From Clostridia bacterium (GTDB lineage Bacteria > Bacillota > Clostridia > Oscillospirales > Acutalibacteraceae), in NCBI GenBank assembly GCA_017471765.1, contig JAFURT010000006.1:1-64000 (forward strand): 64,000 nucleotides of DNA, given 5' to 3'. The first letter of the stretch is position 1; every line of letters starts with the position of its first letter. This document shows positions 1-64,000 of the stretch, one piece after another. Position numbers and translations under genes: made by a program. Below the pieces are notes generated by a model, which was not told where the DNA came from, did not search any database, and saw only the letters and a program-made list of their open reading frames with translations.

Positions 1-1
1 A

Positions 2-340
2 TACACTGTAGCCTCACTGGATTCCCAGGTAAGTGAAGAAATGGATGGTACTCTTTTAGATACCATTCAGGATGATACTATTGTTGACCCTATCACCAAT
101 ATAAACATCCAGGAACGCAAAAAAGCAATTGATGAGATACTAAATAAGCTCTCTCCCCGGGAGCGCAAAATTCTTATCATGCACTTTGGTCTTTGCGGAC
201 AGGAGAAACATAGCCTTGAGGAAATTAGTAAAGAAATGAATATTACAATGGAACGTGTCAGACAGATAGAGTCACTGGCATTAAATAAAATTCGAGGTAT
301 GAACGGTTCAAACCGCTTGAGAAATTTCATTAAGCTATAA
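2..340 (+). CDS. RNA polymerase sigma-70-type factor, C-terminal part (5' end outside window)
   Basis: The open frame runs in from the left edge, so only the last ~112 residues are seen. They begin with a SLD segment typical of the end of sigma region 3. They contain a region-4.1-like stretch (LSPRERKILIMHFGL) and a region-4.2 helix-turn-helix (LEEISKEMNITMERVRQIE), which in this family contacts the -35 element. The match is to the RpoD/SigA-like branch rather than ECF factors. The -35-reading helix is somewhat divergent (NITMERVRQIE versus the usual TRERIRQIE), and the gene lies in AT-rich DNA beside a ParB-like gene. I therefore suspect an accessory sigma factor of a mobile element rather than the housekeeping SigA. 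The missing N-terminal part prevents a firm choice. Confidence 0.8.
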   Translation, partial: YTVASLDSQVSEEMDGTLLDTIQDDTIVDPITNINIQERKKAIDEILNKLSPRERKILIMHFGLCGQEKHSLEEISKEMNITMERVRQIESLALNKIRGMNGSNRLRNFIKL

Positions 341-344
341 CAAG

Positions 345-404
345 TAAAAAAGCCTTCTGCTCAGGCTCGGTTCCCTGCCGAGTCTAAACAAAAGGCTTAC
401 TAAA
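345..404. terminator. Nested hairpin between convergent genes
   Basis: An outer stem AAGCCTT (350-356) pairs with AAGGCTT (392-398). An inner 8-bp stem (364-371 region with 378-385) sits inside it, and A/T runs lie nearby. It separates the sigma-factor gene (+) from the parB-like gene (-) and probably terminates transcription from one or both sides. Confidence 0.5.
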
Positions 405-1298
405 TTATTGCTTTTTATCAATTTCTTTCTGTGCTTTGCGGTCAAGATGTTTTTTGTAATAAGAAAGTGCTTTTAAAACATATTCCTCTGCCTGTTTATC
501 ATTTAGATCGGTAGGCATATATTTTCCGAGCCTTTCTACTGAGAATCGATACTTCGGCTTTTGGTTTGCTTTATCTTCAGCCATGATCTTTTCTACAAGT
601 TCATATGTAAGTTCACCGTCTTTGAATGCTTTTCTCATTCTAACGGTTTGCGAAAACGACGGGAACACTTCTGTTCCGTCTATAATATCAACCAAGTCTC
701 TTTGGCTCTCTTCATCCAAATAAGAGAGCTCTACGGCAGGCTGCATTTTCATCCTGCCCTTATCAACAAAATCAAGGAGTTCGGGGATAAGATTTGTTAA
801 ACGAATAAATCTGCGAATTGTTTCGCGGCTCTCGTTTACTTCTTTTCCAAGTTCTTCATTACTCCTCAACTTCGACACAACTTGTGTCGAGGTTAAATCG
901 TTGCGCTTTCCTTGCCTTTTAATAGCGTCCAACTTCATCTTATAGGAAAACGCCTTCTCACTTGGCAGGATCTTTGAGCGTTGGCAGTTGCTATCTACCA
1001 TCATAATGATGGCTTCGTCATCGCTTACATCAACGATAATAGCACGTATTTTATTGATTTTTAAAATTTCATATGCCCTTTTTCTGCGGTGGCCGGAAAT
1101 CAATTCATACCGACCATCAGCTTTGCTGCGCACAATTATGGGATTAAGCAGGCCGTTAGCCTCAATGCTGGCGGCCAGTTCTGTCATGTCCTCATCATCG
1201 AAGACGTGGTACGGATGATTGGGGAAACTATCGATTAAATGTACCTTTATATCTGTTTCTCCTGTTCTGATGACGCCTCTGTTAATCTTTTTTTCCAT
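405..1298 (-). CDS. ParB/Spo0J-family partition-like protein (297 aa)
   Basis: The N-terminal third is a ParB/Srx-type nucleotide-binding domain: ELAASIEANGLLNPIIV followed by the phosphate-binding GHRR motif (ISGHRRKRAYE). A helix-turn-helix-like middle follows (REQ-like helices around VNESRETIRRFIRL), then a basic C-terminus ending in many Lys. ParB proteins bind parS-like sites and use CTP to spread on DNA. The start at 1298 is chosen because AAAGGAG sits six bases upstream; a longer in-frame reading exists but lacks a ribosome site. No ParA is visible beside it, unlike a chromosomal parAB locus. Proteins of this length and style are common in integrative elements and plasmids of Clostridia. 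Low GC supports acquisition; a role in element maintenance is inference. Confidence 0.8.
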   Translation of the reverse strand: MEKKINRGVIRTGETDIKVHLIDSFPNHPYHVFDDEDMTELAASIEANGLLNPIIVRSKADGRYELISGHRRKRAYEILKINKIRAIIVDVSDDEAIIMMVDSNCQRSKILPSEKAFSYKMKLDAIKRQGKRNDLTSTQVVSKLRSNEELGKEVNESRETIRRFIRLTNLIPELLDFVDKGRMKMQPAVELSYLDEESQRDLVDIIDGTEVFPSFSQTVRMRKAFKDGELTYELVEKIMAEDKANQKPKYRFSVERLGKYMPTDLNDKQAEEYVLKALSYYKKHLDRKAQKEIDKKQ

Positions 1299-1330
1299 TT
1301 TTAGCTCCTTTCCGGGCATTCCGGCAAGGA

Positions 1331-1384
1331 AAAAGACCGGATCCCCGTTACAAATCATTTTTTGTAAAGAAAATCCGGTCTTTT
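1331..1384 (-). promoter_or_regulatory. Nested inverted repeat in the leader of the parB-like gene
   Basis: AAAAGACCGGAT (1331-1342) pairs perfectly with ATCCGGTCTTTT (1373-1384). A second stem TTACAA/TTGTAA lies inside the loop. T-runs exist on both sides, so it can act as a terminator in either direction. Because it lies between the parB start and its likely upstream promoter, an attenuator is possible. Confidence 0.45.
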
Positions 1385-1497
1385 TTGTGCTTTTTATTTC
1401 TTTTGAACCTTTGGTATCGCGTACAACTCCGTCAAGACCTTACGAAAGATAAAAACGGTTCCAAAATTACGCAAGATTCATTTTTCTCCATAAAAAG

Positions 1498-1529
1498 CTA
1501 AAAACCCTTGAAAAATCAAGGGTTTTTAG
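1498..1529 (-). terminator. Terminator of the tRNA-Asp/tRNA-Thr transcript
   Basis: A perfect inverted repeat, CTAAAAACCCTTGA with TCAAGGGTTTTTAG, has a 4-base A loop. It lies just downstream (on the minus strand) of tRNA-Thr and ends in a T-run. Confidence 0.8.
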
Positions 1530-1556
1530 TGCCTGTTCCATTAAAGGTAGGCATTG

Positions 1557-1632
<76 letters not shown>

Positions 1633-1635
1633 ATA

Positions 1636-1712
1636 TGGCGACCCGGAACGGGCTCGAACCGTCGACCTCTAGCGTGACAGGCTAGCGTTCTAACCAGCTG
1701 AACTACCGGGCC
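1636..1712 (-). tRNA. tRNA-Asp (anticodon GTC)
   Basis: Acceptor GGCCCGG pairs with CCGGGTC (one G-T pair). The anticodon stem CTAGC/GCTAG encloses loop CTGTCAC with anticodon GTC. The T-arm contains GGTTCGA, and CCA is encoded. Length is 77 nt. It is the first gene of a two-tRNA transcript from the consensus promoter at 1741-1769. Confidence 0.95.
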
Positions 1713-1740
1713 ATACTGTTGTCTTCTGACAACGTTGACT

Positions 1741-1769
1741 ATTATACTGGATGAAACACGGTTTGTCAA
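1741..1769 (-). promoter_or_regulatory. Sigma-A-type promoter for the tRNA-Asp/tRNA-Thr unit
   Basis: On the minus strand TTGACA (1764-1769) and TATAAT (1741-1746) are separated by exactly 17 bp, about 29 bp upstream of tRNA-Asp. Both hexamers are perfect consensus. Confidence 0.85.
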
Positions 1770-1810
1770 CAGTTTTTTTGCAAAAAAATCGGAATTTTTG
1801 CAAAAGTTTT

Positions 1811-1840
1811 GCCTGCTACCAAATGCAATTGGCAACAGGC
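1811..1840 (-). terminator. Terminator after bofA
   Basis: GCCTGTTGCC and GGTAGCAGGC pair (with wobbles) on the minus strand, 15 bases past the bofA stop, and are followed by AAAACTTTTG. Confidence 0.6.
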
Positions 1841-1854
1841 AGGATTTTATTCCA

Positions 1855-2127
1855 CTATAACACCGGAAAAATCAATTTCAGCAAAAGCAAAGACACCACC
1901 CCGGGGATTCCCAGGGCAAAACCCGTCCCTACCGATAGCCAACTGATTCCCAAAGAGACCTGGGTAAAGCCACCCAGCAGATTAACAAACCCCAGCGCAC
2001 AAAGTCCTTGCACGCCGGAAGAGAGCACCTGCCGCAGTGGATGTCGGGAGCGCAGGGCCGCTATTATCACGGCCAAGCCTATCCCAATCGTCAGCACAAT
2101 CAGTGCCCATTTCAGCCAAATTGCCAT
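1855..2127 (-). CDS. bofA: BofA-family pro-sigma-K processing inhibitor
   Basis: A 90-residue, very hydrophobic protein with three predicted membrane stretches and the family's C-terminal signature (NLLGG followed later by GFALGIPGVVSLLLLKLIF). In Bacillus, BofA sits in the outer forespore membrane and holds back the SpoIVFB protease that activates sigma-K. The gene directly follows a YaaL-like gene (9 bases apart), the same order as yaaL-bofA in Bacillus, which supports the assignment. Two ATGs are possible: the one at 2133 abuts the GAGGG ribosome site, and the one at 2127 has better spacing and is chosen. Many Clostridia carry BofA without a classical sigma-K checkpoint, so the precise role here is inferred. 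Confidence 0.8.
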   Translation of the reverse strand: MAIWLKWALIVLTIGIGLAVIIAALRSRHPLRQVLSSGVQGLCALGFVNLLGGFTQVSLGISWLSVGTGFALGIPGVVSLLLLKLIFPVL

Positions 2128-2136
2128 GCTCATCCC

Positions 2137-2388
2137 TCACTCATCCCACAGATGGCGCTTCTCCTGGCAGACAATGCCTCGCTCCTTCGCTGTCCGTAAC
2201 AGGTAGCGATACTGGGCACGCAGGGACTCCATCTCAAATATACACCCCTCAATCAGGTCGGGATCCGTCTCCTGCTGGAAACGGCTCTGCACCGCATCCA
2301 ACCGGGCGCACACCTCCCGGATCGATACAATCGTGGGATGCGGCGGCGTATCCTGCCGCAGTAAAAACTTGCGAAACACCTGTTCCAT
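2137..2388 (-). CDS. YaaL-like protein (DUF2508 family)
   Basis: A small protein (83 aa from the ATG at 2388) with the pattern of the YaaL/DUF2508 family. An N-terminal variable part is followed by a helix with Asp-Pro-Asp-Leu-Ile and then RAQYRYLLRTAKERG, close to the family's conserved RYxYLLxxAK. Function is unknown in any organism I know of. It lies upstream of bofA, as in Bacillus subtilis. The ribosome site for the 2388 start is weak (AAAGGG, about 14 bases away). A TTG-initiated longer form from 2439 is possible, so the N-terminus is uncertain. Confidence 0.75.
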   Translation of the reverse strand: MEQVFRKFLLRQDTPPHPTIVSIREVCARLDAVQSRFQQETDPDLIEGCIFEMESLRAQYRYLLRTAKERGIVCQEKRHLWDE

Positions 2389-2451
2389 AGACCGACACCA
2401 ACCCTTTCTGTACCATAGTCTATGAACAGTATGGGACAAATAGACCGGGTT

Positions 2452-4608
2452 TTATGCAGGCATTTCTGCAAAGCCGTCAAAAGCAAAGCGTACACGCCCG
2501 GCGGTCACATCACAGGCTGCCACCGTTACCTCCACCGCCTGCCCGACCGTATACCGGGGCCGCCCCAAAGCATCGGTCAGCGACATAAACCCATCGTATT
2601 CCAAAAAAGACTCCGGCAGGTCTTCCAGCGGCACCAGCCCACACACGGTGTTTTCCAGCTCCACAAACAGGCCTGCACCGGTGAGAGATACAACCATACC
2701 GCAGAAGCTCTCCCCCAAATAGCGGCGCATATACTCCGCTTTATAGCAGGCTTCACAGGCACGTTCGGCGTTCATGGCACGAATCTCCGTCACGGAGGAT
2801 TGCCAGGCCGCCTCCTTCACCACATCCCCCAGCCGCCCACGAAGCGACTCGGCAGACTTGCCGGCCAGCCACCGGGACAGAATCCGGTGAATCATCAGGT
2901 CAGGGTATCGCCGTATGGGCGACGTAAAATGGCAATAATCCGCCAGTGCCAGGCCATAATGCCCCACCGGCTCTGCATCGTAACGGGCCTTTGCCATACT
3001 ACGCAACAGCAGGTCAGATATCAGCCGGGCATACGGTGTTTCCCCGGCGGCTGTCAGCAAAGCCTGCAGTTGCCGCTGGCTGACCCCCTCTGCCGACTGC
3101 GGGGCAGGCAATTCCTTTGTTCTGGCAAAGTCAAATACCTGCCCTAACCGTTGGGTGTTGGGGGGTTCGTGAGCCCGATACACAAAGGGAAGCCCTTCCT
3201 GTCTGGCCAAAGTCGCCACCGCTATATTGGCAGTGATCATCAGGTGCTCGATAAGCCCCTCTGCCTCACCGACGGCACGGGGGACAATTCCCTCCGCCTC
3301 TCCCCGTTCGTTGAGGGTGATGCGGCTTTCTACAGAGGCCAGTTGCATCACACCGCGGTCAATAGCGGACCGCTTCATCTGCGAGACCAATCTGCGCATC
3401 GTTGTCAGCGGCTCCATCACCGAGGTGTATTTTTCCTGCACCGCCGGAGATGCCGTGCCGGCAAACAGGGCATTCACCTCGCTATATACGCCACGCACGC
3501 AGGAGCGAATAACCGATTTTGCCAGGCGGCAATCGACAATGTCGCCGCCCTCATTCAGCGTAATCAGTGCCGACAGAGCCCGTTTATCCTCCCCGGCATT
3601 CAGAGAACACGCACCGTTGCTCAGCGCTGTGGGAAGCATGGGAATGACCCGGTCAGCAAAATACACCGACGTTCCCCGGGAAAAGGCCTCCTTATCCAGC
3701 GGCGTACCGGGGACAACATAGTGGGAAACATCCGCAATATGCACGCCCAGCAACCAGCCGGAGTCCGTTTTCTCCAAAGAAACAGCATCGTCCAGGTCTT
3801 TGGCGTCCTCACCGTCGATGGTGAAGATGCGCCACCCACGCAGGTCTTCCCTGCCCTCCTCATGGACATCCGGCGGTTGTGCGGCACGCCACTCTGCCTC
3901 ACTGAGAGCCTCCTCGGAAAAGACCGTGGGAATGGCATACTGGTCCAGCAGGGCATCGGCGCACACACGGGCGCTATCCCCCGAGCCATAACATCTCTCC
4001 ACCACCGCCATCCATTCTCCACTGCGGGCAACCTGCACTGAAAACCGCACCAGCTCCCCCGGCTCCGCTCGATCGATGGCACTGCGCCGTAGCACAGGCA
4101 GGTCGTAGCGGAAGCCGCCGCCGGGTGTTACAAACAGACGACGGTTTTCTTCATATAAACGGCCGGTATATTGGTGCTGGCCGGGTGCCATGATGCGGAG
4201 GATGCGGCCCTGCTGGCCTTTCCGGTCAGGCCGGCCCATGGCTATCTCAACCTTATCGCCGGGTAATGCACCGTGCAACTCACCGCCGGGAATAAAACAA
4301 TCGCCACGGCCATTTTCCAGCGACACAAAGCCAAAATGAGGGTGCAGGCTGGTCAATTCCCCCTGTGCTACATCCCGCCCGGCAGTCGGCCTTACCTCGG
4401 CTGGCCGATAATAACGGCCCTTGGAATCACGCCGTAGCCGCCTATCCGCCTCCAAGCCGTGCAAGGCAAGCAAAAACGCCGTACGGTCACCACGGCGGAT
4501 GTGCAGCCGATCCATCAGCTTTGTTACCGGCAGATGCAAATCACCGCCGTCCTCAAACACCTGTTCAATCCGTCCGGCCAACCGGTCGGGCGATACACGT
4601 TTTGCCAT
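2452..4608 (-). CDS. rnr: Ribonuclease R (RNase II/RNB family 3'-5' exoribonuclease)
   Basis: A 718-aa enzyme with the full RNase R order. An N-terminal winged-helix-like region comes first, then cold-shock OB domains (GFVSLENGRGDCFIPGGEL), the RNB catalytic domain with the metal-binding DGEDAKDLDDAV motif near residue 260, and a C-terminal S1 domain (GMVVSLTGAGLFVEL). The family degrades structured RNA processively and acts in mRNA, rRNA and tmRNA-linked decay. The ATG at 4608 is chosen for its GAAGGAG site; a 50-residue upstream reading is Pro-rich translation of the intergenic hairpin and is rejected. secG lies immediately upstream, as in many Firmicutes. The usual downstream smpB is not here. 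Confidence 0.95.
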   Translation of the reverse strand: MAKRVSPDRLAGRIEQVFEDGGDLHLPVTKLMDRLHIRRGDRTAFLLALHGLEADRRLRRDSKGRYYRPAEVRPTAGRDVAQGELTSLHPHFGFVSLENGRGDCFIPGGELHGALPGDKVEIAMGRPDRKGQQGRILRIMAPGQHQYTGRLYEENRRLFVTPGGGFRYDLPVLRRSAIDRAEPGELVRFSVQVARSGEWMAVVERCYGSGDSARVCADALLDQYAIPTVFSEEALSEAEWRAAQPPDVHEEGREDLRGWRIFTIDGEDAKDLDDAVSLEKTDSGWLLGVHIADVSHYVVPGTPLDKEAFSRGTSVYFADRVIPMLPTALSNGACSLNAGEDKRALSALITLNEGGDIVDCRLAKSVIRSCVRGVYSEVNALFAGTASPAVQEKYTSVMEPLTTMRRLVSQMKRSAIDRGVMQLASVESRITLNERGEAEGIVPRAVGEAEGLIEHLMITANIAVATLARQEGLPFVYRAHEPPNTQRLGQVFDFARTKELPAPQSAEGVSQRQLQALLTAAGETPYARLISDLLLRSMAKARYDAEPVGHYGLALADYCHFTSPIRRYPDLMIHRILSRWLAGKSAESLRGRLGDVVKEAAWQSSVTEIRAMNAERACEACYKAEYMRRYLGESFCGMVVSLTGAGLFVELENTVCGLVPLEDLPESFLEYDGFMSLTDALGRPRYTVGQAVEVTVAACDVTAGRVRFAFDGFAEMPA

Positions 4609-4634
4609 AGATACTCCTTCTCTTAAAAAAATAA

Positions 4635-4658
4635 CTCCGCCCGAAATTCTGGGCGGAG
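4635..4658 (-). terminator. Terminator between secG and rnr
   Basis: CTCCGCCC and GGGCGGAG form an 8-bp stem, followed on the minus strand by TTATTTTTTT. It probably lowers read-through from secG into rnr rather than blocking it fully, because no separate promoter is obvious in the 27 bases left. Confidence 0.7.
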
Positions 4659-4675
4659 CGATTTTGTCGTTTGGA

Positions 4676-5086
4676 TTATTTCTCGTCCACAGTAGTGGTG
4701 GTGGCAGCACCGCCGGCGGTAGTCGTCGTGGTAGCACCAGCCGTGGTGGTGTGGTCATGGTCGTGGTCGTGGGTCGTGGTGGTGGTCACAGCACCGCCAT
4801 TAGAAGAACCGCTGCCGGAATTGCCCTTCAGCGCATCCACGCTCAGGTACTTGGTCACCAGCATACCGGCCAACACCAACACAAAGAAAACAACAGCAAT
4901 CACCTTGGTGTACTTAGCCAGGCGCATATCCCAAGTCTTGGCCGCACCCTTATCCAGGAACGTATCCGCCGCACCGGAGATAACGCCGACATTCGCCTGA
5001 CGGCCCTCCTGCAACAGGACAACAAAAATAATAATCAAGGAAAAGACAATCAAAATCGCACCGATAATATACTCAAAAACAGACAT
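4676..5086 (-). CDS. secG: SecG preprotein translocase subunit with a long Thr/His/Asp-rich tail
   Basis: Residues 1-75 are a normal SecG. Two membrane helices (IIGAILIVFSLIIIFVVLL and a second near residues 62-80) flank the conserved loop with LLQEGRQANVGVISGAAD. SecG assists SecYE in protein export at the membrane. Ordinary SecG ends around residue 75-80. Here about 50 more residues follow, made of Gly/Ser/Asn and then long Thr runs split by an alternating His-Asp block and Ala-Gly pieces. The start has an excellent GGAGG site. The tail would be cytosolic or extracellular depending on SecG topology and could bind metal through the His-Asp block, which is inference. A similar Thr-rich end occurs on the LCP protein at 58990-60339. 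Confidence 0.92.
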   Translation of the reverse strand: MSVFEYIIGAILIVFSLIIIFVVLLQEGRQANVGVISGAADTFLDKGAAKTWDMRLAKYTKVIAVVFFVLVLAGMLVTKYLSVDALKGNSGSGSSNGGAVTTTTTHDHDHDHTTTAGATTTTTAGGAATTTTVDEK

Positions 5087-5128
5087 GGTTATACCTCCGA
5101 AAAATAGTATTGCTCATAAATCCAATAC

Positions 5129-5157
5129 ATTCTATCACAACTTTTTCACAAATGCAA
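5129..5157 (-). promoter_or_regulatory. Probable promoter of secG
   Basis: Minus-strand TTGCAT (5152-5157) and TAGAAT (5129-5134) have a 17-bp spacer, about 40 bp before the secG start. Confidence 0.6.
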
Positions 5158-5244
5158 GAGTTTTTTTCATATCCGGGAATATTTCTTTTCTGCCGGCGCA
5201 AAATACACCCAGCAACGGTTATTGATTCGTCGCGTTTGCCATAG

Positions 5245-5291
5245 CCGCTGCCGGAAACCGCCACCGATGAGCCAAGGTTCACCGGCAGCGG
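5245..5291. terminator. Inverted repeat after the topoisomerase A gene
   Basis: CCGCTGCCGG (5245-5254) pairs with CCGGCAGCGG (5282-5291), 10 bases past the stop of the minus-strand topoisomerase gene. The T-rich run lies on the plus-strand side only, so minus-strand termination would have to work without a classic U-tract. Confidence 0.45.
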
Positions 5292-5301
5292 TTTTCTTTT
5301 A

Positions 5302-7554
5302 TTACAGCATGCTTAATTGCTCACCAAAATCCTCCGCCTGGGGCATAGCGCCGGCGGCAGGCAGCGTCTTGGTGCGATAGCGGTTCTCTTTGGTCAGAGA
5401 GCCAGCCACATAGGGGGACACGCTCTGTAGAACGTGACGGCCTTTCAGTGTCATCACCTGCACGCCAATCGTGCTACGGGTAGACTTAGGCGCAATGGCA
5501 CCGGTATGCACCAGCAACCGGCGGCCGGAGGTGGCAGTCAGCACAAACTCGGTATCCTCCGGCACGTAATATACAGCAATCAGCGGTGATTTGTCACTGT
5601 AAGCACCAATCAGCTTGCGCCGATTGGTCTTGGTGGCATAGGCCTCCATCTCCACCTTGGCTACCTTACCGTTTTCATAGAAGAACAGCATATAGCCGGT
5701 GTATTCCGACAGCACCGCCATATACCGGGTAGACTCCCCCTCATCAAAGCCCAGCTTGGCGGGGATATAATCGCCCATAACGCTGGTCTTCGTGTCCTTA
5801 AAGTCATTGGCGTGGCTCTTATACACCGCACACTTATCGCTGAAGAACAGCAGGTCACGGTTGTTGGAGGTTTCCACCGTCTGGACGATCTCATCCCCCT
5901 CCTTGAGTTTATGCTCGCCGCTCATGCGCAACGACTGAGGAGTAATCTTCTTGAAGTAGCCCTCCCGGGTAAAGAACAGCGTGCAGGCATAGTCGGCCAC
6001 CGGCGGCTCTTCCTCCTGCTCGGCAATAATATCGGTCGCATAAACAATCTCGGTACGCCGGGGCTGGCCGTATTTTTTGGCCACCGTCTGCAGTTCCTCG
6101 ATGATGATGCGGCGGATGCGACTCTTGCTGGCCAGGGTTTCCTCCAGGTCGGCCACCGTCTTTTCCAGATCGGTGACATCATCCAGGCGTTTGAGGATGT
6201 ATTCCCGGTTGAGATGACGCAGTTTGATCTCAGCCACATACTCGGCCTGCACCTGATCGATACCGAACCCAATCATCAGGTTGGGAACCACCTCGGCTTC
6301 TTCGTCGGTCTCCCGGACGATGCGGATAGCCTTGTCGATATCCAGCAGAATTTTCTCCAAGGCTTTGAGCAGATGCAAGCGCTCCTTAGCCTTTGTCAAG
6401 TCATAGTAGGTGCGGCGCTTCACACTCTCCACACGGAAGGCGATCCACTCCTGCAACAACTCACGGACGCCCATCACCTGGGGTACACCGCCCACCAGGA
6501 CGTTGAAGTTACAGCCGAAGGAATCCTCCAGCGGTGTCAGGGCGAACAGCCGGTTCATCAGCTTATCCGGATCGGTGCCACGCTTGAGGTCAATGGTGAT
6601 TTTCAGACCCTTCAGGTCGGTTTCGTTACGGATATCGTTGATTTCCTTAATTTTTCCGGCCTTGACCAGCTCCACCACCTTGGTGATAATCGCCTCAATG
6701 GAGGTGGAATACGGAATCTGGGTGACCTCGATGCAGTTGTTTTCCTTATCGTAATTGTACACACTGCGCACCCGCACACTGCCACGGCCGGTGTTGTAGA
6801 TTTTCTCCAGCACCTCGCGCTCGTAGATGAGCTGTCCGCCGCCGGGGAAATCCGGAGCTTTCAGGGTGGAAAGGATGTCGTGATCAGGATCCTTCATCAC
6901 CGCCACGGTGGTGTCGCACACCTCCTGCAGATTGAAGGAACAGATGTTGCTGGCCATACCGACAGCGATACCCAGATTGTTGTTCACCAGGATGGACGGA
7001 AAGGTCACCGGAAGCAACGTGGGCTCTTTCATGGTGGCATCGTAGTTATCCACAAAATCCACCGTATCCTTGTCAATATCCCGGAACAGTTCTGCCGCAA
7101 TAGGCGCCAGCTTCGCCTCGGTATAACGGGAGGCGGCGCACTCCATATCGGAGGAATACGCCTTACCGAAGTTACCCTTCGACTCCACATAGGGATGCAA
7201 CAGCGCCTCGTTACCACGGGACAGACGCACCATGGTATCGTAGATGGCCGCATCGCCGTGGGGGTTGAGCTTCATGGTCTGACCGGCGATACTGGCGGAT
7301 TTGATGAGACCGCCGGTAAGCAGGCCCATCTTATACATCGTATATAACAGCTTGCGGTGAGAGGGCTTGAAGCCGTCGATCTCCGGGATGGCACGGGACA
7401 TGATTACGCTCATGGCGTAGGGCATATAGTTTTCCCGCAACGTATGGGTAATCAGTTGCTGCTCTACCTCACCCGCCCCGGCAATGTGGGCATTTTCCGG
7501 CAGGCCGGAGAGCGGCTCTGCCCCATCGGTTTTTTTCTTCTTTTTGGTAGCCAT
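5302..7554 (-). CDS. Type II topoisomerase A subunit (divergent ParC/GyrA)
   Basis: A 750-aa protein with the DNA gyrase/topoisomerase IV A fold. The winged-helix catalytic region carries the active tyrosine in RYTEAKL near residue 125. A tower and coiled-coil follow, then a C-terminal beta-propeller-like region. It cuts and rejoins DNA together with the B subunit encoded 12 bases upstream. There is no GyrA box, so decatenation (topo IV-like) is more likely than supercoiling. The region that binds quinolones in other enzymes reads NPHGDAAIYD: the first His of HPHGD is Asn, and the usual Ser is Ala. GGAGG precedes the start. Both subunits look unlike standard gyrase, so this may be an additional type II enzyme. 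Confidence 0.9.
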   Translation of the reverse strand: MATKKKKKTDGAEPLSGLPENAHIAGAGEVEQQLITHTLRENYMPYAMSVIMSRAIPEIDGFKPSHRKLLYTMYKMGLLTGGLIKSASIAGQTMKLNPHGDAAIYDTMVRLSRGNEALLHPYVESKGNFGKAYSSDMECAASRYTEAKLAPIAAELFRDIDKDTVDFVDNYDATMKEPTLLPVTFPSILVNNNLGIAVGMASNICSFNLQEVCDTTVAVMKDPDHDILSTLKAPDFPGGGQLIYEREVLEKIYNTGRGSVRVRSVYNYDKENNCIEVTQIPYSTSIEAIITKVVELVKAGKIKEINDIRNETDLKGLKITIDLKRGTDPDKLMNRLFALTPLEDSFGCNFNVLVGGVPQVMGVRELLQEWIAFRVESVKRRTYYDLTKAKERLHLLKALEKILLDIDKAIRIVRETDEEAEVVPNLMIGFGIDQVQAEYVAEIKLRHLNREYILKRLDDVTDLEKTVADLEETLASKSRIRRIIIEELQTVAKKYGQPRRTEIVYATDIIAEQEEEPPVADYACTLFFTREGYFKKITPQSLRMSGEHKLKEGDEIVQTVETSNNRDLLFFSDKCAVYKSHANDFKDTKTSVMGDYIPAKLGFDEGESTRYMAVLSEYTGYMLFFYENGKVAKVEMEAYATKTNRRKLIGAYSDKSPLIAVYYVPEDTEFVLTATSGRRLLVHTGAIAPKSTRSTIGVQVMTLKGRHVLQSVSPYVAGSLTKENRYRTKTLPAAGAMPQAEDFGEQLSML

Positions 7555-7566
7555 ACTCTCTCCTCC

Positions 7567-9534
7567 TTACTCCAGATCCAGCATATCCAGATACTCGTGA
7601 CCATGCTCGGAAATAATGCGCTTGCGGCCCTCCAGATCATCACCCAGCAATACATCAAACACCTGGGCGGTCTCCAAGGCGTCGGTGGGGTTCACCTTGA
7701 CCAGTCGACGGGTAGCCGGATTCATGGTGGTCAGCGCCATCATGGCGGGCTCGTTTTCACCAAGTCCCTTGGAGCGCTGGATGGTATATTTCTGCCCGTC
7801 GATCTCCTCCAGAATTTTGGTCTTTTCTGCCTCGTTGTAGGCAAAATACGTGTCTGCCTTGGTGTTTATTTCATACAGCGGCGTCTCTGCGATATACACA
7901 TACCCCTGCTCAATCAGCGTGGGGGTCAGGCGATACAGCATGGCCAAAATCAGTGTACGAATCTGGAAGCCATCCACGTCCGCATCGGTACAGATGATGA
8001 TCTTATTAAACCGCAAAAGGTTAATGTCAAAGGTGGCCAGGTTTTTATTGGACTTGGAACGAACCTCGACACCACAGCCCATGACCTTCAGCAGGTTGAC
8101 GATAATTTCACTCTTAAATATCTTATCAAACTCCGCCTTCAGACAGTTGAGGATCTTACCGCGCACCGGAATGACCGCCTGAAACTCCGAATCACGAGCC
8201 TGCACAACGGCACCCATAGCGGATTTACCCTCCACGATGAACAATTCACGTGCCGAGGCGTCCCGGCTACGGCAATCTACAAAGCCGGGAACATGGGAGG
8301 TCATGTCGTTGCTGGTCTGCAGAGTTTTTTTCAGGTTAAGACGAGTAGTCTCCGCCTTTTCACGACTGCGCTTGTTAATAAGCACCTGCTCACACAGCTT
8401 GTCCGCATCCATCTTATTCTCGATGAAGTAGACCTCCAGGTTATGTCGCAGGAACTCTGTCATGGCCTCCTGAATAAACTTATTGGTAATCGCCTTTTTG
8501 GTTTGGTTTTCGTAGGAGGTCTGGGTGGAGAAGGAGGAAGACACCAACACCAGGCAATCCTGGATATCCTGGAAGGTAATCTTTGACTCATTCTTCAGAT
8601 ATTTGCCGTTTTGCTTAAGATAGGCATCCACCTGGGAAACAAAAGCGCTGCGCACCGCCTTATCCGGGCTGCCGCCATGCTCCAGCCAGCTGGAATTGTG
8701 ATAATACTCCAGCACGCTCACCTTATTGGAGATGCACATAGCTACGTTCAGCTTGACCTTATATTCCGGCTTGTCCGCACGGTCGCGACCAATCCGTTCA
8801 GCCGACCATGTCTGCATCGCCGTCAAGGATTGCTCCCCTACCAGTTCCTTCAGATAATCAGAAATACCGTTTTCGTACATGTATTCCTTCGTGGTAAAGG
8901 CTTTCCCCTCCTGGTTGCGGAACTGGAACAGCAGACCGGGGTTGACAATAGACTGCCGGTGCAGGGTATCGTCAAAATACTCGTACGGAACCGAAATATC
9001 GGTAAACACCTGAATATCCGGCTTGAAGCGGATACGAGTACCGGTATCTTTCTTGGCATAGGGCTCTTTTTTCAGCCCCCCCACATTCACACCATGCTCA
9101 AAATGGAGTGAGTACAGGAAACCGTCACGCTTTACCTCCACATCCATATACTCCGAAGAGTACTGGGTCGCACAAGCGCCCAGACCGTTAAGGCCCAAGG
9201 TAAAGTCATCGTTATCGTATTTACCGCCAGCGTATAGCTCGCAGAAAATCAGCTCCCAGTTAAAGCGTTGCTCCTTGGTATTGTAGTCTACCGGCACACC
9301 GCGGCCAAAGTCCTGCACCTCAATGGAGCCGTCCTCGTACCGGGTAACGAGAATCTTGTCGCCGTAACCGGCACGGGCCTCATCCACCGAGTTGGATAAA
9401 ATCTCAAACACGGCATGCTGACAGCCCTCCAGCCCATCAGAGCCAAACATAACGCCCGGACGCTTACGTACACGGTCAGCGCCTTTAAGGGCGGTAATGC
9501 TCTCATTATCATAGGTTGTTTTTTTGGTGGCCAT
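7567..9534 (-). CDS. Type II topoisomerase B subunit (divergent ParE/GyrB)
   Basis: A 655-aa ATPase subunit. The N-terminal GHKL domain shows SNSVDEA, DFGRGVPVD and GLNGLGA. The transducer carries the QTK loop (NQTKKAI). The Toprim domain has EGKSAMGA in place of the common EGDSAGGS and TDADVDGFQIRTL in place of TDADVDGxHIRTL; the metal-binding Glu and Asp residues are kept. A C-terminal GLGE motif and tail follow. It drives strand passage with the A subunit just downstream, and the pair forms one operon. Sequence differences from normal GyrB/ParE are marked, so I leave the symbol empty; parE-like is the best guess. The start is ATG with a weak ribosome site AAAGGATGG further upstream than usual. 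Confidence 0.9.
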   Translation of the reverse strand: MATKKTTYDNESITALKGADRVRKRPGVMFGSDGLEGCQHAVFEILSNSVDEARAGYGDKILVTRYEDGSIEVQDFGRGVPVDYNTKEQRFNWELIFCELYAGGKYDNDDFTLGLNGLGACATQYSSEYMDVEVKRDGFLYSLHFEHGVNVGGLKKEPYAKKDTGTRIRFKPDIQVFTDISVPYEYFDDTLHRQSIVNPGLLFQFRNQEGKAFTTKEYMYENGISDYLKELVGEQSLTAMQTWSAERIGRDRADKPEYKVKLNVAMCISNKVSVLEYYHNSSWLEHGGSPDKAVRSAFVSQVDAYLKQNGKYLKNESKITFQDIQDCLVLVSSSFSTQTSYENQTKKAITNKFIQEAMTEFLRHNLEVYFIENKMDADKLCEQVLINKRSREKAETTRLNLKKTLQTSNDMTSHVPGFVDCRSRDASARELFIVEGKSAMGAVVQARDSEFQAVIPVRGKILNCLKAEFDKIFKSEIIVNLLKVMGCGVEVRSKSNKNLATFDINLLRFNKIIICTDADVDGFQIRTLILAMLYRLTPTLIEQGYVYIAETPLYEINTKADTYFAYNEAEKTKILEEIDGQKYTIQRSKGLGENEPAMMALTTMNPATRRLVKVNPTDALETAQVFDVLLGDDLEGRKRIISEHGHEYLDMLDLE

Positions 9535-9582
9535 GAGAACGCATCCATCCTTTACATCAATATACTGTGTTACAACAGTTTA

Positions 9583-9611
9583 TTTTAACCCATATCTTGG
9601 GATTCTGTCAA
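9583..9611 (-). promoter_or_regulatory. Promoter of the topoisomerase operon
   Basis: Minus-strand TTGACA (9606-9611) and TTAAAA (9583-9588) have 17-bp spacing, about 50 bp before the B-subunit start. Confidence 0.6.
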
Positions 9612-9674
9612 GGGGCAAAGGAAAAATAAAGAAACCACCAAAACAGCTCCGTCGTCACACATCGATATTTTCAG

Positions 9675-9703
9675 TTGTTTTTCAACAACGCCTGTGCTAT
9701 ACT
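9675..9703 (+). promoter_or_regulatory. Promoter of the metallopeptidase/Sel1 gene
   Basis: TTGTTT (9675-9680), 17-bp spacer and TATACT (9698-9703) lie about 45 bp upstream of the ATG. The promoter is divergent from that of the topoisomerase operon. Confidence 0.6.
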
Positions 9704-9747
9704 CATAGGTAAATCGAAAGAAGTTAAGAAAAGCGGAGGCATTCAGA

Positions 9748-11421
9748 ATGCGCAGTACGGAAATCAACAGCCAATACCGTAACCACTACATATTCCACAT
9801 GAAAGACATAGGTTGCACCAGGGCTCTGCGTGGCCATGTGACCGTCAGCGTATTTTATGTTGATCAGCCGGGAGCAGTCTGGGACACCGACAGACGATTA
9901 GCCTTCCAAGATGCCTACGACCAAGCCATGCGCACCCTGGAAAAGGAAGCTGGCAACAGCGGCACCAGCCTGCATATCCGGTCGGTCTTTCAGACTTTTC
10001 AGACAAAGTGTACCAACGCCCGTTCTCAGGCGTGGTTGGTAGACTTTTTTAACACCTATGGGATCAAGGCCATAGCCGACTATCAAAGAATTATGAGGCA
10101 AAAAACCGGTTGTGATGAAGCGCCGGTGGTCTTTGCCTTTACCCGGTCGATGACCTCCTATGCTCTGTGTGCCGATACACAGCACCCATTTGTGGATGAG
10201 TATTCGGTGGTGGACAGCTACGATACACCGTGGCTTATCATCCACGAGCTACTGCACCAGTTTGGAGCAGAAGATCTGTATCTGCCGCCGGATACCAAAA
10301 AAGCAGCCGGAAAGTACCTTCCCGATTCCGTCATGCAAAGCGGCGAGATAATCGACTCTCTCACCCGTTATCTGATCGGGTGGACAGATGAGATATCCGA
10401 AAAAGCGGTTGCCTTTCTGGAAGCAACCAAGCATTACACCTTGCAAGATGCCTTGCAAGCACGGATAGATTATGCGAAAAGCTCAACCGGCACCGCCAAA
10501 CCCACCACCTCTCCCTCCGGCAAACGTGTCGCTAAGCCGACTAAAACCGCAAAGCCTGTTGAGATTATCAAGCCGGCTACACCCACGGCTATTACAGATC
10601 TTTCCAACAATAAGCGTGTTCCATATACGCCGCAGGATGTTGTCCCCTTTCCTGACTTTGCCTCATTAGAGACTGCTGCCAACAACGGCAACGCTTACGC
10701 CCTGTTTCTGATCGCTTACTGCTATCGCTATGGTATCCTGACCGAAAAGGATAAGAAAAAAGCACTCGCCTGGTATTACCGTCACAAGTCGCTGTCGGAT
10801 GCGCTGGCTATCACGACACACAGTTACGCCCACGGGGTACTGAAGCAAAAGGAGCATACGGATACTGACCCGACAATAATTGAATCAGCACTGCTTATTG
10901 CCGCCTCGGCCGGACACATCTGGGCAATGAACGATCTGGGCACCGAGCTGATGAAGGGCCGGATGCTGAAAAGGGATATTCCCCACGCTTTGCGTCTTCT
11001 GCAGACGGCCTGCGAGCCCGGTGTCTCCACCCTGGTGCTGGAAGAATACTACACAGCGTGCGAATACTCCAAGCTACTCCCCCAGCTGCACAAAGCAATC
11101 GGTGAAACCGCCAAGCGGTATGAATATTCCTGTCTGAACGGCTCGGTAAATGCCCAGTTCACCATGGCCACCCTATACCAAAAAGGAGAATACCTCCCCG
11201 GAGATCCCCGTAAAGCCTTTGAACTGTTCAGCAGAGCCGCCAAATCCGACTATTACATGGCGTATTTCGAGCTTGCCTATTGCTATGAGTTTGGCCTCGG
11301 CACACCGGCCGACTCCGCGTTAGCAAGGAAATACTACACACTGGGTGAAGAGCGCTCAAAGGCTACCGGCTTCCCGATAGATGCCAATTTCTTCAAGCAG
11401 ATTCTTAAATGTAAAAATTAG
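9748..11421 (+). CDS. Predicted zinc metallopeptidase fused to Sel1-like repeats (557 aa)
   Basis: I recognise domains but no named protein. Residues ~1-230 form a metzincin-like region with HELLHQFGAED at residues 166-176, an HExxHxxGxxD zinc motif in which His166, His170 and Asp176 could bind zinc and Glu167 catalyse. A Pro/Thr/Lys-rich linker (about residues 245-285) follows. Residues ~290-550 carry several Sel1-type helical repeats (for example NAYALFLIAYCYRYG, and a last one with MAYFELAYCYEFGLGTPAD), which usually bind protein partners. No signal peptide or membrane helix is visible, so it is probably cytosolic, unusual for this protease type. GGAGG lies seven bases before the ATG. It is a single-gene transcript with its own promoter and terminator. 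The target is unknown. Confidence 0.7.
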   Translation: MRSTEINSQYRNHYIFHMKDIGCTRALRGHVTVSVFYVDQPGAVWDTDRRLAFQDAYDQAMRTLEKEAGNSGTSLHIRSVFQTFQTKCTNARSQAWLVDFFNTYGIKAIADYQRIMRQKTGCDEAPVVFAFTRSMTSYALCADTQHPFVDEYSVVDSYDTPWLIIHELLHQFGAEDLYLPPDTKKAAGKYLPDSVMQSGEIIDSLTRYLIGWTDEISEKAVAFLEATKHYTLQDALQARIDYAKSSTGTAKPTTSPSGKRVAKPTKTAKPVEIIKPATPTAITDLSNNKRVPYTPQDVVPFPDFASLETAANNGNAYALFLIAYCYRYGILTEKDKKKALAWYYRHKSLSDALAITTHSYAHGVLKQKEHTDTDPTIIESALLIAASAGHIWAMNDLGTELMKGRMLKRDIPHALRLLQTACEPGVSTLVLEEYYTACEYSKLLPQLHKAIGETAKRYEYSCLNGSVNAQFTMATLYQKGEYLPGDPRKAFELFSRAAKSDYYMAYFELAYCYEFGLGTPADSALARKYYTLGEERSKATGFPIDANFFKQILKCKN

Positions 11422-11443
11422 ACTGTATCAAAACTGAGAACAT

Positions 11444-11500
11444 ACAACAAAGAGACACCTGCCCGGCCATTGTGCCAAGCAGGTGTCTCCATTTGTTGTT
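11444..11500. terminator. Bidirectional terminator
   Basis: GAGACACCTGC (11452-11462) pairs with GCAGGTGTCTC (11479-11489). The stem can extend through ACAACAAA/TTTGTTGT on the outside. It separates the convergent metallopeptidase (+) and dockerin (-) genes. Confidence 0.85.
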
Positions 11501-12610
11501 TTATGCAAGCGGATACTGCTCCGGAAGCAGAACGTGGTACAACAGATAGATGGCATCGTCGCTGTCCAGCACGCCATCGCCGTTCACGTCGCCGTCACGG
11601 TTAAGGGCGTAACTCTCCGGTAGCATGGTGTGGTACAGCAGATGCACCGCATCGCTTGTTGTCAGCCGGGAATCGCCATTCATATCCCCAATATACAACC
11701 CATAACACACCGGGAACATCCACGCCGTATCCACATCGACGGTCATGCCGGTAAACAGGTAGTTGGCCGAGGAAGAATCACTCCATCCATAACTCGCCGT
11801 GTGTGTCTGCAAAATATACACCAAGTCATAGGTCAGCGGATAAAGACCGCCATCGGTATAGCCGGCCACCATTTGATTGGTGGAGTTATCCGTATAGCCA
11901 TAATACTCGTTAATGCAAGTAATAAACTCAATCTTTTTAATGAAATTACCGTTCTCATCATAAAGAACATCTTTCATGGCACCGTTGGCGGCTGCAGCGG
12001 CAACAGGCAGATAGGTAGCGTCGGTAAAATTCATATACAGAACAGGACCTTCCGCTGTATCCAAATGATAATAGCCATCCACACCCAGCACCGCCGTGTG
12101 AGATTCAGTCACATCAACAAAGACATATTCGTCGATAGCTTTATCCTTGGTAAATTTGGTCAGGGTAGCGGTGGTCTTATAGGTCTCAAACGGCTGTGCG
12201 GAAATATCAAAGGAGGCCTCACCCACACGTTCAATGGACAGGGTTGCCGTACCGTTACCAAGCACACCAATGAGCATGGGGGAATTCGCCTGGCTCTCTT
12301 TGATTTCTTTTTCCATGACATTATTCTCTATCGGCTGAGGATTGTACATATAGAACTTACTGCCGTAAACCGAATACAGCATACACGCATCGCCGGTCAA
12401 CACAAACCGGAAAATACCGGCCTCACCCGGAATAAACTCCATAACAGACACCGCACTGCTATCCGTGACAGTAATTGTATTCTCACCTACAACAAGGGAC
12501 ACACCAAAGTTTCCTTTCATCGGCAAACCGGATGCATACACCCCAACAGACAGCCCCAGCAGCACACCGAGGCTCAGCACAAGAGATAAAAACCGTTTTG
12601 ACAGGTCCAT
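11501..12610 (-). CDS. Secreted dockerin type I-containing protein (369 aa)
   Basis: A Sec signal peptide is clear (KRFLSLVLSLGVLLGLSVGVYA, cut near residue 27). The last ~64 residues are a type I dockerin. Two calcium loops, DMNGDSRLTTSD from residue 309 and DVNGDGVLDSDD about 33 residues later, are each followed by an LLYH helix. Dockerins bind cohesins to attach proteins to cellulosome-type scaffolds or the cell surface. The central ~270 residues are beta-rich by composition and match no enzyme family I can name; no glycoside-hydrolase motif was found. No cohesin or scaffoldin is present in the window. The start has AAGGAGG. Its promoter at 12664-12692 faces away from that of the next gene. 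Confidence 0.85.
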   Translation of the reverse strand: MDLSKRFLSLVLSLGVLLGLSVGVYASGLPMKGNFGVSLVVGENTITVTDSSAVSVMEFIPGEAGIFRFVLTGDACMLYSVYGSKFYMYNPQPIENNVMEKEIKESQANSPMLIGVLGNGTATLSIERVGEASFDISAQPFETYKTTATLTKFTKDKAIDEYVFVDVTESHTAVLGVDGYYHLDTAEGPVLYMNFTDATYLPVAAAAANGAMKDVLYDENGNFIKKIEFITCINEYYGYTDNSTNQMVAGYTDGGLYPLTYDLVYILQTHTASYGWSDSSSANYLFTGMTVDVDTAWMFPVCYGLYIGDMNGDSRLTTSDAVHLLYHTMLPESYALNRDGDVNGDGVLDSDDAIYLLYHVLLPEQYPLA

Positions 12611-12663
12611 TACAATACCTCCTTCTAAATCCCACGCCCATAAGTGAACAGGAACATACCGAT

Positions 12664-12692
12664 ATTCTAGTTTATTTTTTCACATTATGCAA
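12664..12692 (-). promoter_or_regulatory. Promoter of the dockerin-protein gene
   Basis: Minus-strand TTGCAT (12687-12692) and TAGAAT (12664-12669) have a 17-bp spacer, about 55 bp before the start. Confidence 0.6.
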
Positions 12693-12741
12693 GCATTTTT
12701 TATAAAAATCATGCACAAACGAGATAATTCACGTCAATCGG

Positions 12742-12770
12742 TTGACAGAAAGGCAAAATCATTGTATTAT
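12742..12770 (+). promoter_or_regulatory. Promoter of the CNNM/CorC-type gene
   Basis: TTGACA (12742-12747), 17-bp spacer and TATTAT (12765-12770) are present, with a perfect TATAAT overlapping three bases later. They lie about 40 bp upstream of the ATG. Confidence 0.7.
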
Positions 12771-12808
12771 AATGGTTAATCAAAATTGAAAGGGGATTTA
12801 TATCCATC

Positions 12809-14170
12809 ATGTCTGACCCTGACCCTGCCAGTACCACGATTAGTACGGTTCTGCTTACTCTAGCATTCCTTTTACTGACTGTTCTGTTCCATCTGGCCGA
12901 TGAGGCCTTCAACGCGCTGGGCGAAATCCGCATCCGGGAGTTGGAGGAAAACGGCAACAAAAAAGCACGGTGCATCCGCCGTATAACGGAAAAAGAACGC
13001 CAGTTTTCTTCTCGCATCCGCATGAGTTGCCTGCTGTTCGGCATTTTGGCCGCCGCCACACTGCTACACCGCTTTGCCTCCCCTATCTCCGGTTGGCTTG
13101 GCGGACTGTTCGGCGGTATTTTGGGAGCAGGCCTTTCGGCCACGTTGGCGTGTGTCCTGTTATCTCTGCTGACTGTGTTTGTCTTTATCACCTTTGGTTG
13201 TCTGCTCCCCCGGCGACTGGTATATATCAACATTGAGGCCGTTGCCTTGGCTGTGGTAAGGCTGTTTGTCATCTTCTACGGTCTGTTACGGCCGCTGTAT
13301 GGCCTGTGTGCGCTGGTAACCGGGCCTTTCCTTCGTATGGCAGGCATCGACCCCCACGAGGACCCCGACACCGTCACCGAGGATGACATCCGCCAATTAA
13401 TGGATGCCGGTGAGGAGATTGGTGCCATTGAGGGCAGTCAAAAGGATATGGTTAACAACATATTCGAGTTTGACGATATCACTGCTGAGGAGATTATGAC
13501 CCCCCGCACCGATATGACGGCAGTGGAAGTGGATACTTCCCTCCCCGATGTGCTGGCTGTAGCTGTTGAGAACGGGTATTCCCGTATTCCGGTGTACGAA
13601 GAGGACATTGACCATATCATAGGCATCCTGTATATCAAGGATCTGCTCCCCTTTGTCGGGCAGACTTTGCCGGCTGACACATCTGTCCGCAGTCTGTTGC
13701 GAGAGGCGTATTTTGTTCCGGATACCAAGCGGTGCAATGATCTGTTCGAGGAAATGAACGAAAAGCACCTGCAGATGGCTATCGTGGTGGACGAATATGG
13801 CGGCGTGGCCGGTATCGTTACTATGGAGGATTTGCTGGAGTCTATCGTCGGCAACATTCAGGATGAGTTCGACGACGAAAAAGAGGCGTTCACCCAGTTG
13901 GATGAGAACTCCTTTGCGGTGGATGGGTCGCTCAGCATTGGTGATCTGGGTGAATTGCTGGAAATGGAACTGCCGGAGGGCGACTACGACACCGTGGCCG
14001 GCTTTGTGCTGGACCTGCTGGGTGATATGCCGGAGCAGGACGAGGCGGCCTCTGTCTCCTACAAGAACATCACCTTGACCATCCAAAAGATGGACGATCG
14101 CCGTATTGAAGAGATCCTCGTACACCGTGACCCCTGTCCGGAGGAAGAGGATACGCAAGACGACGCATAA
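12809..14170 (+). CDS. CNNM/CorC (HlyC)-family membrane protein with CBS pair
   Basis: A 453-aa protein. Residues ~10-180 are a DUF21/CNNM membrane domain with four hydrophobic segments. Residues ~195-325 are two CBS domains (EEIMTPRTDMTAVEVD in the first, GGVAGIVTMEDLLESIVGNIQDEFD in the second). Residues ~335-430 are the CorC_HlyC domain (FAVDGSLSIGDL, GDYDTVAGFVLDLLG). The family is linked to magnesium or cobalt export with nucleotide sensing by the CBS pair; older annotation as hemolysin is misleading. The C-terminus ends in an acidic tail. The ribosome site (AAAGGGG) is about 13 bases from the ATG, a little far, so a nearby non-ATG start is possible. queH follows after a hairpin. Confidence 0.9.
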   Translation: MSDPDPASTTISTVLLTLAFLLLTVLFHLADEAFNALGEIRIRELEENGNKKARCIRRITEKERQFSSRIRMSCLLFGILAAATLLHRFASPISGWLGGLFGGILGAGLSATLACVLLSLLTVFVFITFGCLLPRRLVYINIEAVALAVVRLFVIFYGLLRPLYGLCALVTGPFLRMAGIDPHEDPDTVTEDDIRQLMDAGEEIGAIEGSQKDMVNNIFEFDDITAEEIMTPRTDMTAVEVDTSLPDVLAVAVENGYSRIPVYEEDIDHIIGILYIKDLLPFVGQTLPADTSVRSLLREAYFVPDTKRCNDLFEEMNEKHLQMAIVVDEYGGVAGIVTMEDLLESIVGNIQDEFDDEKEAFTQLDENSFAVDGSLSIGDLGELLEMELPEGDYDTVAGFVLDLLGDMPEQDEAASVSYKNITLTIQKMDDRRIEEILVHRDPCPEEEDTQDDA

Positions 14171-14173
14171 GTG

Positions 14174-14200
14174 AAAATGCCGCCATTCGGCGGCGTTTTC
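14174..14200 (+). terminator. Hairpin between the CNNM/CorC-type gene and queH
   Basis: GCCGCC and GGCGGC with loop ATTC are flanked by AAAAT and GTTTTC. It begins four bases after the upstream stop, and queH starts only 22 bases after it, so it may attenuate rather than end transcription. Confidence 0.65.
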
Positions 14201-14221
14201 TTTATCAGGAGGGCGATAACA

Positions 14222-14866
14222 ATGCCTGAAAACTATCAAAAAACGCTGGATAAAACACTGGCACAGCTCCAGGCCGCCGGTCAGGTGCCTCGGCTGCTTC
14301 TGCACAGCTGCTGTGCCCCTTGCTCCAGCTATGTACTGGAGTATCTGAGCCAATATTTTGCCATCACCGTATTCTATTACAATCCCAACATATCACCGGA
14401 AAGCGAATTCCGGCACCGGGTAGAGGAGCAACAGCGGCTCATCCGGGAAATGCCCCTTATCCATCCGGTGGACTGCCTGGTAGGAGACTACGAGCCGGAA
14501 CAGTTCACGGCCATTTCCGTAGGGCACGAAGCCGACCCGGAGGGCGGTGAACGCTGTACCGCCTGCTATCGCCTGCGGCTGGAAAAGACTGCCAAGGCGG
14601 CGGCTGACGGTGGATTCGACTATTTTACTACCACGCTGTCCATCAGCCCGCTGAAGGATGCCGCACGACTGAATACGATTGGCGGCGAGCTGGCGGAAAA
14701 GTATGGTGTCCCCTACCTGTTTTCCGACTTCAAAAAACGAGAGGGCTACAAGCGTTCCTGCCAGCTTTCTGTCCAGTACGGTCTGTACCGGCAGAACTAT
14801 TGCGGTTGCGCCTTTTCCCGTCGAGATGCATTCGCCAAAGAAAAAACAATAGACACAGAAAATTAA
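14222..14866 (+). CDS. queH: Epoxyqueuosine reductase QueH
   Basis: A 214-aa protein of the QueH (former DUF208) family, which catalyses the last step of queuosine formation in tRNA, reducing epoxyqueuosine to queuosine, in bacteria that lack QueG. The expected cysteines are visible: CCAPC at residues 30-34, a CxxC at 112-115 (ERCTACY), and CGC near the C-terminus (YCGCAFS). These hold an iron-sulfur cluster and a second metal site in the characterised enzyme. The ATG at 14222 has AGGAGG well placed; a longer GTG reading through the hairpin is rejected. The gene sits just upstream of tRNA-Leu. No other queuosine gene is in the window, so precursor salvage is possible but not shown. Confidence 0.93.
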   Translation: MPENYQKTLDKTLAQLQAAGQVPRLLLHSCCAPCSSYVLEYLSQYFAITVFYYNPNISPESEFRHRVEEQQRLIREMPLIHPVDCLVGDYEPEQFTAISVGHEADPEGGERCTACYRLRLEKTAKAAADGGFDYFTTTLSISPLKDAARLNTIGGELAEKYGVPYLFSDFKKREGYKRSCQLSVQYGLYRQNYCGCAFSRRDAFAKEKTIDTEN

Positions 14867-14869
14867 GCA

Positions 14870-14898
14870 TTGCTTTTTTTCGAGAAATATGCTATACT
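14870..14898 (+). promoter_or_regulatory. Promoter of tRNA-Leu
   Basis: TTGCTT (14870-14875), 17-bp spacer and TATACT (14893-14898), 30 bp before the tRNA. The -35 hexamer starts just after the queH stop. Confidence 0.75.
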
Positions 14899-14927
14899 CC
14901 CCTTTGCCCACTGATGTGGGCTGATTT

Positions 14928-15009
14928 GCGGGCGTGGTGGAACGGCAGACACGCTGGTCTTAGGAGCCAGTGCCACGGCGTGCGGGTTCAAATCCCGCCG
15001 CCCGCACCA
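14928..15009 (+). tRNA. tRNA-Leu (anticodon TAG)
   Basis: Acceptor GCGGGCG pairs with CGCCCGC, then A and encoded CCA (15007-15009). The anticodon loop CTTAGGA within CTGGT/GCCAG gives anticodon TAG. A short variable arm and a GTTCAAA T-loop follow. It is 82 nt, a class II tRNA. Its 3' half is repeated 180 bp downstream, making it the anchor of the islet that follows. Confidence 0.95.
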
Positions 15010-15185
15010 AAATACGGGTACAGCCTCTTGGCTGTACCCGTATTTTCGTCTGGGTGGTGCTTTGAGGTTTTTGTTCCGCCGTATTTTTGCCCCTGCAAAA
15101 ATACAGGGTTTTCGTCCGAACATATCCACGCATTCCGGCGCACCTACTCATCTCGGCGAAAACCGGGGTTCAAAATCCCGCCGCC
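15008..15185 (+). repeat. Left copy of a 178-bp direct repeat behind tRNA-Leu
   Basis: This stretch matches 17633-17810 with a single visible difference (T versus C about 60 bases in, in GAGGTTTTTG versus GAGGTCTTTG). It starts with the tRNA terminator hairpin and ends in a near copy of the tRNA-Leu 3' half: GGGGTTCAAAATCCCGCCGC, continuing to CCGCACCA at 15191. The pattern is that of an attachment-site or tandem duplication at a tRNA end. Confidence 0.9.
15011..15044 (+). terminator. Terminator of tRNA-Leu
   Basis: AATACGGGTACAGCC and GGCTGTACCCGTATT form a perfect 15-bp stem with loop TCTT, followed by TT. The same hairpin recurs in the right repeat copy, and its 3' half recurs a third time at 17811-17848. 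Confidence 0.85.
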
Positions 15186-15193
15186 CGCACCAT

Positions 15194-15231
15194 GAAAAAC
15201 GACAAGTTTCGACAGAAACTTGTCGTTTTTC
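15194..15231 (+). terminator. Perfect 17-bp palindrome with four-base loop
   Basis: GAAAAACGACAAGTTTC and GAAACTTGTCGTTTTTC are perfectly complementary around GACA. It looks like a strong terminator and sits immediately after the tRNA-like end, at the entry to the islet. Confidence 0.75.
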
Positions 15232-15418
15232 AATGAAGCGTTCCCCTCGGGAACATGATGTCGCTACGCTAATGATGTCACTTTGTTAATGATGTGTTGC
15301 TTCGCAACATGAAGGAACGCTTCGCATCATAAATGAGCGAAGCGAATTTACATCATATTGCGCACAGCGTAATGCATCATATCGACGAGGTCGATGCATC
15401 ATTTTCGTGAGAGTTCGA
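15232..15418. repeat. Array of short hairpins punctuated by ATGATG / CATCAT
   Basis: Small palindromes (GTTCCC-GGGAAC, GTTGC-GCAAC, TTCGC-GCGAA, CATCGACC-type) are separated by ATGATG(T) on the left and CATCAT on the right. The array is thus itself roughly an inverted repeat: AGCGTTCC at its left end pairs with GGAACGCT in the middle. No protein-coding frame is convincing. I recall comparable arrays in gut Clostridia but cannot name a family. Confidence 0.6.
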
Positions 15419-15443
15419 ATTCATACGCAAGAACGGCATAATT

Positions 15444-15487
15444 ATCTTTTTTGTAGCCCCTAGACATCTAAAGGCTACAAAAAAGAT
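15444..15487. repeat. Inverted repeat at the left end of the gene cassette
   Basis: ATCTTTTTTGTAGCC (15444-15458) pairs with GGCTACAAAAAAGAT (15473-15487). The left arm plus the following bases (to 15466) recurs in direct orientation at 17612-17634 with one difference. The right arm is the exact inverse of 17610-17626. Confidence 0.7.
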
Positions 15488-15494
15488 ATAGCCA

Positions 15495-15527
15495 CAGAAA
15501 AACTCTGATTCTGTCAGGGTTTTTCTG
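15495..15527 (+). terminator. Terminator-like hairpin in the islet
   Basis: CAGAAAAACTCTGA pairs with TCAGGGTTTTTCTG (one wobble), followed by TTTTTAT. Confidence 0.55.
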
Positions 15528-15656
15528 TTTTTATAGGCAAAAATTTAGTTGTCAATTTGAGTGTACAAAAAAGATATTTTTCTCAAGCCTGCCTCGAACT
15601 CTTGCGAAACCGCATAATCACCACCAAGTTCATGGATACAAAACAATTCACTGCGC

Positions 15657-15685
15657 TTTACAAATGCAGAGATTTATGTTTTAAT
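15657..15685 (+). promoter_or_regulatory. Candidate promoter of the two-gene islet operon
   Basis: TTTACA (15657-15662), 17-bp spacer and TTTAAT (15680-15685), about 60 bp before the TTG start of the membrane protein. Confidence 0.45.
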
Positions 15686-15744
15686 AAAAATAAAACGGAG
15701 CGAAAACTTTTTTTGTAAAACTTCCGGATAAAGGAGTGATTTCG

Positions 15745-16164
15745 TTGAAATATGCGTCGAAAAAGCAGATTTGGTTGTGCATAAGCGCACTGCTCGGTGG
15801 CACGATTCTTTCGACTTTTGCGGCGGTATTGGTTTTGCGCAACCTTGGAGGTTTGATTGGAATGTTCGTTGAAGCGGATGCGGACGCTGCATTTGACTTT
15901 GTAAGCATTTTTGAGCAAACAAAAGATGCACAGATTGCTCCGCACTGGTTGTTCCCTTTGCTTCTGTTTGGAACCTATGCTTTTGCGCTTTGGCGCTTTT
16001 CCCCAATAGCCAAGCAATCTGCACTACACATCATCCTTTGGACTATCTTATTTGTGTTGCTGTTGACAGTTGGTTTTGCTTGCTCGCTGATGCTTACGCG
16101 TGTCAACGATATTCGCTTTGGTGATCTGCTTGCGGCACTTTTACCCGTCATCGGCAGTCTATAA
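15745..16164 (+). CDS. Small polytopic membrane protein of unknown function (139 aa)
   Basis: I do not recognise the family. At least three strong hydrophobic helices are visible (IWLCISALLGGTILSTFAAV near residues 9-30; HWLFPLLLFGTYAFALW near 66-84; ILWTILFVLLLTVGFACSLML near 96-117), and possibly a fourth at the end. A polar, acidic loop lies after the first helix (EADADAAFDF). The start is taken as TTG at 15745 because AAAGGAG lies eight bases upstream; a GTG at 15736 touches that site. It is the first gene of a two-gene unit, 11 bases before the ceramidase-like lipoprotein, so the two products may work together at the membrane. Base composition is poorer in GC than the flanks. Confidence 0.65.
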   Translation: MKYASKKQIWLCISALLGGTILSTFAAVLVLRNLGGLIGMFVEADADAAFDFVSIFEQTKDAQIAPHWLFPLLLFGTYAFALWRFSPIAKQSALHIILWTILFVLLLTVGFACSLMLTRVNDIRFGDLLAALLPVIGSL

Positions 16165-16175
16165 GGAGGCATAAG

Positions 16176-17567
16176 ATGAAACGAAATATAATCAGGATTC
16201 TGATTTTGATTCTTATATCGTGCTTGCTGTTATCGTCTTGCTCGCCATATATGAAGTTCTTCTCGTCCAAGGAAGGAACTTGGCGTATGGGCTTTGGTTC
16301 AGAGGAAATTGCATTGCCCGAGGAAAGCAATCAACCGCTTTACATCGCGGGTTATCATGCAGGCTGCGAAATTACGGGTGTATTGGATCTGCAACGCGCG
16401 AACGCTGTTTGGGTAGACACGGGCAGCAACGGTATTTTGTTGATTGGCATTGATTGCGTGGGGCTCGGCAAGGACACAGTGGACACGATTCGTAAGGAGC
16501 TAGCTAGCTTTTGCCGTAAGGTGGGGTGTATTTCAGTCAACGTATATGCCACACACAGCCACGCCGGAGCAGATACACTGGGACTTTGGGGTCCCACAGC
16601 AATCGACGGCAAAAACCAAGCTTTCATGACGAATCTTATCAATGCAGCCGTCTCCGCCGCTAAAGAGGCGTATGCAGATCGCTGTGCAGGTACCCTGCAC
16701 TATGGCAACACCGTGCCAGAGGATATGTTGCACGATTCCAGGTTACCCATCGAATATGATCCCATACTTCACCAACTGCGTTTTATTCCGAGTGACGAAT
16801 CGAAAAACGGCATTCGTCTGCTCTCCTATGCTGCGCACGCCGAATCTCTGCGTGGTGATAACACTATGCTCAGCCGCGATTTTCCAGGCACATTGGCAGA
16901 TAACCTTCTACAAGCCTGCGGCGATGATATGTTGTATTTGCCGAGTGCTATCGGCGGACTGATCATGACTCGCGAACTGGTCACGCCTTTCGACGCGGTA
17001 ACGAATATGCAGTATACAGCAGAACGTATTACCGAATCTGTATTGTCAATATGTGATGAAACTGAACTCTCTCCAAACCTCTCGTTTTCAAGTGTTTCTA
17101 TGCAGGTGCCACTGGATAATACCTTGTTTTTCTATTACAAATTTCTTGGCATTCTCGGTAATGAGACGAGTCGCGGAAAAAGTGATACCGGTTATGTGAT
17201 TCACAGCGAGCTTAGCGTTTTGACGCTAGGTTCGGTTACCTTTGCGCTTATCCCGGGCGAAATATTCCCTGAACTCGTCAGTGGTCAAGGACTAAGCGAT
17301 GGTGATCCCGAAGCACTTGAACATATTGCCGCACGTTATGGTGTGGAACGTCTTTTGATTGTTGGATTGTGCAACGATGAGCTCGGTTATATCATGCCAC
17401 CAAGCGACTTTTTGCTTAACGATGAGCTACCATATATTGAAACGGTAACGGATGACATGGGTGAAAATCACTACGAGGAAACCAATTCTACTGGAAGAGA
17501 AACTGCCGCTCGTATTGCGAAAGCATTTGAAACGGCATTAAAAAAGCAAAAGGAACTAAATAGCTAA
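16176..17567 (+). CDS. Ceramidase-family (neutral/alkaline, non-lysosomal type) lipoprotein
   Basis: A 463-aa protein. Residues 1-22 are a lipoprotein signal with lipobox LSSC (Cys22), so it is likely anchored outside the cytoplasmic membrane. The body resembles the N-terminal catalytic domain of neutral/alkaline ceramidases. It begins with a conserved start block (MGFGSEEIALP), has THSHAGAD at residues 126-133 (metal-binding His pair, compare THTHSGP), AAHAESLRGDN further on, and a late LIVGLCNDELGYIMPPSDF block. Such enzymes hydrolyse N-acyl amide bonds of ceramides; distant homologues of this size in Gram-positives have unproven substrates. It lacks the C-terminal immunoglobulin-like domain of full ceramidases. 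It belongs to the acquired islet behind tRNA-Leu. Confidence 0.78.
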   Translation: MKRNIIRILILILISCLLLSSCSPYMKFFSSKEGTWRMGFGSEEIALPEESNQPLYIAGYHAGCEITGVLDLQRANAVWVDTGSNGILLIGIDCVGLGKDTVDTIRKELASFCRKVGCISVNVYATHSHAGADTLGLWGPTAIDGKNQAFMTNLINAAVSAAKEAYADRCAGTLHYGNTVPEDMLHDSRLPIEYDPILHQLRFIPSDESKNGIRLLSYAAHAESLRGDNTMLSRDFPGTLADNLLQACGDDMLYLPSAIGGLIMTRELVTPFDAVTNMQYTAERITESVLSICDETELSPNLSFSSVSMQVPLDNTLFFYYKFLGILGNETSRGKSDTGYVIHSELSVLTLGSVTFALIPGEIFPELVSGQGLSDGDPEALEHIAARYGVERLLIVGLCNDELGYIMPPSDFLLNDELPYIETVTDDMGENHYEETNSTGRETAARIAKAFETALKKQKELNS

Positions 17568-17580
17568 ATGTCTTTTTGTG

Positions 17581-17605
17581 AGCGGTTAATCTCAAATAAA
17601 CCGCT
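17581..17605. terminator. Hairpin after the ceramidase-like gene
   Basis: AGCGGTT pairs with AACCGCT around a short AT-rich loop, 14 bases after the stop codon. T-rich DNA follows within a few bases. Confidence 0.5.
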
Positions 17606-17609
17606 ACAA

Positions 17610-17634
17610 ATATCTTTTTTGTAGCCCATAGACA
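17610..17634. repeat. Right end copy of the islet inverted/direct repeat
   Basis: ATATCTTTTTTGTAGCC (17610-17626) is the exact inverse of 15473-15489. Extended to 17634, it is also a direct copy (one mismatch) of 15444-15466. It marks the right boundary of the two-gene cassette, directly touching the right 178-bp repeat. Confidence 0.75.
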
Positions 17635-17810
17635 AAATACGGGTACAGCCTCTTGGCTGTACCCGTATTTTCGTCTGGGTGGTGCTTTGAGGTCTTTGTT
17701 CCGCCGTATTTTTGCCCCTGCAAAAATACAGGGTTTTCGTCCGAACATATCCACGCATTCCGGCGCACCTACTCATCTCGGCGAAAACCGGGGTTCAAAA
17801 TCCCGCCGCC
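17633..17810 (+). repeat. Right copy of the 178-bp direct repeat
   Basis: Identical to 15008-15185 except for one base. It ends inside the tRNA-like 3' end (after CCCGCCGCC) and lacks the final CGCACCA. There the sequence switches to a partial third copy. Confidence 0.9.
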
Positions 17811-17848
17811 TCTTGGCTGTACCCGTATTTTCGTCTGGGTGGTGCTTT
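17809..17848 (+). repeat. Partial third copy of the repeat start
   Basis: TCTTGGCTGTACCCGTATTT and the bases up to GGTGCTTT repeat 15026-15063. After it, the sequence becomes unique (AAAGTGATACTG). This probably is the original DNA that followed the tRNA-Leu terminator before the insertion or duplication. Confidence 0.8.
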
Positions 17849-17875
17849 AAAGTGATACTGTGCCGAATTATTTTC

Positions 17876-17904
17876 TTTACAAATGTCGACATCTGTGGTA
17901 CACT
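17876..17904 (+). promoter_or_regulatory. Promoter of the NhaC-type gene
   Basis: TTTACA (17876-17881), 17-bp spacer and TACACT (17899-17904), 30 bp before the ATG at 17935. Confidence 0.6.
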
Positions 17905-17934
17905 TGTCTCACCATCAAAAGAAAGGATGTTGTT

Positions 17935-19503
17935 ATGGAAGGAACTTTTTGGGCGTTTGCCCCCGCAATCATTGCCATTATACTGGCACTCATCTCTAAG
18001 CAAGTTTACATTTCTCTATTCGTCGGCATACTGACCGGTGCGCTTTTGTATACCGGCGGCAACCCCTTACAGGCGCTGGGCGTTCTGTACACCGTTATGA
18101 GCGAAAAGGTCGGTGCCAATGTACCGATTATCGTTTTCCTGGTGGTGCTGGGCATTTTTGTTGTTCTGATGCAGAAATCGGGTGGTTCCCGTGCCTACGG
18201 CGAGTGGGCCGGCAAGAAGATCAGCTCCAAAAGCGGTGCGCTGGCTGCTACCGGAGCTCTCGGTTGCCTGATCTTCGTGGATGACTATTTCAACTGCCTG
18301 ACTGTGGGCTCGGTTATGCGTCCTATCACGGATAAATTCCGTGTATCTCACGCAAAGTTAGCCTGGCTTATCGACTCTACGGCAGCCCCGGTGTGTATCA
18401 TTGCTCCTATCTCCTCCTGGGCGGCAGCTGTGTCCGGCCAGCTGGAGGGCAACGGTCTGACAGTATTTATTCAGACCATCCCCTTCAATGTGTACGCTAT
18501 CCTCACCATCATCATGGTATTTTCTTTCTGCTTCCTGCGCATTGACTACGGTAAGATGAAGAAGAACGAAACCATCGCTGAAACCACCGGCGATCTCAAC
18601 GCCGGGGAGACAGAATTGCCCACCGATGAGGATTCCTCCATTGTAGCCAATCCCAAAGGCAAGGTGCGGCACCTCATTATCCCGGTCATCATCCTTATCG
18701 CCTGCTGCGTAGGCGGTATGATCTACTCCGGCTTCTTCTACAACTGGGATAGCGGCACCTATGGCACCGAGTTACAGTCCGCCAGCGTGATTGAAGCCTT
18801 CGCCAACTGCGACGCCGGTACCTCTTTGGCCATCGGCTCCACCATCGCCCTCATCCTTGTGGCGGCCTATTACATGATGGCTCGCATTGTCTCCTTTAAG
18901 GAGATTACCAACAGCTTTACCCAGGGCTTCAAGACCATGGTCCCTGCTATCCTCATCCTCACCTTTGCCTGGACTATTGCCGGTATCATGGGTGCCAAGG
19001 GTGGTTACCTGGATGCGCAAAGCTTTGTCGAAACCAATATGGCGCTCATCCCCGCCACCGTGCAGTCTCTATTCCCGGCTATCTTCTTTATTCTCGCCTG
19101 CGGTATCGCTTTTGCAACCGGCACCTCCTGGGGCACCTTCGGCGTATTGGTTCCCATCGCCGTCACCATCCTGGGCGGCAGTGGCACGCTGGTTTTGATG
19201 ACTGTCTCCGCCACCCTCGGCGGCGCCGTATTCGGCGACCACGTCTCCCCCATTTCGGATACGACCATTCTTGCCTCGACCGGTGGTAACTGTAACCACG
19301 TTGATCACGTCAAAACGCAGTTCCCCTATGCAGCACTGATTGCGGTAATTACATTCATTTCCTACGTAGTTGCCGGCCTGCTTTCAACTCTCGGCTCTGT
19401 TGTCAGCTGCGTCATCATGTGGGGCGTCGCTCTGGTGCTCTTCCTCATCGCAGTTCTGGTTATCAAGGCCGTCAGCAAGAAAAACGCCATCGTTTCTAAG
19501 TAA
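17935..19503 (+). CDS. NhaC-family Na+/H+ antiporter
   Basis: A 522-aa membrane protein with about 12 hydrophobic helices and conserved NhaC-family segments. These are FVDDYFNCLTVGSVMRPITD in the first half, SSWAAAVSGQLE after it, and GTSWGTFGVLVPIAV plus FGDHVSPISDTTILASTGG in the second half. The family exchanges cytoplasmic Na+ (or malate/lactate in some members) for protons at the cell membrane. Substrate cannot be read from the sequence. The ATG at 17935 is preceded by GAAAGGA; a 25-residue upstream extension runs over the promoter and is rejected. It is monocistronic, with a terminator at 19561. Confidence 0.92.
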   Translation: MEGTFWAFAPAIIAIILALISKQVYISLFVGILTGALLYTGGNPLQALGVLYTVMSEKVGANVPIIVFLVVLGIFVVLMQKSGGSRAYGEWAGKKISSKSGALAATGALGCLIFVDDYFNCLTVGSVMRPITDKFRVSHAKLAWLIDSTAAPVCIIAPISSWAAAVSGQLEGNGLTVFIQTIPFNVYAILTIIMVFSFCFLRIDYGKMKKNETIAETTGDLNAGETELPTDEDSSIVANPKGKVRHLIIPVIILIACCVGGMIYSGFFYNWDSGTYGTELQSASVIEAFANCDAGTSLAIGSTIALILVAAYYMMARIVSFKEITNSFTQGFKTMVPAILILTFAWTIAGIMGAKGGYLDAQSFVETNMALIPATVQSLFPAIFFILACGIAFATGTSWGTFGVLVPIAVTILGGSGTLVLMTVSATLGGAVFGDHVSPISDTTILASTGGNCNHVDHVKTQFPYAALIAVITFISYVVAGLLSTLGSVVSCVIMWGVALVLFLIAVLVIKAVSKKNAIVSK

Positions 19504-19560
19504 TACTTTTTCCATTGTTCAAGACCATCGGCTTGCCGGTGGTCTTGTTCTTGTAAACGA

Positions 19561-19588
19561 GAAAGACCGCTGCGGCGGTCTTTTTTTC
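19561..19588 (+). terminator. Terminator after the NhaC-type gene
   Basis: GAAAGACCGC TGCG GCGGTCTTT is followed by a T run. A second, weaker repeat CAAGACCA/TGGTCTTG precedes it. Confidence 0.8.
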
Positions 19589-19620
19589 TGTTTCTTTCCA
19601 AAAAATTCTTTCCGCAAACA

Positions 19621-19649
19621 TTGCACTTTGCAGAAAATTGTGGTAATAT
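19621..19649 (+). promoter_or_regulatory. Promoter of the DUF951-prfA operon
   Basis: TTGCAC (19621-19626), 17-bp spacer and TAATAT (19644-19649), about 30 bp before the DUF951 start. Confidence 0.65.
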
Positions 19650-19680
19650 ATATTGGTATGTACAGAAATGAGGTGTGCAC

Positions 19681-19863
19681 ATGGATATTCGTGTAGGTGA
19701 TGTACTGGAAATGAAAAAAGAGCACCCCTGCGGCAATCGCAGTTTCGAGGTGCTACGCATCGGCATGGATTTCCGTCTGCGGTGCATGGGTTGCGGTCAT
19801 GAAATGATGATCTCTCGCCAAAAAGCCGAGAAGAACATCCGCAAAGTCAAACGGGAGGAATAG
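19681..19863 (+). CDS. DUF951-family small protein
   Basis: A 60-aa protein with the DUF951 (YyzM-like) pattern. It opens with [14 protein letters not shown], continues with an [15 protein letters not shown] segment, and then has CMGCG, a CxxC pair that with Cys19 could bind a metal. The basic C-terminus ([10 protein letters not shown]) suggests nucleic-acid contact. The function is unknown. The ATG at 19681 has GAGGTG five bases upstream. It is the first gene of an operon running into prfA, 44 bases downstream, so expression is probably linked to translation termination genes. Confidence 0.85.
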
Positions 19864-19907
19864 CCCCGTTCCGCTGCATATTTACCAACGGAAAGGTGGC
19901 ACCCCCT

Positions 19908-20984
19908 ATGTTCAGTAAATTACAGGCCGTAGCCAACCGCTACGAAGAAATTAACAGCCAGCTGTACCAGCCGGAGGTGGCGGCACAGCCGGAACTATAC
20001 AGTGCGCTGATGAAAGAGAGTGCCGCACTGCGGCCGATTGCAGAAACGTACAGCGCCTACACAGCGGCGCAGGAAGCGCTGGCTGAGGCAGAAGACCTGT
20101 TGGCCGACTGCGGCGGAGACAAGGAACTGCGTGAACTGGCTCAACAGCAACTGGCAGAAAGCAAAGAAGCGCTCCGTTTGCTGACGGATGAACTGAAGAT
20201 TCTTCTGCTCCCCCGTGACCCGAATGACGGGCGAAATATCATTGTCGAGATCCGTGCCGGGGCCGGTGGTGAGGAATCTGCCCTGTTTGCGGCGGCACTG
20301 CACCGCATGTACACCATGTACGCAGAAAAGCGTGGCCTGCGCACCGAGCCGGTGAACGAAAACGCTACGGAGCTTGGCGGCTATAAAGAAGTCAGCTTTG
20401 CCGTATCCGGTGCAGATGCCTACAGCCGATTTAAGTTTGAAAGCGGTGTTCACCGGGTACAACGTGTGCCGGAGACCGAAACCGGGGGGCGCATCCACAC
20501 CTCCACTGTAACGGTGGCGGTGCTCCCGGAAGCAGAAGAGGTAGAACTGGACATCAACCCCACCGACCTGCAGATCGACACCTTCCGAGCCAGCGGTGCC
20601 GGTGGACAGCACATCAACAAGACTGAGTCGGCCATCCGCATCACCCACCTGCCCACCGGTACGGTGGTGGAGTGCCAGGATGAGCGTAGCCAATTCAAAA
20701 ATAAAGACAAAGCCATGCGTGTCCTGCGCGCCCGGTTGCTGGAGAAAAAGCAGCAGGAACAGCAGTCTGCCATCGCCGCCGATCGGAAATCACAGGTAGG
20801 TACCGGTGACCGCAGTGAGCGTATCCGCACCTACAACTTCCCTCAGGGGCGTGTGACCGACCATCGGATCGGACTGACCCTATACAAGATTGACACCATC
20901 CTGGACGGCGACCTGGACGAGGTGGTGGAGGCTCTTATCACCGCCGACCGGGCTGAACGCCTGCGGCAAAACGAAAATTCATAA
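19908..20984 (+). CDS. prfA: Peptide chain release factor 1
   Basis: 358 aa, full length. The peptidyl-tRNA hydrolysis motif GGQ is in [15 protein letters not shown]. The codon-recognition loop reads PET ([12 protein letters not shown]), fitting the PxT of RF1, which reads UAA and UAG, rather than the SPF of RF2. The start at 19908 has AAAGGTGG eight bases upstream. In most Firmicutes the methyltransferase gene prmC, whose product modifies this Gln, follows prfA. Here the next gene is instead a Sua5-CoaE fusion 18 bases away, so prmC must be elsewhere or absent. Confidence 0.96.
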
Positions 20985-21002
20985 GCATCGAGGTATTGTT
21001 TT

Positions 21003-22619
21003 ATGCATACCCAACTTTTACAACCAACCCCGGAGGGCATCGAAGAGGCCGCCCGGCTGTTGCGGGAAGGGCATCAGGTAGCCATCCCCACCGAGACGGT
21101 GTATGGTCTGGCGGCAGACGGTCTCAACGGCACCGCCGTTGCCGGCATCTTCGCCGCCAAGGAGCGCCCTATAGACAATCCGCTCATTCTCCACATTGCA
21201 GATGAACAGGACTGGGCGCCGTTGGTGCGGGAAATTCCGGAAAATGCCAAGAAACTGGCCGCCGCCTACTGGCCGGGGCCTTTGACCGTCATTCTGCCGG
21301 CCGCAGACTGTATCCCGGCCGAAGTACGTGGCGGTTTGGACACGGTGGCCGTACGTTTCCCCTCCCACCCCATCGCCCAGGCAGTCATCCTTCACGCCGG
21401 ATGCCCACTGGCCGCCCCTTCGGCTAATCTCTCCGGCTCACCCAGCCCCACGAAGGCGGCCCGGGTGATGGAGGATATGCAGGGGCGCATTGCCGCTGTT
21501 CTGGATGGCGGCGATTGTGAAGTCGGCGTCGAATCCACCGTTGTCGACCTGTGCCACACCCCGCCCCGGTTGCTTCGCCCCGGCGGTATTACCCCGGAAA
21601 TGCTGGAGGCGGTGGTCGGGCCCATTGAAATTGATGACGCTGTCACACATATCCTGCAAGAGGGGGCCACAGCCGCTTCGCCCGGTATGAAGTATAAGCA
21701 TTATGCGCCGAAAGCTCAGGTGTATCTCGTCAAGGGTACGCCGGAGGCCTATGCCCGCTATGTCAATGCGCACAAAGCTCCCGGTGTGACCGCCCTCTGC
21801 TTCGATGAGGACATCCCGCACCTGGAGGTGCCCGCCGTGACTTACGGCCGGCGTGACGAACCAATGGAGCAAGCCAGGCAGATATTTGACGCCCTACGGC
21901 AGCTGGATGAACAAGACGCACAAACGGTTTACGCCGCCTGTCCAAGCCTCAAGGGTGTGGGGCTGGCCGTGTATAATCGACTCATCCGCGCCGCCGCCTT
22001 CCGCATCATCAACACCATCCGGGTGATTGGCCTGACCGGCCCCACCGGTGCCGGGAAGTCTACCGTTGCCGATGCGTGGCGGCAGTTGGGTGTCCCAGTC
22101 ATTGACACAGACGGTCTCGCCCGTGAGATTGTACAACCAGGCTCCCCTTGTCTTACAAAACTGGCCGAGGTGTTCTCACCGGCTGTTCTGCGAGAGGATG
22201 GCTCCCTTGACCGGGCTGAACTGGCCAGGCGAGCCTTCGCCAGCCCGGAGGGAGCACAAGCCCTCAACGCCATTACCCACCCCGCCATTATCGCACGGAC
22301 ACAGCAACTTCTGGAAGAAGCCGCCGACAGCGGACATCCTGTAGCTGTGGTAGATGCGCCCCTTCTATTTGAGGCCGGGATGGAGACGATATGCCATCAC
22401 ATTGTGGCCGTCATCGCTCCTGCAGACCTGCGGCAGAAGCGCATCATGGCCCGTGACACACTGGATGCAGAAGCGGCACAGCGCCGCATGGCCGCCCAAC
22501 AGCCGGACAGCTTCTACTGCCGTGCCGGCGTGAGCGTGTTGGAGAATACCGCTGATGAGGAAGCCCTCCGCAAGCAGGCAGTGACTCTGTGGCAGAAGGA
22601 GGAATGGAGCACCCCATGA
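21003..22619 (+). CDS. Fused threonylcarbamoyl-AMP synthase (Sua5/TsaC) and dephospho-CoA kinase (CoaE)
   Basis: One uninterrupted 538-aa frame carries two enzymes. Residues 1-~205 are a YrdC/Sua5 domain (IPTETVYGLAADG, AAKERP.DNPL, APSANLSG). Residues ~225-335 are the Sua5 accessory domain, reached through the typical SPGMKYKHYAP linker. This part makes threonylcarbamoyl-AMP for the t6A modification of ANN-reading tRNAs. Residues ~342-538 are CoaE with P-loop GPTGAGKST, the DTDGLAREI motif and ITHP; it phosphorylates dephospho-CoA in the last step of CoA synthesis. No Met codon or ribosome site occurs at the junction, so the fusion is real in this sequence. The two reactions belong to different pathways and share only ATP. 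Confidence 0.92.
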   Translation: MHTQLLQPTPEGIEEAARLLREGHQVAIPTETVYGLAADGLNGTAVAGIFAAKERPIDNPLILHIADEQDWAPLVREIPENAKKLAAAYWPGPLTVILPAADCIPAEVRGGLDTVAVRFPSHPIAQAVILHAGCPLAAPSANLSGSPSPTKAARVMEDMQGRIAAVLDGGDCEVGVESTVVDLCHTPPRLLRPGGITPEMLEAVVGPIEIDDAVTHILQEGATAASPGMKYKHYAPKAQVYLVKGTPEAYARYVNAHKAPGVTALCFDEDIPHLEVPAVTYGRRDEPMEQARQIFDALRQLDEQDAQTVYAACPSLKGVGLAVYNRLIRAAAFRIINTIRVIGLTGPTGAGKSTVADAWRQLGVPVIDTDGLAREIVQPGSPCLTKLAEVFSPAVLREDGSLDRAELARRAFASPEGAQALNAITHPAIIARTQQLLEEAADSGHPVAVVDAPLLFEAGMETICHHIVAVIAPADLRQKRIMARDTLDAEAAQRRMAAQQPDSFYCRAGVSVLENTADEEALRKQAVTLWQKEEWSTP

Positions 22620-23206
22620 CCGATTCGAAACCAACTCTTCCTCGCCGTCTGTGGCTACAGTGTGCCGGGTTACTCCTGCTGCTGGCCGTCGGTTTTCTGC
22701 TGCTACGAGAGGCCGGACACCGCTTGCAGGAGACTCTCTATCCTATTCGCTATGCAGACCTGGTAGAAGAAGCCGCCGCCACCTACGATGTACCGATTTC
22801 GCTGGTGTATGCGGTCATCCATACGGAGAGTGAATTTGACCCCGATGCTGTATCCTCTGCCGAAGCAAAAGGACTGATGCAACTCACCGACGAGACCTAT
22901 CATTGGGCTTTACATCGTGCCGGTCTTGCGGAGGAATATGCCCCGGAGGATCTCCTTGACCCGGCCATCAATATCCGCTACGGCGTGTATGTGCTGTCTC
23001 TGCTACGGGAGCAATTCCCTCATACAGAAACCTTGCTGGCGGCCTATAACGCCGGGCAGGGGCATGTCCGGGAGTGGCTGGCAGACCCGGCCTGCTCGGC
23101 AGACGGAAAAACGCTGTCAACCATCCCCTACCCGGAGACGGAAACGTATATCAAGCGGGTGCTATCTGCCCGTGAGCAATATCAATCCCTGTATGATTTA
23201 GAATAA
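22616..23206 (+). CDS. Membrane-anchored lytic transglycosylase (SLT family)
   Basis: About 196 aa. A short basic N-terminus and one hydrophobic helix (LLLLLAVGFLLL) anchor it. The rest is a goose-lysozyme-like SLT domain: ISLVYAVIHTESEFDPDAVS with the catalytic Glu of HTESEF, AKGLMQL, AINIRYGVYVLSLL, and AAYNAGQG. It cleaves peptidoglycan glycan strands with 1,6-anhydro ends. The ATG at 22616 overlaps the stop of the fusion gene (ATGA), with AGGAGG 13 bases before it; an ATG at 22604 is too close to that site. Spore-forming Clostridia often keep such SLT proteins for growth or germination, but the specific role is unknown. Confidence 0.9.
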   Translation: MTDSKPTLPRRLWLQCAGLLLLLAVGFLLLREAGHRLQETLYPIRYADLVEEAAATYDVPISLVYAVIHTESEFDPDAVSSAEAKGLMQLTDETYHWALHRAGLAEEYAPEDLLDPAINIRYGVYVLSLLREQFPHTETLLAAYNAGQGHVREWLADPACSADGKTLSTIPYPETETYIKRVLSAREQYQSLYDLE

Positions 23207-23225
23207 ACGAAAGGTGGAAACAACC

Positions 23226-24638
23226 ATGAGTAACGAAAAAGAAAAGTCCCCCGCTGAGCTGCTGCGTGAGCAGCTCACCTACAAGACGAAGAACGGTGTC
23301 GCCGTCCTCTCTACCGAGGAGATAGCTGCCGCCGATGCCTACTGCGCCGGGTATATGCACTACCTGGACGTGGCTAAGACCGAGCGTGAGGCTGTGGATG
23401 AGGCCGTTGCCATGGCCGAGGCTGCCGGCTTTGTTCCTTTCGACCCCAAGGCGCCCTTGAAGGCCGGCGACAAAGTGTATCTGAACAACCGTGGCAAGGC
23501 TCTGCTGATGGCTGTCATCGGTACCCGACCCATTACCGACGGCGTCACCATTGCCGCCGCTCACATCGACTCCCCCCGGTTAGATCTGAAGCCCAACCCC
23601 CTGTACGAAGACAGTGAGCTCGCCTATTTTGACACCCACTACTACGGCGGTATCAAGAAGTACCAGTGGGTGGCCATCCCCCTGGCTCTCCACGGTGTGA
23701 TCGTGCGCCGGGACGGCACTACAGTGACCGTCAATGTGGGTGAGGACGAAGGCGATCCCGTCTTCTGTGTCACCGATCTGCTCCCTCACCTGGGTCAGGA
23801 GCAGATGAAGCGCCCTGCCAGCGAGATTATCCGTGGCGAGGACCTCAATCTGCTCATCGGCTCCCGTCCGCTGAAGGATGACGAGGGCGCTGATGCGGTG
23901 AAGATGAATATCCTGAGCATCCTCCACGAGAAATACGGCATCATCGAGGCAGATTTCCTGTCTGCTGAGCTGGAGATCGTTCCCGCCTTCAAGGCCAAAG
24001 ACGTGGGCTTCGACCGCGGTCTTATCGGCGCCTATGGCCACGATGACCGTGTGTGCGCCTATCCTGCTGTTACTGCCCTGCTGGCCGCCGGCACCCCTGC
24101 CTACACCGCTGTCACCATCCTGGCAGACAAGGAGGAAATCGGCTCTGAGGGCAACACCGGCATGCAGTCTGCCTTCCTGCGGTATTTCATCGATGATATC
24201 GCCGCCGCCTTCGGCGAGAAGGGCCATCACGTCCTCTCCAAGTCTATCTGTCTGTCTGCGGATGTGAACGCCGCCCTCGACCCCATCTATCCCGAGGTGA
24301 TGGTGCGCTCCAATGCCGCCAAGATTAACCACGGTGTCTGTATCACCAAGTATACCGGCGCCCGGGGCAAATCCGGCACCAGCGACGCCTCCGCCGAGTA
24401 TATGGGCAAGGTGCGCAAGATTCTGGATGACAACGCTGTGCTGTGGCAGACCGGCGAGCTGGGTAAGGTAGATGCCGGCGGCGGCGGCACGGTAGCCATG
24501 TATATCGCCAACCTAGATGTAGATACGGTCGATCTGGGCGTGCCGGTGCTGAGCATGCACGCCCCCATGGAGATTGTCTCCAAGATCGACGTGTATATGG
24601 CGCACAAGGCTTTCCTGGCCACCATGCAGCGTGACTGA
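23226..24638 (+). CDS. M18-family metalloaminopeptidase
   Basis: A 470-aa cytosolic aminopeptidase of the M18 (aspartyl aminopeptidase) family. Metal and catalytic motifs appear in order: AAAHIDSPRLDLKPNP (His and Asp), DKEEIGSEGNTG (Glu pair), YGHDDRVCAYPA (Asp), and a late His near the C-terminus in the VLSMHAPMEI block. The protein forms large shells in known members. It removes acidic N-terminal residues and helps recycle peptides. AAAGGTGG lies eight bases before the ATG at 23226; the GTG at 23214 lies inside that site. Codon use is strongly biased toward C/G-ending codons, suggesting high expression. It overlaps the next gene by one base. Confidence 0.95.
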   Translation: MSNEKEKSPAELLREQLTYKTKNGVAVLSTEEIAAADAYCAGYMHYLDVAKTEREAVDEAVAMAEAAGFVPFDPKAPLKAGDKVYLNNRGKALLMAVIGTRPITDGVTIAAAHIDSPRLDLKPNPLYEDSELAYFDTHYYGGIKKYQWVAIPLALHGVIVRRDGTTVTVNVGEDEGDPVFCVTDLLPHLGQEQMKRPASEIIRGEDLNLLIGSRPLKDDEGADAVKMNILSILHEKYGIIEADFLSAELEIVPAFKAKDVGFDRGLIGAYGHDDRVCAYPAVTALLAAGTPAYTAVTILADKEEIGSEGNTGMQSAFLRYFIDDIAAAFGEKGHHVLSKSICLSADVNAALDPIYPEVMVRSNAAKINHGVCITKYTGARGKSGTSDASAEYMGKVRKILDDNAVLWQTGELGKVDAGGGGTVAMYIANLDVDTVDLGVPVLSMHAPMEIVSKIDVYMAHKAFLATMQRD

Positions 24639-25294
24639 TGCCACGGATACTGTATCAGGATGACCACCTTCTGCTGGTAGAAAAACCGGTAGGGTTGTCT
24701 TCCCAAGAAGTGGATGGCGGAGGGGACAGTCTCCCCCACCGTCTGTCCGAACAAGGCCTGCCGGTTCTACCGGTGCATCGTCTGGACACCCCCACCGGCG
24801 GCGTGATGGTCTATGCACGCACCAAAGCGGCCGCCGCCAAGCTATCTGCCTTGGTCGGGGAACATGAGGTGTTTGCCAAAGAATACCTTGCTGTTGTTCA
24901 GGGAATACCGGAGCCCGAAGGCGAACTGACCGACCTGCTGTACCATGATGTACGGAAAAACAAGTCTTTTCCGGTCAAGCGTGAGCGTAAAGGGGTTCGC
25001 CTTGCCAGACTCACTTACACCTGTCTATCCACTGTTGCGTTGGCAGAGGGCACCTTCTCCCTGGTGCGTGTACGCCTGCATACCGGCCGTACCCACCAAA
25101 TCCGGGTGCAGTTTGCCTCCCGGCAGATGCCGCTGTATGGCGACACCCGCTACGGCGGTATAAAAGCGCCCACTCTCGGCCTGTGGAGTTATCGGCTCAC
25201 CTTCCCCCACCCGGTGGGAGGAAAACCGGTGTGTGCCCTAAGCTATCCACCGGCAACACCCCCTTTCGTTTGGTTCAATCTACCAAATGAATAG
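24638..25294 (+). CDS. RluA-family rRNA/tRNA pseudouridine synthase
   Basis: 218 aa with the RluA-type active site HRLDTPTGGVMVYA, whose Asp attacks the uridine. The late blocks RTHQIRVQFA and GDTRYGG complete the domain. There is no S4 domain at the N-terminus, so it resembles RluA/RluC-like single-domain enzymes rather than RluD. The RNA target cannot be read from the sequence. Its ATG overlaps the stop of the aminopeptidase gene (TGATG), so the two are translationally coupled. A bidirectional terminator follows. Confidence 0.9.
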   Translation: MPRILYQDDHLLLVEKPVGLSSQEVDGGGDSLPHRLSEQGLPVLPVHRLDTPTGGVMVYARTKAAAAKLSALVGEHEVFAKEYLAVVQGIPEPEGELTDLLYHDVRKNKSFPVKRERKGVRLARLTYTCLSTVALAEGTFSLVRVRLHTGRTHQIRVQFASRQMPLYGDTRYGGIKAPTLGLWSYRLTFPHPVGGKPVCALSYPPATPPFVWFNLPNE

Positions 25295-25302
25295 AGATGC
25301 AG

Positions 25303-25335
25303 AAAGTCCCTCCGGCAATCGCCGGAGGGACTTTT
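25303..25335. terminator. Bidirectional terminator
   Basis: AAAGTCCCTCCGGC AATC GCCGGAGGGACTTTT: perfect stem, A-run before and T-run after, between the convergent pseudouridine synthase (+) and BlaI-type gene (-). Confidence 0.9.
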
Positions 25336-25340
25336 CTTCA

Positions 25341-25706
25341 TTACACAGATGCTTCGTACTGTTCCAAAAGCTGTTTAAGCTCGGCTACATCCTTGCCGGA
25401 TAGTTTCTGCTGACGAGCAAACGCCGCCACAAAAGCGGTCAAGTCATTCTCAAAGGTTTTTTCCATCAGCTCGTTCATCTCTTGCAACTGGACATCCTCT
25501 TTCGGAATAAGCGAGGACACAATGGTTTTGTTGTTCTGCAATACACCCCGGTCGGACAAACGCCGAATGACCGTATAGGTCGTAGTGCGGGACCACCCCA
25601 ACTGTTCCTTACAAAGCTCTGCCAGCTCAGCGCTACGAATCGGCTCATTTTCCCACAAAATCAAGCACATCCGATACTCGCTCTCAAACACCTTGGGTAT
25701 TGCCAC
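25341..25706 (-). CDS. BlaI/MecI/CopY-family transcriptional repressor
   Basis: 121 aa. The N-terminal winged helix-turn-helix fits the family: ESEYRMCLILWENEPIRSAEL, then RTTTYTVIRRLSDRG, the recognition helix. The C-terminal part forms the dimer/cleavage region. BlaI-type repressors are usually released by a partner membrane sensor protease (BlaR1). None is encoded nearby, and no beta-lactamase follows, so the target is unknown. The start is GTG at 25706 with AAGGAGG seven bases upstream. It may be co-transcribed with the UPF0210 gene 37 bases upstream, which would tie it to the ACT-domain protein, but this is inference. Confidence 0.85.
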   Translation of the reverse strand: MAIPKVFESEYRMCLILWENEPIRSAELAELCKEQLGWSRTTTYTVIRRLSDRGVLQNNKTIVSSLIPKEDVQLQEMNELMEKTFENDLTAFVAAFARQQKLSGKDVAELKQLLEQYEASV

Positions 25707-25743
25707 ACATATCCCTCCTTGCTGTTTTATCTATCCGAACGGT

Positions 25744-27105
25744 TTAGTTCTTCAGGCTCTGCATCGGGGCGGGGATACGGCCACCACGGTTAATAAACAC
25801 CGCAGGCGATGCCGTATTCAGCGGCATCACAGGGCCCTCGCCCAGCAGACCGCCGAAATTGAGTTCCTCCCCTACCATCTTGCCGATAGCCGGAATCACA
25901 CGGACGGCGGTGGTCTTAGAATTAACCATACCGATGGCCGCTTCGTCCGCAATAATTGCAGAAATTACCTCGGCCGGCGTATCACCGGGGATATTGATCA
26001 TATCCAGACCCACCGAACAAACCGAGGTCATCGCCTCCAGTTTTTCAATACGCAGGCAACCACTGCGAGCCGCCGCAATCATGCCGGCATCCTCCGTCAC
26101 CGGGATAAAGGCGCCCGACAGGCCGCCCACATGAGAGGAAGCCATCACGCCGCCCTTTTTCACCGCATCGTTGAGCATGGCCAAAGCGGCTGTCGTGCCG
26201 TGACCGCCACATTCGGCCAGGCCGATCTCCTCCAGGATATAAGCCACTGAATCGCCAACAGCCGGGGTCGGGGCCAAGGACAAATCTACAATGCCGAAGG
26301 GAACGCCCAAACGGCTGGATGCCTCCTGGGCCACCAACTGCCCCATGCGGGTAATCTTAAAGGCAGTCTTTTTGATAATTTCCGCAATCTCGCCCAGGTC
26401 TTTATCCGGGCCGGCTTTTGCCAGCGCCGCACGCACCACACCCGGGCCGGAAACGCCGGCGTTGATGACGCAATCCGGTTCACCCACACCATGGAAGGCT
26501 CCGGCCATGAAGGGGTTGTCCTCCGGCGCATTACACAGCACCACCAGCTTGGCCGGGCCAATACAGCCACGGTCAGCCGTCAGTTCTGCCGCCTGCCGGA
26601 CGATGCGTCCCATCAGCGCTACGGCATCCATGTTGATACCGGCCTTGGTAGAGCCTACATTCACCGATGCACAGATGTGGTCGGTGACGGAAAGCGCCTC
26701 CGGGATAGCTTCGATCAGCTCCCGGTCACCAGCCGAAAAACCCTTGTGCACCAAAGCGGAAAAGCCACCCAGGAAATTGACACCACAGGTAGTGGCCGCT
26801 CGTTCCAGCGCCAAAGCCAACTTGACCGCATCCCGGTTTTCACACCCGGCCAACACCATAGCCGCCGGCGTGATGGAAATCCGCTTGTTGACGATGGGAA
26901 TGCCCAACTCTTTTTCGATTGCCTCACCGGTGCGCACCAAGTCCTTGGCACAGCGGGTGATCTTATCATACACCTTGCGGCACAGCGTGTCGATATTGCT
27001 GTCGCAACAATCCAGCAGAGAGATGCCCATAGTAATCGTACGGACATCCAGATGCTCCTCCTGGATCATGGTAATTGTTTCTAAAATATCCTTTGCATTC
27101 AGCAT
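25744..27105 (-). CDS. UPF0210 (PFL-family, DUF711) protein
   Basis: A 453-aa cytosolic protein of the conserved UPF0210 family. It has long Gly/Ala-rich stretches and the family blocks [16 protein letters not shown] near the start, [22 protein letters not shown] in the middle, and [14 protein letters not shown] near the end. The biochemical role is unknown; structures of homologues resemble glycyl-radical-type alpha/beta barrels, which is background knowledge and not visible here. It nearly always pairs with an ACT-domain UPF0237 gene, as here (14 bases upstream), suggesting that the ACT protein senses a small molecule and controls it. Confidence 0.9.
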
Positions 27106-27119
27106 AGCTAATGTCTCCC

Positions 27120-27389
27120 TTAAATGGTGTGCATGGCGTTAAAAATATCCTCATGCATACAGTGGATCACCAGGCCGTTAGCCTGACCCAATGCCGCCAT
27201 TTCATCAACCAGCGCTGTAAACGGGATGTCACAGGCAGAAATATCCACCATCATGATCATACAGAACATATCCTGCAGAATGGACTGGGTCACTTCTGTC
27301 ACATTCACACGGTGCTCACTGCAACGGCCGGATACCTTGGCCAAAATACCCACCGCATCTTTTCCTACAACGGTTATTACCGCACGCAT
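27120..27389 (-). CDS. ACT-domain protein (UPF0237)
   Basis: 89 aa, consisting of a single ACT domain ([20 protein letters not shown], then an MMVDIS beta strand). ACT domains bind amino acids or related ligands and regulate partners. The partner UPF0210 gene follows 14 bases downstream in the same transcript. The ATG at 27389 has AAGGAGG eight bases upstream, and a good promoter lies at 27427-27455. Confidence 0.92.
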
Positions 27390-27426
27390 ACCGCATGCCT
27401 CCTTATTTTTTAAAAATTTCTATGTC

Positions 27427-27455
27427 AGTATAGCACAAAATACCGCTTAAGTAAA
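27427..27455 (-). promoter_or_regulatory. Promoter of the ACT-UPF0210 operon
   Basis: Minus-strand TTTACT (27450-27455), 17-bp spacer and TATACT (27427-27432), about 38 bp before the start. Confidence 0.65.
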
Positions 27456-27559
27456 GAAAAAACGTAAAAATACCAACTACTCTGTATAAATTCGCCCGAT
27501 AGGTGCATACTGAACATGACCGCAAACCCTAAATCCTACACAGAAAGGAGAAACTCCCC

Positions 27560-27757
27560 ATGAACAAGCTTGCACTTATCATCACTATCATCGGCGCACT
27601 CAACTGGGGTAGCATTGGTCTGTTCCAGTTCGACCTGGTGGCCTGGATCTGCGGCGGCGCTGGGTCGCTGTTTGCCCGTATCATCTATACCGTGGTCGCT
27701 CTGGCTGGTATTTGGTGCATTACCTTACTTTTCAAACCCGCTGCCCGAGCAGATTGA
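27560..27757 (+). CDS. DUF378-family small membrane protein
   Basis: 65 aa with two hydrophobic helices. The first contains the conserved ALNWGSIGLFQFDLVAWI block of DUF378; the second is IIYTVVALAGIWCITLL. Members are common in Firmicutes, but their role is unknown. AAAGGAG precedes the ATG by nine bases. It stands alone between the divergent ACT operon and the convergent acetate-kinase gene, with a terminator directly behind it. Confidence 0.88.
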   Translation: MNKLALIITIIGALNWGSIGLFQFDLVAWICGGAGSLFARIIYTVVALAGIWCITLLFKPAARAD

Positions 27758-27766
27758 AACCACATG

Positions 27767-27804
27767 AAAAAAGACGGCATTGCTTACAAGCGATGCCGTC
27801 TTTT
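27767..27804. terminator. Bidirectional terminator
   Basis: AAAAAGACGGCAT and ATGCCGTCTTTTT form the stem around an inner GCTT/AAGC pairing, between the DUF378 gene (+) and ackA (-). Confidence 0.88.
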
Positions 27805-27819
27805 TAGTCGTGTATAGGA

Positions 27820-29007
27820 TTAAACCAGCGCCGCTGTGTCACGGGCAATGACCATTTCCTCATCCGTAGGAATAATCCAGGCAGGGATGGTAGAATCAGC
27901 CGTGGTAATGAGAGTCTCCTTGCTACGCACATCGTTGGCCACGGTGTCGCACTTCATGCCGAGGTAGCCGAGGCCCTCGATGATCTCCTGACGAATACGG
28001 GGCTGGTTCTCGCCGATGCCGGCGGTAAAGACCAGGGCATCCAAGCCGCCCAGCGCCGCCACATAGCCACCTACGATCTTGAGAATCTGATAGGTGCGCA
28101 TGTCCCAGGCCAAAGCGGCACGCTCATTGCCGGCAGCAATAGCCGCCTCAACATCACGGTCATCACTCATGCCGCCGGAAATACCAAAGGTACCGGATTT
28201 CTTATTCATGATATCGTCCATCTGCTTGGGGGTCAAGCCCTCCTTCTCCATCAGGAAGGTGACCACAGAGGGATCAAAGCCACCGGAACGAGTCCCCATC
28301 ATAAAACCATCCAAGGGAGTCATGCCCATGGTGGTATCCACCACTTTGCCATCCTTGATAGCGGCAATGGAAGAACCGCTGCCCAGGTGACAAGTGATGA
28401 CGCGTGTACCCTCTACCTTGCCCAGCAGTTCGGCACAGCGGGCACTGACATAGCGGTGAGAGGTGCCGTGGAAGCCATAGCGGCGCACGCCGTATTTCTC
28501 ATAATACTCATAGGGCAGGGCGAACATAAAGGCCTTCTGCTCCATAGTCTGATGGAATGCCGTATCAAACACAGCCACCTGCGTAATGGCGGTGCCGAAG
28601 GTCGCGGTAGCTGCCTCGATGCCCTGCAGAGCCGCCGGATTGTGCAACGGAGCCAACGCCTTCAGGCTCTCGATGTCCGCCTTCACCTCATCAGTGATGA
28701 CCACGGAACGGTCATATTTTGCACCGCCCTGCACCACACGGTGGCCGATAGCGTCCACCTCGGACAGGTCGTTGATAACCTTACCCTCACCCTCGGTCAG
28801 AGCCGCCTTCACCTGAGCAAAAGCCTCCGTGTGATTGCGCATGGTGGGGGTGGATTTCCAAGCGTTGCCGAACGCCTTGTGGGTGAAGATTCCATCATCC
28901 GCCCCGATACGCTCGCAAATACCCTTTGCCAGTACCTGCTCGCCTTCCATATCAATCAGCTGATACTTCAGGGAAGAGCTACCTGCGTTAATAACCAAAA
29001 TTTTCAT
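27820..29007 (-). CDS. ackA: Acetate kinase
   Basis: 395 aa, full length for the ASKHA-fold enzyme. Signature NAGSSSLKYQL is at the N-terminus and GFHGTSHRYVS in the middle. HLGSGSS and later GIGEN complete the ATP site. It converts acetyl phosphate and ADP into acetate and ATP, the main energy-yielding step of fermentation in such anaerobes. The phosphotransacetylase gene is not adjacent. The ATG at 29007 has GAGGAG about eleven bases upstream, and the promoter at 29049-29077 is near consensus. It diverges from tmcAL, whose product uses acetate. Confidence 0.97.
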   Translation of the reverse strand: MKILVINAGSSSLKYQLIDMEGEQVLAKGICERIGADDGIFTHKAFGNAWKSTPTMRNHTEAFAQVKAALTEGEGKVINDLSEVDAIGHRVVQGGAKYDRSVVITDEVKADIESLKALAPLHNPAALQGIEAATATFGTAITQVAVFDTAFHQTMEQKAFMFALPYEYYEKYGVRRYGFHGTSHRYVSARCAELLGKVEGTRVITCHLGSGSSIAAIKDGKVVDTTMGMTPLDGFMMGTRSGGFDPSVVTFLMEKEGLTPKQMDDIMNKKSGTFGISGGMSDDRDVEAAIAAGNERAALAWDMRTYQILKIVGGYVAALGGLDALVFTAGIGENQPRIRQEIIEGLGYLGMKCDTVANDVRSKETLITTADSTIPAWIIPTDEEMVIARDTAALV

Positions 29008-29048
29008 GTTTTCGCAACTCCTCATTGATTTTATTTCGTACAGCGACT

Positions 29049-29077
29049 ATAATAACACATATACGAGAAAATATCAA
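29049..29077 (-). promoter_or_regulatory. Promoter of ackA
   Basis: Minus-strand TTGATA (29072-29077), 17-bp spacer and TATTAT (29049-29054), about 42 bp before the start. Confidence 0.7.
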
Positions 29078-29124
29078 CCATTTTCCTGTGTTTATTCCAG
29101 TTTTTCAGCCAGGAGGTGTCCGCC

Positions 29125-30315
29125 ATGCAGGTTGCCGGTATTATAGCGGAATATGACCCGTTTCACAAGGGCCATGCGGCCCACATACAGGCTACACGAG
29201 AAAACGGCGCTACCCATATTGCGGTCGTGCTCAGCGGCAGCTTCACCCAGCGTGGGGAGCCGGCCATGTTCTCCAAGTTTGCCCGGGCGGAAATGGCCTT
29301 GGCCGGCGGTGCCGACCTGGTCATCGAGCTCCCCCTGCCCTGGTCCATGGCACCGGCCGAACGCTTTGCTGAGGGGGGCGTAGCCCTACTTCACGCTCTT
29401 GGCTGTGTGGATACCCTTTCCTTTGGCAGTGAATGTGGCCGGACAGAAACGCTGGAGCAACTGGCCGTACTAACAGAAAGTCCGTCCTACCGCCACGCCT
29501 TACAACAAGCAATGGCCACCGGTATCCCTTATGCGGCGGCAGGGCAAGCGGCCGCGGAGGCTGTCGTCGGAAAGGAGTCCGCTTCTCTGCTGGACTCCCC
29601 CAACAACACACTGGGACTGGAATACATCCGTGCCGCCCGGCGACTGGGGGCAAATTTCCGCTTCTTCACCCTGTCAAGGCAAGGAGCTTTACACAACGAA
29701 ACAGCCCCTAAGCAAGGCTATGCCAGTGGTTCACTGTTACGGCAGATGCTGAAAAAAGAATCTCTTGCCGAAACCGAAGCCTATCTGCCGGCTACCTCCT
29801 TCTCTATATTACAAGGGGCCACCGCCTCCGGAGACACGGTGCTGCAGGATGGGCGGCTGGGCAGCGGAATCTTGGCCCGACTACGGCAAATGACCCCGGA
29901 ACAAATGAAGGCTCTGCCTTATCTGTCGGAGGGGCTGGAAAACCGCCTGTATAGAGCGGCACAGACCGCCACCACCATTGAGGAGCTATACGCCGCAGTC
30001 AAGACAAAACGATACCCTCTCTCCCGCATACGCCGCCTGCTTTGGGCCGCCATGCTGGGCATGGAAGCCACCGACGTAGTCGGACAGCCCCCGTACATCC
30101 GGGTGCTGGGCATGAATGAGCGAGGGCAAGAAATCCTGGCGACCGCTAAGCCTTCTCTGCCGCTGGTCAGTCGGGCCAGCCAGGTGGAGGAATTAAGCGA
30201 AGAGGCCCGGCGCATCCACCGGCTGGAATGTGGAGCCACCGACCTGCGTGGGTTGCTTCTCTCCACCCCACAGCCTTGCGGCGCTGATCAAACGGCAAAA
30301 TTTTTGCGTATTTAA
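29125..30315 (+). CDS. tmcAL: tRNA(Met) cytidine acetate ligase TmcAL
   Basis: 396 aa. It is a nucleotidyltransferase-like enzyme (YlbM family) with HxGH-type motif FHKGHAAHI and the block VLSGSFTQRGEPA. A second conserved part is SPNNTLGLEYIRA. The Bacillus enzyme activates acetate with ATP and acetylates cytidine 34 of elongator tRNA-Met. AGGAGGTG lies seven bases before the ATG at 29125. Its neighbour on the other strand, ackA, produces acetate. The pairing of these genes is common in Firmicutes, and a functional link is plausible but not proven. The downstream Nudix gene is 11 bases away, so they form an operon. Confidence 0.9.
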   Translation: MQVAGIIAEYDPFHKGHAAHIQATRENGATHIAVVLSGSFTQRGEPAMFSKFARAEMALAGGADLVIELPLPWSMAPAERFAEGGVALLHALGCVDTLSFGSECGRTETLEQLAVLTESPSYRHALQQAMATGIPYAAAGQAAAEAVVGKESASLLDSPNNTLGLEYIRAARRLGANFRFFTLSRQGALHNETAPKQGYASGSLLRQMLKKESLAETEAYLPATSFSILQGATASGDTVLQDGRLGSGILARLRQMTPEQMKALPYLSEGLENRLYRAAQTATTIEELYAAVKTKRYPLSRIRRLLWAAMLGMEATDVVGQPPYIRVLGMNERGQEILATAKPSLPLVSRASQVEELSEEARRIHRLECGATDLRGLLLSTPQPCGADQTAKFLRI

Positions 30316-30326
30316 GGAGATTGGCT

Positions 30327-30791
30327 ATGCGTCTACCCTATCAGACTCTTATTATCCTGTATAAACTCGTGGACGGAGAGCCACTATTTTGCGTGTTTCA
30401 CCGGGCTACTCCCGACATTTGGCAATTTGTATCGGGGGGCGGCGAAGAGGGTGAGCAGCCGGCCGAAACCGCCCGGCGTGAACTGTGGGAAGAAACCGGC
30501 ATAAAAGCAGACCATCTCCTTCCCTTGACCAGCCAAGCCTTTGTGCCGGCGGCCTTTATCGGCCCCTACCACCGACAAGGCTGGCCGGTGCCTACCTATG
30601 TCATCCCCGAGCACGCCTTCGCCTTTGAAGCGGATGCCGACACCCAGCCGGTGCTATCGGAGGAACATACGGAATATGCGTGGCTCCCCTTCACGGAGGC
30701 CAAAGCGGTCCTGCGGTTTGACTCCAACCGGGTTGCGATGTACGAGCTTCTTTGCCGGATTAAGGGAGAGACCATGCACTGGGATGTGTAA
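30327..30791 (+). CDS. Nudix hydrolase
   Basis: 154 aa with a complete Nudix box: GGGEEGEQPAETARRE followed by LWEETGI, fitting Gx5Ex7REUxEExGU. Such enzymes hydrolyse nucleoside diphosphate derivatives (for example dihydroneopterin triphosphate, 8-oxo-dGTP or NDP-sugars). The sequence alone does not show which. A late EYAWLPFTEA block is typical of NudB-like dinucleotide or dATP pyrophosphatases. The ATG at 30327 has AAGGAG seven bases before it. It lies in an operon with tmcAL and ends at a strong terminator. Confidence 0.88.
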   Translation: MRLPYQTLIILYKLVDGEPLFCVFHRATPDIWQFVSGGGEEGEQPAETARRELWEETGIKADHLLPLTSQAFVPAAFIGPYHRQGWPVPTYVIPEHAFAFEADADTQPVLSEEHTEYAWLPFTEAKAVLRFDSNRVAMYELLCRIKGETMHWDV

Positions 30792-30800
30792 AAAGCATAG

Positions 30801-30836
30801 AAAAAGCGCCTGTTCCGGTTGGAACAGGCGCTTTTT
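30801..30836. terminator. Bidirectional terminator
   Basis: AAAAAGCGCCTGTTCC GGTT GGAACAGGCGCTTTTTT, between the Nudix gene (+) and rpsR (-). Confidence 0.92.
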
Positions 30837-30845
30837 TGTGCATCA

Positions 30846-31103
30846 TTAGTCCGCCACAAAGGGAACCAGAGCAATCTGACGAGCACGCTTGATAGCAGTG
30901 GTCAGGTCACGCTGGTGACGGGCACAGGTGCCGGTCACACGACGGGGCAGGATCTTCGCACGCTCAGACATGCAGCGGCGCAGACGAGCCACATCCTTGT
31001 AATCGATGTAGTCGATCTTATCGACACAGAACTGGCACACCTTACGGTGGCCCTTACGACCGCCGCGTACGGGACGCTCGGGTCTTTCAGCTCTTTCAGC
31101 CAT
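30846..31103 (-). CDS. rpsR: Ribosomal protein bS18
   Basis: 85 aa. The conserved core [15 protein letters not shown] and the C-terminal [14 protein letters not shown] block identify bS18 of the small subunit platform, where it pairs with bS6. Four cysteines are kept (CQFC, Cys44, Cys of GTC), so this is the zinc-binding C+ form. It is the last gene of rpsF-ssb-rpsR. Confidence 0.97.
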
Positions 31104-31143
31104 GATAGAAGGCCTCCTTTACACAATATTACAGCCGTTCACA

Positions 31144-31590
31144 TCAGAAGGGCAGATCCTCGTCAGCAAGAATCTCCTCAAAATCACCGGAATTAGCGGT
31201 GGAGAAAGCCGGTCTTGCCTCGGTGGGCTGCGGAATCTGGGAATCGTAGCTGGGAGCGCCGCCGGCACCTACGCCTTTGGCCTCGCAGAAGAATGCATTG
31301 TCGACCACGACCTCGTAGACAGTACGCTGACTGCCATCGTTAGCCGTGTACTTGCGGGACTGCATGGAGCCCTGCAGGGCGATGCGCTGTCCCTTACGGA
31401 AGTAGCGGGAGATAAACTCGGCCGTGCCGCGCCACGCTACGCAGTTGAAGAAATCCGTCTGCCGCTCCTGATCCTTGCCACGATAGGCACGATCCACTGC
31501 GATGCTGAAGCTGGTCACGGAAACGCCGTTGGGGGTGGTCTTGAGCTCGGGGTCACCGGTCAGACGTCCCATCAAACAGATACTGTTCAC
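31144..31590 (-). CDS. ssb: Single-stranded DNA-binding protein
   Basis: 148 aa. The N-terminal ~105 residues are an OB fold (MNSICLMGRLTGDPELKTTP, FFNCVAWRGTAEFISRYFRKG). A flexible Gly/Pro-rich linker follows, and the acidic tip EDLPF recruits replication and repair partners. It coats single-stranded DNA during replication. It sits between rpsF (13 bases upstream) and rpsR, the standard order. Confidence 0.97.
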   Translation of the reverse strand: MNSICLMGRLTGDPELKTTPNGVSVTSFSIAVDRAYRGKDQERQTDFFNCVAWRGTAEFISRYFRKGQRIALQGSMQSRKYTANDGSQRTVYEVVVDNAFFCEAKGVGAGGAPSYDSQIPQPTEARPAFSTANSGDFEEILADEDLPF

Positions 31591-31603
31591 AGCTTATCCC
31601 TCC

Positions 31604-31903
31604 TTAGTTCTCTTCCTTGCGGATAACCATAGAACGCAGCACGCCATCGGTGATACCGCTGACACGCTCCAGCTCAGCCGGGAACGCAGGACCGCTGACG
31701 AAATTGTACAGGACATAGTAACCCTCGGCCTCGTCATTGATCAGGTAAGCCAGCTTGCGCTTGCCCCACTCGTCGATCTCACCGATTTCGGCGTTCTGCT
31801 CGATCAGGGCGCTGAATTTTTCCTTGAGGGCGGTCACGTTCTCCTCACCCTGAGCCAGGGAGAAGATGAAGACAGCCTCATAGGACGCTTTTACTGTGGG
31901 CAT
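31604..31903 (-). CDS. rpsF: Ribosomal protein bS6
   Basis: 99 aa. Typical bS6 with YEAVFIFSLAQGEENV at the start and WGKRKLAYLINDEAEGYYVLYNF in the middle. It binds bS18 on the 30S platform. The ATG at 31903 has AAGGAGG directly upstream; a 21-residue upstream reading runs through the leader hairpin and is rejected. First gene of the operon. Confidence 0.97.
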   Translation of the reverse strand: MPTVKASYEAVFIFSLAQGEENVTALKEKFSALIEQNAEIGEIDEWGKRKLAYLINDEAEGYYVLYNFVSGPAFPAELERVSGITDGVLRSMVIRKEEN

Positions 31904-31921
31904 AGTTTGCACCTCCTTATG

Positions 31922-31962
31922 GTCTGATGGCCTCATCCCGCAGATGAGGCAAGGATTTGTCC
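31922..31962 (-). promoter_or_regulatory. Hairpin in the rpsF leader, possible S6:S18 autoregulatory site
   Basis: On the minus strand GCCTCATC TGCGG GATGAGGC forms an 8-bp hairpin between the promoter and the rpsF ribosome site. In many bacteria the S6:S18 complex binds its own leader, but the diagnostic CCG bulge is not clear here. The assignment rests on position only. Confidence 0.35.
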
Positions 31963-31981
31963 ACATTCCATGAACTGTGAT

Positions 31982-32010
31982 ATTATAGCAGGTATTCCTC
32001 CATTCGTCAA
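31982..32010 (-). promoter_or_regulatory. Promoter of rpsF-ssb-rpsR
   Basis: Minus-strand TTGACG (32005-32010), 17-bp spacer and TATAAT (31982-31987). Confidence 0.85.
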
Positions 32011-32080
32011 GACAAAAATGAAAATTCTTTAAAAAATCTGAACTTTATTTTAGGCCACCTTTTCTACGCTCTCAAATTTT

Positions 32081-32110
32081 ATACATTTTGCATGTATATA
32101 TACATTTTGC
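32081..32110. promoter_or_regulatory. Tandem ATACATTTTGC repeats between divergent promoters
   Basis: ATACATTTTGC occurs at 32081-32091 and again at 32100-32110. The first also forms ATACAT/ATGTAT dyad symmetry with the following bases. The rest of the 32011-32185 gap is AT-rich with no gene visible. The site lies about 76 bp upstream of the transporter -35 and may bind a regulator. Confidence 0.4.
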
Positions 32111-32185
32111 GTTACCGAATCAGCTCAAAATCAGCGATTTTCTTGTAAAAACACACGGCTTTCGGGATTTTTATGCAAATATGCG

Positions 32186-32214
32186 TTGACAATCTGCTAC
32201 TTTGCGTGTATACT
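32186..32214 (+). promoter_or_regulatory. Promoter of the amino-acid ABC transporter
   Basis: TTGACA (32186-32191), 17-bp spacer and TATACT (32209-32214). A 7-bp hairpin GTTCCTA CTTT TAGGAAC follows at 32220-32237 in the start of the transcript and could be an operator or stabilise the mRNA. Confidence 0.8.
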
Positions 32215-32266
32215 TGGTGTGTTCCTACTTTTAGGAACATATTTTACATAAGAGAGGAAATTTGCT

Positions 32267-33118
32267 ATGAAGAAGATTGTTTCCATTCTGGCCGTAATTG
32301 CCATGCTGGCTGTCATCTGCTGCTCCTGCGGCTCTACCAGCGCCAAGGTAAAGGTCATCGACATCCCCCTGTCCGAGGAATCCTACGCTTTCTGTGTAGG
32401 CAAGGCTGACACGGAACTGCTGGGCAAGGTCAACGAGTACCTGGCCAAGATCAAGCAGGACGGCACTTTCGATAAGATCTGCGACAACTATTTCGGCAAC
32501 GGCACCCCTGCTGATGTCATCTCTGCCGCAGAAGACTCCTCCAAGGACCAGCTGGTTGTAGCCACCTCCACCGGTTTCGAGCCTTTCGAGATGGTTGACG
32601 GCAACGGCGTTTACAGCGGTATCGACCTGGAGATTGCTGCCGGTCTGGCCAAGTACCTGAACAAGGAACTGGTCATCAAGGATATGCAGTTTGAAGCCGT
32701 GGTTACCTCTGTTGAGTCCGGTCTGTGTGATATCGGTATGGCTGGTCTGACCATCACCCCCGCTCGTCAGGAGGTTGTTACCTTCAGTGATTCTTACTAC
32801 AGTGCCAACCAGGTGCTGGTGGTCCCTGCCGACAACGCCGAGTTTGACGCTTGCAAGACCGCCGATGATGTGGTGGCTATCCTGAATGCCAAGACGGCCG
32901 ATTGCAAGATCGGTTGCCAGAGAGGCACCACCGGTGCTACCTACATTGTGGGTGACGCCGAAGATCCGGACGGCTACGGCTTCGCCGGTCTCCCGGCCAC
33001 CAAGATGGAATACGATTACGCCGCACTGGCTTTCACCGCTATGATCAACGGTGAGGTTGATTACGTAATCGTTGACGATGCGCCCGCCAATGCCATCAGC
33101 AAGGCCATCAACCAGTAA
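32267..33118 (+). CDS. Polar amino-acid ABC transporter substrate-binding lipoprotein with extra N-terminal segment
   Basis: 283 aa. A lipoprotein signal leads to a Cys near residue 19-21. Residues ~88-283 form a normal family-3 solute-binding domain (GFEPFEMVDGNGVYSGIDLEI, GLTITPARQEVVTFSDSYY, KIGCQRGTTGATYI, NGEVDYVIVDDAPA). Residues ~30-82 (IPLSEESYAFCVGKADTELL, then a KIKQDGTFDKICDNYFG block) look like the C-terminal end of the same family, but placed before the domain. The result looks like a circular permutation or a fused tail. The protein delivers amino acids to the permease/ATPase pair downstream. Its high dosage is favoured by a hairpin at 33137-33163 between this gene and the permease. 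Confidence 0.92.
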   Translation: MKKIVSILAVIAMLAVICCSCGSTSAKVKVIDIPLSEESYAFCVGKADTELLGKVNEYLAKIKQDGTFDKICDNYFGNGTPADVISAAEDSSKDQLVVATSTGFEPFEMVDGNGVYSGIDLEIAAGLAKYLNKELVIKDMQFEAVVTSVESGLCDIGMAGLTITPARQEVVTFSDSYYSANQVLVVPADNAEFDACKTADDVVAILNAKTADCKIGCQRGTTGATYIVGDAEDPDGYGFAGLPATKMEYDYAALAFTAMINGEVDYVIVDDAPANAISKAINQ

Positions 33119-33136
33119 AATCCAACTTTGATGAAA

Positions 33137-33163
33137 CCTCGCCACCGCACGTCGGTGGCGAGG
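33137..33163 (+). terminator. Intra-operon hairpin after the binding-protein gene
   Basis: CCTCGCCACCG and CGGTGGCGAGG form an 11-bp stem with a 5-base loop, followed by CTTCTGCTG rather than a T-run. It likely protects the upstream mRNA or causes partial termination, so that the binding protein exceeds the permease. Confidence 0.65.
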
Positions 33164-33187
33164 CTTCTGCTGTGAAAGGAACTACTT

Positions 33188-33898
33188 ATGGATATTCTCA
33201 AAAAATGGGGTGTGTTTTGGGAAAAATTCGGCCCCGGCGGCGCTTGGGAACGAGTAATCGGCGAAGGCTTGCTCAACACACTGGTCATCGCCTTTCTTGG
33301 CCTGTTAATCGGCATTGTCATCGGCACCCTTATTGCGACTGTCAAGGTGATGCCAAAATACAAAGCGCTTCCCCGCATATTGGATAAGATCTGCAGCGTA
33401 TACGTAGGCTTCTTCCGGGGAACCCCCATCGTGGTACAGCTGTTGCTGGCCTACTATGTACTATTCCCCCTGTGCGGCATCAATATCGGCTCGCTGAACA
33501 CCTGTATCCTGGTATTCGGTCTCAACTCCGGTGCCTATGTATCCGAAATTATGCGTGGTGGCATTCTTTCGGTTGACGGAGGACAGATGGAGGCAGGCCG
33601 CGCTGTCGGCCTCAGCTATACCACAACCATGTTGAAAATCGTGGTGCCGCAGGCAATCAAGAACATCCTCCCCACCTTGGGCAATGAGCTTATCGCCTTG
33701 GTTAAGGATACCTCTGTTGTCAGCTTTGTCGCCGCTGTTGACCTGTACAAGACATTTAATGAGATCGGTAACCGCACCTATGAGTACATCATCCCTTACC
33801 TCTGCATGGCTCTGATTTACATCGTGCTGGTAGCCCTTATTTCCCTAGGTATAAAACTCATGGAAAGGAGTCTGAGAAAGAGTGATCGAGGCAATTAA
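33188..33898 (+). CDS. Amino-acid ABC transporter permease (His/Glu/Gln type)
   Basis: 236 aa with about five membrane helices. The coupling motif is [25 protein letters not shown] shortened to EAGRAVGLS...VVPQA, matching the family's EAAxAxGxxxxxxxxxxxLPQA. [13 protein letters not shown] is the typical early block of the HEQRo permeases. The protein forms the channel, probably as a homodimer because only one permease gene is present. AAAGGA precedes the ATG. It overlaps the ATPase gene by 17 bases. Confidence 0.93.
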
Positions 33899-34634
33899 TC
33901 TAACCAAACGTTACGGTAACCTGACCGTACTGGACGAAATCTCCGAGACCATTCATGAGGGCGAGCGCATTGTTATCATCGGCCCCTCCGGCTCCGGCAA
34001 GAGCACCTTCCTGCGATGCCTGAATTGCATGGAAGATCCTACCTCCGGCTCCATCATGTTTGAAGGCGCTGATCTGACCGACCTGAAGGTGGATATTAAC
34101 CTGCACCGGCAGCACATGGGTATGGTGTTCCAGCAGTTTAATCTGTTCAATAACAAAACGGTATTACAGAATATCACCTTGGCTCCCCTGCACATTGGAC
34201 TGAAGGGTGTCCGTGACCGGGCAAAGCGTGCCCAGATCAAAGCGGACATCGAGGCCAATGCCCATCGCCTGCTCCAGCGCATCGGATTGGATGACTGGGC
34301 TGATAAGTACCCCTCTACCCTATCCGGTGGACAGAAACAGCGTGTTGCCATCGTCCGGGCGCTGGCCATGAACCCCAAGGTCATCCTGTTCGACGAGCCC
34401 ACCTCCGCCCTCGATCCCGAAATGGTCGGCGAGGTACTGGATCTCATCAAGCAACTGGCAGAAGATGGCATGACCATGGTCATTGTCACCCACGAGATGG
34501 GCTTTGCCCGTGAAGTCGCCTCCCGTGTATTCTTCATGGATGGCGGTAAAATCATGGAACAGGGCACTCCTGACGAGGTATTTGGGGCCCCGCAATGCCC
34601 CCGCCTAAAAGAGTTCCTGAGTAAGGTTCTGTAA
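33882..34634 (+). CDS. Amino-acid ABC transporter ATPase
   Basis: 250 aa. The Walker A motif is GPSGSGKST, the Q-loop lies in VFQQFNLF, the signature is LSGGQKQR, Walker B is VILFDEP, and the switch His is in THEM. It powers uptake through the permease encoded just upstream. The start is GTG at 33882, inside the permease gene, with AAAGGAG about 12 bases upstream, indicating translational coupling. The ATPase is most similar in style to the GlnQ/ArtP group. Confidence 0.95.
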
Positions 34635-34642
34635 AACAAACT

Positions 34643-34680
34643 AAGAGCGGTGCTGTCGAAGGACAGCACCGCTTTTCTTA
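34643..34680. terminator. Bidirectional terminator
   Basis: AAGAGCGGTGCTGTC GAAG GACAGCACCGCTTTTCTT, between the ABC transporter (+) and hpt (-). Its right end touches the hpt stop codon. Confidence 0.9.
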
Positions 34681-35226
34681 TTTTGTATATATTTCCGGCT
34701 TGAGGACACCTACATACGGCAGTGCCCGGTATTTCTCGTCATAGTCCAGGCCATAGCCTACCACAAACTCGTCGGGAATGACCTTGCCTACATAGTCAGC
34801 AGTAAAATCCACTTCACGGCGATCCGGCTTATCCAGCAGGGTGCAGGTGCGCACACTGCGAGCGCCCTTGAGCTTGAGATACTGGCTCAGGTGAGACAGT
34901 GTACGTCCACTGTCGATGATGTCCTCAATAATCAGAATATCGCTCTTGTCCATATCGTTACGGAGCAGGTCGAGAATGATGTTGATACGGCCGGTGGTCT
35001 CCGTACCGGAGCCATAAGAAGCCACACGCATAAAATCAATCTCTACAGGAATGGTGATCTTCTTCATCAACTCGCCCATAAACACCACCGAGCCCTTAAG
35101 GATACACAACAGTACCAGCCGCTTATCCTCGCCGGCATAATCCCGGTCGAGCTCTGCCGCAATGCGGGTAATAACCTCATCCAGTTCCTGCTCCGACAGC
35201 AGGATGCGTTCTACATCTTTATGCAT
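34678..35226 (-). CDS. hpt: Hypoxanthine phosphoribosyltransferase
   Basis: 182 aa, normal for the family. The PRPP-binding motif is ILIIEDIIDSGRTL. Early blocks LLCILKGSVVFMGEL and DFMRVASYGSGT fit the flexible catalytic loop. It salvages hypoxanthine and guanine into IMP and GMP. AAGGAG lies before the ATG at 35226. The serine-hydrolase gene ends 19 bases upstream, so they may be co-transcribed, although no functional link is evident. Confidence 0.95.
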   Translation of the reverse strand: MHKDVERILLSEQELDEVITRIAAELDRDYAGEDKRLVLLCILKGSVVFMGELMKKITIPVEIDFMRVASYGSGTETTGRINIILDLLRNDMDKSDILIIEDIIDSGRTLSHLSQYLKLKGARSVRTCTLLDKPDRREVDFTADYVGKVIPDEFVVGYGLDYDEKYRALPYVGVLKPEIYTK

Positions 35227-35245
35227 AATCCTGTCTCTCCTTATA

Positions 35246-36721
35246 TTATTCCGTTACAACGTAGCCTACAGCCTCGCCCGCATATTCGTCGAGAAAGTCC
35301 TCCGCCGCTTTTTGCATGACCACACAGCAGTCCGCTTTACCAAAGGTAAACACGGCGTGCAGGTTACCAAAATAGGTGTCAATAATCTGCACCTGCAAGG
35401 CCAGCTTATGGGGTTCTGTCCAGGCGGCTGAGGCGGCACAAGCGTACCGACGTTGGCCGCTGACTGTGCCTATCTCATCTGCATAGCCATCCTGAGGGAA
35501 CTCTCCGAAAACATTTTGACACAGCCCAAATGGCAACGTTTTTTCTCCCTGGGCATTGATATAGTGCCACACACCGCCATCTTCTGTAAAGGTAAAGTGC
35601 ATAGAGGTAATGCCCATGGGGTTTTCTGCCATGTGGTAGGTAACCCCATCAATGGCGGCCGCCAACGGCGAATAGCTCTCCCCTGCCGCCGCAATCAGCC
35701 TGAGGGAAGCAGTCAGCGTGGCCAACTCTTCTGCACCAGCCGCATTCACCGGTAGCGGCATATTTGCAGCCGGACGGACAATCAGCCGGAAGAAGGCCTC
35801 CATCAGCAGGTTGCGCGCCACCGGGTCGTGACCCTGGGTGTCGCCGTTAAACATCAGGATAATATCCTTATCCGGAACACAGACAGCTAACTGCGCTCCC
35901 ATACCGTTGAAGAAATAGCTGTTGTCAAAGGTGCGCCATATGAGATAGCCATACCCTTGGGTGTTATACAGGTTTTCGCCCCAATAATCGTTGTCGATCT
36001 GCTTGGACACTGCCGTTTCTACATAGGTGCGATCCAGTATCTGTTCGCCGTTCCAGCTACCGCCATTCATGGTGAAGCGGGCAATCTTAAGAATGTCCAC
36101 AGGTGGGCAAATCACCGCAGAATCCCCCCAGGAATGACCGCCGGGGCACTGCAGACAGGTAATGTTCTCCGACACACCAATCTTATCAAACAGCTTCTCC
36201 CGCATATACGCCATGAAGCTCTTGCCGGTGCGGCGCTCTACCAAGGCGCACAGCACAAAGGAGCCGGCGCTGTCATAGCGAAAGAAGCAACCGCAAGGGC
36301 GGCTGGGACGGCTATTCTCAAAATAATACCGTACCCGGTCCGCCGGCTTATCGGCAAACCAAAAACCGTCGTCCTTGGCGGTGCTCATCATCAGCATATG
36401 CCGCACCGTCTGCCGGGCCATATTCTCATCCGTCTGCCCGGCTGACTCTGCCGGAAAATAGGTAAAAATACGCTCGTCCAGGTCAATCAGTCCATCCTGC
36501 CAGGCAAATCCAACCGCCAGTGCTACCAGACTCTTGGACACCGAATACATCCGGTGGCAAAACGCGGCATCAAAGGGCTTCCAATATCCCTCATACACCA
36601 AAGCATCGCCACGGGCCAACAACAAATCATGGGCAGGTATACGATTATCCTCCAAAAAGCGAATAAACGCCGTGATGCTGGAGGAAGATATCCCCATCTC
36701 CTCCGGTGTAGCTCGGTACAC
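35246..36721 (-). CDS. Serine hydrolase of the class C beta-lactamase-like family
   Basis: 491 aa. The catalytic SxxK is in MYSVSKSLVALAVG near residue 62. A Tyr-containing second motif (YDSAGSFVL) and an FNGMGAQ block near residue 295 match the beta-lactamase/esterase fold. A ~170-residue C-terminal extension is of unknown kind. No signal peptide is present, so it is cytosolic and more likely an esterase or peptidase than a resistance enzyme. The start is taken as GTG at 36721 because GGGAGG lies eight bases upstream; TTG at 36727 is too close. It is flanked by the nucleotidyltransferase gene and hpt on the same strand. Confidence 0.82.
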   Translation of the reverse strand: MYRATPEEMGISSSSITAFIRFLEDNRIPAHDLLLARGDALVYEGYWKPFDAAFCHRMYSVSKSLVALAVGFAWQDGLIDLDERIFTYFPAESAGQTDENMARQTVRHMLMMSTAKDDGFWFADKPADRVRYYFENSRPSRPCGCFFRYDSAGSFVLCALVERRTGKSFMAYMREKLFDKIGVSENITCLQCPGGHSWGDSAVICPPVDILKIARFTMNGGSWNGEQILDRTYVETAVSKQIDNDYWGENLYNTQGYGYLIWRTFDNSYFFNGMGAQLAVCVPDKDIILMFNGDTQGHDPVARNLLMEAFFRLIVRPAANMPLPVNAAGAEELATLTASLRLIAAAGESYSPLAAAIDGVTYHMAENPMGITSMHFTFTEDGGVWHYINAQGEKTLPFGLCQNVFGEFPQDGYADEIGTVSGQRRYACAASAAWTEPHKLALQVQIIDTYFGNLHAVFTFGKADCCVVMQKAAEDFLDEYAGEAVGYVVTE

Positions 36722-36782
36722 AAACAAGCCCTCCCAAAACAGACAGCCCGACGGTGTTACACACCGCCAGGCAGTCGGTTAA

Positions 36783-37694
36783 TTACTTCCACATTGTCAC
36801 AGGATACACGCCCTGCTCGGTGAGGTCGGCCAGAGCCTTCCGCACCAATTCATGGTCCTCGGCATAAGTCATGCCATACCACTTATCCTTGGTGGGTAGC
36901 ACCTGTACATCTGCCTCACCGGAGGCCACCATCTCGTTGACCGCAAAGGGCAGATAGAACTCCGACTTCATCTCGGTGCCACGAGCATCCAGGAAGGCGC
37001 AGAACATCTTTTCAAAACTGTCCAGAGAGCCGGCGGGGAACGCCCAACAATTCATAGAAGCATAACAATCGGGGTCCAGCTCGGTCCAGCTCTCGCCACC
37101 ATCCTCGGTAAACATGGGCTTGCCGTCGATGATCTCGATCTGGGTGCGCTCGGTCAGACCAGTCAGCATCCCGCTCTCATCGGTCTCGCAGATTCCGCGG
37201 GACACACTGCCGTTCTCCGTCAGGGTATTATGCAACAAATATCCTGCCATGGCGATGTGCCGCTTATCCCCCTCCTGAGGACGAGCCAGGAACTCCGCCA
37301 ACAAGGCAAAGCAATCACGGCCGTAGTAGTCATCCGCATTCAGCACCACAAAGGGCTCCTTTACCACATCACGGCAACACAGCACGGCGTGGCCGGTACC
37401 CCAAGGCTTCACACGGCCCTCCGGCACGGTGTACCCAGCCGGAAGCGCATCCAACTCCTGGAACACATACTCCACCGGAATATGGGCGGCAATAGCATTG
37501 CCGATCTTCTCTTTAAATTCCTCCTCGAAGGCGTGTTTGATGACAAACACCACCTTGCCGAAGCCGGCACGCACAGCGTCGTACACAGAATAATCCATAA
37601 TCTTCTCGCCGTCGGGACCGACGGGGGTAATCTGCTTAAGACCGCCAAAACGGCTTCCCATTCCGGCCGCCATGATAATTAGTGTAGGTTTCAT
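36783..37694 (-). CDS. Sugar-phosphate nucleotidyltransferase
   Basis: 303 aa. The N-terminus IIMAAGMGSRFGGLKQITPVG is the NTP-binding loop of glucose-1-phosphate nucleotidyltransferase-like proteins. VLNADDYYGRD holds the metal-binding Asp, and PWGTGHAVLCC fits the sugar side. The product would be an NDP-sugar; the exact base and sugar are not readable. The family is often encoded near exopolysaccharide genes. Here galE lies divergently across a 187-bp gap, consistent with NDP-sugar supply. The start and its promoter (37742-37770) are clear. Confidence 0.87.
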   Translation of the reverse strand: MKPTLIIMAAGMGSRFGGLKQITPVGPDGEKIMDYSVYDAVRAGFGKVVFVIKHAFEEEFKEKIGNAIAAHIPVEYVFQELDALPAGYTVPEGRVKPWGTGHAVLCCRDVVKEPFVVLNADDYYGRDCFALLAEFLARPQEGDKRHIAMAGYLLHNTLTENGSVSRGICETDESGMLTGLTERTQIEIIDGKPMFTEDGGESWTELDPDCYASMNCWAFPAGSLDSFEKMFCAFLDARGTEMKSEFYLPFAVNEMVASGEADVQVLPTKDKWYGMTYAEDHELVRKALADLTEQGVYPVTMWK

Positions 37695-37741
37695 TACAAC
37701 ATCTCTCCTTTATATAGGCTACAACGCCACAATACAGTTTC

Positions 37742-37770
37742 ATTATACGACAAACCTCATAAAAAGGCAA
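37742..37770 (-). promoter_or_regulatory. Promoter of the nucleotidyltransferase gene
   Basis: Minus-strand TTGCCT (37765-37770), 17-bp spacer and TATAAT (37742-37747). Confidence 0.75.
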
Positions 37771-37821
37771 GCATCTATTGCAAACTCATGGAAATTTTCT
37801 TACTTTTGCAACAAATTCCCA

Positions 37822-37850
37822 TTGTCATGGCACAAACAATACGATATAAT
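37822..37850 (+). promoter_or_regulatory. Promoter of galE
   Basis: TTGTCA (37822-37827), 17-bp spacer and TATAAT (37845-37850), 31 bp before the ATG. Confidence 0.8.
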
Positions 37851-37881
37851 TGAGATAACATGAAATTGGGAGGTTTTTACT

Positions 37882-38898
37882 ATGGCTATTCTCATTACCG
37901 GTGGTTGCGGATACATCGGCAGCCACACCTGTATCGAGATGATCAAGGCCGGCTACGACATTATTGTGCTGGACAACTACTACAACTCCAAACCGGTTGC
38001 CCTGGAGCGCACCAGAGAGTTGGCCGGAAAGGATTTTCCTTTCTATGAGTGCGACATCCGTGACGCTGACGGCCTGCGCCGCATCTTTAAAGAAAACAAA
38101 ATTGAGGCGGTTATTCACTTCGCCGGTTTGAAGGCAGTCGGTGAGTCTGTGCAAATTCCTCTCAAATATTACGATAATAATGTCAACGGCACGGTGGTAC
38201 TGTGCCAAGTGATGGCCGAGATGGGCTGTAAGCGGATGATCTTCTCCTCCTCAGCTACCGTATACGGTGAAAAGAACCCCTCTCCCCTCACCGAGGATAT
38301 GGAGATTGGCGGTTGCACCAACCCCTATGGCCGTACCAAGTTCATGATCGAGGGAATTCTGTCCGATCTGTGCGTGTCTGACCCCGAATGGTCTGTGGTA
38401 CTGCTCCGGTATTTCAACCCCATCGGCGCTCACGAGAGCGGCCGCATCGGGGAGGACCCCAATGGCATCCCCAACAACCTGATGCCCTATGTCTCTCAGG
38501 TAGCCATCGGCAAGCTGGAAAAGCTGTCCATCTTTGGCGACGATTATGACACCCATGACGGTACCGGCGTGCGTGATTTCATCCATGTAGTTGACCTGGC
38601 TCGTGGCCATGTCAAGGCAACGGACTACGCTCTGCAGCACACCGGCGCTGAGGCGGTCAATCTGGGCACCGGCACCGGCTACAGCGTGCTGGATCTGGTC
38701 AACGCTTTTAAGGAAGCCAACGGCGTGGATGTGCCCTATGTGATCGCCCCCCGTCGTCCCGGCGACCTGGGTGCGGTCTACTCCGACCCCTCCAAGGCGG
38801 CCTCTCTGCTGGGCTGGAAAGCCGAAAAGGGCCTTGTGGATATGTGCCGTGACTCCTGGCGCTGGCAGTCTCAGAATCCCAACGGCTACAACGGGTAA
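37882..38898 (+). CDS. galE: UDP-glucose 4-epimerase
   Basis: 338 aa. An extended short-chain dehydrogenase fold with NAD-binding GGCGYIGSH. The Ser/Tyr/Lys catalytic set is in FSSSATVYG and NPYGRTK. DFIHVVDLA and YSVLDLV are GalE-specific blocks. It interconverts UDP-glucose and UDP-galactose for galactose use and for surface polysaccharide synthesis. GGGAGG lies nine bases before the ATG. It has its own promoter and terminator. Confidence 0.97.
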   Translation: MAILITGGCGYIGSHTCIEMIKAGYDIIVLDNYYNSKPVALERTRELAGKDFPFYECDIRDADGLRRIFKENKIEAVIHFAGLKAVGESVQIPLKYYDNNVNGTVVLCQVMAEMGCKRMIFSSSATVYGEKNPSPLTEDMEIGGCTNPYGRTKFMIEGILSDLCVSDPEWSVVLLRYFNPIGAHESGRIGEDPNGIPNNLMPYVSQVAIGKLEKLSIFGDDYDTHDGTGVRDFIHVVDLARGHVKATDYALQHTGAEAVNLGTGTGYSVLDLVNAFKEANGVDVPYVIAPRRPGDLGAVYSDPSKAASLLGWKAEKGLVDMCRDSWRWQSQNPNGYNG

Positions 38899-38916
38899 AA
38901 TCAAATAGCACATGCC

Positions 38917-38950
38917 AAGAGCCCGGAAGGCAAAACCTTCCGGGCTCTTT
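38917..38950. terminator. Bidirectional terminator
   Basis: AAGAGCCCGGAAGG CAAAA CCTTCCGGGCTCTTT, between galE (+) and the FucU-like gene (-). Confidence 0.9.
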
Positions 38951-38996
38951 GTTCTAGCTCTATTTGACACTTGCAAGTACGGTGCTTGGCCACCAA

Positions 38997-39419
38997 TCAG
39001 CGGATACACCCTTTTTTCAGCAGGATGTTGCCATAGGGCGCCATCTCACCGGTGGCCACCACGGCATATGCCTTCTCGGTGCGGGCATAATAGTTGAAAC
39101 GCTCAATGTGCTCAATATGGGCGTCCGGCTCATATTTTTTCAGCACCTCAGCATACTCCTCCCAGATGGCCGGAGGCTCGTCGCCACCGGTAGTATCCAT
39201 CAGAATGAAATTGTGGTCGTCGTACTGGTCCAGCGGAAATACGGACAGCACCGCATCCAGCATGGCCACACAGCCCACGCCGTCAGCACGCACCAGGTTG
39301 CGGGCCAACTTAGCCGCCGGGAAGCCGCCGTCGGCGATGATGATCTCATCGCCGTGACCCATCTCGGACAAAATCTTCAGCAAATCAGGAGAGAGCAACG
39401 GATTGATACCTTTTAACAT
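38997..39419 (-). CDS. RbsD/FucU-family sugar mutarotase (fucose mutarotase-like)
   Basis: 140 aa. It opens with MLKGINPLLSPDLLKILSEM and continues MGHGDEIIIADGGFPA, the conserved FucU start with the catalytic His of GHGDEI. The late block NYYARTEKAYAVVATGE is also typical. It converts alpha and beta forms of L-fucose (or ribose in RbsD). The FucU-type length (140 aa) and the Tyr-Ala-Arg block favour fucose. No fucose catabolic gene is nearby. The ATG at 39419 has AAAGGATG upstream; an ATG at 39428 abuts it and is rejected. Confidence 0.88.
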   Translation of the reverse strand: MLKGINPLLSPDLLKILSEMGHGDEIIIADGGFPAAKLARNLVRADGVGCVAMLDAVLSVFPLDQYDDHNFILMDTTGGDEPPAIWEEYAEVLKKYEPDAHIEHIERFNYYARTEKAYAVVATGEMAPYGNILLKKGCIR

Positions 39420-39454
39420 ACAAAACATCCTTTCTTAGTTAAGTTTCAGAACAA

Positions 39455-39603
39455 TTAAAAAAATGTCATCTGACTAGCGCAACGGCCTATTGTGTCAGCA
39501 AACCGCCAATCACCTCTGCCGTTGCCGTGAGAATGGCTCTCGCCATTCTCCCACGCCCTACCAATACAGCCGTCAGATTACATTAAAAAAATGTCATCTG
39601 ACT
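39455..39603. repeat. 21-bp direct repeat flanking a 107-bp spacer at the end of polC
   Basis: TTAAAAAAATGTCATCTGAC followed by T occurs at 39455-39475 and at 39583-39603. The second copy codes for the last residues and stop of PolC. The spacer contains GAGAATGG/CCATTCTC, a hairpin near 39530-39552. No gene is visible. Confidence 0.8.
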
Positions 39604-42600
39604 GGTTTCAGGCAAGCCTTCTACAACCCCTAATTCGTGCAACGACTGAAGCACCGCCTTGGTGATACCGGTGCGGGCCTGCAGGTCGTCACAGGAGATG
39701 AAGGGATCGGCCGGATTAGCCGCCTCATGCATATTTTTGGCCGCCGCCTCGCCGAGACCGGCAATGGCATTAAAGGGCAGGCGAATCTTGCCGTCCTCCA
39801 TGATGTACTGGTACCAGTGGGATTTGTACAGGTCAACCGGCAGGAACTCCACACCACGGAGCATCGCCTCGTACACCACATGAAGAAGTTCGGCCGTGTC
39901 CTGTTCCTTTTGGCTGGCTTCCTTACCACGCTGGCGGATATCATCCATGACCTCTTTTACCCGGTCGATGCCCGCCTGCACCGTAGCAGCATCAAAATCA
40001 CCGCCGCGGCCGGTAAGAAAAGCGGCATAATACTCTGCCGGGTAATGCACCTTAAACCACGCCACACGCAATGCGGCAATGACATATGCCGCCGCATGGG
40101 CTTTCGGGAACATATACTTGATCTTCATGCAGGAGTCAATATACCACTCCGGTACATTATGCTCCCGCATGGCGGCCAGGTGCTCCTCCGTCAGCAGTTT
40201 GGTGGCCTTACCCTTACGGACAATCTCCATGATCTTAAAGGCCATCTTGGGGGGCAATCCCTTGTGCATCAGTTCCACCATGATGCTGTCACGGGTACCG
40301 ATAACCGTGGCAATGGTACAGGTGCCGGCTTTGATGAGGTCCTGCGCATTGCCAAGCCACACGTCGGTGCCATGGGACAGGCCGGAAATCTGCATCAGGT
40401 CGGCAAAGGTTTTGGGTTTGCAATCCAACAGCATCTGCCGGGTAAAGCCGGTGCCCATCTCCGGGATGGACAAGGTGCCGGTCTCGCAACCGAGCTGTTC
40501 CACCGTCAGGCCCAGTGCCTCCGGCGAGGTGAACAGGCTGTACACCGCCGGGTCAGACATATCCACATCCTTGATGGACACGCCGGTGTATTCCTCCAGA
40601 TACTTGCAGATGGTAGGAATTACGTGGCCAAGGTTATCCAGTTTGAGGATGGTATCGTGGATAGAATGGAAATCGAAATGGGTGGTAATAATACCGGACT
40701 CCGCTTTTTCTGCCGGGTGCTGTACCGGGCAGAAATCTTCGATCTCATAGTCATCCGGCACGACCACCATACCGCCGGGATGCTGGCCTGTCGTCCGCTT
40801 GACACCGGTGCAGCCAATCGTCAGCCGATCAAGCTCTGCCGGGCTGTACACAAGTCCCCGTTCCTCGGCATACTTTTTCACATAGCCATAGGCCGTCTTT
40901 TCGGCAATGGTACCGATGGTGCCGGCCTTAAACACGTGGTCCAGGCCGAACAGCGTCTCCGTATACCGATGGGCACGGTTCTGGTATTCACTGGCGAAAT
41001 TCAGGTCAATATCGGGCGATTTATCGCCGTCGAAACCAAGGAAGGTCTCGAAGGGGATTTCCTGACCGTCTCGCCCAAGAGGACGCCCGCAATGAGGGCA
41101 ATCCTTCGGCTTCAGGTCAAAGCCGGAGCCCACCTCACCATGGGTAAAGAACTCGGAATACTTACATTCCGGATTGCGGCAGACATAGTGAGGAGCCAAG
41201 GGGTTTACCTCGGATATGCCGGCCATGTGGGCCACAAAGGAGGAACCAACCGAGCCTCGGGAACCCACCAGATAACCGTTGTCCACTGAGTTCTTCACTA
41301 GCTTTTGGGCAATCATGTACAACACAGCGAAGCCATGCTTGATAATAGAGGTCAATTCCTTCTCCAGCCGGGTGGCCACCAACTCCGGCACCGGGTCACC
41401 ATACACCTCCCGTGCCTTGTCCCAGCACAGTTGCTGCAGCTCCTCGTCAGAGCCGGCAATGTGGGGCGGATAGGTGCCGAAAGGAATCGGGCGGATATCC
41501 TCTACCCAGTCCGCTATCCGGTTGGGGTTGTCAATAACCACCTCTCGGGCTTTTTCTTCGCCCAGGTAGGTAAACTCAGCCAGCATTTCATCCGTTGTGC
41601 GGAGATACAAAGGCGCCTGCTGATCGGCATCGTCAAAGCCGGAGCCAGCCATCAGGATGCGGCGGTACACCTCATCCTCCGGATCCAAAAAGTGCACATC
41701 ACAGGTAGCACACACCGGCTTACCCAGTTTTTCACCCAGCCGGACGATGGTCTTGTTGTGGGCTATCAGCTCCTGCTCGCTTTTGCACAGAGGGGGATTC
41801 ATCACGCCGCCCTTGCCCTTGCTGGGGCGTAGCATAAAGGCGTTGTTGCCCAGAGGCTGAATCTCCAGGAAATCATAGAAGGAGGCAATGTCACACAGCT
41901 CACCCCAGGGTTTGTCCTCCAAAATCGCCTTGTAAAGCTCGCCAGCTTCACAGGCACTGCCTATCAGCAGACCCTCCCGATGCTCCATCAGTTTAGACCG
42001 GGTGATGCGGGGCTTTTTGTGGAAGCATTCCAGATTGGAATAGGAAACCAACTTGTACAGATTTTTGAGACCCACCAGGTTGCGTGCAATCAAAATCAAG
42101 TGATAATACTTGGCCTTTTTGGGGTCTACGCCGGTAACACGAGTGTTAATTTGCTGGAGGCTCTCCACCTCCTGCTGTTGCATGTCCTTCAGGTTATGGG
42201 CAAAAATACCAGCCAGCACCTCTGCGTCGTCGCAGGCACGGTGATGGTTAAACGGAGGCAGCTTCAGGTACTCTGCTACCGTGTCCAGTTTATAGTTTTT
42301 CAGCCCCGGATACAGCGTCCGGCACAGGGGGACTGTGTCAACAGCTGTAAAGGGGTAATCCTTGCCGCTTCTTCTGGCCGCCGCCCGGATAAAACTGGTG
42401 TCAAAATTGGCATTATGTGCCACCAGCACCCGGCAGTCGCCACAGAAATCATAAAATTTCTGCAAAGCCTCTGCCTCATTGGGCGCATCTGCCACCATGG
42501 CATCCGTAATCCCTGTCAGTTCGGTGATTTTTGCCGGAATGGGCATACCAGGATTTACAAAGGTGTCGAAGCTCTCCTTGACCTCACCATTCACCAGACG

Positions 42601-43995
42601 CACAGCACCGATCTCGGTGATGCGCTCGGTCTTGACACTCAGGCCGGTGGTTTCGATGTCAAAAACAATATATTCCCCATCCAGGGCGGCATCACAGCCT
42701 CCCTCTACCACCGGCACCATGTCGTTGACATAGTAAGCCTCCATGCCGTAGAGAATCTTGATGGGTTTTCCCTGCTTTTTCAGGTCGGCGGCGGTGTTCA
42801 TCACATCCGGATAGGCCTGCACCACACCGTGGTCGGTGATAGCAATCGCCTTATGCCCCCAATTAGCCGCCCGTTTGACCAAATCCTTGGCCTCCGATAC
42901 ACCGTCCATGGAGGACATCTTGGTATGCAGGTGTAGCTCCACTCGCTTTTCTGACGCCAAATCCTGTCGCTGATACCGGGCGACGATAGAAATCGACCGA
43001 GGACGCAACAGATTGGCTTTAGCGAATTCGTCATAATCATACCGACCACTAACCACGATGTTATCGCCATTTTTCAGTCCGTCAATAGCGGTAATTTTCT
43101 CGGCATCCTTCTGCTTGTCCAGCCAAAGGCTAAGAATCAACGAACTGGTTAGGTCGGTGATGGATATGGAGTACCGCATCTTGGTGCCATCCCGATTTTC
43201 CCGGGATTCTACCCGGAATATCTCGCCCCACACGGTGACCATCGAGCCATCCGCCTCCAACCCACTAATGGGGGTAGGGGGCTCTTTAATCGGGACACCC
43301 AGCACCGGCTGGGCGGTCTCCAAATAGATTGGCAGTCCTCCCATCGGTTTACGGGTCGGGTCAGCCGGTTTTCCGGGGCGAGCCGGCTCACCGTCAGAGG
43401 CAGGCTTGGGCGCTGCCGCCATCGCCGCTGCCCTGGCGGCCGCCTGCTCTCTGGCATGGGCCGCCGCTTCCTCCTCAGCTTGTTGCATCATCTGTTCATA
43501 GCGGTCATCCATCTGCGGGGTATCCTCCCCCACCAGCTCAATGTCCAGCACACGGCCATACTGCTCGGCTATCAACTGCTTGAGCTGCCGTGGCACATCG
43601 GTGGCACGTAAAATATTCACCCCACCGTGGACGAACTCGATCCGCAGGACATCCGCCTCCAGCGTAAACACGGCATCGGCAAATCCACCGTTTACCGCCA
43701 CATTAATCCGCTTCAGGTGCTCTACCAGCGGGCCAAAAGCGGACTCGTTCAGCGCCTCCTTGGGATAGTGAGGACGCAACTCCACAAACTGCAAGGCAAG
43801 CGCCCGGGCAATCTGCTGTTCCGCTGTCAGCAGATGTGACAGCTCCACCGTCCCGGGAAAGGCCACCTCTAATTGCAGTCGCCGCTGGGCGTGCTGCATC
43901 TCAATATTCTCCACCACGCCCGCCAGCACAGCGTCCGGCAGACAATCGGTGGACAAATAGGGGCCAAACAATACCCCTAGTGTATTCTGCTCCAT
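39583..43995 (-). CDS. polC: DNA polymerase III alpha subunit, PolC type
   Basis: 1470 aa, the replicative polymerase of Gram-positive bacteria with built-in proofreading. Visible in order: a Glu/Ala-rich N-terminal part (~150-230), an OB fold (~250-340), a split PHP domain (VELHLHTKMSSMDGVSEA at ~352), the DnaQ-like 3'-5' exonuclease (FDIETTGL at ~444; AHNANFDTSF), a zinc finger with CPHCG at ~965, and the polymerase catalytic PDIDLNF at ~993. GGAGGAG precedes the ATG at 43995. It lies at the end of the rpsB...ispG gene block, a conserved Firmicutes order. The last codons lie inside a 21-bp direct repeat that recurs downstream. Confidence 0.98.
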   Translation of the reverse strand: MEQNTLGVLFGPYLSTDCLPDAVLAGVVENIEMQHAQRRLQLEVAFPGTVELSHLLTAEQQIARALALQFVELRPHYPKEALNESAFGPLVEHLKRINVAVNGGFADAVFTLEADVLRIEFVHGGVNILRATDVPRQLKQLIAEQYGRVLDIELVGEDTPQMDDRYEQMMQQAEEEAAAHAREQAAARAAAMAAAPKPASDGEPARPGKPADPTRKPMGGLPIYLETAQPVLGVPIKEPPTPISGLEADGSMVTVWGEIFRVESRENRDGTKMRYSISITDLTSSLILSLWLDKQKDAEKITAIDGLKNGDNIVVSGRYDYDEFAKANLLRPRSISIVARYQRQDLASEKRVELHLHTKMSSMDGVSEAKDLVKRAANWGHKAIAITDHGVVQAYPDVMNTAADLKKQGKPIKILYGMEAYYVNDMVPVVEGGCDAALDGEYIVFDIETTGLSVKTERITEIGAVRLVNGEVKESFDTFVNPGMPIPAKITELTGITDAMVADAPNEAEALQKFYDFCGDCRVLVAHNANFDTSFIRAAARRSGKDYPFTAVDTVPLCRTLYPGLKNYKLDTVAEYLKLPPFNHHRACDDAEVLAGIFAHNLKDMQQQEVESLQQINTRVTGVDPKKAKYYHLILIARNLVGLKNLYKLVSYSNLECFHKKPRITRSKLMEHREGLLIGSACEAGELYKAILEDKPWGELCDIASFYDFLEIQPLGNNAFMLRPSKGKGGVMNPPLCKSEQELIAHNKTIVRLGEKLGKPVCATCDVHFLDPEDEVYRRILMAGSGFDDADQQAPLYLRTTDEMLAEFTYLGEEKAREVVIDNPNRIADWVEDIRPIPFGTYPPHIAGSDEELQQLCWDKAREVYGDPVPELVATRLEKELTSIIKHGFAVLYMIAQKLVKNSVDNGYLVGSRGSVGSSFVAHMAGISEVNPLAPHYVCRNPECKYSEFFTHGEVGSGFDLKPKDCPHCGRPLGRDGQEIPFETFLGFDGDKSPDIDLNFASEYQNRAHRYTETLFGLDHVFKAGTIGTIAEKTAYGYVKKYAEERGLVYSPAELDRLTIGCTGVKRTTGQHPGGMVVVPDDYEIEDFCPVQHPAEKAESGIITTHFDFHSIHDTILKLDNLGHVIPTICKYLEEYTGVSIKDVDMSDPAVYSLFTSPEALGLTVEQLGCETGTLSIPEMGTGFTRQMLLDCKPKTFADLMQISGLSHGTDVWLGNAQDLIKAGTCTIATVIGTRDSIMVELMHKGLPPKMAFKIMEIVRKGKATKLLTEEHLAAMREHNVPEWYIDSCMKIKYMFPKAHAAAYVIAALRVAWFKVHYPAEYYAAFLTGRGGDFDAATVQAGIDRVKEVMDDIRQRGKEASQKEQDTAELLHVVYEAMLRGVEFLPVDLYKSHWYQYIMEDGKIRLPFNAIAGLGEAAAKNMHEAANPADPFISCDDLQARTGITKAVLQSLHELGVVEGLPETSQMTFF

Positions 43996-44024
43996 GGCTC
44001 CTCCAATTTTATGTACAACAGCCT

Positions 44025-45074
44025 TTACAGCTGTCGGACCTCTTTCATCAGTTCTTCCACCGCATCGGCTTCATCCACGGTACGCAGTACCTCGCCTTTG
44101 CGGAAAATGGCCACCTTGCCCTTGCCACCGGCAATGCCGATATCCGCCTCTCTTGCCTCGCCGGGGCCATTGACAATGCACCCCATCACCGCCACAGTAA
44201 TAGGCTTCTGCACACTCTGCAGTCGTTCCTCCACCTGGCCGGCAATACCAATAAGGTCGATAGCCGTCCGGCCGCAAGTCGGACAGGAAACCAGCCGAGG
44301 GCGGTCATTCCGCAAGCCGGCCGCCGTCAGCAGATCGATGCCGGCGGTGACCTCCTTCTCCGGGGCGGCAGTCAAGGACACACGGATAGTATCGCCAATC
44401 CCCCGGGTAAGCAGTGAGCCGATACCCACAGCGGATTTCAGCACGCCCATGCGCTCGGTGCCGGCCTCTGTCACCCCAAGGTGCAGAGGATATTCGCACG
44501 CCTCAGCGGTCAGCTCGTACGCCCGGATCATGGTGGGAACATCCGAGGATTTAATAGACAGGATAATATCGGTAAAATCATATTTTTCCAACAGCGAGGC
44601 GTGATACAGGACACTATCCCGCATCGCCTCCGGGGTGGGATGGCCGTATTTAGCCAGAATCTCCTTTTCCAGCGAGCCGGAATTCACGCCGATGCGGATG
44701 GGGATGCCACGACGGCGGCAATCGTCTGCCACCGCCTTCACCCGGCTCTCCTCCCCGATATTACCGGGGTTGATGCGAATCTTATCCGCCCCGGCGGCGG
44801 CGGATTCCAAAGCCAGCCGGTAATCGAAGTGAATATCGGCCACGATAGGGACCGTGACCGCTTCCTTCAGCGCCGCCACCAGTGCCACCGCCTCCATATC
44901 CGGAACAGCCGTGCGGATAATATCACAACCGCAAGCCTGCAGGCGCTTGGCCTGTTCCACATTGCCGGCGATATCGTGGGCCGGGACATTCAGCATAGAC
45001 TGCACCGAAATAGGGTTGTTACCGCCCACCGGCACCTTCCCCACCATTACGGTTTTACAATTCCGTCTGTCCAC
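44025..45074 (-). CDS. ispG: 4-hydroxy-3-methylbut-2-enyl diphosphate synthase
   Basis: 349 aa (GcpE family). The [4Fe-4S] cluster cysteines are in SCPTCGRTAID and GCIVNGPGEA. The N-terminal barrel has VQSMLNVPAHD and DIHFDYRLAL. It carries out the next-to-last step of the MEP isoprenoid pathway, converting methylerythritol cyclodiphosphate to HMBPP. The start is GTG at 45074, eight bases after AAGGAG; the earlier GTG at 45083 overlaps that site. It follows rseP by 18 bases. dxr two genes upstream belongs to the same pathway. Confidence 0.96.
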   Translation of the reverse strand: MDRRNCKTVMVGKVPVGGNNPISVQSMLNVPAHDIAGNVEQAKRLQACGCDIIRTAVPDMEAVALVAALKEAVTVPIVADIHFDYRLALESAAAGADKIRINPGNIGEESRVKAVADDCRRRGIPIRIGVNSGSLEKEILAKYGHPTPEAMRDSVLYHASLLEKYDFTDIILSIKSSDVPTMIRAYELTAEACEYPLHLGVTEAGTERMGVLKSAVGIGSLLTRGIGDTIRVSLTAAPEKEVTAGIDLLTAAGLRNDRPRLVSCPTCGRTAIDLIGIAGQVEERLQSVQKPITVAVMGCIVNGPGEAREADIGIAGGKGKVAIFRKGEVLRTVDEADAVEELMKEVRQL

Positions 45075-45092
45075 AAGACCCACTCCTTTTCG

Positions 45093-46244
45093 TTATATAA
45101 AGAATTTTGTAATATCGCTATACGTGACCACCAGCATCAGCAGGAGCAGTAACAGTAGCCCCACAAAATGCACAAGGCCCTCAAACTTGGCCGGCACCTT
45201 TTTCCGGGTAATACCTTCAACAACCAGGAACACCAGCCGCCCGCCGTCCAATGCCGGTAACGGCAATAGGTTAAACACCCCCAGGTTGACGGTAATCATC
45301 ACCATCAGCATCACCAAGGTCTGCCAGCCCTCCAAGGAGTTGACCGAACCCACCGCATCCGCAATGATGTCCACCGTGCCAACGGGGCCGGACAGGTCAT
45401 TGAGACCGTAGTCGCCCTGAATCATGTCCACCAGCGTACGCCAAACCACAGTGGCAATGGATAGCTCCTGCCGGGCAGACTGGACAAAGGTGTTGCCGAA
45501 GGTACGCACCTTGCCCAGCAAGGCAAAGTCATATTTCAGGTACTGCCGGCCGGATTCCTCATCGGTAACCTGCTGGAATTTCACCGCCGGCAAGGTCACC
45601 TTTTCACTGCCCTCCTCCGTAGGCCGACGCACCACCATCGCCAACACGCCATCAGCGTCATTCTGCATCTCCATGGTCAGGTCGGTATCCATCAGAATAC
45701 GGCGGCCGTTGACCTCAACAATGGTATCGCCGGGGCGAAGACCGGACTGATACGCCGGGGTATCCTCCTCCAACCGGGCAATGGTAGTGGTAGGAAACAG
45801 GACGGTGCCCTTATCGTCATAGGGGGGCTGCAGAGCCCCATTGTACACAAGCAACAGTACGTAGCCCAATACCAGGTTCATTACAGCACCGGCAACGACA
45901 ATCAACACCCGGCACCATACCGGTTTATGGGCAAAAGACCGGCTTGTATCCGCCGAGGCTTCGGGCGGTTCACGGTCGGCGTTGCCGCCCATGGCCGCCG
46001 GGGTAGGCGCCTCCTCGTCCTCCCCCTCCATGGCGCAAAAACCGCCAAAGGGAAGCAGGCGAATGGAATACACGGTTTCGCCCTTTCCCCATTTCAGCAG
46101 ACGGGGACCCATACCGATGGCAAATTCATTCACACGCACACCCATCAGCCGGGCTACGATAAAATGCCCCAGCTCATGGATAAACACCAATACGCCCAGC
46201 ACCAGCAAGGCGGCAATTATACGCAAAATACTAATCGGAGACAC
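45093..46244 (-). CDS. rseP: RIP metalloprotease, RseP/site-2 protease family
   Basis: 383 aa, membrane-embedded. The first helix holds the zinc motif HELGH (residues ~24-28). The last part has NLLPLPALDGGR, whose Asp completes the zinc site. A PDZ domain lies between (GLRPGDTIVEVNGRRI). A hydrophilic, Ala/Pro/Glu-rich stretch of about 30 residues after the first loop (EDEEAPTPAAMGGN to ADTSRSF) looks like an insertion. The family cleaves membrane-spanning anti-sigma factors and leftover signal peptides. It sits between dxr (1 base) and ispG, as in most Firmicutes. Confidence 0.95.
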   Translation of the reverse strand: MSPISILRIIAALLVLGVLVFIHELGHFIVARLMGVRVNEFAIGMGPRLLKWGKGETVYSIRLLPFGGFCAMEGEDEEAPTPAAMGGNADREPPEASADTSRSFAHKPVWCRVLIVVAGAVMNLVLGYVLLLVYNGALQPPYDDKGTVLFPTTTIARLEEDTPAYQSGLRPGDTIVEVNGRRILMDTDLTMEMQNDADGVLAMVVRRPTEEGSEKVTLPAVKFQQVTDEESGRQYLKYDFALLGKVRTFGNTFVQSARQELSIATVVWRTLVDMIQGDYGLNDLSGPVGTVDIIADAVGSVNSLEGWQTLVMLMVMITVNLGVFNLLPLPALDGGRLVFLVVEGITRKKVPAKFEGLVHFVGLLLLLLLMLVVTYSDITKFFI

Positions 46245-46245
46245 C

Positions 46246-47397
46246 TCATTTCAGCTTGGTAATCGCCTCTCGGGTCTGCTGACGGACGGCGGCATCCACC
46301 GTAAACACGTCCTCCACAGACGTGGGGGCTGGCAGGGGCAGTTCCAATGCCTCGGCGGCCAGGCGGGTGATGGCGGTAAAGCCAATCTCCCCAGCGATAA
46401 AGGCGCCCACCGCCACCTCGTTAGCGGCATTGAGTGCGGCCGGATACAGCCCTCCTTGTGTCAGCGCCCGGCGGGCAAGATTCATAGCCGGGAACGCCTC
46501 ATCATCCGGTCGGTAGAAGGTCAGATTCTGCCAGTCCTCCAGCCGAAGCTGTTTTACCGGGCAAGGCAGACGGTCGGGATAGGTCAGGGCATACTGGATC
46601 GGCACCCGCATATCCGGGGCGCCCAGCTGAGCCAGTACTGCGTTATCATCGTATTCAACCAAGGAGTGAATAATGCTCTCCCGGTGCACCACGATGTCAA
46701 TCTTCTCCGGCGGCATGGAAAACAGCCAACTGGCCTCGATGAGCTCCAGTCCCTTGTTCATCATGGTAGCAGAATCGATGGTAATCTTCTGCCCCATGCT
46801 CCAGTTGGGATGCTTGAGAGCATCAGCCAGAGTCACATGCTCCAGTTCCTCCCGGCTACGGCCGAAAAAGGGGCCGCCGGAGGCAGTCAGAATCAAGCGA
46901 TTGATACGTCGCTGAGGAGGACAGCCCTGCAGGCACTGAAAAATGGCACTGTGCTCGCTATCCACCGGCAGGAGCTTCACCCCGGCACGGCTGACAGCAT
47001 CCATGACAAAGACGCCACCGGCTACCAAAGTCTCTTTATTGGCTAGGGCCACATCCTTCCCGGCGGCCACGGCAGCCAGCGTGGGCCGCAGGCCCACCAT
47101 GCCCACCACGGAATTGAGCACCATATCTGCCTCGGGCAAAGAGGCCAGCTCGCACAGGCCATCCATACCGGCCAGCACACGCACCGGCAGGTCAGCCACC
47201 CGCACACGCAGGTCATCGGCGGCGGCTTCGTCGTAGACCGCCACCACAGCTGGGATAAACTGACGGATTTGCGCCTCCAGCAGGGTCACATTCCGGGCAG
47301 CGGCCAGGCCGACTACACGATACCCGGCCTGCAGTGCCACCTCCAGCGCCTGCGTGCCGATGGAGCCAGTAGAGCCTAATATAACCAGATTTTTCAT
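46246..47397 (-). CDS. dxr: 1-deoxy-D-xylulose 5-phosphate reductoisomerase
   Basis: 383 aa. The NADPH-binding loop GSTGSIGTQALEVA is at the N-terminus. The catalytic core has VDSEHSAIFQCLQG and LTASGGPFFG, and late MNKGLELIEASWLF. It makes 2-C-methyl-D-erythritol 4-phosphate, the committed step of the MEP pathway, and is the fosmidomycin target in other bacteria. The ATG at 47397 is chosen with GAGGT upstream; the GTG three bases earlier is less likely. It is part of the tight cdsA-dxr-rseP-ispG cluster. Confidence 0.97.
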   Translation of the reverse strand: MKNLVILGSTGSIGTQALEVALQAGYRVVGLAAARNVTLLEAQIRQFIPAVVAVYDEAAADDLRVRVADLPVRVLAGMDGLCELASLPEADMVLNSVVGMVGLRPTLAAVAAGKDVALANKETLVAGGVFVMDAVSRAGVKLLPVDSEHSAIFQCLQGCPPQRRINRLILTASGGPFFGRSREELEHVTLADALKHPNWSMGQKITIDSATMMNKGLELIEASWLFSMPPEKIDIVVHRESIIHSLVEYDDNAVLAQLGAPDMRVPIQYALTYPDRLPCPVKQLRLEDWQNLTFYRPDDEAFPAMNLARRALTQGGLYPAALNAANEVAVGAFIAGEIGFTAITRLAAEALELPLPAPTSVEDVFTVDAAVRQQTREAITKLK

Positions 47398-47407
47398 CAC
47401 AGATACC

Positions 47408-48277
47408 TCAATTGACCGAGATTGATATCAAAACAATATACACCAGCGGAGCAATAAAAACTACGCTGTCAAAGCGATCCATCACACCGCCGTGGCCCGG
47501 CATGATGTTGCCGTAGTCCTTGATGCCGCAACGGCGCTTGATGACCGAGGCCAGCAGGTCGCCAACCACCGACAAGGGCGCCAGTACCGCCGCAAAAACA
47601 GCAAACTGCCCTATATCCACAGGCGAAGTGGTTGACGGATTGATGAGGGCGTTGCAAACCAACCCATACACCGCCGTCAAACCAATGGAAATGATCCAAC
47701 CGCCGAAAAAGCCCTCCCAGGTCTTTTTCGGGCTGATGACAGGCGCCATCTTATGCTTACCAAAGAACACGCCGGTAAAATAGGCACCCGTATCACTCAT
47801 CCAGGCAATCACCAACGGAAGGAGGCAATAGGCAAGACCGAATTGCGGGTCATCCCGCAAAGCTGCCAACGCTAAAAAGCCTAAGGTGACATATAAGGTC
47901 AGAGCGAAGCCTTTCCAAATAGAAGGTTGGCGGTGTACTAAAAAGGTAACCAGCACAAACAGCCCATATAGCACCAACAAAAGAACCGGCAATGCGTCTA
48001 GAATAGCAAACAACAGAGCCAGTGGCGGGTTTAACATATACTCGTGGTTAGACCGTTCCACTGCCCGGCTTACCGCCAGCAACTCCAGCACGGCAAACGC
48101 CATACTGCCGAAGAGTAATGTTTTATTTTTTACAATGCCGGTGTTGTGCAGCAGCTCATACACCGCTATGGCCGCTGCCACCGCTGCCGCCACGGTAAAC
48201 ACCCATGCCCAAGGACAAAACAAAACTACCAGCAAAACTACTGTACCCACCAGGGCGGAGATAATGCGCGTTTTCAT
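47408..48277 (-). CDS. cdsA: Phosphatidate cytidylyltransferase
   Basis: 289 aa with about eight membrane helices and the CDP-alcohol synthase signature near the C-terminus: KDYGNIMPGHGGVMDRFDS, preceded by SPKKTWEGFFGG. It makes CDP-diacylglycerol, the precursor of phospholipids. The ATG at 48277 lies eight bases after AAGGAG; the ATG six bases upstream is too close to it. It lies between uppS and dxr. Confidence 0.96.
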   Translation of the reverse strand: MKTRIISALVGTVVLLVVLFCPWAWVFTVAAAVAAAIAVYELLHNTGIVKNKTLLFGSMAFAVLELLAVSRAVERSNHEYMLNPPLALLFAILDALPVLLLVLYGLFVLVTFLVHRQPSIWKGFALTLYVTLGFLALAALRDDPQFGLAYCLLPLVIAWMSDTGAYFTGVFFGKHKMAPVISPKKTWEGFFGGWIISIGLTAVYGLVCNALINPSTTSPVDIGQFAVFAAVLAPLSVVGDLLASVIKRRCGIKDYGNIMPGHGGVMDRFDSVVFIAPLVYIVLISISVN

Positions 48278-48324
48278 GGTCATTCTCCTTAGAACAGGTC
48301 AATCGCCTGTAAAGTGTACTTCCT

Positions 48325-49065
48325 TTACACGCCGCCGAAACGCCTATCCCGGCGGCCATACTCTGCAAAAGCGGTTTCCAAGTCCTTTTCCTTGAAATCC
48401 GGCCACAGAATGTCCTCCATAAAGACATATTCTGCGTAAGCAGACTGCCAGATGAGGAAATTGGACAACCGATACTCTCCACTGGGACGCAGGATCAGAT
48501 CCACCGGCGGCTGGCCCTCCGTAAAGAGGGCATCCTCCACCGCCTGCTCGTCGATGTCAGAGGGGGCTATCTCCCCTGCCGCCGCCTTTTCTGCCAGGCG
48601 GCGAGCTGCATAGGCCACCTCTTGCCGACCACCATAGTTGATAGCGATGTTCAGGGTCATGCCGGTCTTGTGGGCGGTGGTGGTTTCCGCCTCCTCCATC
48701 AGTGCCCGGATATCCTCCGCCAACGGAGCGCGGTCGCCGATAAAGCGTGTGCGGATATTCTCTGCCTGAAAATCCGCCAGAGATTCCTTAAGATATTGGC
48801 GCAGGAGATTCATAATAGCATCCACTTCCTCCTGGGGGCGACGCCAGTTCTCCGTAGAGAAGGCGTACACCGTCAGATAAGAAACGCCGCATTTTTCACA
48901 GTATTTGGTAATCTTGCGGAACACCTGTGCGCCGGTTACATGGCCGGCTTGGCGGGGAAGCCCTCGTTTCTTCGCCCAGCGGCCGTTACCGTCCATAATA
49001 ATGCCCAGATGCACCGGCACCTTGCGGGCAACAGCGGTTTCTGTTTTCTTCTTTCCAAACAACAC
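48325..49065 (-). CDS. uppS: Isoprenyl transferase (undecaprenyl diphosphate synthase)
   Basis: 246 aa. The cis-prenyltransferase signature IMDGNGRWAKKRGLPR is near residue 23. The second block FSTENWRRPQEEV and the late DLILRPSGEYRLSNFLIWQ fit as well. It lengthens farnesyl diphosphate to the C55 lipid carrier used for cell-wall building. The start is GTG at 49065 with AGGAGAG eight bases upstream. It precedes cdsA in the envelope-lipid part of the block. Confidence 0.96.
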   Translation of the reverse strand: MLFGKKKTETAVARKVPVHLGIIMDGNGRWAKKRGLPRQAGHVTGAQVFRKITKYCEKCGVSYLTVYAFSTENWRRPQEEVDAIMNLLRQYLKESLADFQAENIRTRFIGDRAPLAEDIRALMEEAETTTAHKTGMTLNIAINYGGRQEVAYAARRLAEKAAAGEIAPSDIDEQAVEDALFTEGQPPVDLILRPSGEYRLSNFLIWQSAYAEYVFMEDILWPDFKEKDLETAFAEYGRRDRRFGGV

Positions 49066-49103
49066 AGCACTCTCTCCTATTCCCGCAAAATAGCACGAAA
49101 AGC

Positions 49104-49125
49104 CTTCGCCGCATATGCGGCGAAG
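49104..49125 (-). terminator. Hairpin between frr and uppS
   Basis: CTTCGCCGC ATAT GCGGCGAAG, a perfect 9-bp stem, followed on the minus strand by GCTTTTCG. It is probably a partial terminator in the block. Confidence 0.65.
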
Positions 49126-49143
49126 ACCTGTTTCGTTACGGTT

Positions 49144-49698
49144 TTAGATCTCCATAATCTCTTTCTGTTTGGCTTCGGCCATCTTGTCCGCCTCTTTGGT
49201 GAAGCGGTCGGTGAGATCCTGCATCTTCTTCTCAGCGTTCTTCATGTCGTCCTCGGTAATCTCAGACTTTTTCTTCATATCCTTCAGCTTATCCATAGCA
49301 TCCCGGCGGATGGAACGGAGCGCCACCTTGCACTCTTCCGCCATCTTGCTGATCTCCTTGGACAGGTCACGGCGGCGTTCCTCCGTCATAGGCGGGAAAT
49401 TCAGCCGCAGGGCGGTACCGTCATTCTGGGGGTTGATGCCGATATCGGACACCAAAATCGCCTTTTCGATCAGGCCCAGCGTGGACTTATCCCACGGGGT
49501 GATAAGCAGGCACCGGGGCTCCGGGACAGACACAGCCGCCACCTGGTTGACCGGCGTAGGACTGCCGTAGTAATCCACGCTCAGGCGATCCAGTACTGCC
49601 GGATTGGCACGGCCGGCGCGGATAGCCGCAAACTCCTGGGACAGGTTGTTCAGGGTCTTATTCATCTTGGTTTCTGCAACAGAAAATACTTCATTCAT
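49144..49698 (-). CDS. frr: Ribosome recycling factor
   Basis: 184 aa, the usual size. Blocks MNKTLNNLSQEFAAIRAGRANPAVLD and the C-terminal coiled coil (AEKKMQDLTDRFTKEADKM) identify it. With EF-G it splits the post-termination ribosome. The ATG at 49698 lies eight bases after GGGAGG; a GTG directly before it is disregarded. It follows pyrH by 24 bases, a near-universal order. Confidence 0.97.
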   Translation of the reverse strand: MNEVFSVAETKMNKTLNNLSQEFAAIRAGRANPAVLDRLSVDYYGSPTPVNQVAAVSVPEPRCLLITPWDKSTLGLIEKAILVSDIGINPQNDGTALRLNFPPMTEERRRDLSKEISKMAEECKVALRSIRRDAMDKLKDMKKKSEITEDDMKNAEKKMQDLTDRFTKEADKMAEAKQKEIMEI

Positions 49699-49722
49699 CA
49701 CAATATCCTCCCAAACTAAATC

Positions 49723-50427
49723 TTAGTCAACCACCGTACCGATGGTGTCACCACGAATTGCACGCACGATGTTCTCCGGATCCTCCAGATTGAACACCAG
49801 CAGAGAAATGCCGTTGTCCCGGCAAAGGGTAGCCGCTGTCGAATCCATCACCTGTAACTGCTTATTCAGCACATCGGTATAGGTCAGGTGATCGAACTTC
49901 TTGGCATCCGGGTTCTTGTGGGGATCGCTGTCATAGACGCCGTCCACCATGCTGGCCTTAAAGATTACATCCGCTTCAATTTCGGCCGCACGCAGGGCCG
50001 CCGCTGTATCGGTGGAGAAGAAGGGGTTGCCGGTGCCACAACCGAAAATCACGATGCGCCCCTTTTCCAGATGGCGCACAGCCCGGTTGCGAATATAGGG
50101 CTCAGCAATCTCCTCCATAGCGATGGCGGTCTGCACACGCACCTCACAGCCCAACTGCTCCAGCGCATCCGCCAAGCCAAGGGCGTTGATGGTGGTAGCC
50201 AGCATACCCATGTGGTCTGCACGGGTACGGTCCATCTTACCGCTGGAACGGCCACGCCAGAAATTGCCGCCGCCAACCACGATGGCGATCTGCGTCCCCA
50301 GCTCCGCCGCCTGCTTCACATACTGGCAGATGTTAAGCACAGTATCAAAATCCAAACCGCTGTGGGCGGCACCGGCCATAGCCTCACCGCTGAGTTTGAG
50401 CAAAACACGTTTATACTTGGGTTGCAT
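49723..50427 (-). CDS. pyrH: UMP kinase
   Basis: 234 aa, amino-acid-kinase fold. [25 protein letters not shown] and [20 protein letters not shown] are the classic PyrH blocks. It phosphorylates UMP to UDP and is regulated by GTP and UTP in other bacteria. The start is taken at 50427; an in-frame ATG 12 bases earlier directly abuts GAAAGG. It has its own promoter (50478-50506) after the tsf terminator and continues into frr. Confidence 0.96.
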
Positions 50428-50477
50428 ACCTTGTCGCATCCTTTCTTTTGCCGACGGTGCGGCACATCATCCCATAT

Positions 50478-50506
50478 ATTATACTGGAAAAGGTTGTCTA
50501 TGTAAA
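50478..50506 (-). promoter_or_regulatory. Promoter of pyrH-frr and downstream genes
   Basis: Minus-strand TTTACA (50501-50506), 17-bp spacer and TATAAT (50478-50483). Confidence 0.75.
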
Positions 50507-50595
50507 GACATAACCGAAGAATTTTTGTAAATTTTCCGTGGACAAAACAAGATGCCGTTCATCCCCTTGCGCACAACGTACCACAAAAGCAAAAA

Positions 50596-50629
50596 AACAA
50601 CGGCGTGACCGTCGATCACACCGTTGTTT
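50596..50629 (-). terminator. Terminator after rpsB-tsf
   Basis: AAACAACGGCGTGA pairs with TCACACCGTTGTTT (one wobble), followed on the minus strand by TTTTTTTGC. Confidence 0.88.
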
Positions 50630-50642
50630 AACAAGGCATAAA

Positions 50643-51563
50643 TTATTTCACCATGGAAGCGACTTCGCTGGCGAAATCATCCTCACGCTTCTGGATGCCC
50701 TCACCCTTCTCGTAACGGACGAAGGAAACCAGCTTCATCTCGCCGCCGGCGGCCTTCGCCTGCTGCTCAACATACTGAGCCACGGTCAGGTTGCCGTCCT
50801 TAACGAAGGCCTGCTTAAGCAAACAGACCTCTTCGAAGTACTTGTTCATCTTACCGATGATCATCTTCTCCAGGATAGCATCAGGCTTGTTGGCGTTCTT
50901 GGGATCGTTCTTGATCAAAGCCAACTGCACTTCCTTCTCGTGCGCCACTACATCGGCAGGCACAGAAGCCTCGTCCAGATAAGCCGCATTCAGAGCAGCG
51001 ATCTGCATGGCCACGTCCTTACCGCACTCGATGAGAGCCTCGCTGCCGGAAGCGGCGGCGTCAGCCTCGAACTTGACCAGCACGCCGATACGGCCACCGC
51101 CGTGGACATACGCCACGCAGTCGCCCTCGTAGCGGACAAAACGGCGCACAGACAAGTTCTCACCGATAACCATCACCTTGTCACGCAGGATGTCAGCCAT
51201 GGTCTGGCCATTCACAGCAGCGGCCATCAGGGCATCCACATCAGCGGGGTTCTGGTCGATGATGACCTGAGCAACCTCTTTCACGAACTCAATGAACTTG
51301 TCGCTCTTAGCGGCAAAGTCGGTCTCAGAGTTGACCTCGACCACCACGCCGACCTTCTTATCGTAGTCAACGGCGGCATAAGCCATACCCTCAGCAGCCA
51401 CACGAGTGGCCTTCTTAGCCTGCTTGGCCAGGCCCTTTTCGCGCAGGTAGTCCAGCGCCTTGTCCATATCGCCGTCAGACTCCTGCAGAGCCTTCTTGCA
51501 ATCCATCATGCCGACGCCGGTCTTCTCGCGCAGCGCCATAACATCTTTACTAGTGAAAGCCAT
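50643..51563 (-). CDS. tsf: Elongation factor Ts
   Basis: 306 aa. The N-terminal UBA-like domain opens MAFTSKDVMALREKTGVGMMDCKKAL. The conserved VEVNSETDFAAK and the later HGGGRIGVLV follow. It exchanges GDP for GTP on EF-Tu. It is the second gene of rpsB-tsf, 42 bases after rpsB. Codon choice is strongly biased, as expected for an abundant protein. Confidence 0.97.
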   Translation of the reverse strand: MAFTSKDVMALREKTGVGMMDCKKALQESDGDMDKALDYLREKGLAKQAKKATRVAAEGMAYAAVDYDKKVGVVVEVNSETDFAAKSDKFIEFVKEVAQVIIDQNPADVDALMAAAVNGQTMADILRDKVMVIGENLSVRRFVRYEGDCVAYVHGGGRIGVLVKFEADAAASGSEALIECGKDVAMQIAALNAAYLDEASVPADVVAHEKEVQLALIKNDPKNANKPDAILEKMIIGKMNKYFEEVCLLKQAFVKDGNLTVAQYVEQQAKAAGGEMKLVSFVRYEKGEGIQKREDDFASEVASMVK

Positions 51564-51605
51564 AGTTATTTCCTCCTGTCGTTTTCTCGTTGTGTGCGAA
51601 GCGGC

Positions 51606-52352
51606 TTATTCAGCAGCCTCGACAGCCTCAGCGCTCGCCTCAGCCTCAGCAGCCTCAGCGGCGTTCTGCTCGCCCTGGCGGCCCTCGATAATGGCGTCGG
51701 CCATGCAACCGGCAATCAGCTTAACAGCACGGATAGCATCGTCGTTGCCGGGAATGACATAATCCACATCGTCGGGATCGCAGTTGGTATCAACAATAGC
51801 CACCACCGGGATACCCAGCTTCTTAGCCTCGGCCACAGCGATCTTCTCCTTGCGGGGGTCAACGATGAACAGCGCACCGGGCAGACCCTTCATATCCTTG
51901 ATACCGCCCAGGAACTTCTCCAGCTTCTCAATCTCGAGATTCAGCTTGGCGACCTCTTTCTTGGTCAGCAGATCGAAGGTACCGTCAGCCTCCATCGCCT
52001 TGAGCTGGCTCAAACGAGCGATACGGCCACGGATGGTGCGGAAGTTGGTGAGCATACCACCCAGCCAACGAGCGTTCACAAAGTGAGCGCCGGCGCGGAT
52101 GGCCTCTTCACGAATAGAATCCTGTGCCTGCTTCTTGGTGCCAACAAACAGCACCTCTTTGCCCTCGGCAGACAGCTCACGGATGAACATGTAAGCCTCC
52201 TCCAGCTTGCGGACAGTCTTCTGCAGGTCAATGATATAAATACCATTGCGCTCGGTGAAGATGTAGGGGGCCATCTTGGGGTTCCAGCGGCGGGTCTGGT
52301 GACCGAAATGGACACCGGCTTCCAGCAGCTGCTTCATGGAAATAACGGACAT
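51606..52352 (-). CDS. rpsB: Ribosomal protein uS2
   Basis: 248 aa. [20 protein letters not shown] at the N-terminus, [11 protein letters not shown], and [20 protein letters not shown] identify uS2. The C-terminus has an Ala/Glu-rich tail of about 20 residues ([13 protein letters not shown]), often seen in this family in Clostridia. The ATG at 52352 has AAGGAGG upstream; a longer 12-residue reading lies over that site and is rejected. A leader of about 100 bases with short stems lies between the promoter and this start, where autoregulation could act. Confidence 0.97.
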
Positions 52353-52463
52353 AACTGAATTCCTCCTTGGTTTTTCTTCCGTAGGCACAAACAGCCACCG
52401 TCCGGTACATCCGGATGCGGCACCGACTGTCAGTGTTTTATCCCACGTGCATTATGCCGGAGT

Positions 52464-52492
52464 ATTATAACACAAGCAAGAATAAAATGCAA
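52464..52492 (-). promoter_or_regulatory. Promoter of rpsB-tsf
   Basis: Minus-strand TTGCAT (52487-52492), 17-bp spacer and TATAAT (52464-52469), giving a leader of roughly 100 bases before rpsB. Confidence 0.82.
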
Positions 52493-52520
52493 GTGTTTTT
52501 TTGCTGTTTTTTCAAATAAT

Positions 52521-52820
52521 TTAGCGAAACAGTCCGCCGAGAATCTGTGGGCCCTTACGGCCGTGCCGACACTGCTCTGAAGCACAGGCAAAATTTACTA
52601 AAATTGTTTCTTCCCCCACCACCTCGATGTCCTTCCAGTTAATCACAATATCCTGGTCATGGCCAAAAAGACCAAACAGCTTACTCCGCCCACAGATGAC
52701 CAACGCTACAATCTGTGCCGTGCAGGTATCCACCTCGATATCGTCCACAAACCCCAGGCGGGTGCCATCGCAGATGTTGATGACCTCTTTCTCATGCATG
52801 TCCGTAATACGTGCAATCAT
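52521..52820 (-). CDS. YlmC/YmxH-family PRC-barrel sporulation protein
   Basis: 99 aa. MIARITDMHEKEVINICDGT then RLGFVDDIEVD and a PRC-barrel core (AQIVALVICGRSKLFGLFG, INWKDIEVVGEETILV) match the YlmC/YmxH family. These genes are induced during sporulation in Bacillus; their molecular role is unknown. The C-terminus carries a Cys-His patch (CASEQCRHGRKG). The ATG at 52820 has GGGAG eight bases upstream. Confidence 0.88.
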   Translation of the reverse strand: MIARITDMHEKEVINICDGTRLGFVDDIEVDTCTAQIVALVICGRSKLFGLFGHDQDIVINWKDIEVVGEETILVNFACASEQCRHGRKGPQILGGLFR

Positions 52821-52873
52821 CACTACACTCCCCTTTCAGTGTACTGTATGACCGCGAACGGCAAAATAGAACT

Positions 52874-53194
52874 TTATCGGTTGTCCACATCCGTGTGCCA
52901 AATATATTTTTCCAAATCCACTACGCCCTCCGGGGTAAATCCTACCCCCTCCGCCTCCAGCAGAAAGCGCTGCATATCCTCACCCCCAAAGGCAAAGGCC
53001 GACGCTGTCCTCCCCTGCCGGTTGACCACTCGATGACAGGGAATGGTATCCGGGTCGGGGTTTTGGTGGAGGGCATACCCTACCACCCGGGCCCAGCGAG
53101 GATTGCCTGCCAGCATCGCCACCTGGCCGTAGGTGGCCACCCGTCCCGGTGGAATCTGCCGCACAATAGCGTAAATACGCTCAAAAACAGTCAA
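52874..53194 (-). CDS. MGMT-family DNA alkyltransferase (short, single-domain)
   Basis: 106 aa, a single Ogt/MGMT C-terminal-type domain. The helix-turn-helix wraps around QIPPGRVATYGQVAMLAG. The active motif PCHRVV keeps the methyl-accepting Cys, so it could repair O6-alkylguanine, unlike ATL proteins, in which this Cys is replaced. The usual N-terminal domain of full-length Ogt is missing. Short forms like this are common in Clostridia. It ends 54 bases before the YlmC-like gene on the same strand. Confidence 0.9.
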   Translation of the reverse strand: MTVFERIYAIVRQIPPGRVATYGQVAMLAGNPRWARVVGYALHQNPDPDTIPCHRVVNRQGRTASAFAFGGEDMQRFLLEAEGVGFTPEGVVDLEKYIWHTDVDNR

Positions 53195-53266
53195 ATTTTC
53201 TCCCTCCTTATACCATCATAAGATGGTCATGTGCATTATGGGAAGAATTATTCATCCCGGACAGAG

Positions 53267-53303
53267 AAAAAGAGCAGCAGGCCAATCAGCCTACTGCTCT
53301 TTT
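53267..53303 (-). terminator. Terminator after the CD1247-like gene
   Basis: AAAAGAGCAGTAGGC and GCCTGCTGCTCTTTTT pair with one mismatch, a few bases past the stop on the minus strand. Confidence 0.82.
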
Positions 53304-53310
53304 GGGTTAC

Positions 53311-53733
53311 TTATTCCTCGGGGGCCGCCTCGTCATCGTCGAAGTCGAACTCCAGATGCTCACCGCAGGCCGGGCAGGCAACGCCGCCATCCAGCAGGGT
53401 ATCCTCATCTACCTCGAAATCCTCGCCACAGCTGGGGCAGGTGACATCGTAATACTCCACATCACCACAATCGCAACAGCCGCAATCGCCGTAGCCTTCA
53501 CCCTCGTCCCACTCCTCGTAGAAATCCATCTCGAGAGCGTTCAGGTCCTCATCCACAGCGTCTACCTGCTCGGTGAGCTCGGCGGTATAATCCTGCAGAT
53601 CCGCCATATCCTTGGCCAGATCATCCAGAATCTCGGCAATCAGAGCAAACAGCTTGCCGTTGTCGGAGTCGGCATCGATCTTCATGCCCTCCATGAGACC
53701 CTTCATGTAGGCCACTTTCTCAGTTGTTGTCAT
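53311..53733 (-). CDS. CD1247-N-terminal-like protein with zinc-ribbon end
   Basis: 140 aa, highly acidic. The N-terminal ~75 residues (TEKVAYMKGLMEGMKIDADS, AEILDDLAKDMADLQDYTAEL, VDAVDEDLNALEMDFY) match the small conserved family named after Clostridioides CD1247. They form a predicted coiled coil. Then come CGCCDCG and a C-terminal zinc ribbon (CPSCGEDF...CPACGEHL). Function is unknown; such proteins look like cytosolic structural or adaptor proteins. GGAGGG lies nine bases before the ATG at 53733. Confidence 0.82.
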   Translation of the reverse strand: MTTTEKVAYMKGLMEGMKIDADSDNGKLFALIAEILDDLAKDMADLQDYTAELTEQVDAVDEDLNALEMDFYEEWDEGEGYGDCGCCDCGDVEYYDVTCPSCGEDFEVDEDTLLDGGVACPACGEHLEFDFDDDEAAPEE

Positions 53734-53788
53734 CACAAAACCCTCCTTGTGAGCTAATCAGTGTATAGCGTATGCGAAACGCCAACAA

Positions 53789-54346
53789 TTATGCACGGTC
53801 CATGTACTCGCCGGTACGGGTATCCACACGGATGACCTCGCCCTCTTCGATGAACAGGGGCACACGCACCTCAGCACCGGTCTCCAGAGTAGCGGGCTTG
53901 GTGGTGTTGGTAGCGGTATTGCCCTTGAAACCGGGGTCGGTCTGGGTCACGGTCAGCTCCACAAAGTTGGGGGGCTCAACACCGAACACCTTGCCCTTGT
54001 AGGACATGATGCGGCAGACCATGTTCTCCTTAACGAACTTGAAGTTGTCCGGCAGATCGCTGGCATTGATGGGCATCAGCTCATAGCTCTCGGGATCCAT
54101 GAAGTAGTACAGATCGCCGTCGCTGTAGGAATACTCCATCTCCTTGCGCTCGATATACGCAGTGGGATATTTATCCGTGGGGTTGAAAGTCTTTTCCACC
54201 ACGGTACCGGCAATCACATTACGGATCTTGGTGCGTACAAAGGCAGCACCCTTACCGGGCTTAACATGCTGGAACTCAATAATCTGATAGACGCTACCGT
54301 CCATCTCAAAGGTTACGCCATTACGAAAATCGCCTGCAGATACCAT
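53789..54346 (-). CDS. efp: Elongation factor P
   Basis: 185 aa, three beta-barrel domains: KOW-like N-terminus with [16 protein letters not shown] (its Lys at ~32 is modified in many bacteria), central OB domain and C-terminal OB domain with GLPVKV-like ending replaced by [14 protein letters not shown]. It relieves ribosome stalling at proline runs. GGAGG lies before the ATG at 54346, and its own promoter is at 54379-54407. Confidence 0.97.
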
Positions 54347-54378
54347 AACTAAATTCCTCCATTTTTATACTACACCCT

Positions 54379-54407
54379 ATTGTACCCTATTTGGGTGCAG
54401 ATTTCAA
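54379..54407 (-). promoter_or_regulatory. Promoter of efp
   Basis: Minus-strand TTGAAA (54402-54407), 17-bp spacer and TACAAT (54379-54384). Confidence 0.6.
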
Positions 54408-54455
54408 GCACTATTTTTCGGTTTTTTTATTTTTTCGGGAATTTTTTCCCATTTT

Positions 54456-55316
54456 TCAACCTTTTGCCGCCAGATACAGCCGTTGCATCGCCGCCGAATC
54501 CGCCGTTTGGGTGCCGGCGGACTCACAAATAACGGTAGGACACAGGTTTCGGCGAGCCAAAAGTTCCATCAGCGGCGCCGGGTCGGGGCCATACACCGTA
54601 TCCTCAAAAGTAAGGTGCTTCTTCTCTCCGCCAGATGTATATTCAATCTTCGAGAAGTGGATATGGAAGGAGCGTTGCCGTTCCTCCCCCAGTGCATCTC
54701 CGATGGCATCCACCACAGCGGAAAAGGCCTCCTGGCTGTTGGTGGCTCCCCCGGTGCGGCTGTTCAGATGACCGAAATCTACGCAAGGCAGGAAGCGCTC
54801 CTCTGCCCGGCAGAAGGTCAGCACCTCCTCCAGTGTGCCCAGCTGATTGATCTTCCCCATCACCTCGGGGCAAATACGAACATCGGATAAGCCCTCCTCG
54901 TCCAGTGCACGCTGGGCTTTCAGCAAGGTTTCGGTAGCCAGCGCCGTAGCCTCCTCCCGACTGCGGCCGCCGAGGCCGCCGGGATGCACCACGATGCGAT
55001 CACCGCCCATAGCAGACACCGATCGGGCACTGTCCAGGATATAACGGATGCTATTCTCTCGTTTTTCTTCCTCCGCAGAGGCCAAGGAAATAAAATATGG
55101 GGCGTGAAGGGACAGGGCAATCCCATTTTCCTGAGCCGCCTGCCGCATAGCGGCGGCGGATTCCGGCGACATGCGCACACCACGGCCACACTGGTATTCG
55201 TAGGCGGTCAGGCCACGCTCACGGAGCCACGGAAAAATCTGCAGGGTGGATTTATACCCGGCGGCGTGAAACTCCTCGCAATTACCGGCCGGGCCGAATA
55301 CAGCTTCATTTCGCAT
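54456..55316 (-). CDS. Endonuclease IV-like TIM-barrel protein
   Basis: 286 aa, AP endonuclease family 2 fold. Metal-ligand blocks of endonuclease IV are visible: SLHAPYFISLAS, RIVVHPGGLGG, ICPEVMGK, CVDFGHLNSR and FHIHFSKIEY with His ligands, and a late VICES. Endonuclease IV cleaves DNA at abasic sites using three zinc ions; sequence differences from classical Nfo suggest a divergent member. Its ATG overlaps the end of the YqeG gene by 11 bases, so the two form a coupled pair with no obvious functional link. Confidence 0.83.
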   Translation of the reverse strand: MRNEAVFGPAGNCEEFHAAGYKSTLQIFPWLRERGLTAYEYQCGRGVRMSPESAAAMRQAAQENGIALSLHAPYFISLASAEEEKRENSIRYILDSARSVSAMGGDRIVVHPGGLGGRSREEATALATETLLKAQRALDEEGLSDVRICPEVMGKINQLGTLEEVLTFCRAEERFLPCVDFGHLNSRTGGATNSQEAFSAVVDAIGDALGEERQRSFHIHFSKIEYTSGGEKKHLTFEDTVYGPDPAPLMELLARRNLCPTVICESAGTQTADSAAMQRLYLAAKG

Positions 55317-55827
55317 AGTCAGACTCCCTCCTTCTCTTTTGGTGACAGGTATTCAGCAACCACCGTTCCACACGGCGTTTGAACACGATAAAGGGCGGCT
55401 CGCCGTCGGTGGAGATAGGCTCCAGCAGAATGCTGGACATTCCTGCCAGATTCGCCCCCAGAATGTCGGTGAAGATCTGGTCGCCGATGGCCACGCAAGC
55501 GGATGAGGTGTTCCCCATCTGTGTCGCCGCTGCCCGAAAACCGGTAGGCATCGGCTTGTGGGACAGGGCGTGAAACGGCAGACCAATCTTCTTCGCAAAA
55601 GGGGCCACTCGCTCCGGCTTGTTGTTGGACACGATTACCAAACCGAAGCCGGCTACGCTCATTTCTTCCAGCCACGCTTTCACCGCCGGGTCAAGCTCCG
55701 GTGCGTCGTGGACGGTGAGGGTATTATCCACATCCAGCAGGATACAGGCCGCCCCCAGACGACGGATATCCTCCACCGTCACATCGGTGATCCGACGGCG
55801 GTAGAGGGTAGGATATAACAACGCCAT
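55306..55827 (-). CDS. YqeG-family HAD (IIIA) phosphatase
   Basis: 173 aa. The HAD nucleophile motif LDVDNTLTVHDAP is at residues ~32-45. VSNNKPERV and a late GDQIFTDILGANLAG, the third and fourth motifs, complete it. The YqeG family is common in Firmicutes and possibly acts on phosphatidylglycerol phosphate, as related enzymes do in chloroplasts and cyanobacteria; the substrate here is not proven. The ATG at 55827 has GGAGG upstream; a longer frame overlaps the rpsU terminator. Confidence 0.86.
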   Translation of the reverse strand: MALLYPTLYRRRITDVTVEDIRRLGAACILLDVDNTLTVHDAPELDPAVKAWLEEMSVAGFGLVIVSNNKPERVAPFAKKIGLPFHALSHKPMPTGFRAAATQMGNTSSACVAIGDQIFTDILGANLAGMSSILLEPISTDGEPPFIVFKRRVERWLLNTCHQKRRRESDYAK

Positions 55828-55844
55828 AGCGTTACCTCCAAACA

Positions 55845-55874
55845 AAAAGCGGACAGTCATCCTGCCCGCTTTTT
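55845..55874 (-). terminator. Terminator after rpsU
   Basis: AAAAGCGGGCAGG and CCTGTCCGCTTTTT-type arms pair with one mismatch around a four-base loop, a few bases after the rpsU stop. Confidence 0.75.
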
Positions 55875-55880
55875 CTACGC

Positions 55881-56057
55881 TTATTTGAATTTTCTCTTGC
55901 GCGCAGCTTCCGACTTCTTCTTACGCTTTACGGAAGGTTTCTCGTAGTGCTCTCTCTTGCGCACCTCGGCCAGAGTACCGGCACGGGCACAGGACTTCTT
56001 CCATCTGCGCAGAGCACTATCCAGAGATTCATTCTCTTTTACACGAACTTCAGACAT
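55881..56057 (-). CDS. rpsU: Ribosomal protein bS21
   Basis: 58 aa, very basic. It reads [20 protein letters not shown] and continues [20 protein letters not shown], with a Lys/Arg-rich end, the standard bS21. It sits near the anti-Shine-Dalgarno region of the 30S subunit and helps start translation. GGGAGGG lies about eight bases before the ATG at 56057. It is a monocistronic transcript from 56115-56143 with a terminator downstream. Confidence 0.96.
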
Positions 56058-56114
56058 ACTTTATTTCCCTCCCTCCGCCATATAGCAGGGGTAATTTGCA
56101 ACAATGCACGGATT

Positions 56115-56143
56115 ATTATAACGGAAAAATCAATAACAGTCAA
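56115..56143 (-). promoter_or_regulatory. Promoter of rpsU
   Basis: Minus-strand TTGACT (56138-56143), 17-bp spacer and TATAAT (56115-56120), leaving a ~50-base leader. Confidence 0.82.
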
Positions 56144-56186
56144 GAGGTATTTGCAATTTTCTTAAAAATTATTTTATATTTCCTGA

Positions 56187-58613
56187 TTACTGGGGCTTGA
56201 TAACCAAATTGACAAGCTTACCGGGGACGTACAGTTCCTTAATAATCTGCATACCGGCCAGCAGTTCTGCCACCTTTTCGTCCGCCTTAGCGGTAGCCAG
56301 AGCATCCGCCTGAGAAATATCAGCGGCCACCTGCACACGACTACGCACCTTACCGTTGACCTGGATGGCAATCTCCACTGTCTGCTCTACGCAGGCCGCC
56401 TCGTCATAGACAGGCCACGCCTCGTAGGCGATGGTGTCATCGTGTCCCAGCAACTGCCACAACTCCTCGCCCACATGAGGGGTGATGCAGGAGATCATCT
56501 TGATGAAGCCCTCGGCATACGCACGGGGGCAGGAGCCCACCTTGTACACCTCGTTGACAAACACCATCATCTGGGCAATAGCGGTATTGAAGCCCAACAC
56601 CTCAAAGTCGTTCGTGACCTTTTTCACCGTCTGGTGGTAGATCTTGGTCAGCTGGCCATCATCCGTTTCCGTGATATTAGCCGGCTCAGAGAAGAAGTTC
56701 CACACACGGTTGATAAACTTACGGGCGCCGGCCACAGCGGCGGTGGACCAGGGCTTAGATACCTCCAGCGGGCCCATGAACATCTCGTACAGACGCAGAG
56801 TATCCGCACCGTAATCCCGGACAATGTCACTGGGATTGACCACGAATTCGGGGAAGCGCTTACCCATCTTGATGCCGTTCTCACCCAGAATCATGCCCTG
56901 GTGTACCAACTTCTTAAAGGGCTCCTTCACCGGAGACAGCCCCTGGTCATACAGGAAGCGGTTCCAGATACGGGCATACATCAGGTGACCCACCGCATGC
57001 TCCGGGCCGCCCACATACAGGTCGACCGGCATCCAGTGCTTGAGCAGTTCAGGGTCGCAGAAGGTCTCGTTATTACGGGGGTCAATATAGCGCATATAGT
57101 ACCAGGAAGAACCCGCAGAACCGGGCATGGTGGAGGTTTCACGCAGACCCTTGAGGCCATCCTTGTCGTAGTGCTTCCACTCCTCGGCATTCTCCAGCGG
57201 CGCCTGGCCACCACGGCCTTTATAATCCTCCAGCACCGGCAGTACAACCGGCAGCTCCGCATCCGGCAGGAACACCGTCTGGCCGTCATCCGTGTACACG
57301 CAGGGAACCGGCTCGCCCCAATAGCGCTGGCGGGCAAAGATCCACTCACGGAAATGGTAATTATTCTTGCGGCGGGCAACTCCCTGTGCTTCCAGCTTGC
57401 AGGTGATGGCCTCCTTGGCCTCCTCCACCGTCAAACCGGTAAATTCCTCGGAATTGATAAGGGTGCACCCCTTGCCCAAATAGTCCTGCTTCTCAAAGGC
57501 GCACTCGGACACGTCCCGGCCCTCGATGACCTGGATCATGGGAATGTTGTGAGCAATAGCGTACTCGAAGTCACGCTGATCGTGGCTGGGCACCGCCATA
57601 ACCGCACCAGTGCCATAGTTGGCCAGCACGAAATCGCCGATGAACACCGGCACTTCCTTGCCATTGACCGGGTTGATGGCATATACGCCCTTCAGAGGGC
57701 AACCGGTCTTACCCTTATTGAGATCGGTGCGGTCCATGTCGGACTTTTTCACGGTTTCATCTATGTAGGCCTGCACCTCGTCACGGTTCTCTACCCGATC
57801 CAGCAGGCTGGCTGTAATCTTGCCATCGGGAGCCAGCACCATGAAGGTGATGCCGTAGATGGTCTCAATGCAGGTGGTGTAGATGGAGAACTCGCCACCG
57901 CCCACCAGCTGGAAATCTACCTCCACACCGGTGGACTTACCGATCCAGTTGCGCTGGATTTCTTTGGTGGAGTCCGGCCAATCGATCTCCTCCAGCCCTT
58001 CCAGCAATTTCTCTGCAAAGGCAGGCTGGTCGATAACCCACTGCATCATGTTCTTCTTCACAACGGGATAGCCGCCACGCTCGGACTTGCCGTCAATGAC
58101 CTCGTCATTGGACAGCACGGTGCCCAGCTCCTCGCACCAGTTGACAGGCATCTCGATGCGCTTGGCATAGCCGGCCTCCCACAGTTTCTTGAAGATCCAC
58201 TGGGTCCACTTATAGAACTCCGGGTCGGAGGTAGCGGTCATCTTGGACCAGTCATAGTCGAAGCCCAACTCCTTGAGCTGCTTCGAGAAGGTCTTGATGT
58301 TCTCCTCGGTGAAGCCGTTGGGGTGGTTACCGGTGGACACAGCGTACTGCTCCGCCGGCAGACCGAAGGAATCGTATCCCATGGGGTGCAGAACATTGAA
58401 GCCCTGCATCCGCTTCATTCGAGACATAATATCGGTAGCCGTATACCCTTCCGGATGGCCGGCGTGCAGGCCGACACCGGACGGATACGGGAACATATCC
58501 AGCACATAGTACTTGGGCTTGGAGAAATCCCACACATCCGTGTGAAAGGTCTGGTTTTCTTCCCAATATTTCTGCCATTTTGCTTCAATTTCTTCCGGGT
58601 TATAGCGTATCAT
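56187..58613 (-). CDS. leuS: Leucyl-tRNA synthetase
   Basis: 808 aa. The class I HIGH motif reads HAGH at residues 50-53 (PYPSGVGLHAGHPEGYTATD region). The editing domain includes TGAVMAVPSHDQRDFEYA. The KMSKS loop reads KMGKR at about residue 580, an unusual form. The anticodon and C-terminal domains follow (EMFMGPLEVSKPW, VQVNGKVRSRVQV). It charges tRNA-Leu, including the TAG one in this window, and edits norvaline and isoleucine errors. The ATG at 58613 has GAGGAG eight bases upstream. It is the last gene of the yhbY-nadD/yqeK-LCP-rsfS-leuS operon, two bases after rsfS. Confidence 0.96.
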   Translation of the reverse strand: MIRYNPEEIEAKWQKYWEENQTFHTDVWDFSKPKYYVLDMFPYPSGVGLHAGHPEGYTATDIMSRMKRMQGFNVLHPMGYDSFGLPAEQYAVSTGNHPNGFTEENIKTFSKQLKELGFDYDWSKMTATSDPEFYKWTQWIFKKLWEAGYAKRIEMPVNWCEELGTVLSNDEVIDGKSERGGYPVVKKNMMQWVIDQPAFAEKLLEGLEEIDWPDSTKEIQRNWIGKSTGVEVDFQLVGGGEFSIYTTCIETIYGITFMVLAPDGKITASLLDRVENRDEVQAYIDETVKKSDMDRTDLNKGKTGCPLKGVYAINPVNGKEVPVFIGDFVLANYGTGAVMAVPSHDQRDFEYAIAHNIPMIQVIEGRDVSECAFEKQDYLGKGCTLINSEEFTGLTVEEAKEAITCKLEAQGVARRKNNYHFREWIFARQRYWGEPVPCVYTDDGQTVFLPDAELPVVLPVLEDYKGRGGQAPLENAEEWKHYDKDGLKGLRETSTMPGSAGSSWYYMRYIDPRNNETFCDPELLKHWMPVDLYVGGPEHAVGHLMYARIWNRFLYDQGLSPVKEPFKKLVHQGMILGENGIKMGKRFPEFVVNPSDIVRDYGADTLRLYEMFMGPLEVSKPWSTAAVAGARKFINRVWNFFSEPANITETDDGQLTKIYHQTVKKVTNDFEVLGFNTAIAQMMVFVNEVYKVGSCPRAYAEGFIKMISCITPHVGEELWQLLGHDDTIAYEAWPVYDEAACVEQTVEIAIQVNGKVRSRVQVAADISQADALATAKADEKVAELLAGMQIIKELYVPGKLVNLVIKPQ

Positions 58614-58615
58614 AG

Positions 58616-58993
58616 TCAATTCTCCTCACCGTTTGTTTCCTGTATGAGATAAGCATCAATATTTACAGCGGTTGCGTCAACCCACAACCGTTCCAAATCA
58701 TAAAACTCCCGCACCTCACGGCGGAACAGATGCACCAGCATATCGCCGTAGTCCAGGGTAATCCAATCGCCGGTCTGATAGCCCTCCATCCGCTTGGGGT
58801 GGAAGCCCTGCCGGCCTAGCTCCTCCTCCAGGTAGTCGGACAGACTGCGCACCTGGTTGGCACTGCCGCCGCTGGCCAGCACAAAATGGTCGGCGATGGA
58901 GGTGATACCGGCTACATCCAGCACCCGGATGTTCACCGCCTTGTGTGAATCCAGTGATCGTACGGCATACGGCCACATTGCTTGCTCTGTCAT
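58616..58993 (-). CDS. rsfS: Ribosomal silencing factor RsfS
   Basis: 125 aa. IRVLDVAGITSIADHFVLASGGSANQV and RMEGYQTGDWITLDYGDMLVH are the conserved blocks. The protein binds uL14 and blocks subunit joining during starvation. Its ATG overlaps the LCP stop (ATGA). Confidence 0.93.
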   Translation of the reverse strand: MTEQAMWPYAVRSLDSHKAVNIRVLDVAGITSIADHFVLASGGSANQVRSLSDYLEEELGRQGFHPKRMEGYQTGDWITLDYGDMLVHLFRREVREFYDLERLWVDATAVNIDAYLIQETNGEEN

Positions 58994-60339
58994 GGTTGTG
59001 TTGCGCCTCCTGCCATCGTGGTGGTGGTTGCCTTGGCCGCTGTGGTGGTGGCCGTCAGCATACCGGATTGGAAAACCGCCACCGTGTCCAGTGTCAGGGT
59101 GGTGGTCTCCCCCTTTTCCTGCTCGGCGTTCACCTGGCTGACAGTGACCGTGTTTTCGTCCAGCGTCAAGCCATAGGGATTCATCTGCTGCTTCAGCAGT
59201 TCGATGGTCTGTGCTCGGTGGGGCGAATACACGGTAGCTGTACCGCTTTTCATCGCTTTACCGGGCAGGACACTGAAGGTGATCTTATCCAGAGACAGGT
59301 CGCCCAACTGCTTGGCAAACTTGGCAATCGCCGCAGACAGTTTTAAGTCGTTGGCGGCATTCTCCGAAACGCCCAGCAAACGTGCCTTGCCGAAGGAGGT
59401 GGAGTTAAACCGTACCGGGTTCTCCCCCAACATCAGCTTGCCAAACACGCCCTTGACGGCGCCGGTGGTCTTATCCGTCCCATACAGCTCCTCCAGCTCA
59501 CAAGCGCCAAACCGCTGGATGATGGCGGCAAACACCTGCCGTTGTCTGGCCATACGGTCAATATCCGTCTGGGGCGTATTTTTATAATCGTCGGTGATGG
59601 CATAATCCACCGCCGCCGCTCCGGAGAGGGTCTGCACACCGGCCTTATACTTTACATCCGCCAGTGTCATCGCCTCCGCCAGATCCACATCCACACCGCC
59701 CAGCAGATCAATCATCTCCGTCAGGCCGGCACGGGAAATCACCAGATAGTTATCAATCGGCAGGCCGTACTGGTCATTAAACACCCGGATCAGGTCGCCG
59801 TACGCAGAGCCGGTGCGTTGCTCGGCAGCCGAGCCGCAGGTCTTGTGTACACCATCCTGGATGTCTGCCTCCTCTAACCGTATGCGGCAGGTGGAGCAGA
59901 AGGTCTCCGGCTGGGGATTGCCCCACACATCGCCCAAGGTAGTGGTGGCAAAGCCGGTGTCCTTACCTATATAAGTAGCCACCGGCATCTGCAGAACACC
60001 GGCAGAGCCATTCTTTCTGTCAAGCCACATCACTGCCACCATATCCATACGGTCGGTAGCGCTGGCGCCGGTCACGCCCAGGGCGAAATACGATACTTTT
60101 TCACGGATGGTATCGGGGGTAACGGTATATTCTACCATATCCCGGGCGGTCAACGATGGGCCGTCCTCCTTGCCGAACAGCAGAACGCCCCCGGTGACCA
60201 ACAAGGCCACCACCAACACCACAGCCACCACAGCGCCCCAAGGAAAAGACTTTTTCTTCTTTTGGGGTTTGGACTCCTTGCCGGTGGCCTTGGCCGCGCC
60301 GGCCAGGCTTACCTGTTTTTCATGATTCCCATTGCTCAT
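58990..60339 (-). CDS. LytR-CpsA-Psr (LCP) family protein with Cys cluster and Thr-rich tail
   Basis: 449 aa. A cytosolic basic N-terminus (KESKPQKKKKS) and one membrane helix (GAVVAVVLVVALLVTGGVLLF) lead to an extracellular LCP domain (RMDMVAVMWLDRKN, IRVFNDQYGLPIDNYLVISR, LIDLLGGVDVDL, QTDIDRMARQRQ). LCP enzymes attach anionic polymers to peptidoglycan. Two oddities are a short segment with CSTC and a later Cys, possibly a metal or disulfide site, and an end rich in Thr and Ala-Gly (TATTTAAKATTTTMAGGATQ), resembling the tail of SecG. The C-terminal part beyond residue ~330 is a second domain. It overlaps neighbours on both sides, in one operon. Confidence 0.9.
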   Translation of the reverse strand: MSNGNHEKQVSLAGAAKATGKESKPQKKKKSFPWGAVVAVVLVVALLVTGGVLLFGKEDGPSLTARDMVEYTVTPDTIREKVSYFALGVTGASATDRMDMVAVMWLDRKNGSAGVLQMPVATYIGKDTGFATTTLGDVWGNPQPETFCSTCRIRLEEADIQDGVHKTCGSAAEQRTGSAYGDLIRVFNDQYGLPIDNYLVISRAGLTEMIDLLGGVDVDLAEAMTLADVKYKAGVQTLSGAAAVDYAITDDYKNTPQTDIDRMARQRQVFAAIIQRFGACELEELYGTDKTTGAVKGVFGKLMLGENPVRFNSTSFGKARLLGVSENAANDLKLSAAIAKFAKQLGDLSLDKITFSVLPGKAMKSGTATVYSPHRAQTIELLKQQMNPYGLTLDENTVTVSQVNAEQEKGETTTLTLDTVAVFQSGMLTATTTAAKATTTTMAGGATQP

Positions 60340-61535
60340 TCGTTTGCCCTCCGTTCTTCAGACAAGACGATATCATTATAAGCGGCCACCGTATCCGGGT
60401 GGACGGTACGCCCCTTATCCAGCAAATCCCGGATGGTGTAGTCGATGCCATAGCACATAGCCGCCTCTAACGAAAGGTCGGCCAGGCGGCGCATCTCCTC
60501 CACATCCTCATAGGTACGGTCAGCGGAAGTAAAATCCGCCACGAACAGCACCCTTTCCAGCAGGGACATTCCTGCCCGCCCGGTGGTATGATACCGCACC
60601 GCCTGCAAAATATCCTCATCGGCCACACCCAAAATGTGCCGCAGGAACACTTCTCCGGTGCGAGCGTGCCACAGTGCCGGGCTACTCTGCTCCACCTCGC
60701 TCAACAGTATACCAAAGTCAGCGAGAATTTGCAACTGCGACTTTCCGTCTGTATCCTTCAAAATATCGTGCAACAAACCGGCTGTATACGCCTTTTCCCG
60801 GTCTGCCCCGTATTTTTCCGCCAGGCGGGCCGCTTCCTCCGCCACGCAGAGGGAGTGATGAAACCGATATTCCCCCAACCGGGTGCGAAGAATAGCGATA
60901 AACTGCTCATTCCGGGTGCGGCAGTCGCTCTCTCCCCCACCGTACAGGCCGTGCAACCGGATATACTGCTCCACAGCCTCCGGCACAAGGCCGTTCAACG
61001 GCTGGTCAGCCGCCGCCAGTGTCCGAATCTGGGTGGAGGACACCGTCTGCACCGGCTTTGGGTGCACGTAACAGCGGATGCCATCCGTCTCCAGGGCGGC
61101 GGCATACGACAGCAAGGCGGCTGTGTCTGTTCCCTCCCGGGGGACGGTGCACAGCACCGCCATGTGGGCGATATCCGCAAAACGGTACCAGGTACGCAGG
61201 GTACAGAACATATCTGCGCCGGTAAAGAGATACCACTGTGTGTCCGGGTACAGCCGTTGCAGTGCCTCCAGGGTATCCACCGTAAAGCTGGCGCCTTGTC
61301 GGGTGAGCTCCAGGTCGGATACCGTCAGATTGGCGTGTGGCTGTGCCGCCAATCGGCACATAGCCAGCCGATGTTCGGACGGCGCCATCTGCTCCCGAAT
61401 CTTGTGAGGTGGCACAAAGGTGGGCATCAGCATAACGCTATCCAGCGCCAACGCCTCTGCCAAGCACAGAGCCATTTCGATATGGCCGCTGTGTATCGGG
61501 TCAAAGGTGCCGCCAAACAGCCCCATTTTTCTCAT
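60336..61535 (-). CDS. Fused NadD (NaMN adenylyltransferase) and YqeK-type HD hydrolase
   Basis: 399 aa. Residues 1-~195 are NadD: GLFGGTFDPIHSGHIEMA, the nucleotidyl-transfer motif, and a late VSSTQIRTL. It makes nicotinate adenine dinucleotide, the last-but-one NAD step. Residues ~215-399 are the YqeK HD domain (YRFHHSLCVAEEAARL, TAGLLHDILKD, VRYHTTG), which in Bacillus hydrolyses diadenosine tetraphosphate (Ap4A). The linker contains Gly-rich GLYGGGESD. Both genes are neighbours in most Firmicutes, and fused forms are known in Clostridia. GAGGTG lies six bases before the ATG at 61535. Confidence 0.93.
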   Translation of the reverse strand: MRKMGLFGGTFDPIHSGHIEMALCLAEALALDSVMLMPTFVPPHKIREQMAPSEHRLAMCRLAAQPHANLTVSDLELTRQGASFTVDTLEALQRLYPDTQWYLFTGADMFCTLRTWYRFADIAHMAVLCTVPREGTDTAALLSYAAALETDGIRCYVHPKPVQTVSSTQIRTLAAADQPLNGLVPEAVEQYIRLHGLYGGGESDCRTRNEQFIAILRTRLGEYRFHHSLCVAEEAARLAEKYGADREKAYTAGLLHDILKDTDGKSQLQILADFGILLSEVEQSSPALWHARTGEVFLRHILGVADEDILQAVRYHTTGRAGMSLLERVLFVADFTSADRTYEDVEEMRRLADLSLEAAMCYGIDYTIRDLLDKGRTVHPDTVAAYNDIVLSEERRANE

Positions 61536-61569
61536 ATGCCTCACCTCGTTTCTACAAACCTATATTGCC

Positions 61570-61860
61570 TTATTTCGGCAGACGAATCTGGGAATCCTTC
61601 TCCCGCTGACGGAACAGCACAAAGGTGCGTCCCACCACATGCACCACCTCAGCACCCACTGCGGCGGCAATCTCCTCGGCAATCTCCCGGGCGGTGGCAG
61701 GGGCTGTTTCCAGCACCTTGCCCTTGATGATTTCCCGGGCGGTCAAAGCATCGCCCGCCTGCTTAATCATGGCATCGGAAATGCCGCCCTTGCCGGCATG
61801 GAGGATAATCTCCAAAGAATGGCTTAAACTGCGCAAATACGCACGTTGTTTACTTGTCAT
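61570..61860 (-). CDS. yhbY: YhbY-family CRM-domain RNA-binding protein
   Basis: 96 aa, a single CRM domain: QRAYLRSLSHSLEIILHAGKGG then AGDALTAREIIKGKVLETAP, with the conserved GKGG. It binds pre-50S particles in other bacteria. It heads the gene series leading to nadD, 34 bases upstream of it. Confidence 0.94.
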   Translation of the reverse strand: MTSKQRAYLRSLSHSLEIILHAGKGGISDAMIKQAGDALTAREIIKGKVLETAPATAREIAEEIAAAVGAEVVHVVGRTFVLFRQREKDSQIRLPK

Positions 61861-61870
61861 ACATATTACC

Positions 61871-62470
61871 TCAATTATTATTCGCTAAATAGTCGGCTAA
61901 ATCCTTTGAAAAAACCGTCAGCGCTTTACCGCGGTGGCTGACAGCATCTTTTTCAGCAGGGGACATTTCTGCCGAGGTGCGGTCGCCCACCAAAAAGATG
62001 GGGTCATAGCCAAAGCCGTTTTCCCCAGCCGGGGCATAGGCAATCTCTCCCTCAAAGGCGCCCTCGGCACGCAGGACGTCCCCGTTAGGGAACACACAGC
62101 ACACCGCCGAGATAAACCGGGCCTGCCGCTGTCCCTTGGGAACATCCTTCATTTCGCCCAACAGCAGAACGTTCCGGTCATCATCGGTGGCTTCCTCGCC
62201 GCCGTAGCGGGCAGAATACACACCGGGACGCCCATCCAGGGCATCCACCACCAGACCGGAGTCGTCTGCGATAGCCGGCAAGCCGGCAAACTCACAGGCA
62301 GAAGCCGCCTTCAGATAGGCGTTCTCCGCAAAGGTGGTGCCGGTTTCCTCTACCTCCGGCAATTCCAATCCCAAATCACGGTCGGTGACTGCTTCAATAC
62401 CCAACGGCTCCAAAATGCGCTTGAGTTCAATCAGCTTATGAGCATTATGGGTGGCAATGATGTATTTCAT
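61871..62470 (-). CDS. rdgB: RdgB/HAM1-family non-canonical purine NTP pyrophosphatase
   Basis: 199 aa. IIATHNAHKLIELKRIL at the start, FAENAYLKA, ADDSGLVVDALDGRPGVYSA and GENGFGYDPIF are diagnostic blocks. It removes ITP, XTP and dITP from the nucleotide pool. The ATG at 62470 overlaps the ftsY stop (ATGA), and yhbY follows 10 bases later. Confidence 0.96.
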   Translation of the reverse strand: MKYIIATHNAHKLIELKRILEPLGIEAVTDRDLGLELPEVEETGTTFAENAYLKAASACEFAGLPAIADDSGLVVDALDGRPGVYSARYGGEEATDDDRNVLLLGEMKDVPKGQRQARFISAVCCVFPNGDVLRAEGAFEGEIAYAPAGENGFGYDPIFLVGDRTSAEMSPAEKDAVSHRGKALTVFSKDLADYLANNN

Positions 62471-63384
62471 GCGTTCTCCTCCTCAAACAGACCGGCGGCA
62501 AACTGCACCGGGTCGAAGGGCTGAAGGTCATCGATCCCCTCGCCTACACCCACAAACTTCACCGGGACCTGCAAATCCTCCCGGATGGCCAACACAACAC
62601 CACCACGGGCGGTGCCGTCCAGCTTGGTCAGCACAATACCGGTAATACCGGCGGCAGACTTAAACTCTCTGGCCTGATTGACAGCATTCTGCCCGGTGGT
62701 AGCGTCCACCACCAACAGAATTTCCTTATCTGCCTCCGGCAGTTCCCGGTCGATAACCCGGCCGATCTTGGCCAGCTCTTCCATCAGGTTTTTCTTGTTA
62801 TGCAGACGGCCGGCGGTATCGCAGATGACTACATCAGCCCCTCTGGCCTTGGCGGCAGACACGGTATCAAACACCACCGCCGCCGGATCAGCGCCCTGGC
62901 CGTGCTTGACAATGTCTACCCCGGCCCGGTCAGCCCAAATTTCCAGCTGTTCGATGGCGGCGGCACGGAAGGTATCGGCGGCACCGAGAATGACCTTTTT
63001 CCCCTGGGCTTTCAAAGAGGCCGCCAGCTTGCCGATGGTGGTGGTCTTGCCCACCCCGTTGACGCCGATGACCAAAATCACCGACGGCTTGGTCGCGATG
63101 TGCAGTTCCTGCCCACCCTCCAGCATCTTAGCCACGATATCCCGTAGCAAACCACGGATGGCGGCAGGGTCGGTGATACCCTGCGCCTTGACCTCCGCAC
63201 GAAGTTGCTCACAGATGCGGGAGGCGGTGTTTGCCCCCACATCCCCCATCACCAGAATTTCTTCCAGCTCCTCAAACAGGTCGTCATCGATACGAGTGAA
63301 TCCATGCAGCACCGACGTGACGGATTGCATCAGGGAATCTCTGGTTTTCTTCAGCCCCTGGCTGATCTTTCCGAAAAAGCCCAT
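62467..63384 (-). CDS. ftsY: Signal-recognition-particle receptor FtsY
   Basis: 305 aa. An N domain (short N-terminus, basic GKISQGLKKTRDSL) is followed by the GTPase domain: GVNGVGKTTTIGKLA (P-loop), DTFRAAAIEQL, DTAGRLHNK, TKLDGTARGG and KFVGVGEG. The receptor docks SRP-ribosome complexes at the membrane. The N-terminal extension is short, as in many Gram-positives, so membrane binding relies on the basic first helix. It lies between smc and rdgB. Confidence 0.97.
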   Translation of the reverse strand: MGFFGKISQGLKKTRDSLMQSVTSVLHGFTRIDDDLFEELEEILVMGDVGANTASRICEQLRAEVKAQGITDPAAIRGLLRDIVAKMLEGGQELHIATKPSVILVIGVNGVGKTTTIGKLAASLKAQGKKVILGAADTFRAAAIEQLEIWADRAGVDIVKHGQGADPAAVVFDTVSAAKARGADVVICDTAGRLHNKKNLMEELAKIGRVIDRELPEADKEILLVVDATTGQNAVNQAREFKSAAGITGIVLTKLDGTARGGVVLAIREDLQVPVKFVGVGEGIDDLQPFDPVQFAAGLFEEENA

Positions 63385-63396
63385 TGTCCGGCCTCC

Positions 63397-64000
63397 TTAC
63401 TCTTTAGCTTTTTGTTCAAAGCGGATACCCAGCTTCTGCTCTACCTCGCTGGCACGCAGTTCCAACAGCTTGGAAACACCTCGCTCCTGCATGGTGACAC
63501 CGTATAAGGTGTCCGCCTCCTCCATGGTGCCGCGGCGGTGGGTAATGGCGATAAACTGGGTACGGTCGCACATCCGGCGCAGATAGGCGGCGTAGCGGTC
63601 CACGTTCACATCGTCCAGGGCCGCCTCCACCTCATCCAGCACGCAGAAGGGCGAAGGGGTCACCTTCAGGATAGCAAACAGCAGAGCCGTTGCGGCCAGT
63701 GCCTTTTCGCCGCCGGAGAGAGCCTCCAGGTTGAGGATGACCTTGCCGGGGGGCTGGATGAACATATCGATGCCGGAGCCGAGAATATCCTCCGGGTCGG
63801 TCAGGCGCAGTTCGCCCTTACCGCCGCCGAACAGCTCGGCAAACACAATGCCATAGTGGTAGTTTATCTGCTTGAAGCGCTCCAGGAACACCTCACGCAT
63901 CTGGGCCATCAACTCATTGATCTGCCGCAACAGTTCCTCTTTGGTGTTCTCTACATCGGTAATCTGCCCCTTGAGGAACTGGTAACGCTCATTAACCTCT
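63397..64000 (-). CDS. smc: Chromosome segregation protein SMC, C-terminal part (5' end outside window)
   Basis: About 200 residues are seen. The end of a coiled coil continues to the right edge. ABC-type motifs follow: LNLEALSGGEKALAATALLFAI (signature), FCVLDEVEAALDDVNVDRY (Walker B and D-loop), and a final FIAITHRRGTME switch region. SMC is the condensin ATPase that compacts and separates chromosomes. It is 12 bases upstream of ftsY, the usual order. Confidence 0.96.
   Translation of the reverse strand, partial: EVNERYQFLKGQITDVENTKEELLRQINELMAQMREVFLERFKQINYHYGIVFAELFGGGKGELRLTDPEDILGSGIDMFIQPPGKVILNLEALSGGEKALAATALLFAILKVTPSPFCVLDEVEAALDDVNVDRYAAYLRRMCDRTQFIAITHRRGTMEEADTLYGVTMQERGVSKLLELRASEVEQKLGIRFEQKAKE

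Follow-up and report, generated by a model that had tools for sequence, protein, structure and literature searches.

A candidate integrase-less mobile cassette at a tRNA-like CCA end behind a tRNA-Leu gene of a Clostridia bacterium

Organization of the tRNA-Leu locus

We analysed a 64,000-nucleotide stretch of DNA from a Clostridia bacterium (contig JAFURT010000006.1), referred to below as the window. The features of its tRNA-Leu locus are given in Table 1. The tRNA gene is followed by a structured unit (T-unit 1), a non-coding unit (unit B), a two-gene candidate cassette (cassette A), and further T-unit sequence.

Table 1. Features of the tRNA-Leu locus, in window coordinates.
Feature	Position	Strand	Description
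tRNA-Leu (UAG)	14928-15009	+	these elements apparently use CCA ends of this kind
T-unit 1	15010-15192	+	terminator-like hairpin ~15010-15045, structured region, tRNA-like T-arm and acceptor ending CCA
Putative insertion point	15191-15192	+	CA of the tRNA-like CCA of T-unit 1
Unit B, non-coding	15193-15464	+	terminator-like hairpin 15193-15232; palindromic hairpin array with ATGATGT/ACATCAT-type words; right end ~15406-15464
CA core between B and A	15465-15466	+	
Cassette A, candidate integrase-less mobile cassette, 2166 bp	15467-17632	+	
Left end of A	15467-15615	+	half-site 15467-15489; terminator-like hairpin and T-run 15494-15535; inner half-site copy 15564-15579; inverted T-arm-like motif 15594-15609
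Cargo gene 1, small membrane protein, 142 aa	15736-16164	+	membrane nature judged by eye; no family match
Cargo gene 2, ceramidase-like lipoprotein, 463 aa	16176-17567	+	
Right end of A	17608-17632	+	half-site ATATCTTTTTTGTAGCCCATAGA and flank
CA core, right junction of A	17633-17634	+	
T-unit 2	17635-17807	+	copy of T-unit 1, apparently shifted by insertion; starts with the same terminator-like hairpin as 3' of the tRNA
Partial third T-unit	17808-17848	+	100% identical

The islet is framed by a 178-nt direct repeat (15008-15185 and 17633-17810; 177/178 identical, spacing 2625), as a sequence-only reading of this DNA had reported. That reading also described a second tRNA end reaching 15191 and a partial third repeat copy starting at 17809. 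Both are present, but each is displaced by one nucleotide: the last 20 nt of tRNA-Leu recur exactly at 15173-15192, so the tRNA-like end reaches 15192, and the third copy starts at 17808. The hairpin arrays noted in the same reading exceed chance, since 15010-15192 and 15193-15466 fold as RNA into structures much more stable than those of dinucleotide shuffles (z -8.25 and -7.77, with 0/200 equally stable in each case). The GC content is 0.37-0.52 across the islet versus 0.53-0.57 to its left (500-base windows), which agrees with the earlier description of its two genes as AT-richer. In our reading, the 178-bp repeats are tandem copies of a structured post-tRNA unit that ends in a tRNA-like CCA, and not the edges of a mobile element. 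Inverted tRNA copies within T-units gave mixed results in shuffle tests and are not relied on, because shuffles match them too often overall (7, 4, 1 and 61 of 300 shuffles were as good for four tRNA-Trp units, and 117 to 291 of 300 for tRNA-Leu-type comparisons).

Over 15193-15466, unit B shares 92.3% identity with a unit that immediately follows a tRNA-Leu in another genus. Unit B and a second unit of the window's genome (the C27 unit) carry the same right end without a left half-site; either not all units are intact, therefore, or another left end is in use.

Ends and cargo of cassette A

The two ends of cassette A are nearly identical inverted copies of 23 nt, and each junction carries a CA. 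The element is integrase-less and lies at a tRNA, as the sequence-only reading had proposed, but its ends are at 15467 and 17632, with CA junctions, and not at the 178-bp repeats. Serine recombinases use half-sites that are symmetric about a dinucleotide. Judged by sequence, the ends of cassette A fit the central dinucleotide and symmetric half-sites of large serine recombinase att sites, and their anatomy appears to be that of an attP. Attachment by a tyrosine integrase, with a long shared tRNA segment, was set aside because the junctions of A share only CA and the linked enzymes described below are serine recombinases. The left half-site in the window deviates from the consensus (TCTAAAGGC) and the T-arm motif of the right end is degraded, so this copy of the cassette may be fixed.

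Neither cargo gene has an integrase-like Pfam match, consistent with the earlier report that no integrase is present. The assignment of the 463-aa protein to the ceramidase family finds an echo in a Ceramidase_alk match, although at 19.3 bits this is weak and falls below the Pfam cut-off of 32.1. The lipoprotein has no match in the PDB. The 142-aa protein has no Pfam match and is unmatched in the phage collection, PADLOC gives no defence annotation for the cargo, and NCBIfam gives none. Homologues of cargo gene 2 (E <= 1e-40) occur in 40 of 250 family genomes, among them that of the window, and similar gene pairs are found in two genomes (G009 and G183) without cassette ends nearby. The cargo looks like ordinary chromosomal gene pairs.

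A cassette family with shared ends

The ends of cassette A are found with other cargo at many tRNAs. An exact left-end pattern, from which the core was left out, identified 30 contigs from 27 genomes, and CA lies at the predicted place in all 30. A complete tRNA ends exactly at the CA core in 15/30 of these loci, covering eight isotypes (Trp, Ser, Tyr, Gly, Gln, Pro, Ala and Leu). Among the other 15, one abuts the right end of another element (L084), as cassette A does in the window, one is truncated at a contig edge (L074), and 13 end in CCA (11) or TCA (2), one of which (L095) is without a T-arm. Right-end loci also have CA in 30/30, a count that is not independent because they were fetched using queries that spanned the core. 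We read these loci as a cassette family of gut Clostridia whose insertion sites are the CCA ends of various tRNA genes.

Both ends are visible in nine of the 30 loci, plus the window; the nine complete cassettes measure 2.3-4.5 kb, a range of 2.2-4.5 kb once the window's cassette is counted. When the element is removed in silico from these ten loci, the left flank is followed by a terminator-like hairpin of -14.5 to -28.4 kcal/mol. The symmetry of their ends is 15-21 of 26, compared with shuffled maxima of 15-17 (2000 shuffles each); one cassette (L090) does not exceed its shuffles. Pfam families for recombinases, transposases or conjugation are absent from the 21 scanned of the 22 ORFs in the nine complete cassettes, and 4/9 contain recognised restriction-modification genes. 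A 103-aa antisense ORF at L081 resembles the tail of a small resolvase by eye and has no Pfam match.

Four pairs of closely related cassettes indicate movement between loci. Two cassettes at tRNA-Trp loci (L067 and L083) are 97.3% identical over 2507 bp, and the remaining pairs occupy different isotypes: Trp and Ala (L082 and L090, 94.1%), Gln and Trp (L079 and L088, 93.7%), and Tyr and Ser (L069 and L078, 92.1%). Within the sequence examined, the upstream flanks of all four pairs are unmatched at E <= 1e-20. Cassette-end matches, some of them short, occur in 46/250 genomes of the family, and a right-end query matched 89/394 genomes of the order (E <= 0.001, all match lengths). The exact forms of the left- and right-end patterns, which would have pointed to phage-borne cassettes, gave 0 matches in viral contigs.

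Serine recombinases linked to the cassette ends

Close homologues (58-100%) of the first gene of a serine-recombinase triplet are present in 8/250 genomes of the family, and in 7/8 of these loci the triplet is followed on its 3' side by an A-type right end. The distance from triplet to right end is 60-140 bp in G202, G063, G242 and G027 and ~0.25 kb in G190, while in G131 and G154 the right end follows 3.9 and 6.0 kb of other genes; the locus in G224 is cut by a contig end. In G242 and G202, where tblastn matched all three triplet genes, the surrounding DNA forms conjugative elements of 72.8 and 49.2 kb with a MobL relaxase and a coupling protein. Both elements have CA at both ends, lie behind CCA, and have inverted ends matching at 18 and 19 of 26, against a shuffled maximum of 17. 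The two large recombinases of the triplet match CcrB, CcrC and CcrA profiles (best E 2e-37), and the middle gene has no Resolvase match in Pfam (G190). Five of the eight triplet genomes are among the 46 with cassette-end matches (P 0.006, assuming the same 250 genomes in both counts and ignoring kinship). At one locus (L097) a cassette stands in tandem with a recombinase triplet, an arrangement not seen for other cassettes in the sequence examined.

Cassettes have ends and CA cores similar to those of recombinase-bearing elements. Their movement is probably the work of serine recombinases that come from larger conjugative elements whose ends match theirs. The window's genome, which is 78.6% complete, shows no such triplet and a single Recombinase-domain protein that is only 33% identical, from which we infer mobilisation in trans, as the sequence-only reading had suggested. 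We consider it likely that 15467-17632 is a non-autonomous, site-specific mobile cassette that inserts at tRNA CCA ends using a serine recombinase supplied in trans. The joined ends of the cassette would form a symmetric attP, with half-sites around a CA dinucleotide. The recombinase, provided by conjugative elements that have the same ends and the triplet, would place the cassette between a tRNA and its terminator, at the CA of the 3' CCA; a tRNA-like copy of that CCA would serve in the same way. Such an insertion would leave the tRNA undamaged, and the left end of the cassette would provide it with a new terminator. At the window locus, two tandem T-units and an earlier unit B would have been in place; A would have landed behind B, at the tRNA-like end of T-unit 1, displacing T-unit 2 by 2.6 kb and so creating the repeat frame. 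Tandem duplication followed by insertion had been raised in the sequence-only reading, and cassette A does lie within tandem T-units. Such cassettes may still be active.

An unlikely, though not far-fetched, explanation is decay: a conjugative or mobilizable element would have lost its recombinase and become an immobile cassette, instead of belonging to an active population mobilised in trans. The lack of a close recombinase in the window's genome would suit such a history, as would the deviating half-site and T-arm motif and the chromosomal look of the cargo. Decay sits poorly with cassettes that are 92-97% identical in unrelated flanks and encode no recognised recombinase, and with end matches being commoner than the close triplet (46 versus 8 of 250 genomes).

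T-units and the same site in congeners

Close relatives do not all share the arrangement seen in the window, so the refuting condition set in the sequence-only reading does not hold. Cassette A is absent beside this tRNA in the three congeners that have queH there (G003, G008 and G004), and a tRNA-Trp site that is occupied in G008 is empty in four congeners readable of five fetched. At the same tRNA-Leu in G008, two T-units 939 bp apart frame a DMP19-family gene (174 aa), so the repeat does recur with different cargo, as had been anticipated. The G008 islet has CA at its junctions, other ends, and none of the cassette half-sites. A T-unit frame alone is therefore not proof of this cassette family, and the different ends indicate that units of at least two kinds use this site.

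These observations bear on whether the T-units themselves mark the mobile entity, with cargo carried between two copies and cassette A as a passenger. The G008 islet fits such a scheme, and a Leu-type T-unit behind tRNA-Trp in G008 implies that T-units move. We nevertheless judge it improbable: most A-type cassettes are unframed as far as their flanks could be read, 15/30 sit directly on a tRNA, and T-units occur in tandem without any insertion elsewhere (three copies at L009). The two G008 T-units share 154 identities in 177 alignment columns and, differing at 23, need not date from one insertion.

An inverted-repeat DDE transposon (or a derivative resembling a MITE) that prefers tRNA ends and duplicates a 2-bp CA target would fit the ~23-nt inverted ends formally, but is very improbable given the absence of transposase families from the scanned ORFs and the triplet adjoining the right end in 7/8 loci. 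Half-sites symmetric about a dinucleotide are also the kind used by serine recombinases. If nothing were mobile, and two genes had entered a fixed tandem array of the post-tRNA unit by chance, the cargo-free T-units and the chromosomal relatives of the cargo pair would be accounted for. This explanation is already contradicted by the recurrence of these ends around other cargo in 30 contigs, by cassettes at unrelated sites and by unit B at the tRNA-Leu of another genus, and would make the shared ends a coincidence.

Implications and relation to known systems

Returning to a cassette mobilised in trans, a broader reading, which we hold to be evenly poised between right and wrong, is integron-like exchange without the parts of an integron. 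An order of gut Clostridia would share a pool of small integrase-less cassettes, moved in trans by serine recombinases, with tRNA CCA ends, which are universal, and their duplicated mimics as landing sites. Cassettes would accumulate in tandem, several with restriction systems and others with ordinary operons, and the tRNA would be unharmed because each cassette brings its own terminator. If so, restriction genes and others move through gut Clostridia by a common route that has escaped notice because no integrase marks the cassettes. It also raises the question of how tRNA ends of several isotypes could all be recognised by a single set of serine recombinases, whereas the streptococcal serine-integrase elements considered below use protein-coding genes. 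No such cassettes were recognised in the available parts of the open-access literature on serine recombinases, cassettes, tRNA, satellites and RtT RNA.

The cis-mobilizable elements (CIMEs) of integrative and conjugative elements (ICEs) are reported to have attL and attR, to be without integrase or conjugation genes, and to occur in tandem with related elements (PMC7563491). The cassettes likewise encode no recognised integrase or conjugation gene (window ORFs, and the 21 ORFs scanned of 22 in the nine complete elements). They differ from CIMEs in their own conserved ends, size (2.2-4.5 kb when complete), varied cargo and several tRNA isotypes, and their movement to unrelated flanks suggests mobilisation in trans rather than only in cis. 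Some streptococcal ICEs are reported to carry a row of three serine integrase genes at one end and 2-8 bp direct repeats, and to target protein-coding genes (mutT, traG and hsdM), in contrast to tRNA (PMC4701971). The G242 and G202 elements share with these ICEs the three adjacent genes, a conjugation module and small direct repeats (CA); they differ in apparently targeting a tRNA CCA end and, judged from G190, in a middle protein without a Resolvase match.

Staphylococcal cassette chromosome (SCC) elements include tandem and recombinase-less cassettes and carry restriction cargo. The large recombinases of the triplet match Ccr profiles, but at 129 bits against a CcrB cut-off of 900, and SCC uses the 3' end of rlmH whereas the cassettes use tRNA or tRNA-like CCA ends. 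The ssrA islands of Dehalococcoides (DsiB) have a CcrB-like recombinase and lie in tandem behind an RNA gene; some are without an integration module and are called possible cis-mobilizable elements (PMC3146451). They differ from the cassettes in having 20-bp direct repeats and in using the ssrA gene only. Integron cassettes are small, vary in cargo and are mobilised in trans by one recombinase system. Theirs is a tyrosine recombinase with one attI, whereas a serine recombinase and dispersed tRNA sites are proposed here. Behind E. coli tyrT, rtT repeats form a tandem array of 178-bp units in which the 3' end of the tRNA is copied each time. The RtT RNA model is unmatched in an Rfam scan of the window, where only tRNA matches reach the gathering threshold, and the T-units further differ from rtT repeats in that their tRNA-like end appears to serve as a landing site.

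Cassettes sharing the ends of cassette A

Cassette A carries the two genes of the islet behind the tRNA-Leu gene. Read inward, its left end is TCTAAAGGCTACAAAAAAGATAT and its right end, on the other strand, TCTATGGGCTACAAAAAAGATAT, and the dinucleotide CA lies immediately outside both. We searched 84,980 species, each represented by a single genome, with an exact 30-base pattern from the left end, excluding the junction. The pattern occurs in 30 contigs from 27 isolates, every one metagenome-assembled, with titles naming Clostridia, Clostridiales, Oscillospiraceae and one Ruminococcus; the gut of goat, sheep, deer or buffalo is named in 20 of the 30. CA is at the predicted position in all 30 contigs, and a complete tRNA (Trp, Ser, Tyr, Gly, Gln, Pro, Ala or Leu) terminates exactly on it in 15. 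Thirteen of the other 15 flanks terminate in CCA (11) or TCA (2), in sequence that is mostly tRNA-like, least so in L095. In L084 the left end adjoins the right end of another element, and the left flank in both L084 and the window consists of a neighboring unit's right end. The left flank of L074 begins at a contig edge and has an intact T-arm.

Within the sequence analyzed, the right end is also present in nine of the 30 contigs, giving complete cassettes of 2.3–4.5 kb. A terminator-like hairpin is the usual sequel to a tRNA gene end, and in silico removal of the cassette leaves the left flank followed by such a hairpin in all nine complete cassettes and in the window. Some observations weigh against the mobile-cassette reading. 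End symmetry in L090 is 15/26 versus 16 in shuffles, and so is not above shuffles. Some units have a right end without the left half-site (the cassette end sequence beside the CA core). The tail fold beats at least 98 of 100 shuffles at 25 of 30 right-end loci and falls short at five (32 loci were entered, two of them lacking a right end); the CA in these loci depends on the queries used to fetch them and is not independent. Within the order, 394 genomes were queried with a 67-base right-end sequence, and 89 of them match (E ≤ 0.001); four matches went into the locus analysis, and the remainder can include remnants and B-like units. In L085, the 5' part of tRNA-Pro and its upstream sequence are duplicated ahead of the tRNA-Pro gene.

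Features of the tRNA-Leu islet and of the loci compared with it
Feature	Location	Length	Description
tRNA-Leu	14928-15009		followed by terminator-like hairpin
T-unit 1	15010-15192	183 bp	hairpin at start; ends in near copy of tRNA 3' end including CCA
Unit B	15193-15464		non-coding; perfect hairpin, hairpin array, right end
Cassette A	15467-17632		carries the two genes of the islet
Framed islet of G008	L033 reversed, 529-1640 (G008:C30)		terminator-like hairpin, DMP19-family gene, tRNA-like right end
Relaxase of conjugative element	L156:15003-17180		MobL domain, then Sel1 repeats
Relaxase of conjugative element	L151:9713-12634 (minus)		MobL domain, then Sel1 repeats

Framing of the islet by T-units

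T-units are structured repeats that lie behind a tRNA and end in a tRNA-like CCA. The copy starting at 17635 has one mismatch over 178 nt compared with the first unit, and a partial third copy lies behind it. Bridging 15192 to 17635 restores the junction of the tRNA with its own hairpin (CACCA/AAATACGGG), so the two T-units may well once have been neighbors, with the intervening DNA inserted at the CCA of the first. At a congener locus, L009, three T-units stand in tandem without insertion, with a period of 157 bp. T-units in the window and at L009, L010, L016 and L162-L165 are 150–185 bp long, lie behind tRNAs, have a tRNA-like 3' terminus and are reminiscent of the rtT repeats of E. coli. 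The first T-unit of the window has a strong fold, and three of four T-units at tRNA-Trp may contain the tRNA 3' half again, in inverted and degenerate form.

A second framed islet is found in congener G008, at the tRNA-Leu that corresponds to that of the window and has queH upstream. Here two T-units that agree in 154 of 177 alignment columns lie 939 bp apart. Each junction of the insert between them bears CA, and the insert lacks cassette A's half-sites when up to five mismatches are allowed. The islet shows that the T-unit frame has more than one user, which counts against the main reading of cassette A as a mobile cassette. In G003, with tandem T-units, and G004, with a B-type unit, queH adjoins tRNA-Leu and the left half-site is absent. 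An antiporter gene lies to the right of the islet in the window, and this gene did not turn up at the tRNA-Leu loci of G008, G003 or G004; the next gene in G008 is prfA-like, and the prfA-like gene of the window lies beyond the antiporter (genes named by eye).

Movement between loci

We compared pairs of cassettes whose upstream flanks (up to 1.5 kb) are without similarity at E ≤ 1e-20. L067 and L083, both tRNA-Trp loci, have 2507 bp in common at 97.3% identity between dissimilar flanks. Dissimilar flanks also accompany 94.1% identity in L082/L090 (a unit behind tRNA-Trp versus tRNA-Ala), 93.7% in L079/L088 (Gln versus Trp) and 92.1% in L069/L078 (Tyr versus a unit behind Ser). At the tRNA-Trp site, members of the window's genus differ: G008 has a cassette, and no cassette appears in the portion displayed for G007, G002, G003 and G006. 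The G001 sequence was unreadable at this site, and the other congeners yielded no long match to it.

The G008 tRNA-Trp site (L016/L161, G008:C14) also bears a Leu-type T-unit, and four congeners have other units there. The end of this T-unit matches the 3' end of the window's tRNA-Leu in 25 of 27 alignment columns, and its match to its own tRNA-Trp is at chance level (73 of 300 shuffles as good). T-units, too, therefore seem to move between tRNA genes.

A recombinase triplet in conjugative elements

End symmetry around CA suggested a serine recombinase, which prompted a search of the loci for such a gene. G190 has three genes, encoding 538, 286 and 547 aa, ahead of a right end adjoining a cassette. 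Matches to the Resolvase, Recombinase and zinc-ribbon families, together with a CRVS motif, mark the first and third, and the middle gene matches part of the Recombinase domain only. Among 250 family genomes, 21 encode relatives of the first gene (E ≤ 1e-90), and eight a full-length relative at 58% identity or above. The right-end half-site begins 59–138 bp behind the triplet in G027 (first spotted by eye), G202, G242 and G063. The distance is about 0.25 kb in G190, and in G131 and G154, where other genes intervene, it is 3.9 and 6.0 kb; the G224 locus is cut by a contig end. A 118–121 aa gene before the triplet at six of the loci read (L139-L145) resembles PemK/MazF proteins, as judged by eye.

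Two elements could be delimited as a whole. That of G242 spans 72.8 kb from the CA of tRNA-Leu to the CA before a hairpin, and that of G202 spans 49.2 kb behind a tRNA-like end without an ARAGORN call. Each encodes a coupling protein and a MobL relaxase bearing Sel1 repeats; the G242 element has a TraG-like ATPase as well. For the six remaining triplet loci, the left end either lies outside the sequence covered or was not detected within it.

A cassette-end query matches in 46 of the 250 genomes (E ≤ 0.001), the window's own included, some over less than 30 bp. Eight genomes have a close triplet and five have both (P 0.006, a value that ignores kinship and assumes the same 250 genomes in both searches). 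The window's genome (78.6% complete) has one Recombinase-domain protein, 33% identical to the query, and we infer that a visiting conjugative element would supply the recombinase to the window's cassette. A second right end of the same type lies in this genome on contig 27 (L179, G000:C27; about 6814-7830), behind a second tRNA-Leu, in a unit that encodes two proteins, one of the 23S_rRNA_IVP family and one of 109 aa. Behind tRNA-Gln in G147 (L105) lies a similar pair.

Cargo

The nine complete cassettes hold 22 mechanically called ORFs of at least 60 aa, and none of the 21 scanned with Pfam matches a recombinase, integrase or transposase family (the 74-aa antisense ORF of L095 was left out, and the ORFs of L084 were entered as L097). 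A 103-aa antisense ORF in L081, without a Pfam match, looks like a resolvase tail by eye; this cassette carries an EcoRI-family endonuclease, a methylase fragment and a YfhO-family membrane protein. N6-methylases accompanied by a specificity protein or domain, which match type IIG models in PADLOC, are encoded in L083, L085 and L095. L074, L084 and L092 carry a DUF4379 zinc-finger protein, accompanied in L074 and L092 by a restriction-endonuclease match below threshold, and L077 and L090 carry proteins without a family match, one nuclease-like by eye. Among incomplete cassettes the scan covered the ORFs of L093, which carries a type I-like fusion, and L068, whose Fic protein matches a PADLOC candidate family. 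The window's two cargo genes have no defense match. G009 and G183 have gene pairs resembling them, with no cassette ends in the vicinity; the G009 pairing rests on size and position, the match of the small protein there being not significant.

Relation to known systems

Published accounts describe streptococcal ICEs with serine-integrase triplets and 2–8 bp repeats in mutT, traG and hsdM (PMC4701971), CIMEs (PMC7563491) and CcrB-like islands behind ssrA (PMC3146451). The parts described here are of known kinds; what is combined here is a single family of small cassettes that lack an integrase and sit at the CCA of tRNAs of several isotypes. We met no description of this combination in a literature search of mainly open-access papers. 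SCC, integrons and rtT repeats are further systems for comparison.

Unit B and related hairpin arrays

The array of unit B has spacer words ATGATGT in its left half and the inverse in its right half. The stretch 15193-15466 is 92.3% identical to a unit of another genus (L182) that begins at the base immediately following a tRNA-Leu, which supports the borders of unit B. Non-coding arrays of this type lie directly behind tRNAs in the window and at L013, L023, L024, L029 and L182. Each has a terminator-like hairpin, then hairpins spaced by a short word that varies by locus (for example ATGATGT, TGATATA, GTGAAGT or GTGATAT); the left half repeats the word directly, and the right half repeats it inverted. 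These arrays lack the left half-site and have the right end common to the cassettes.
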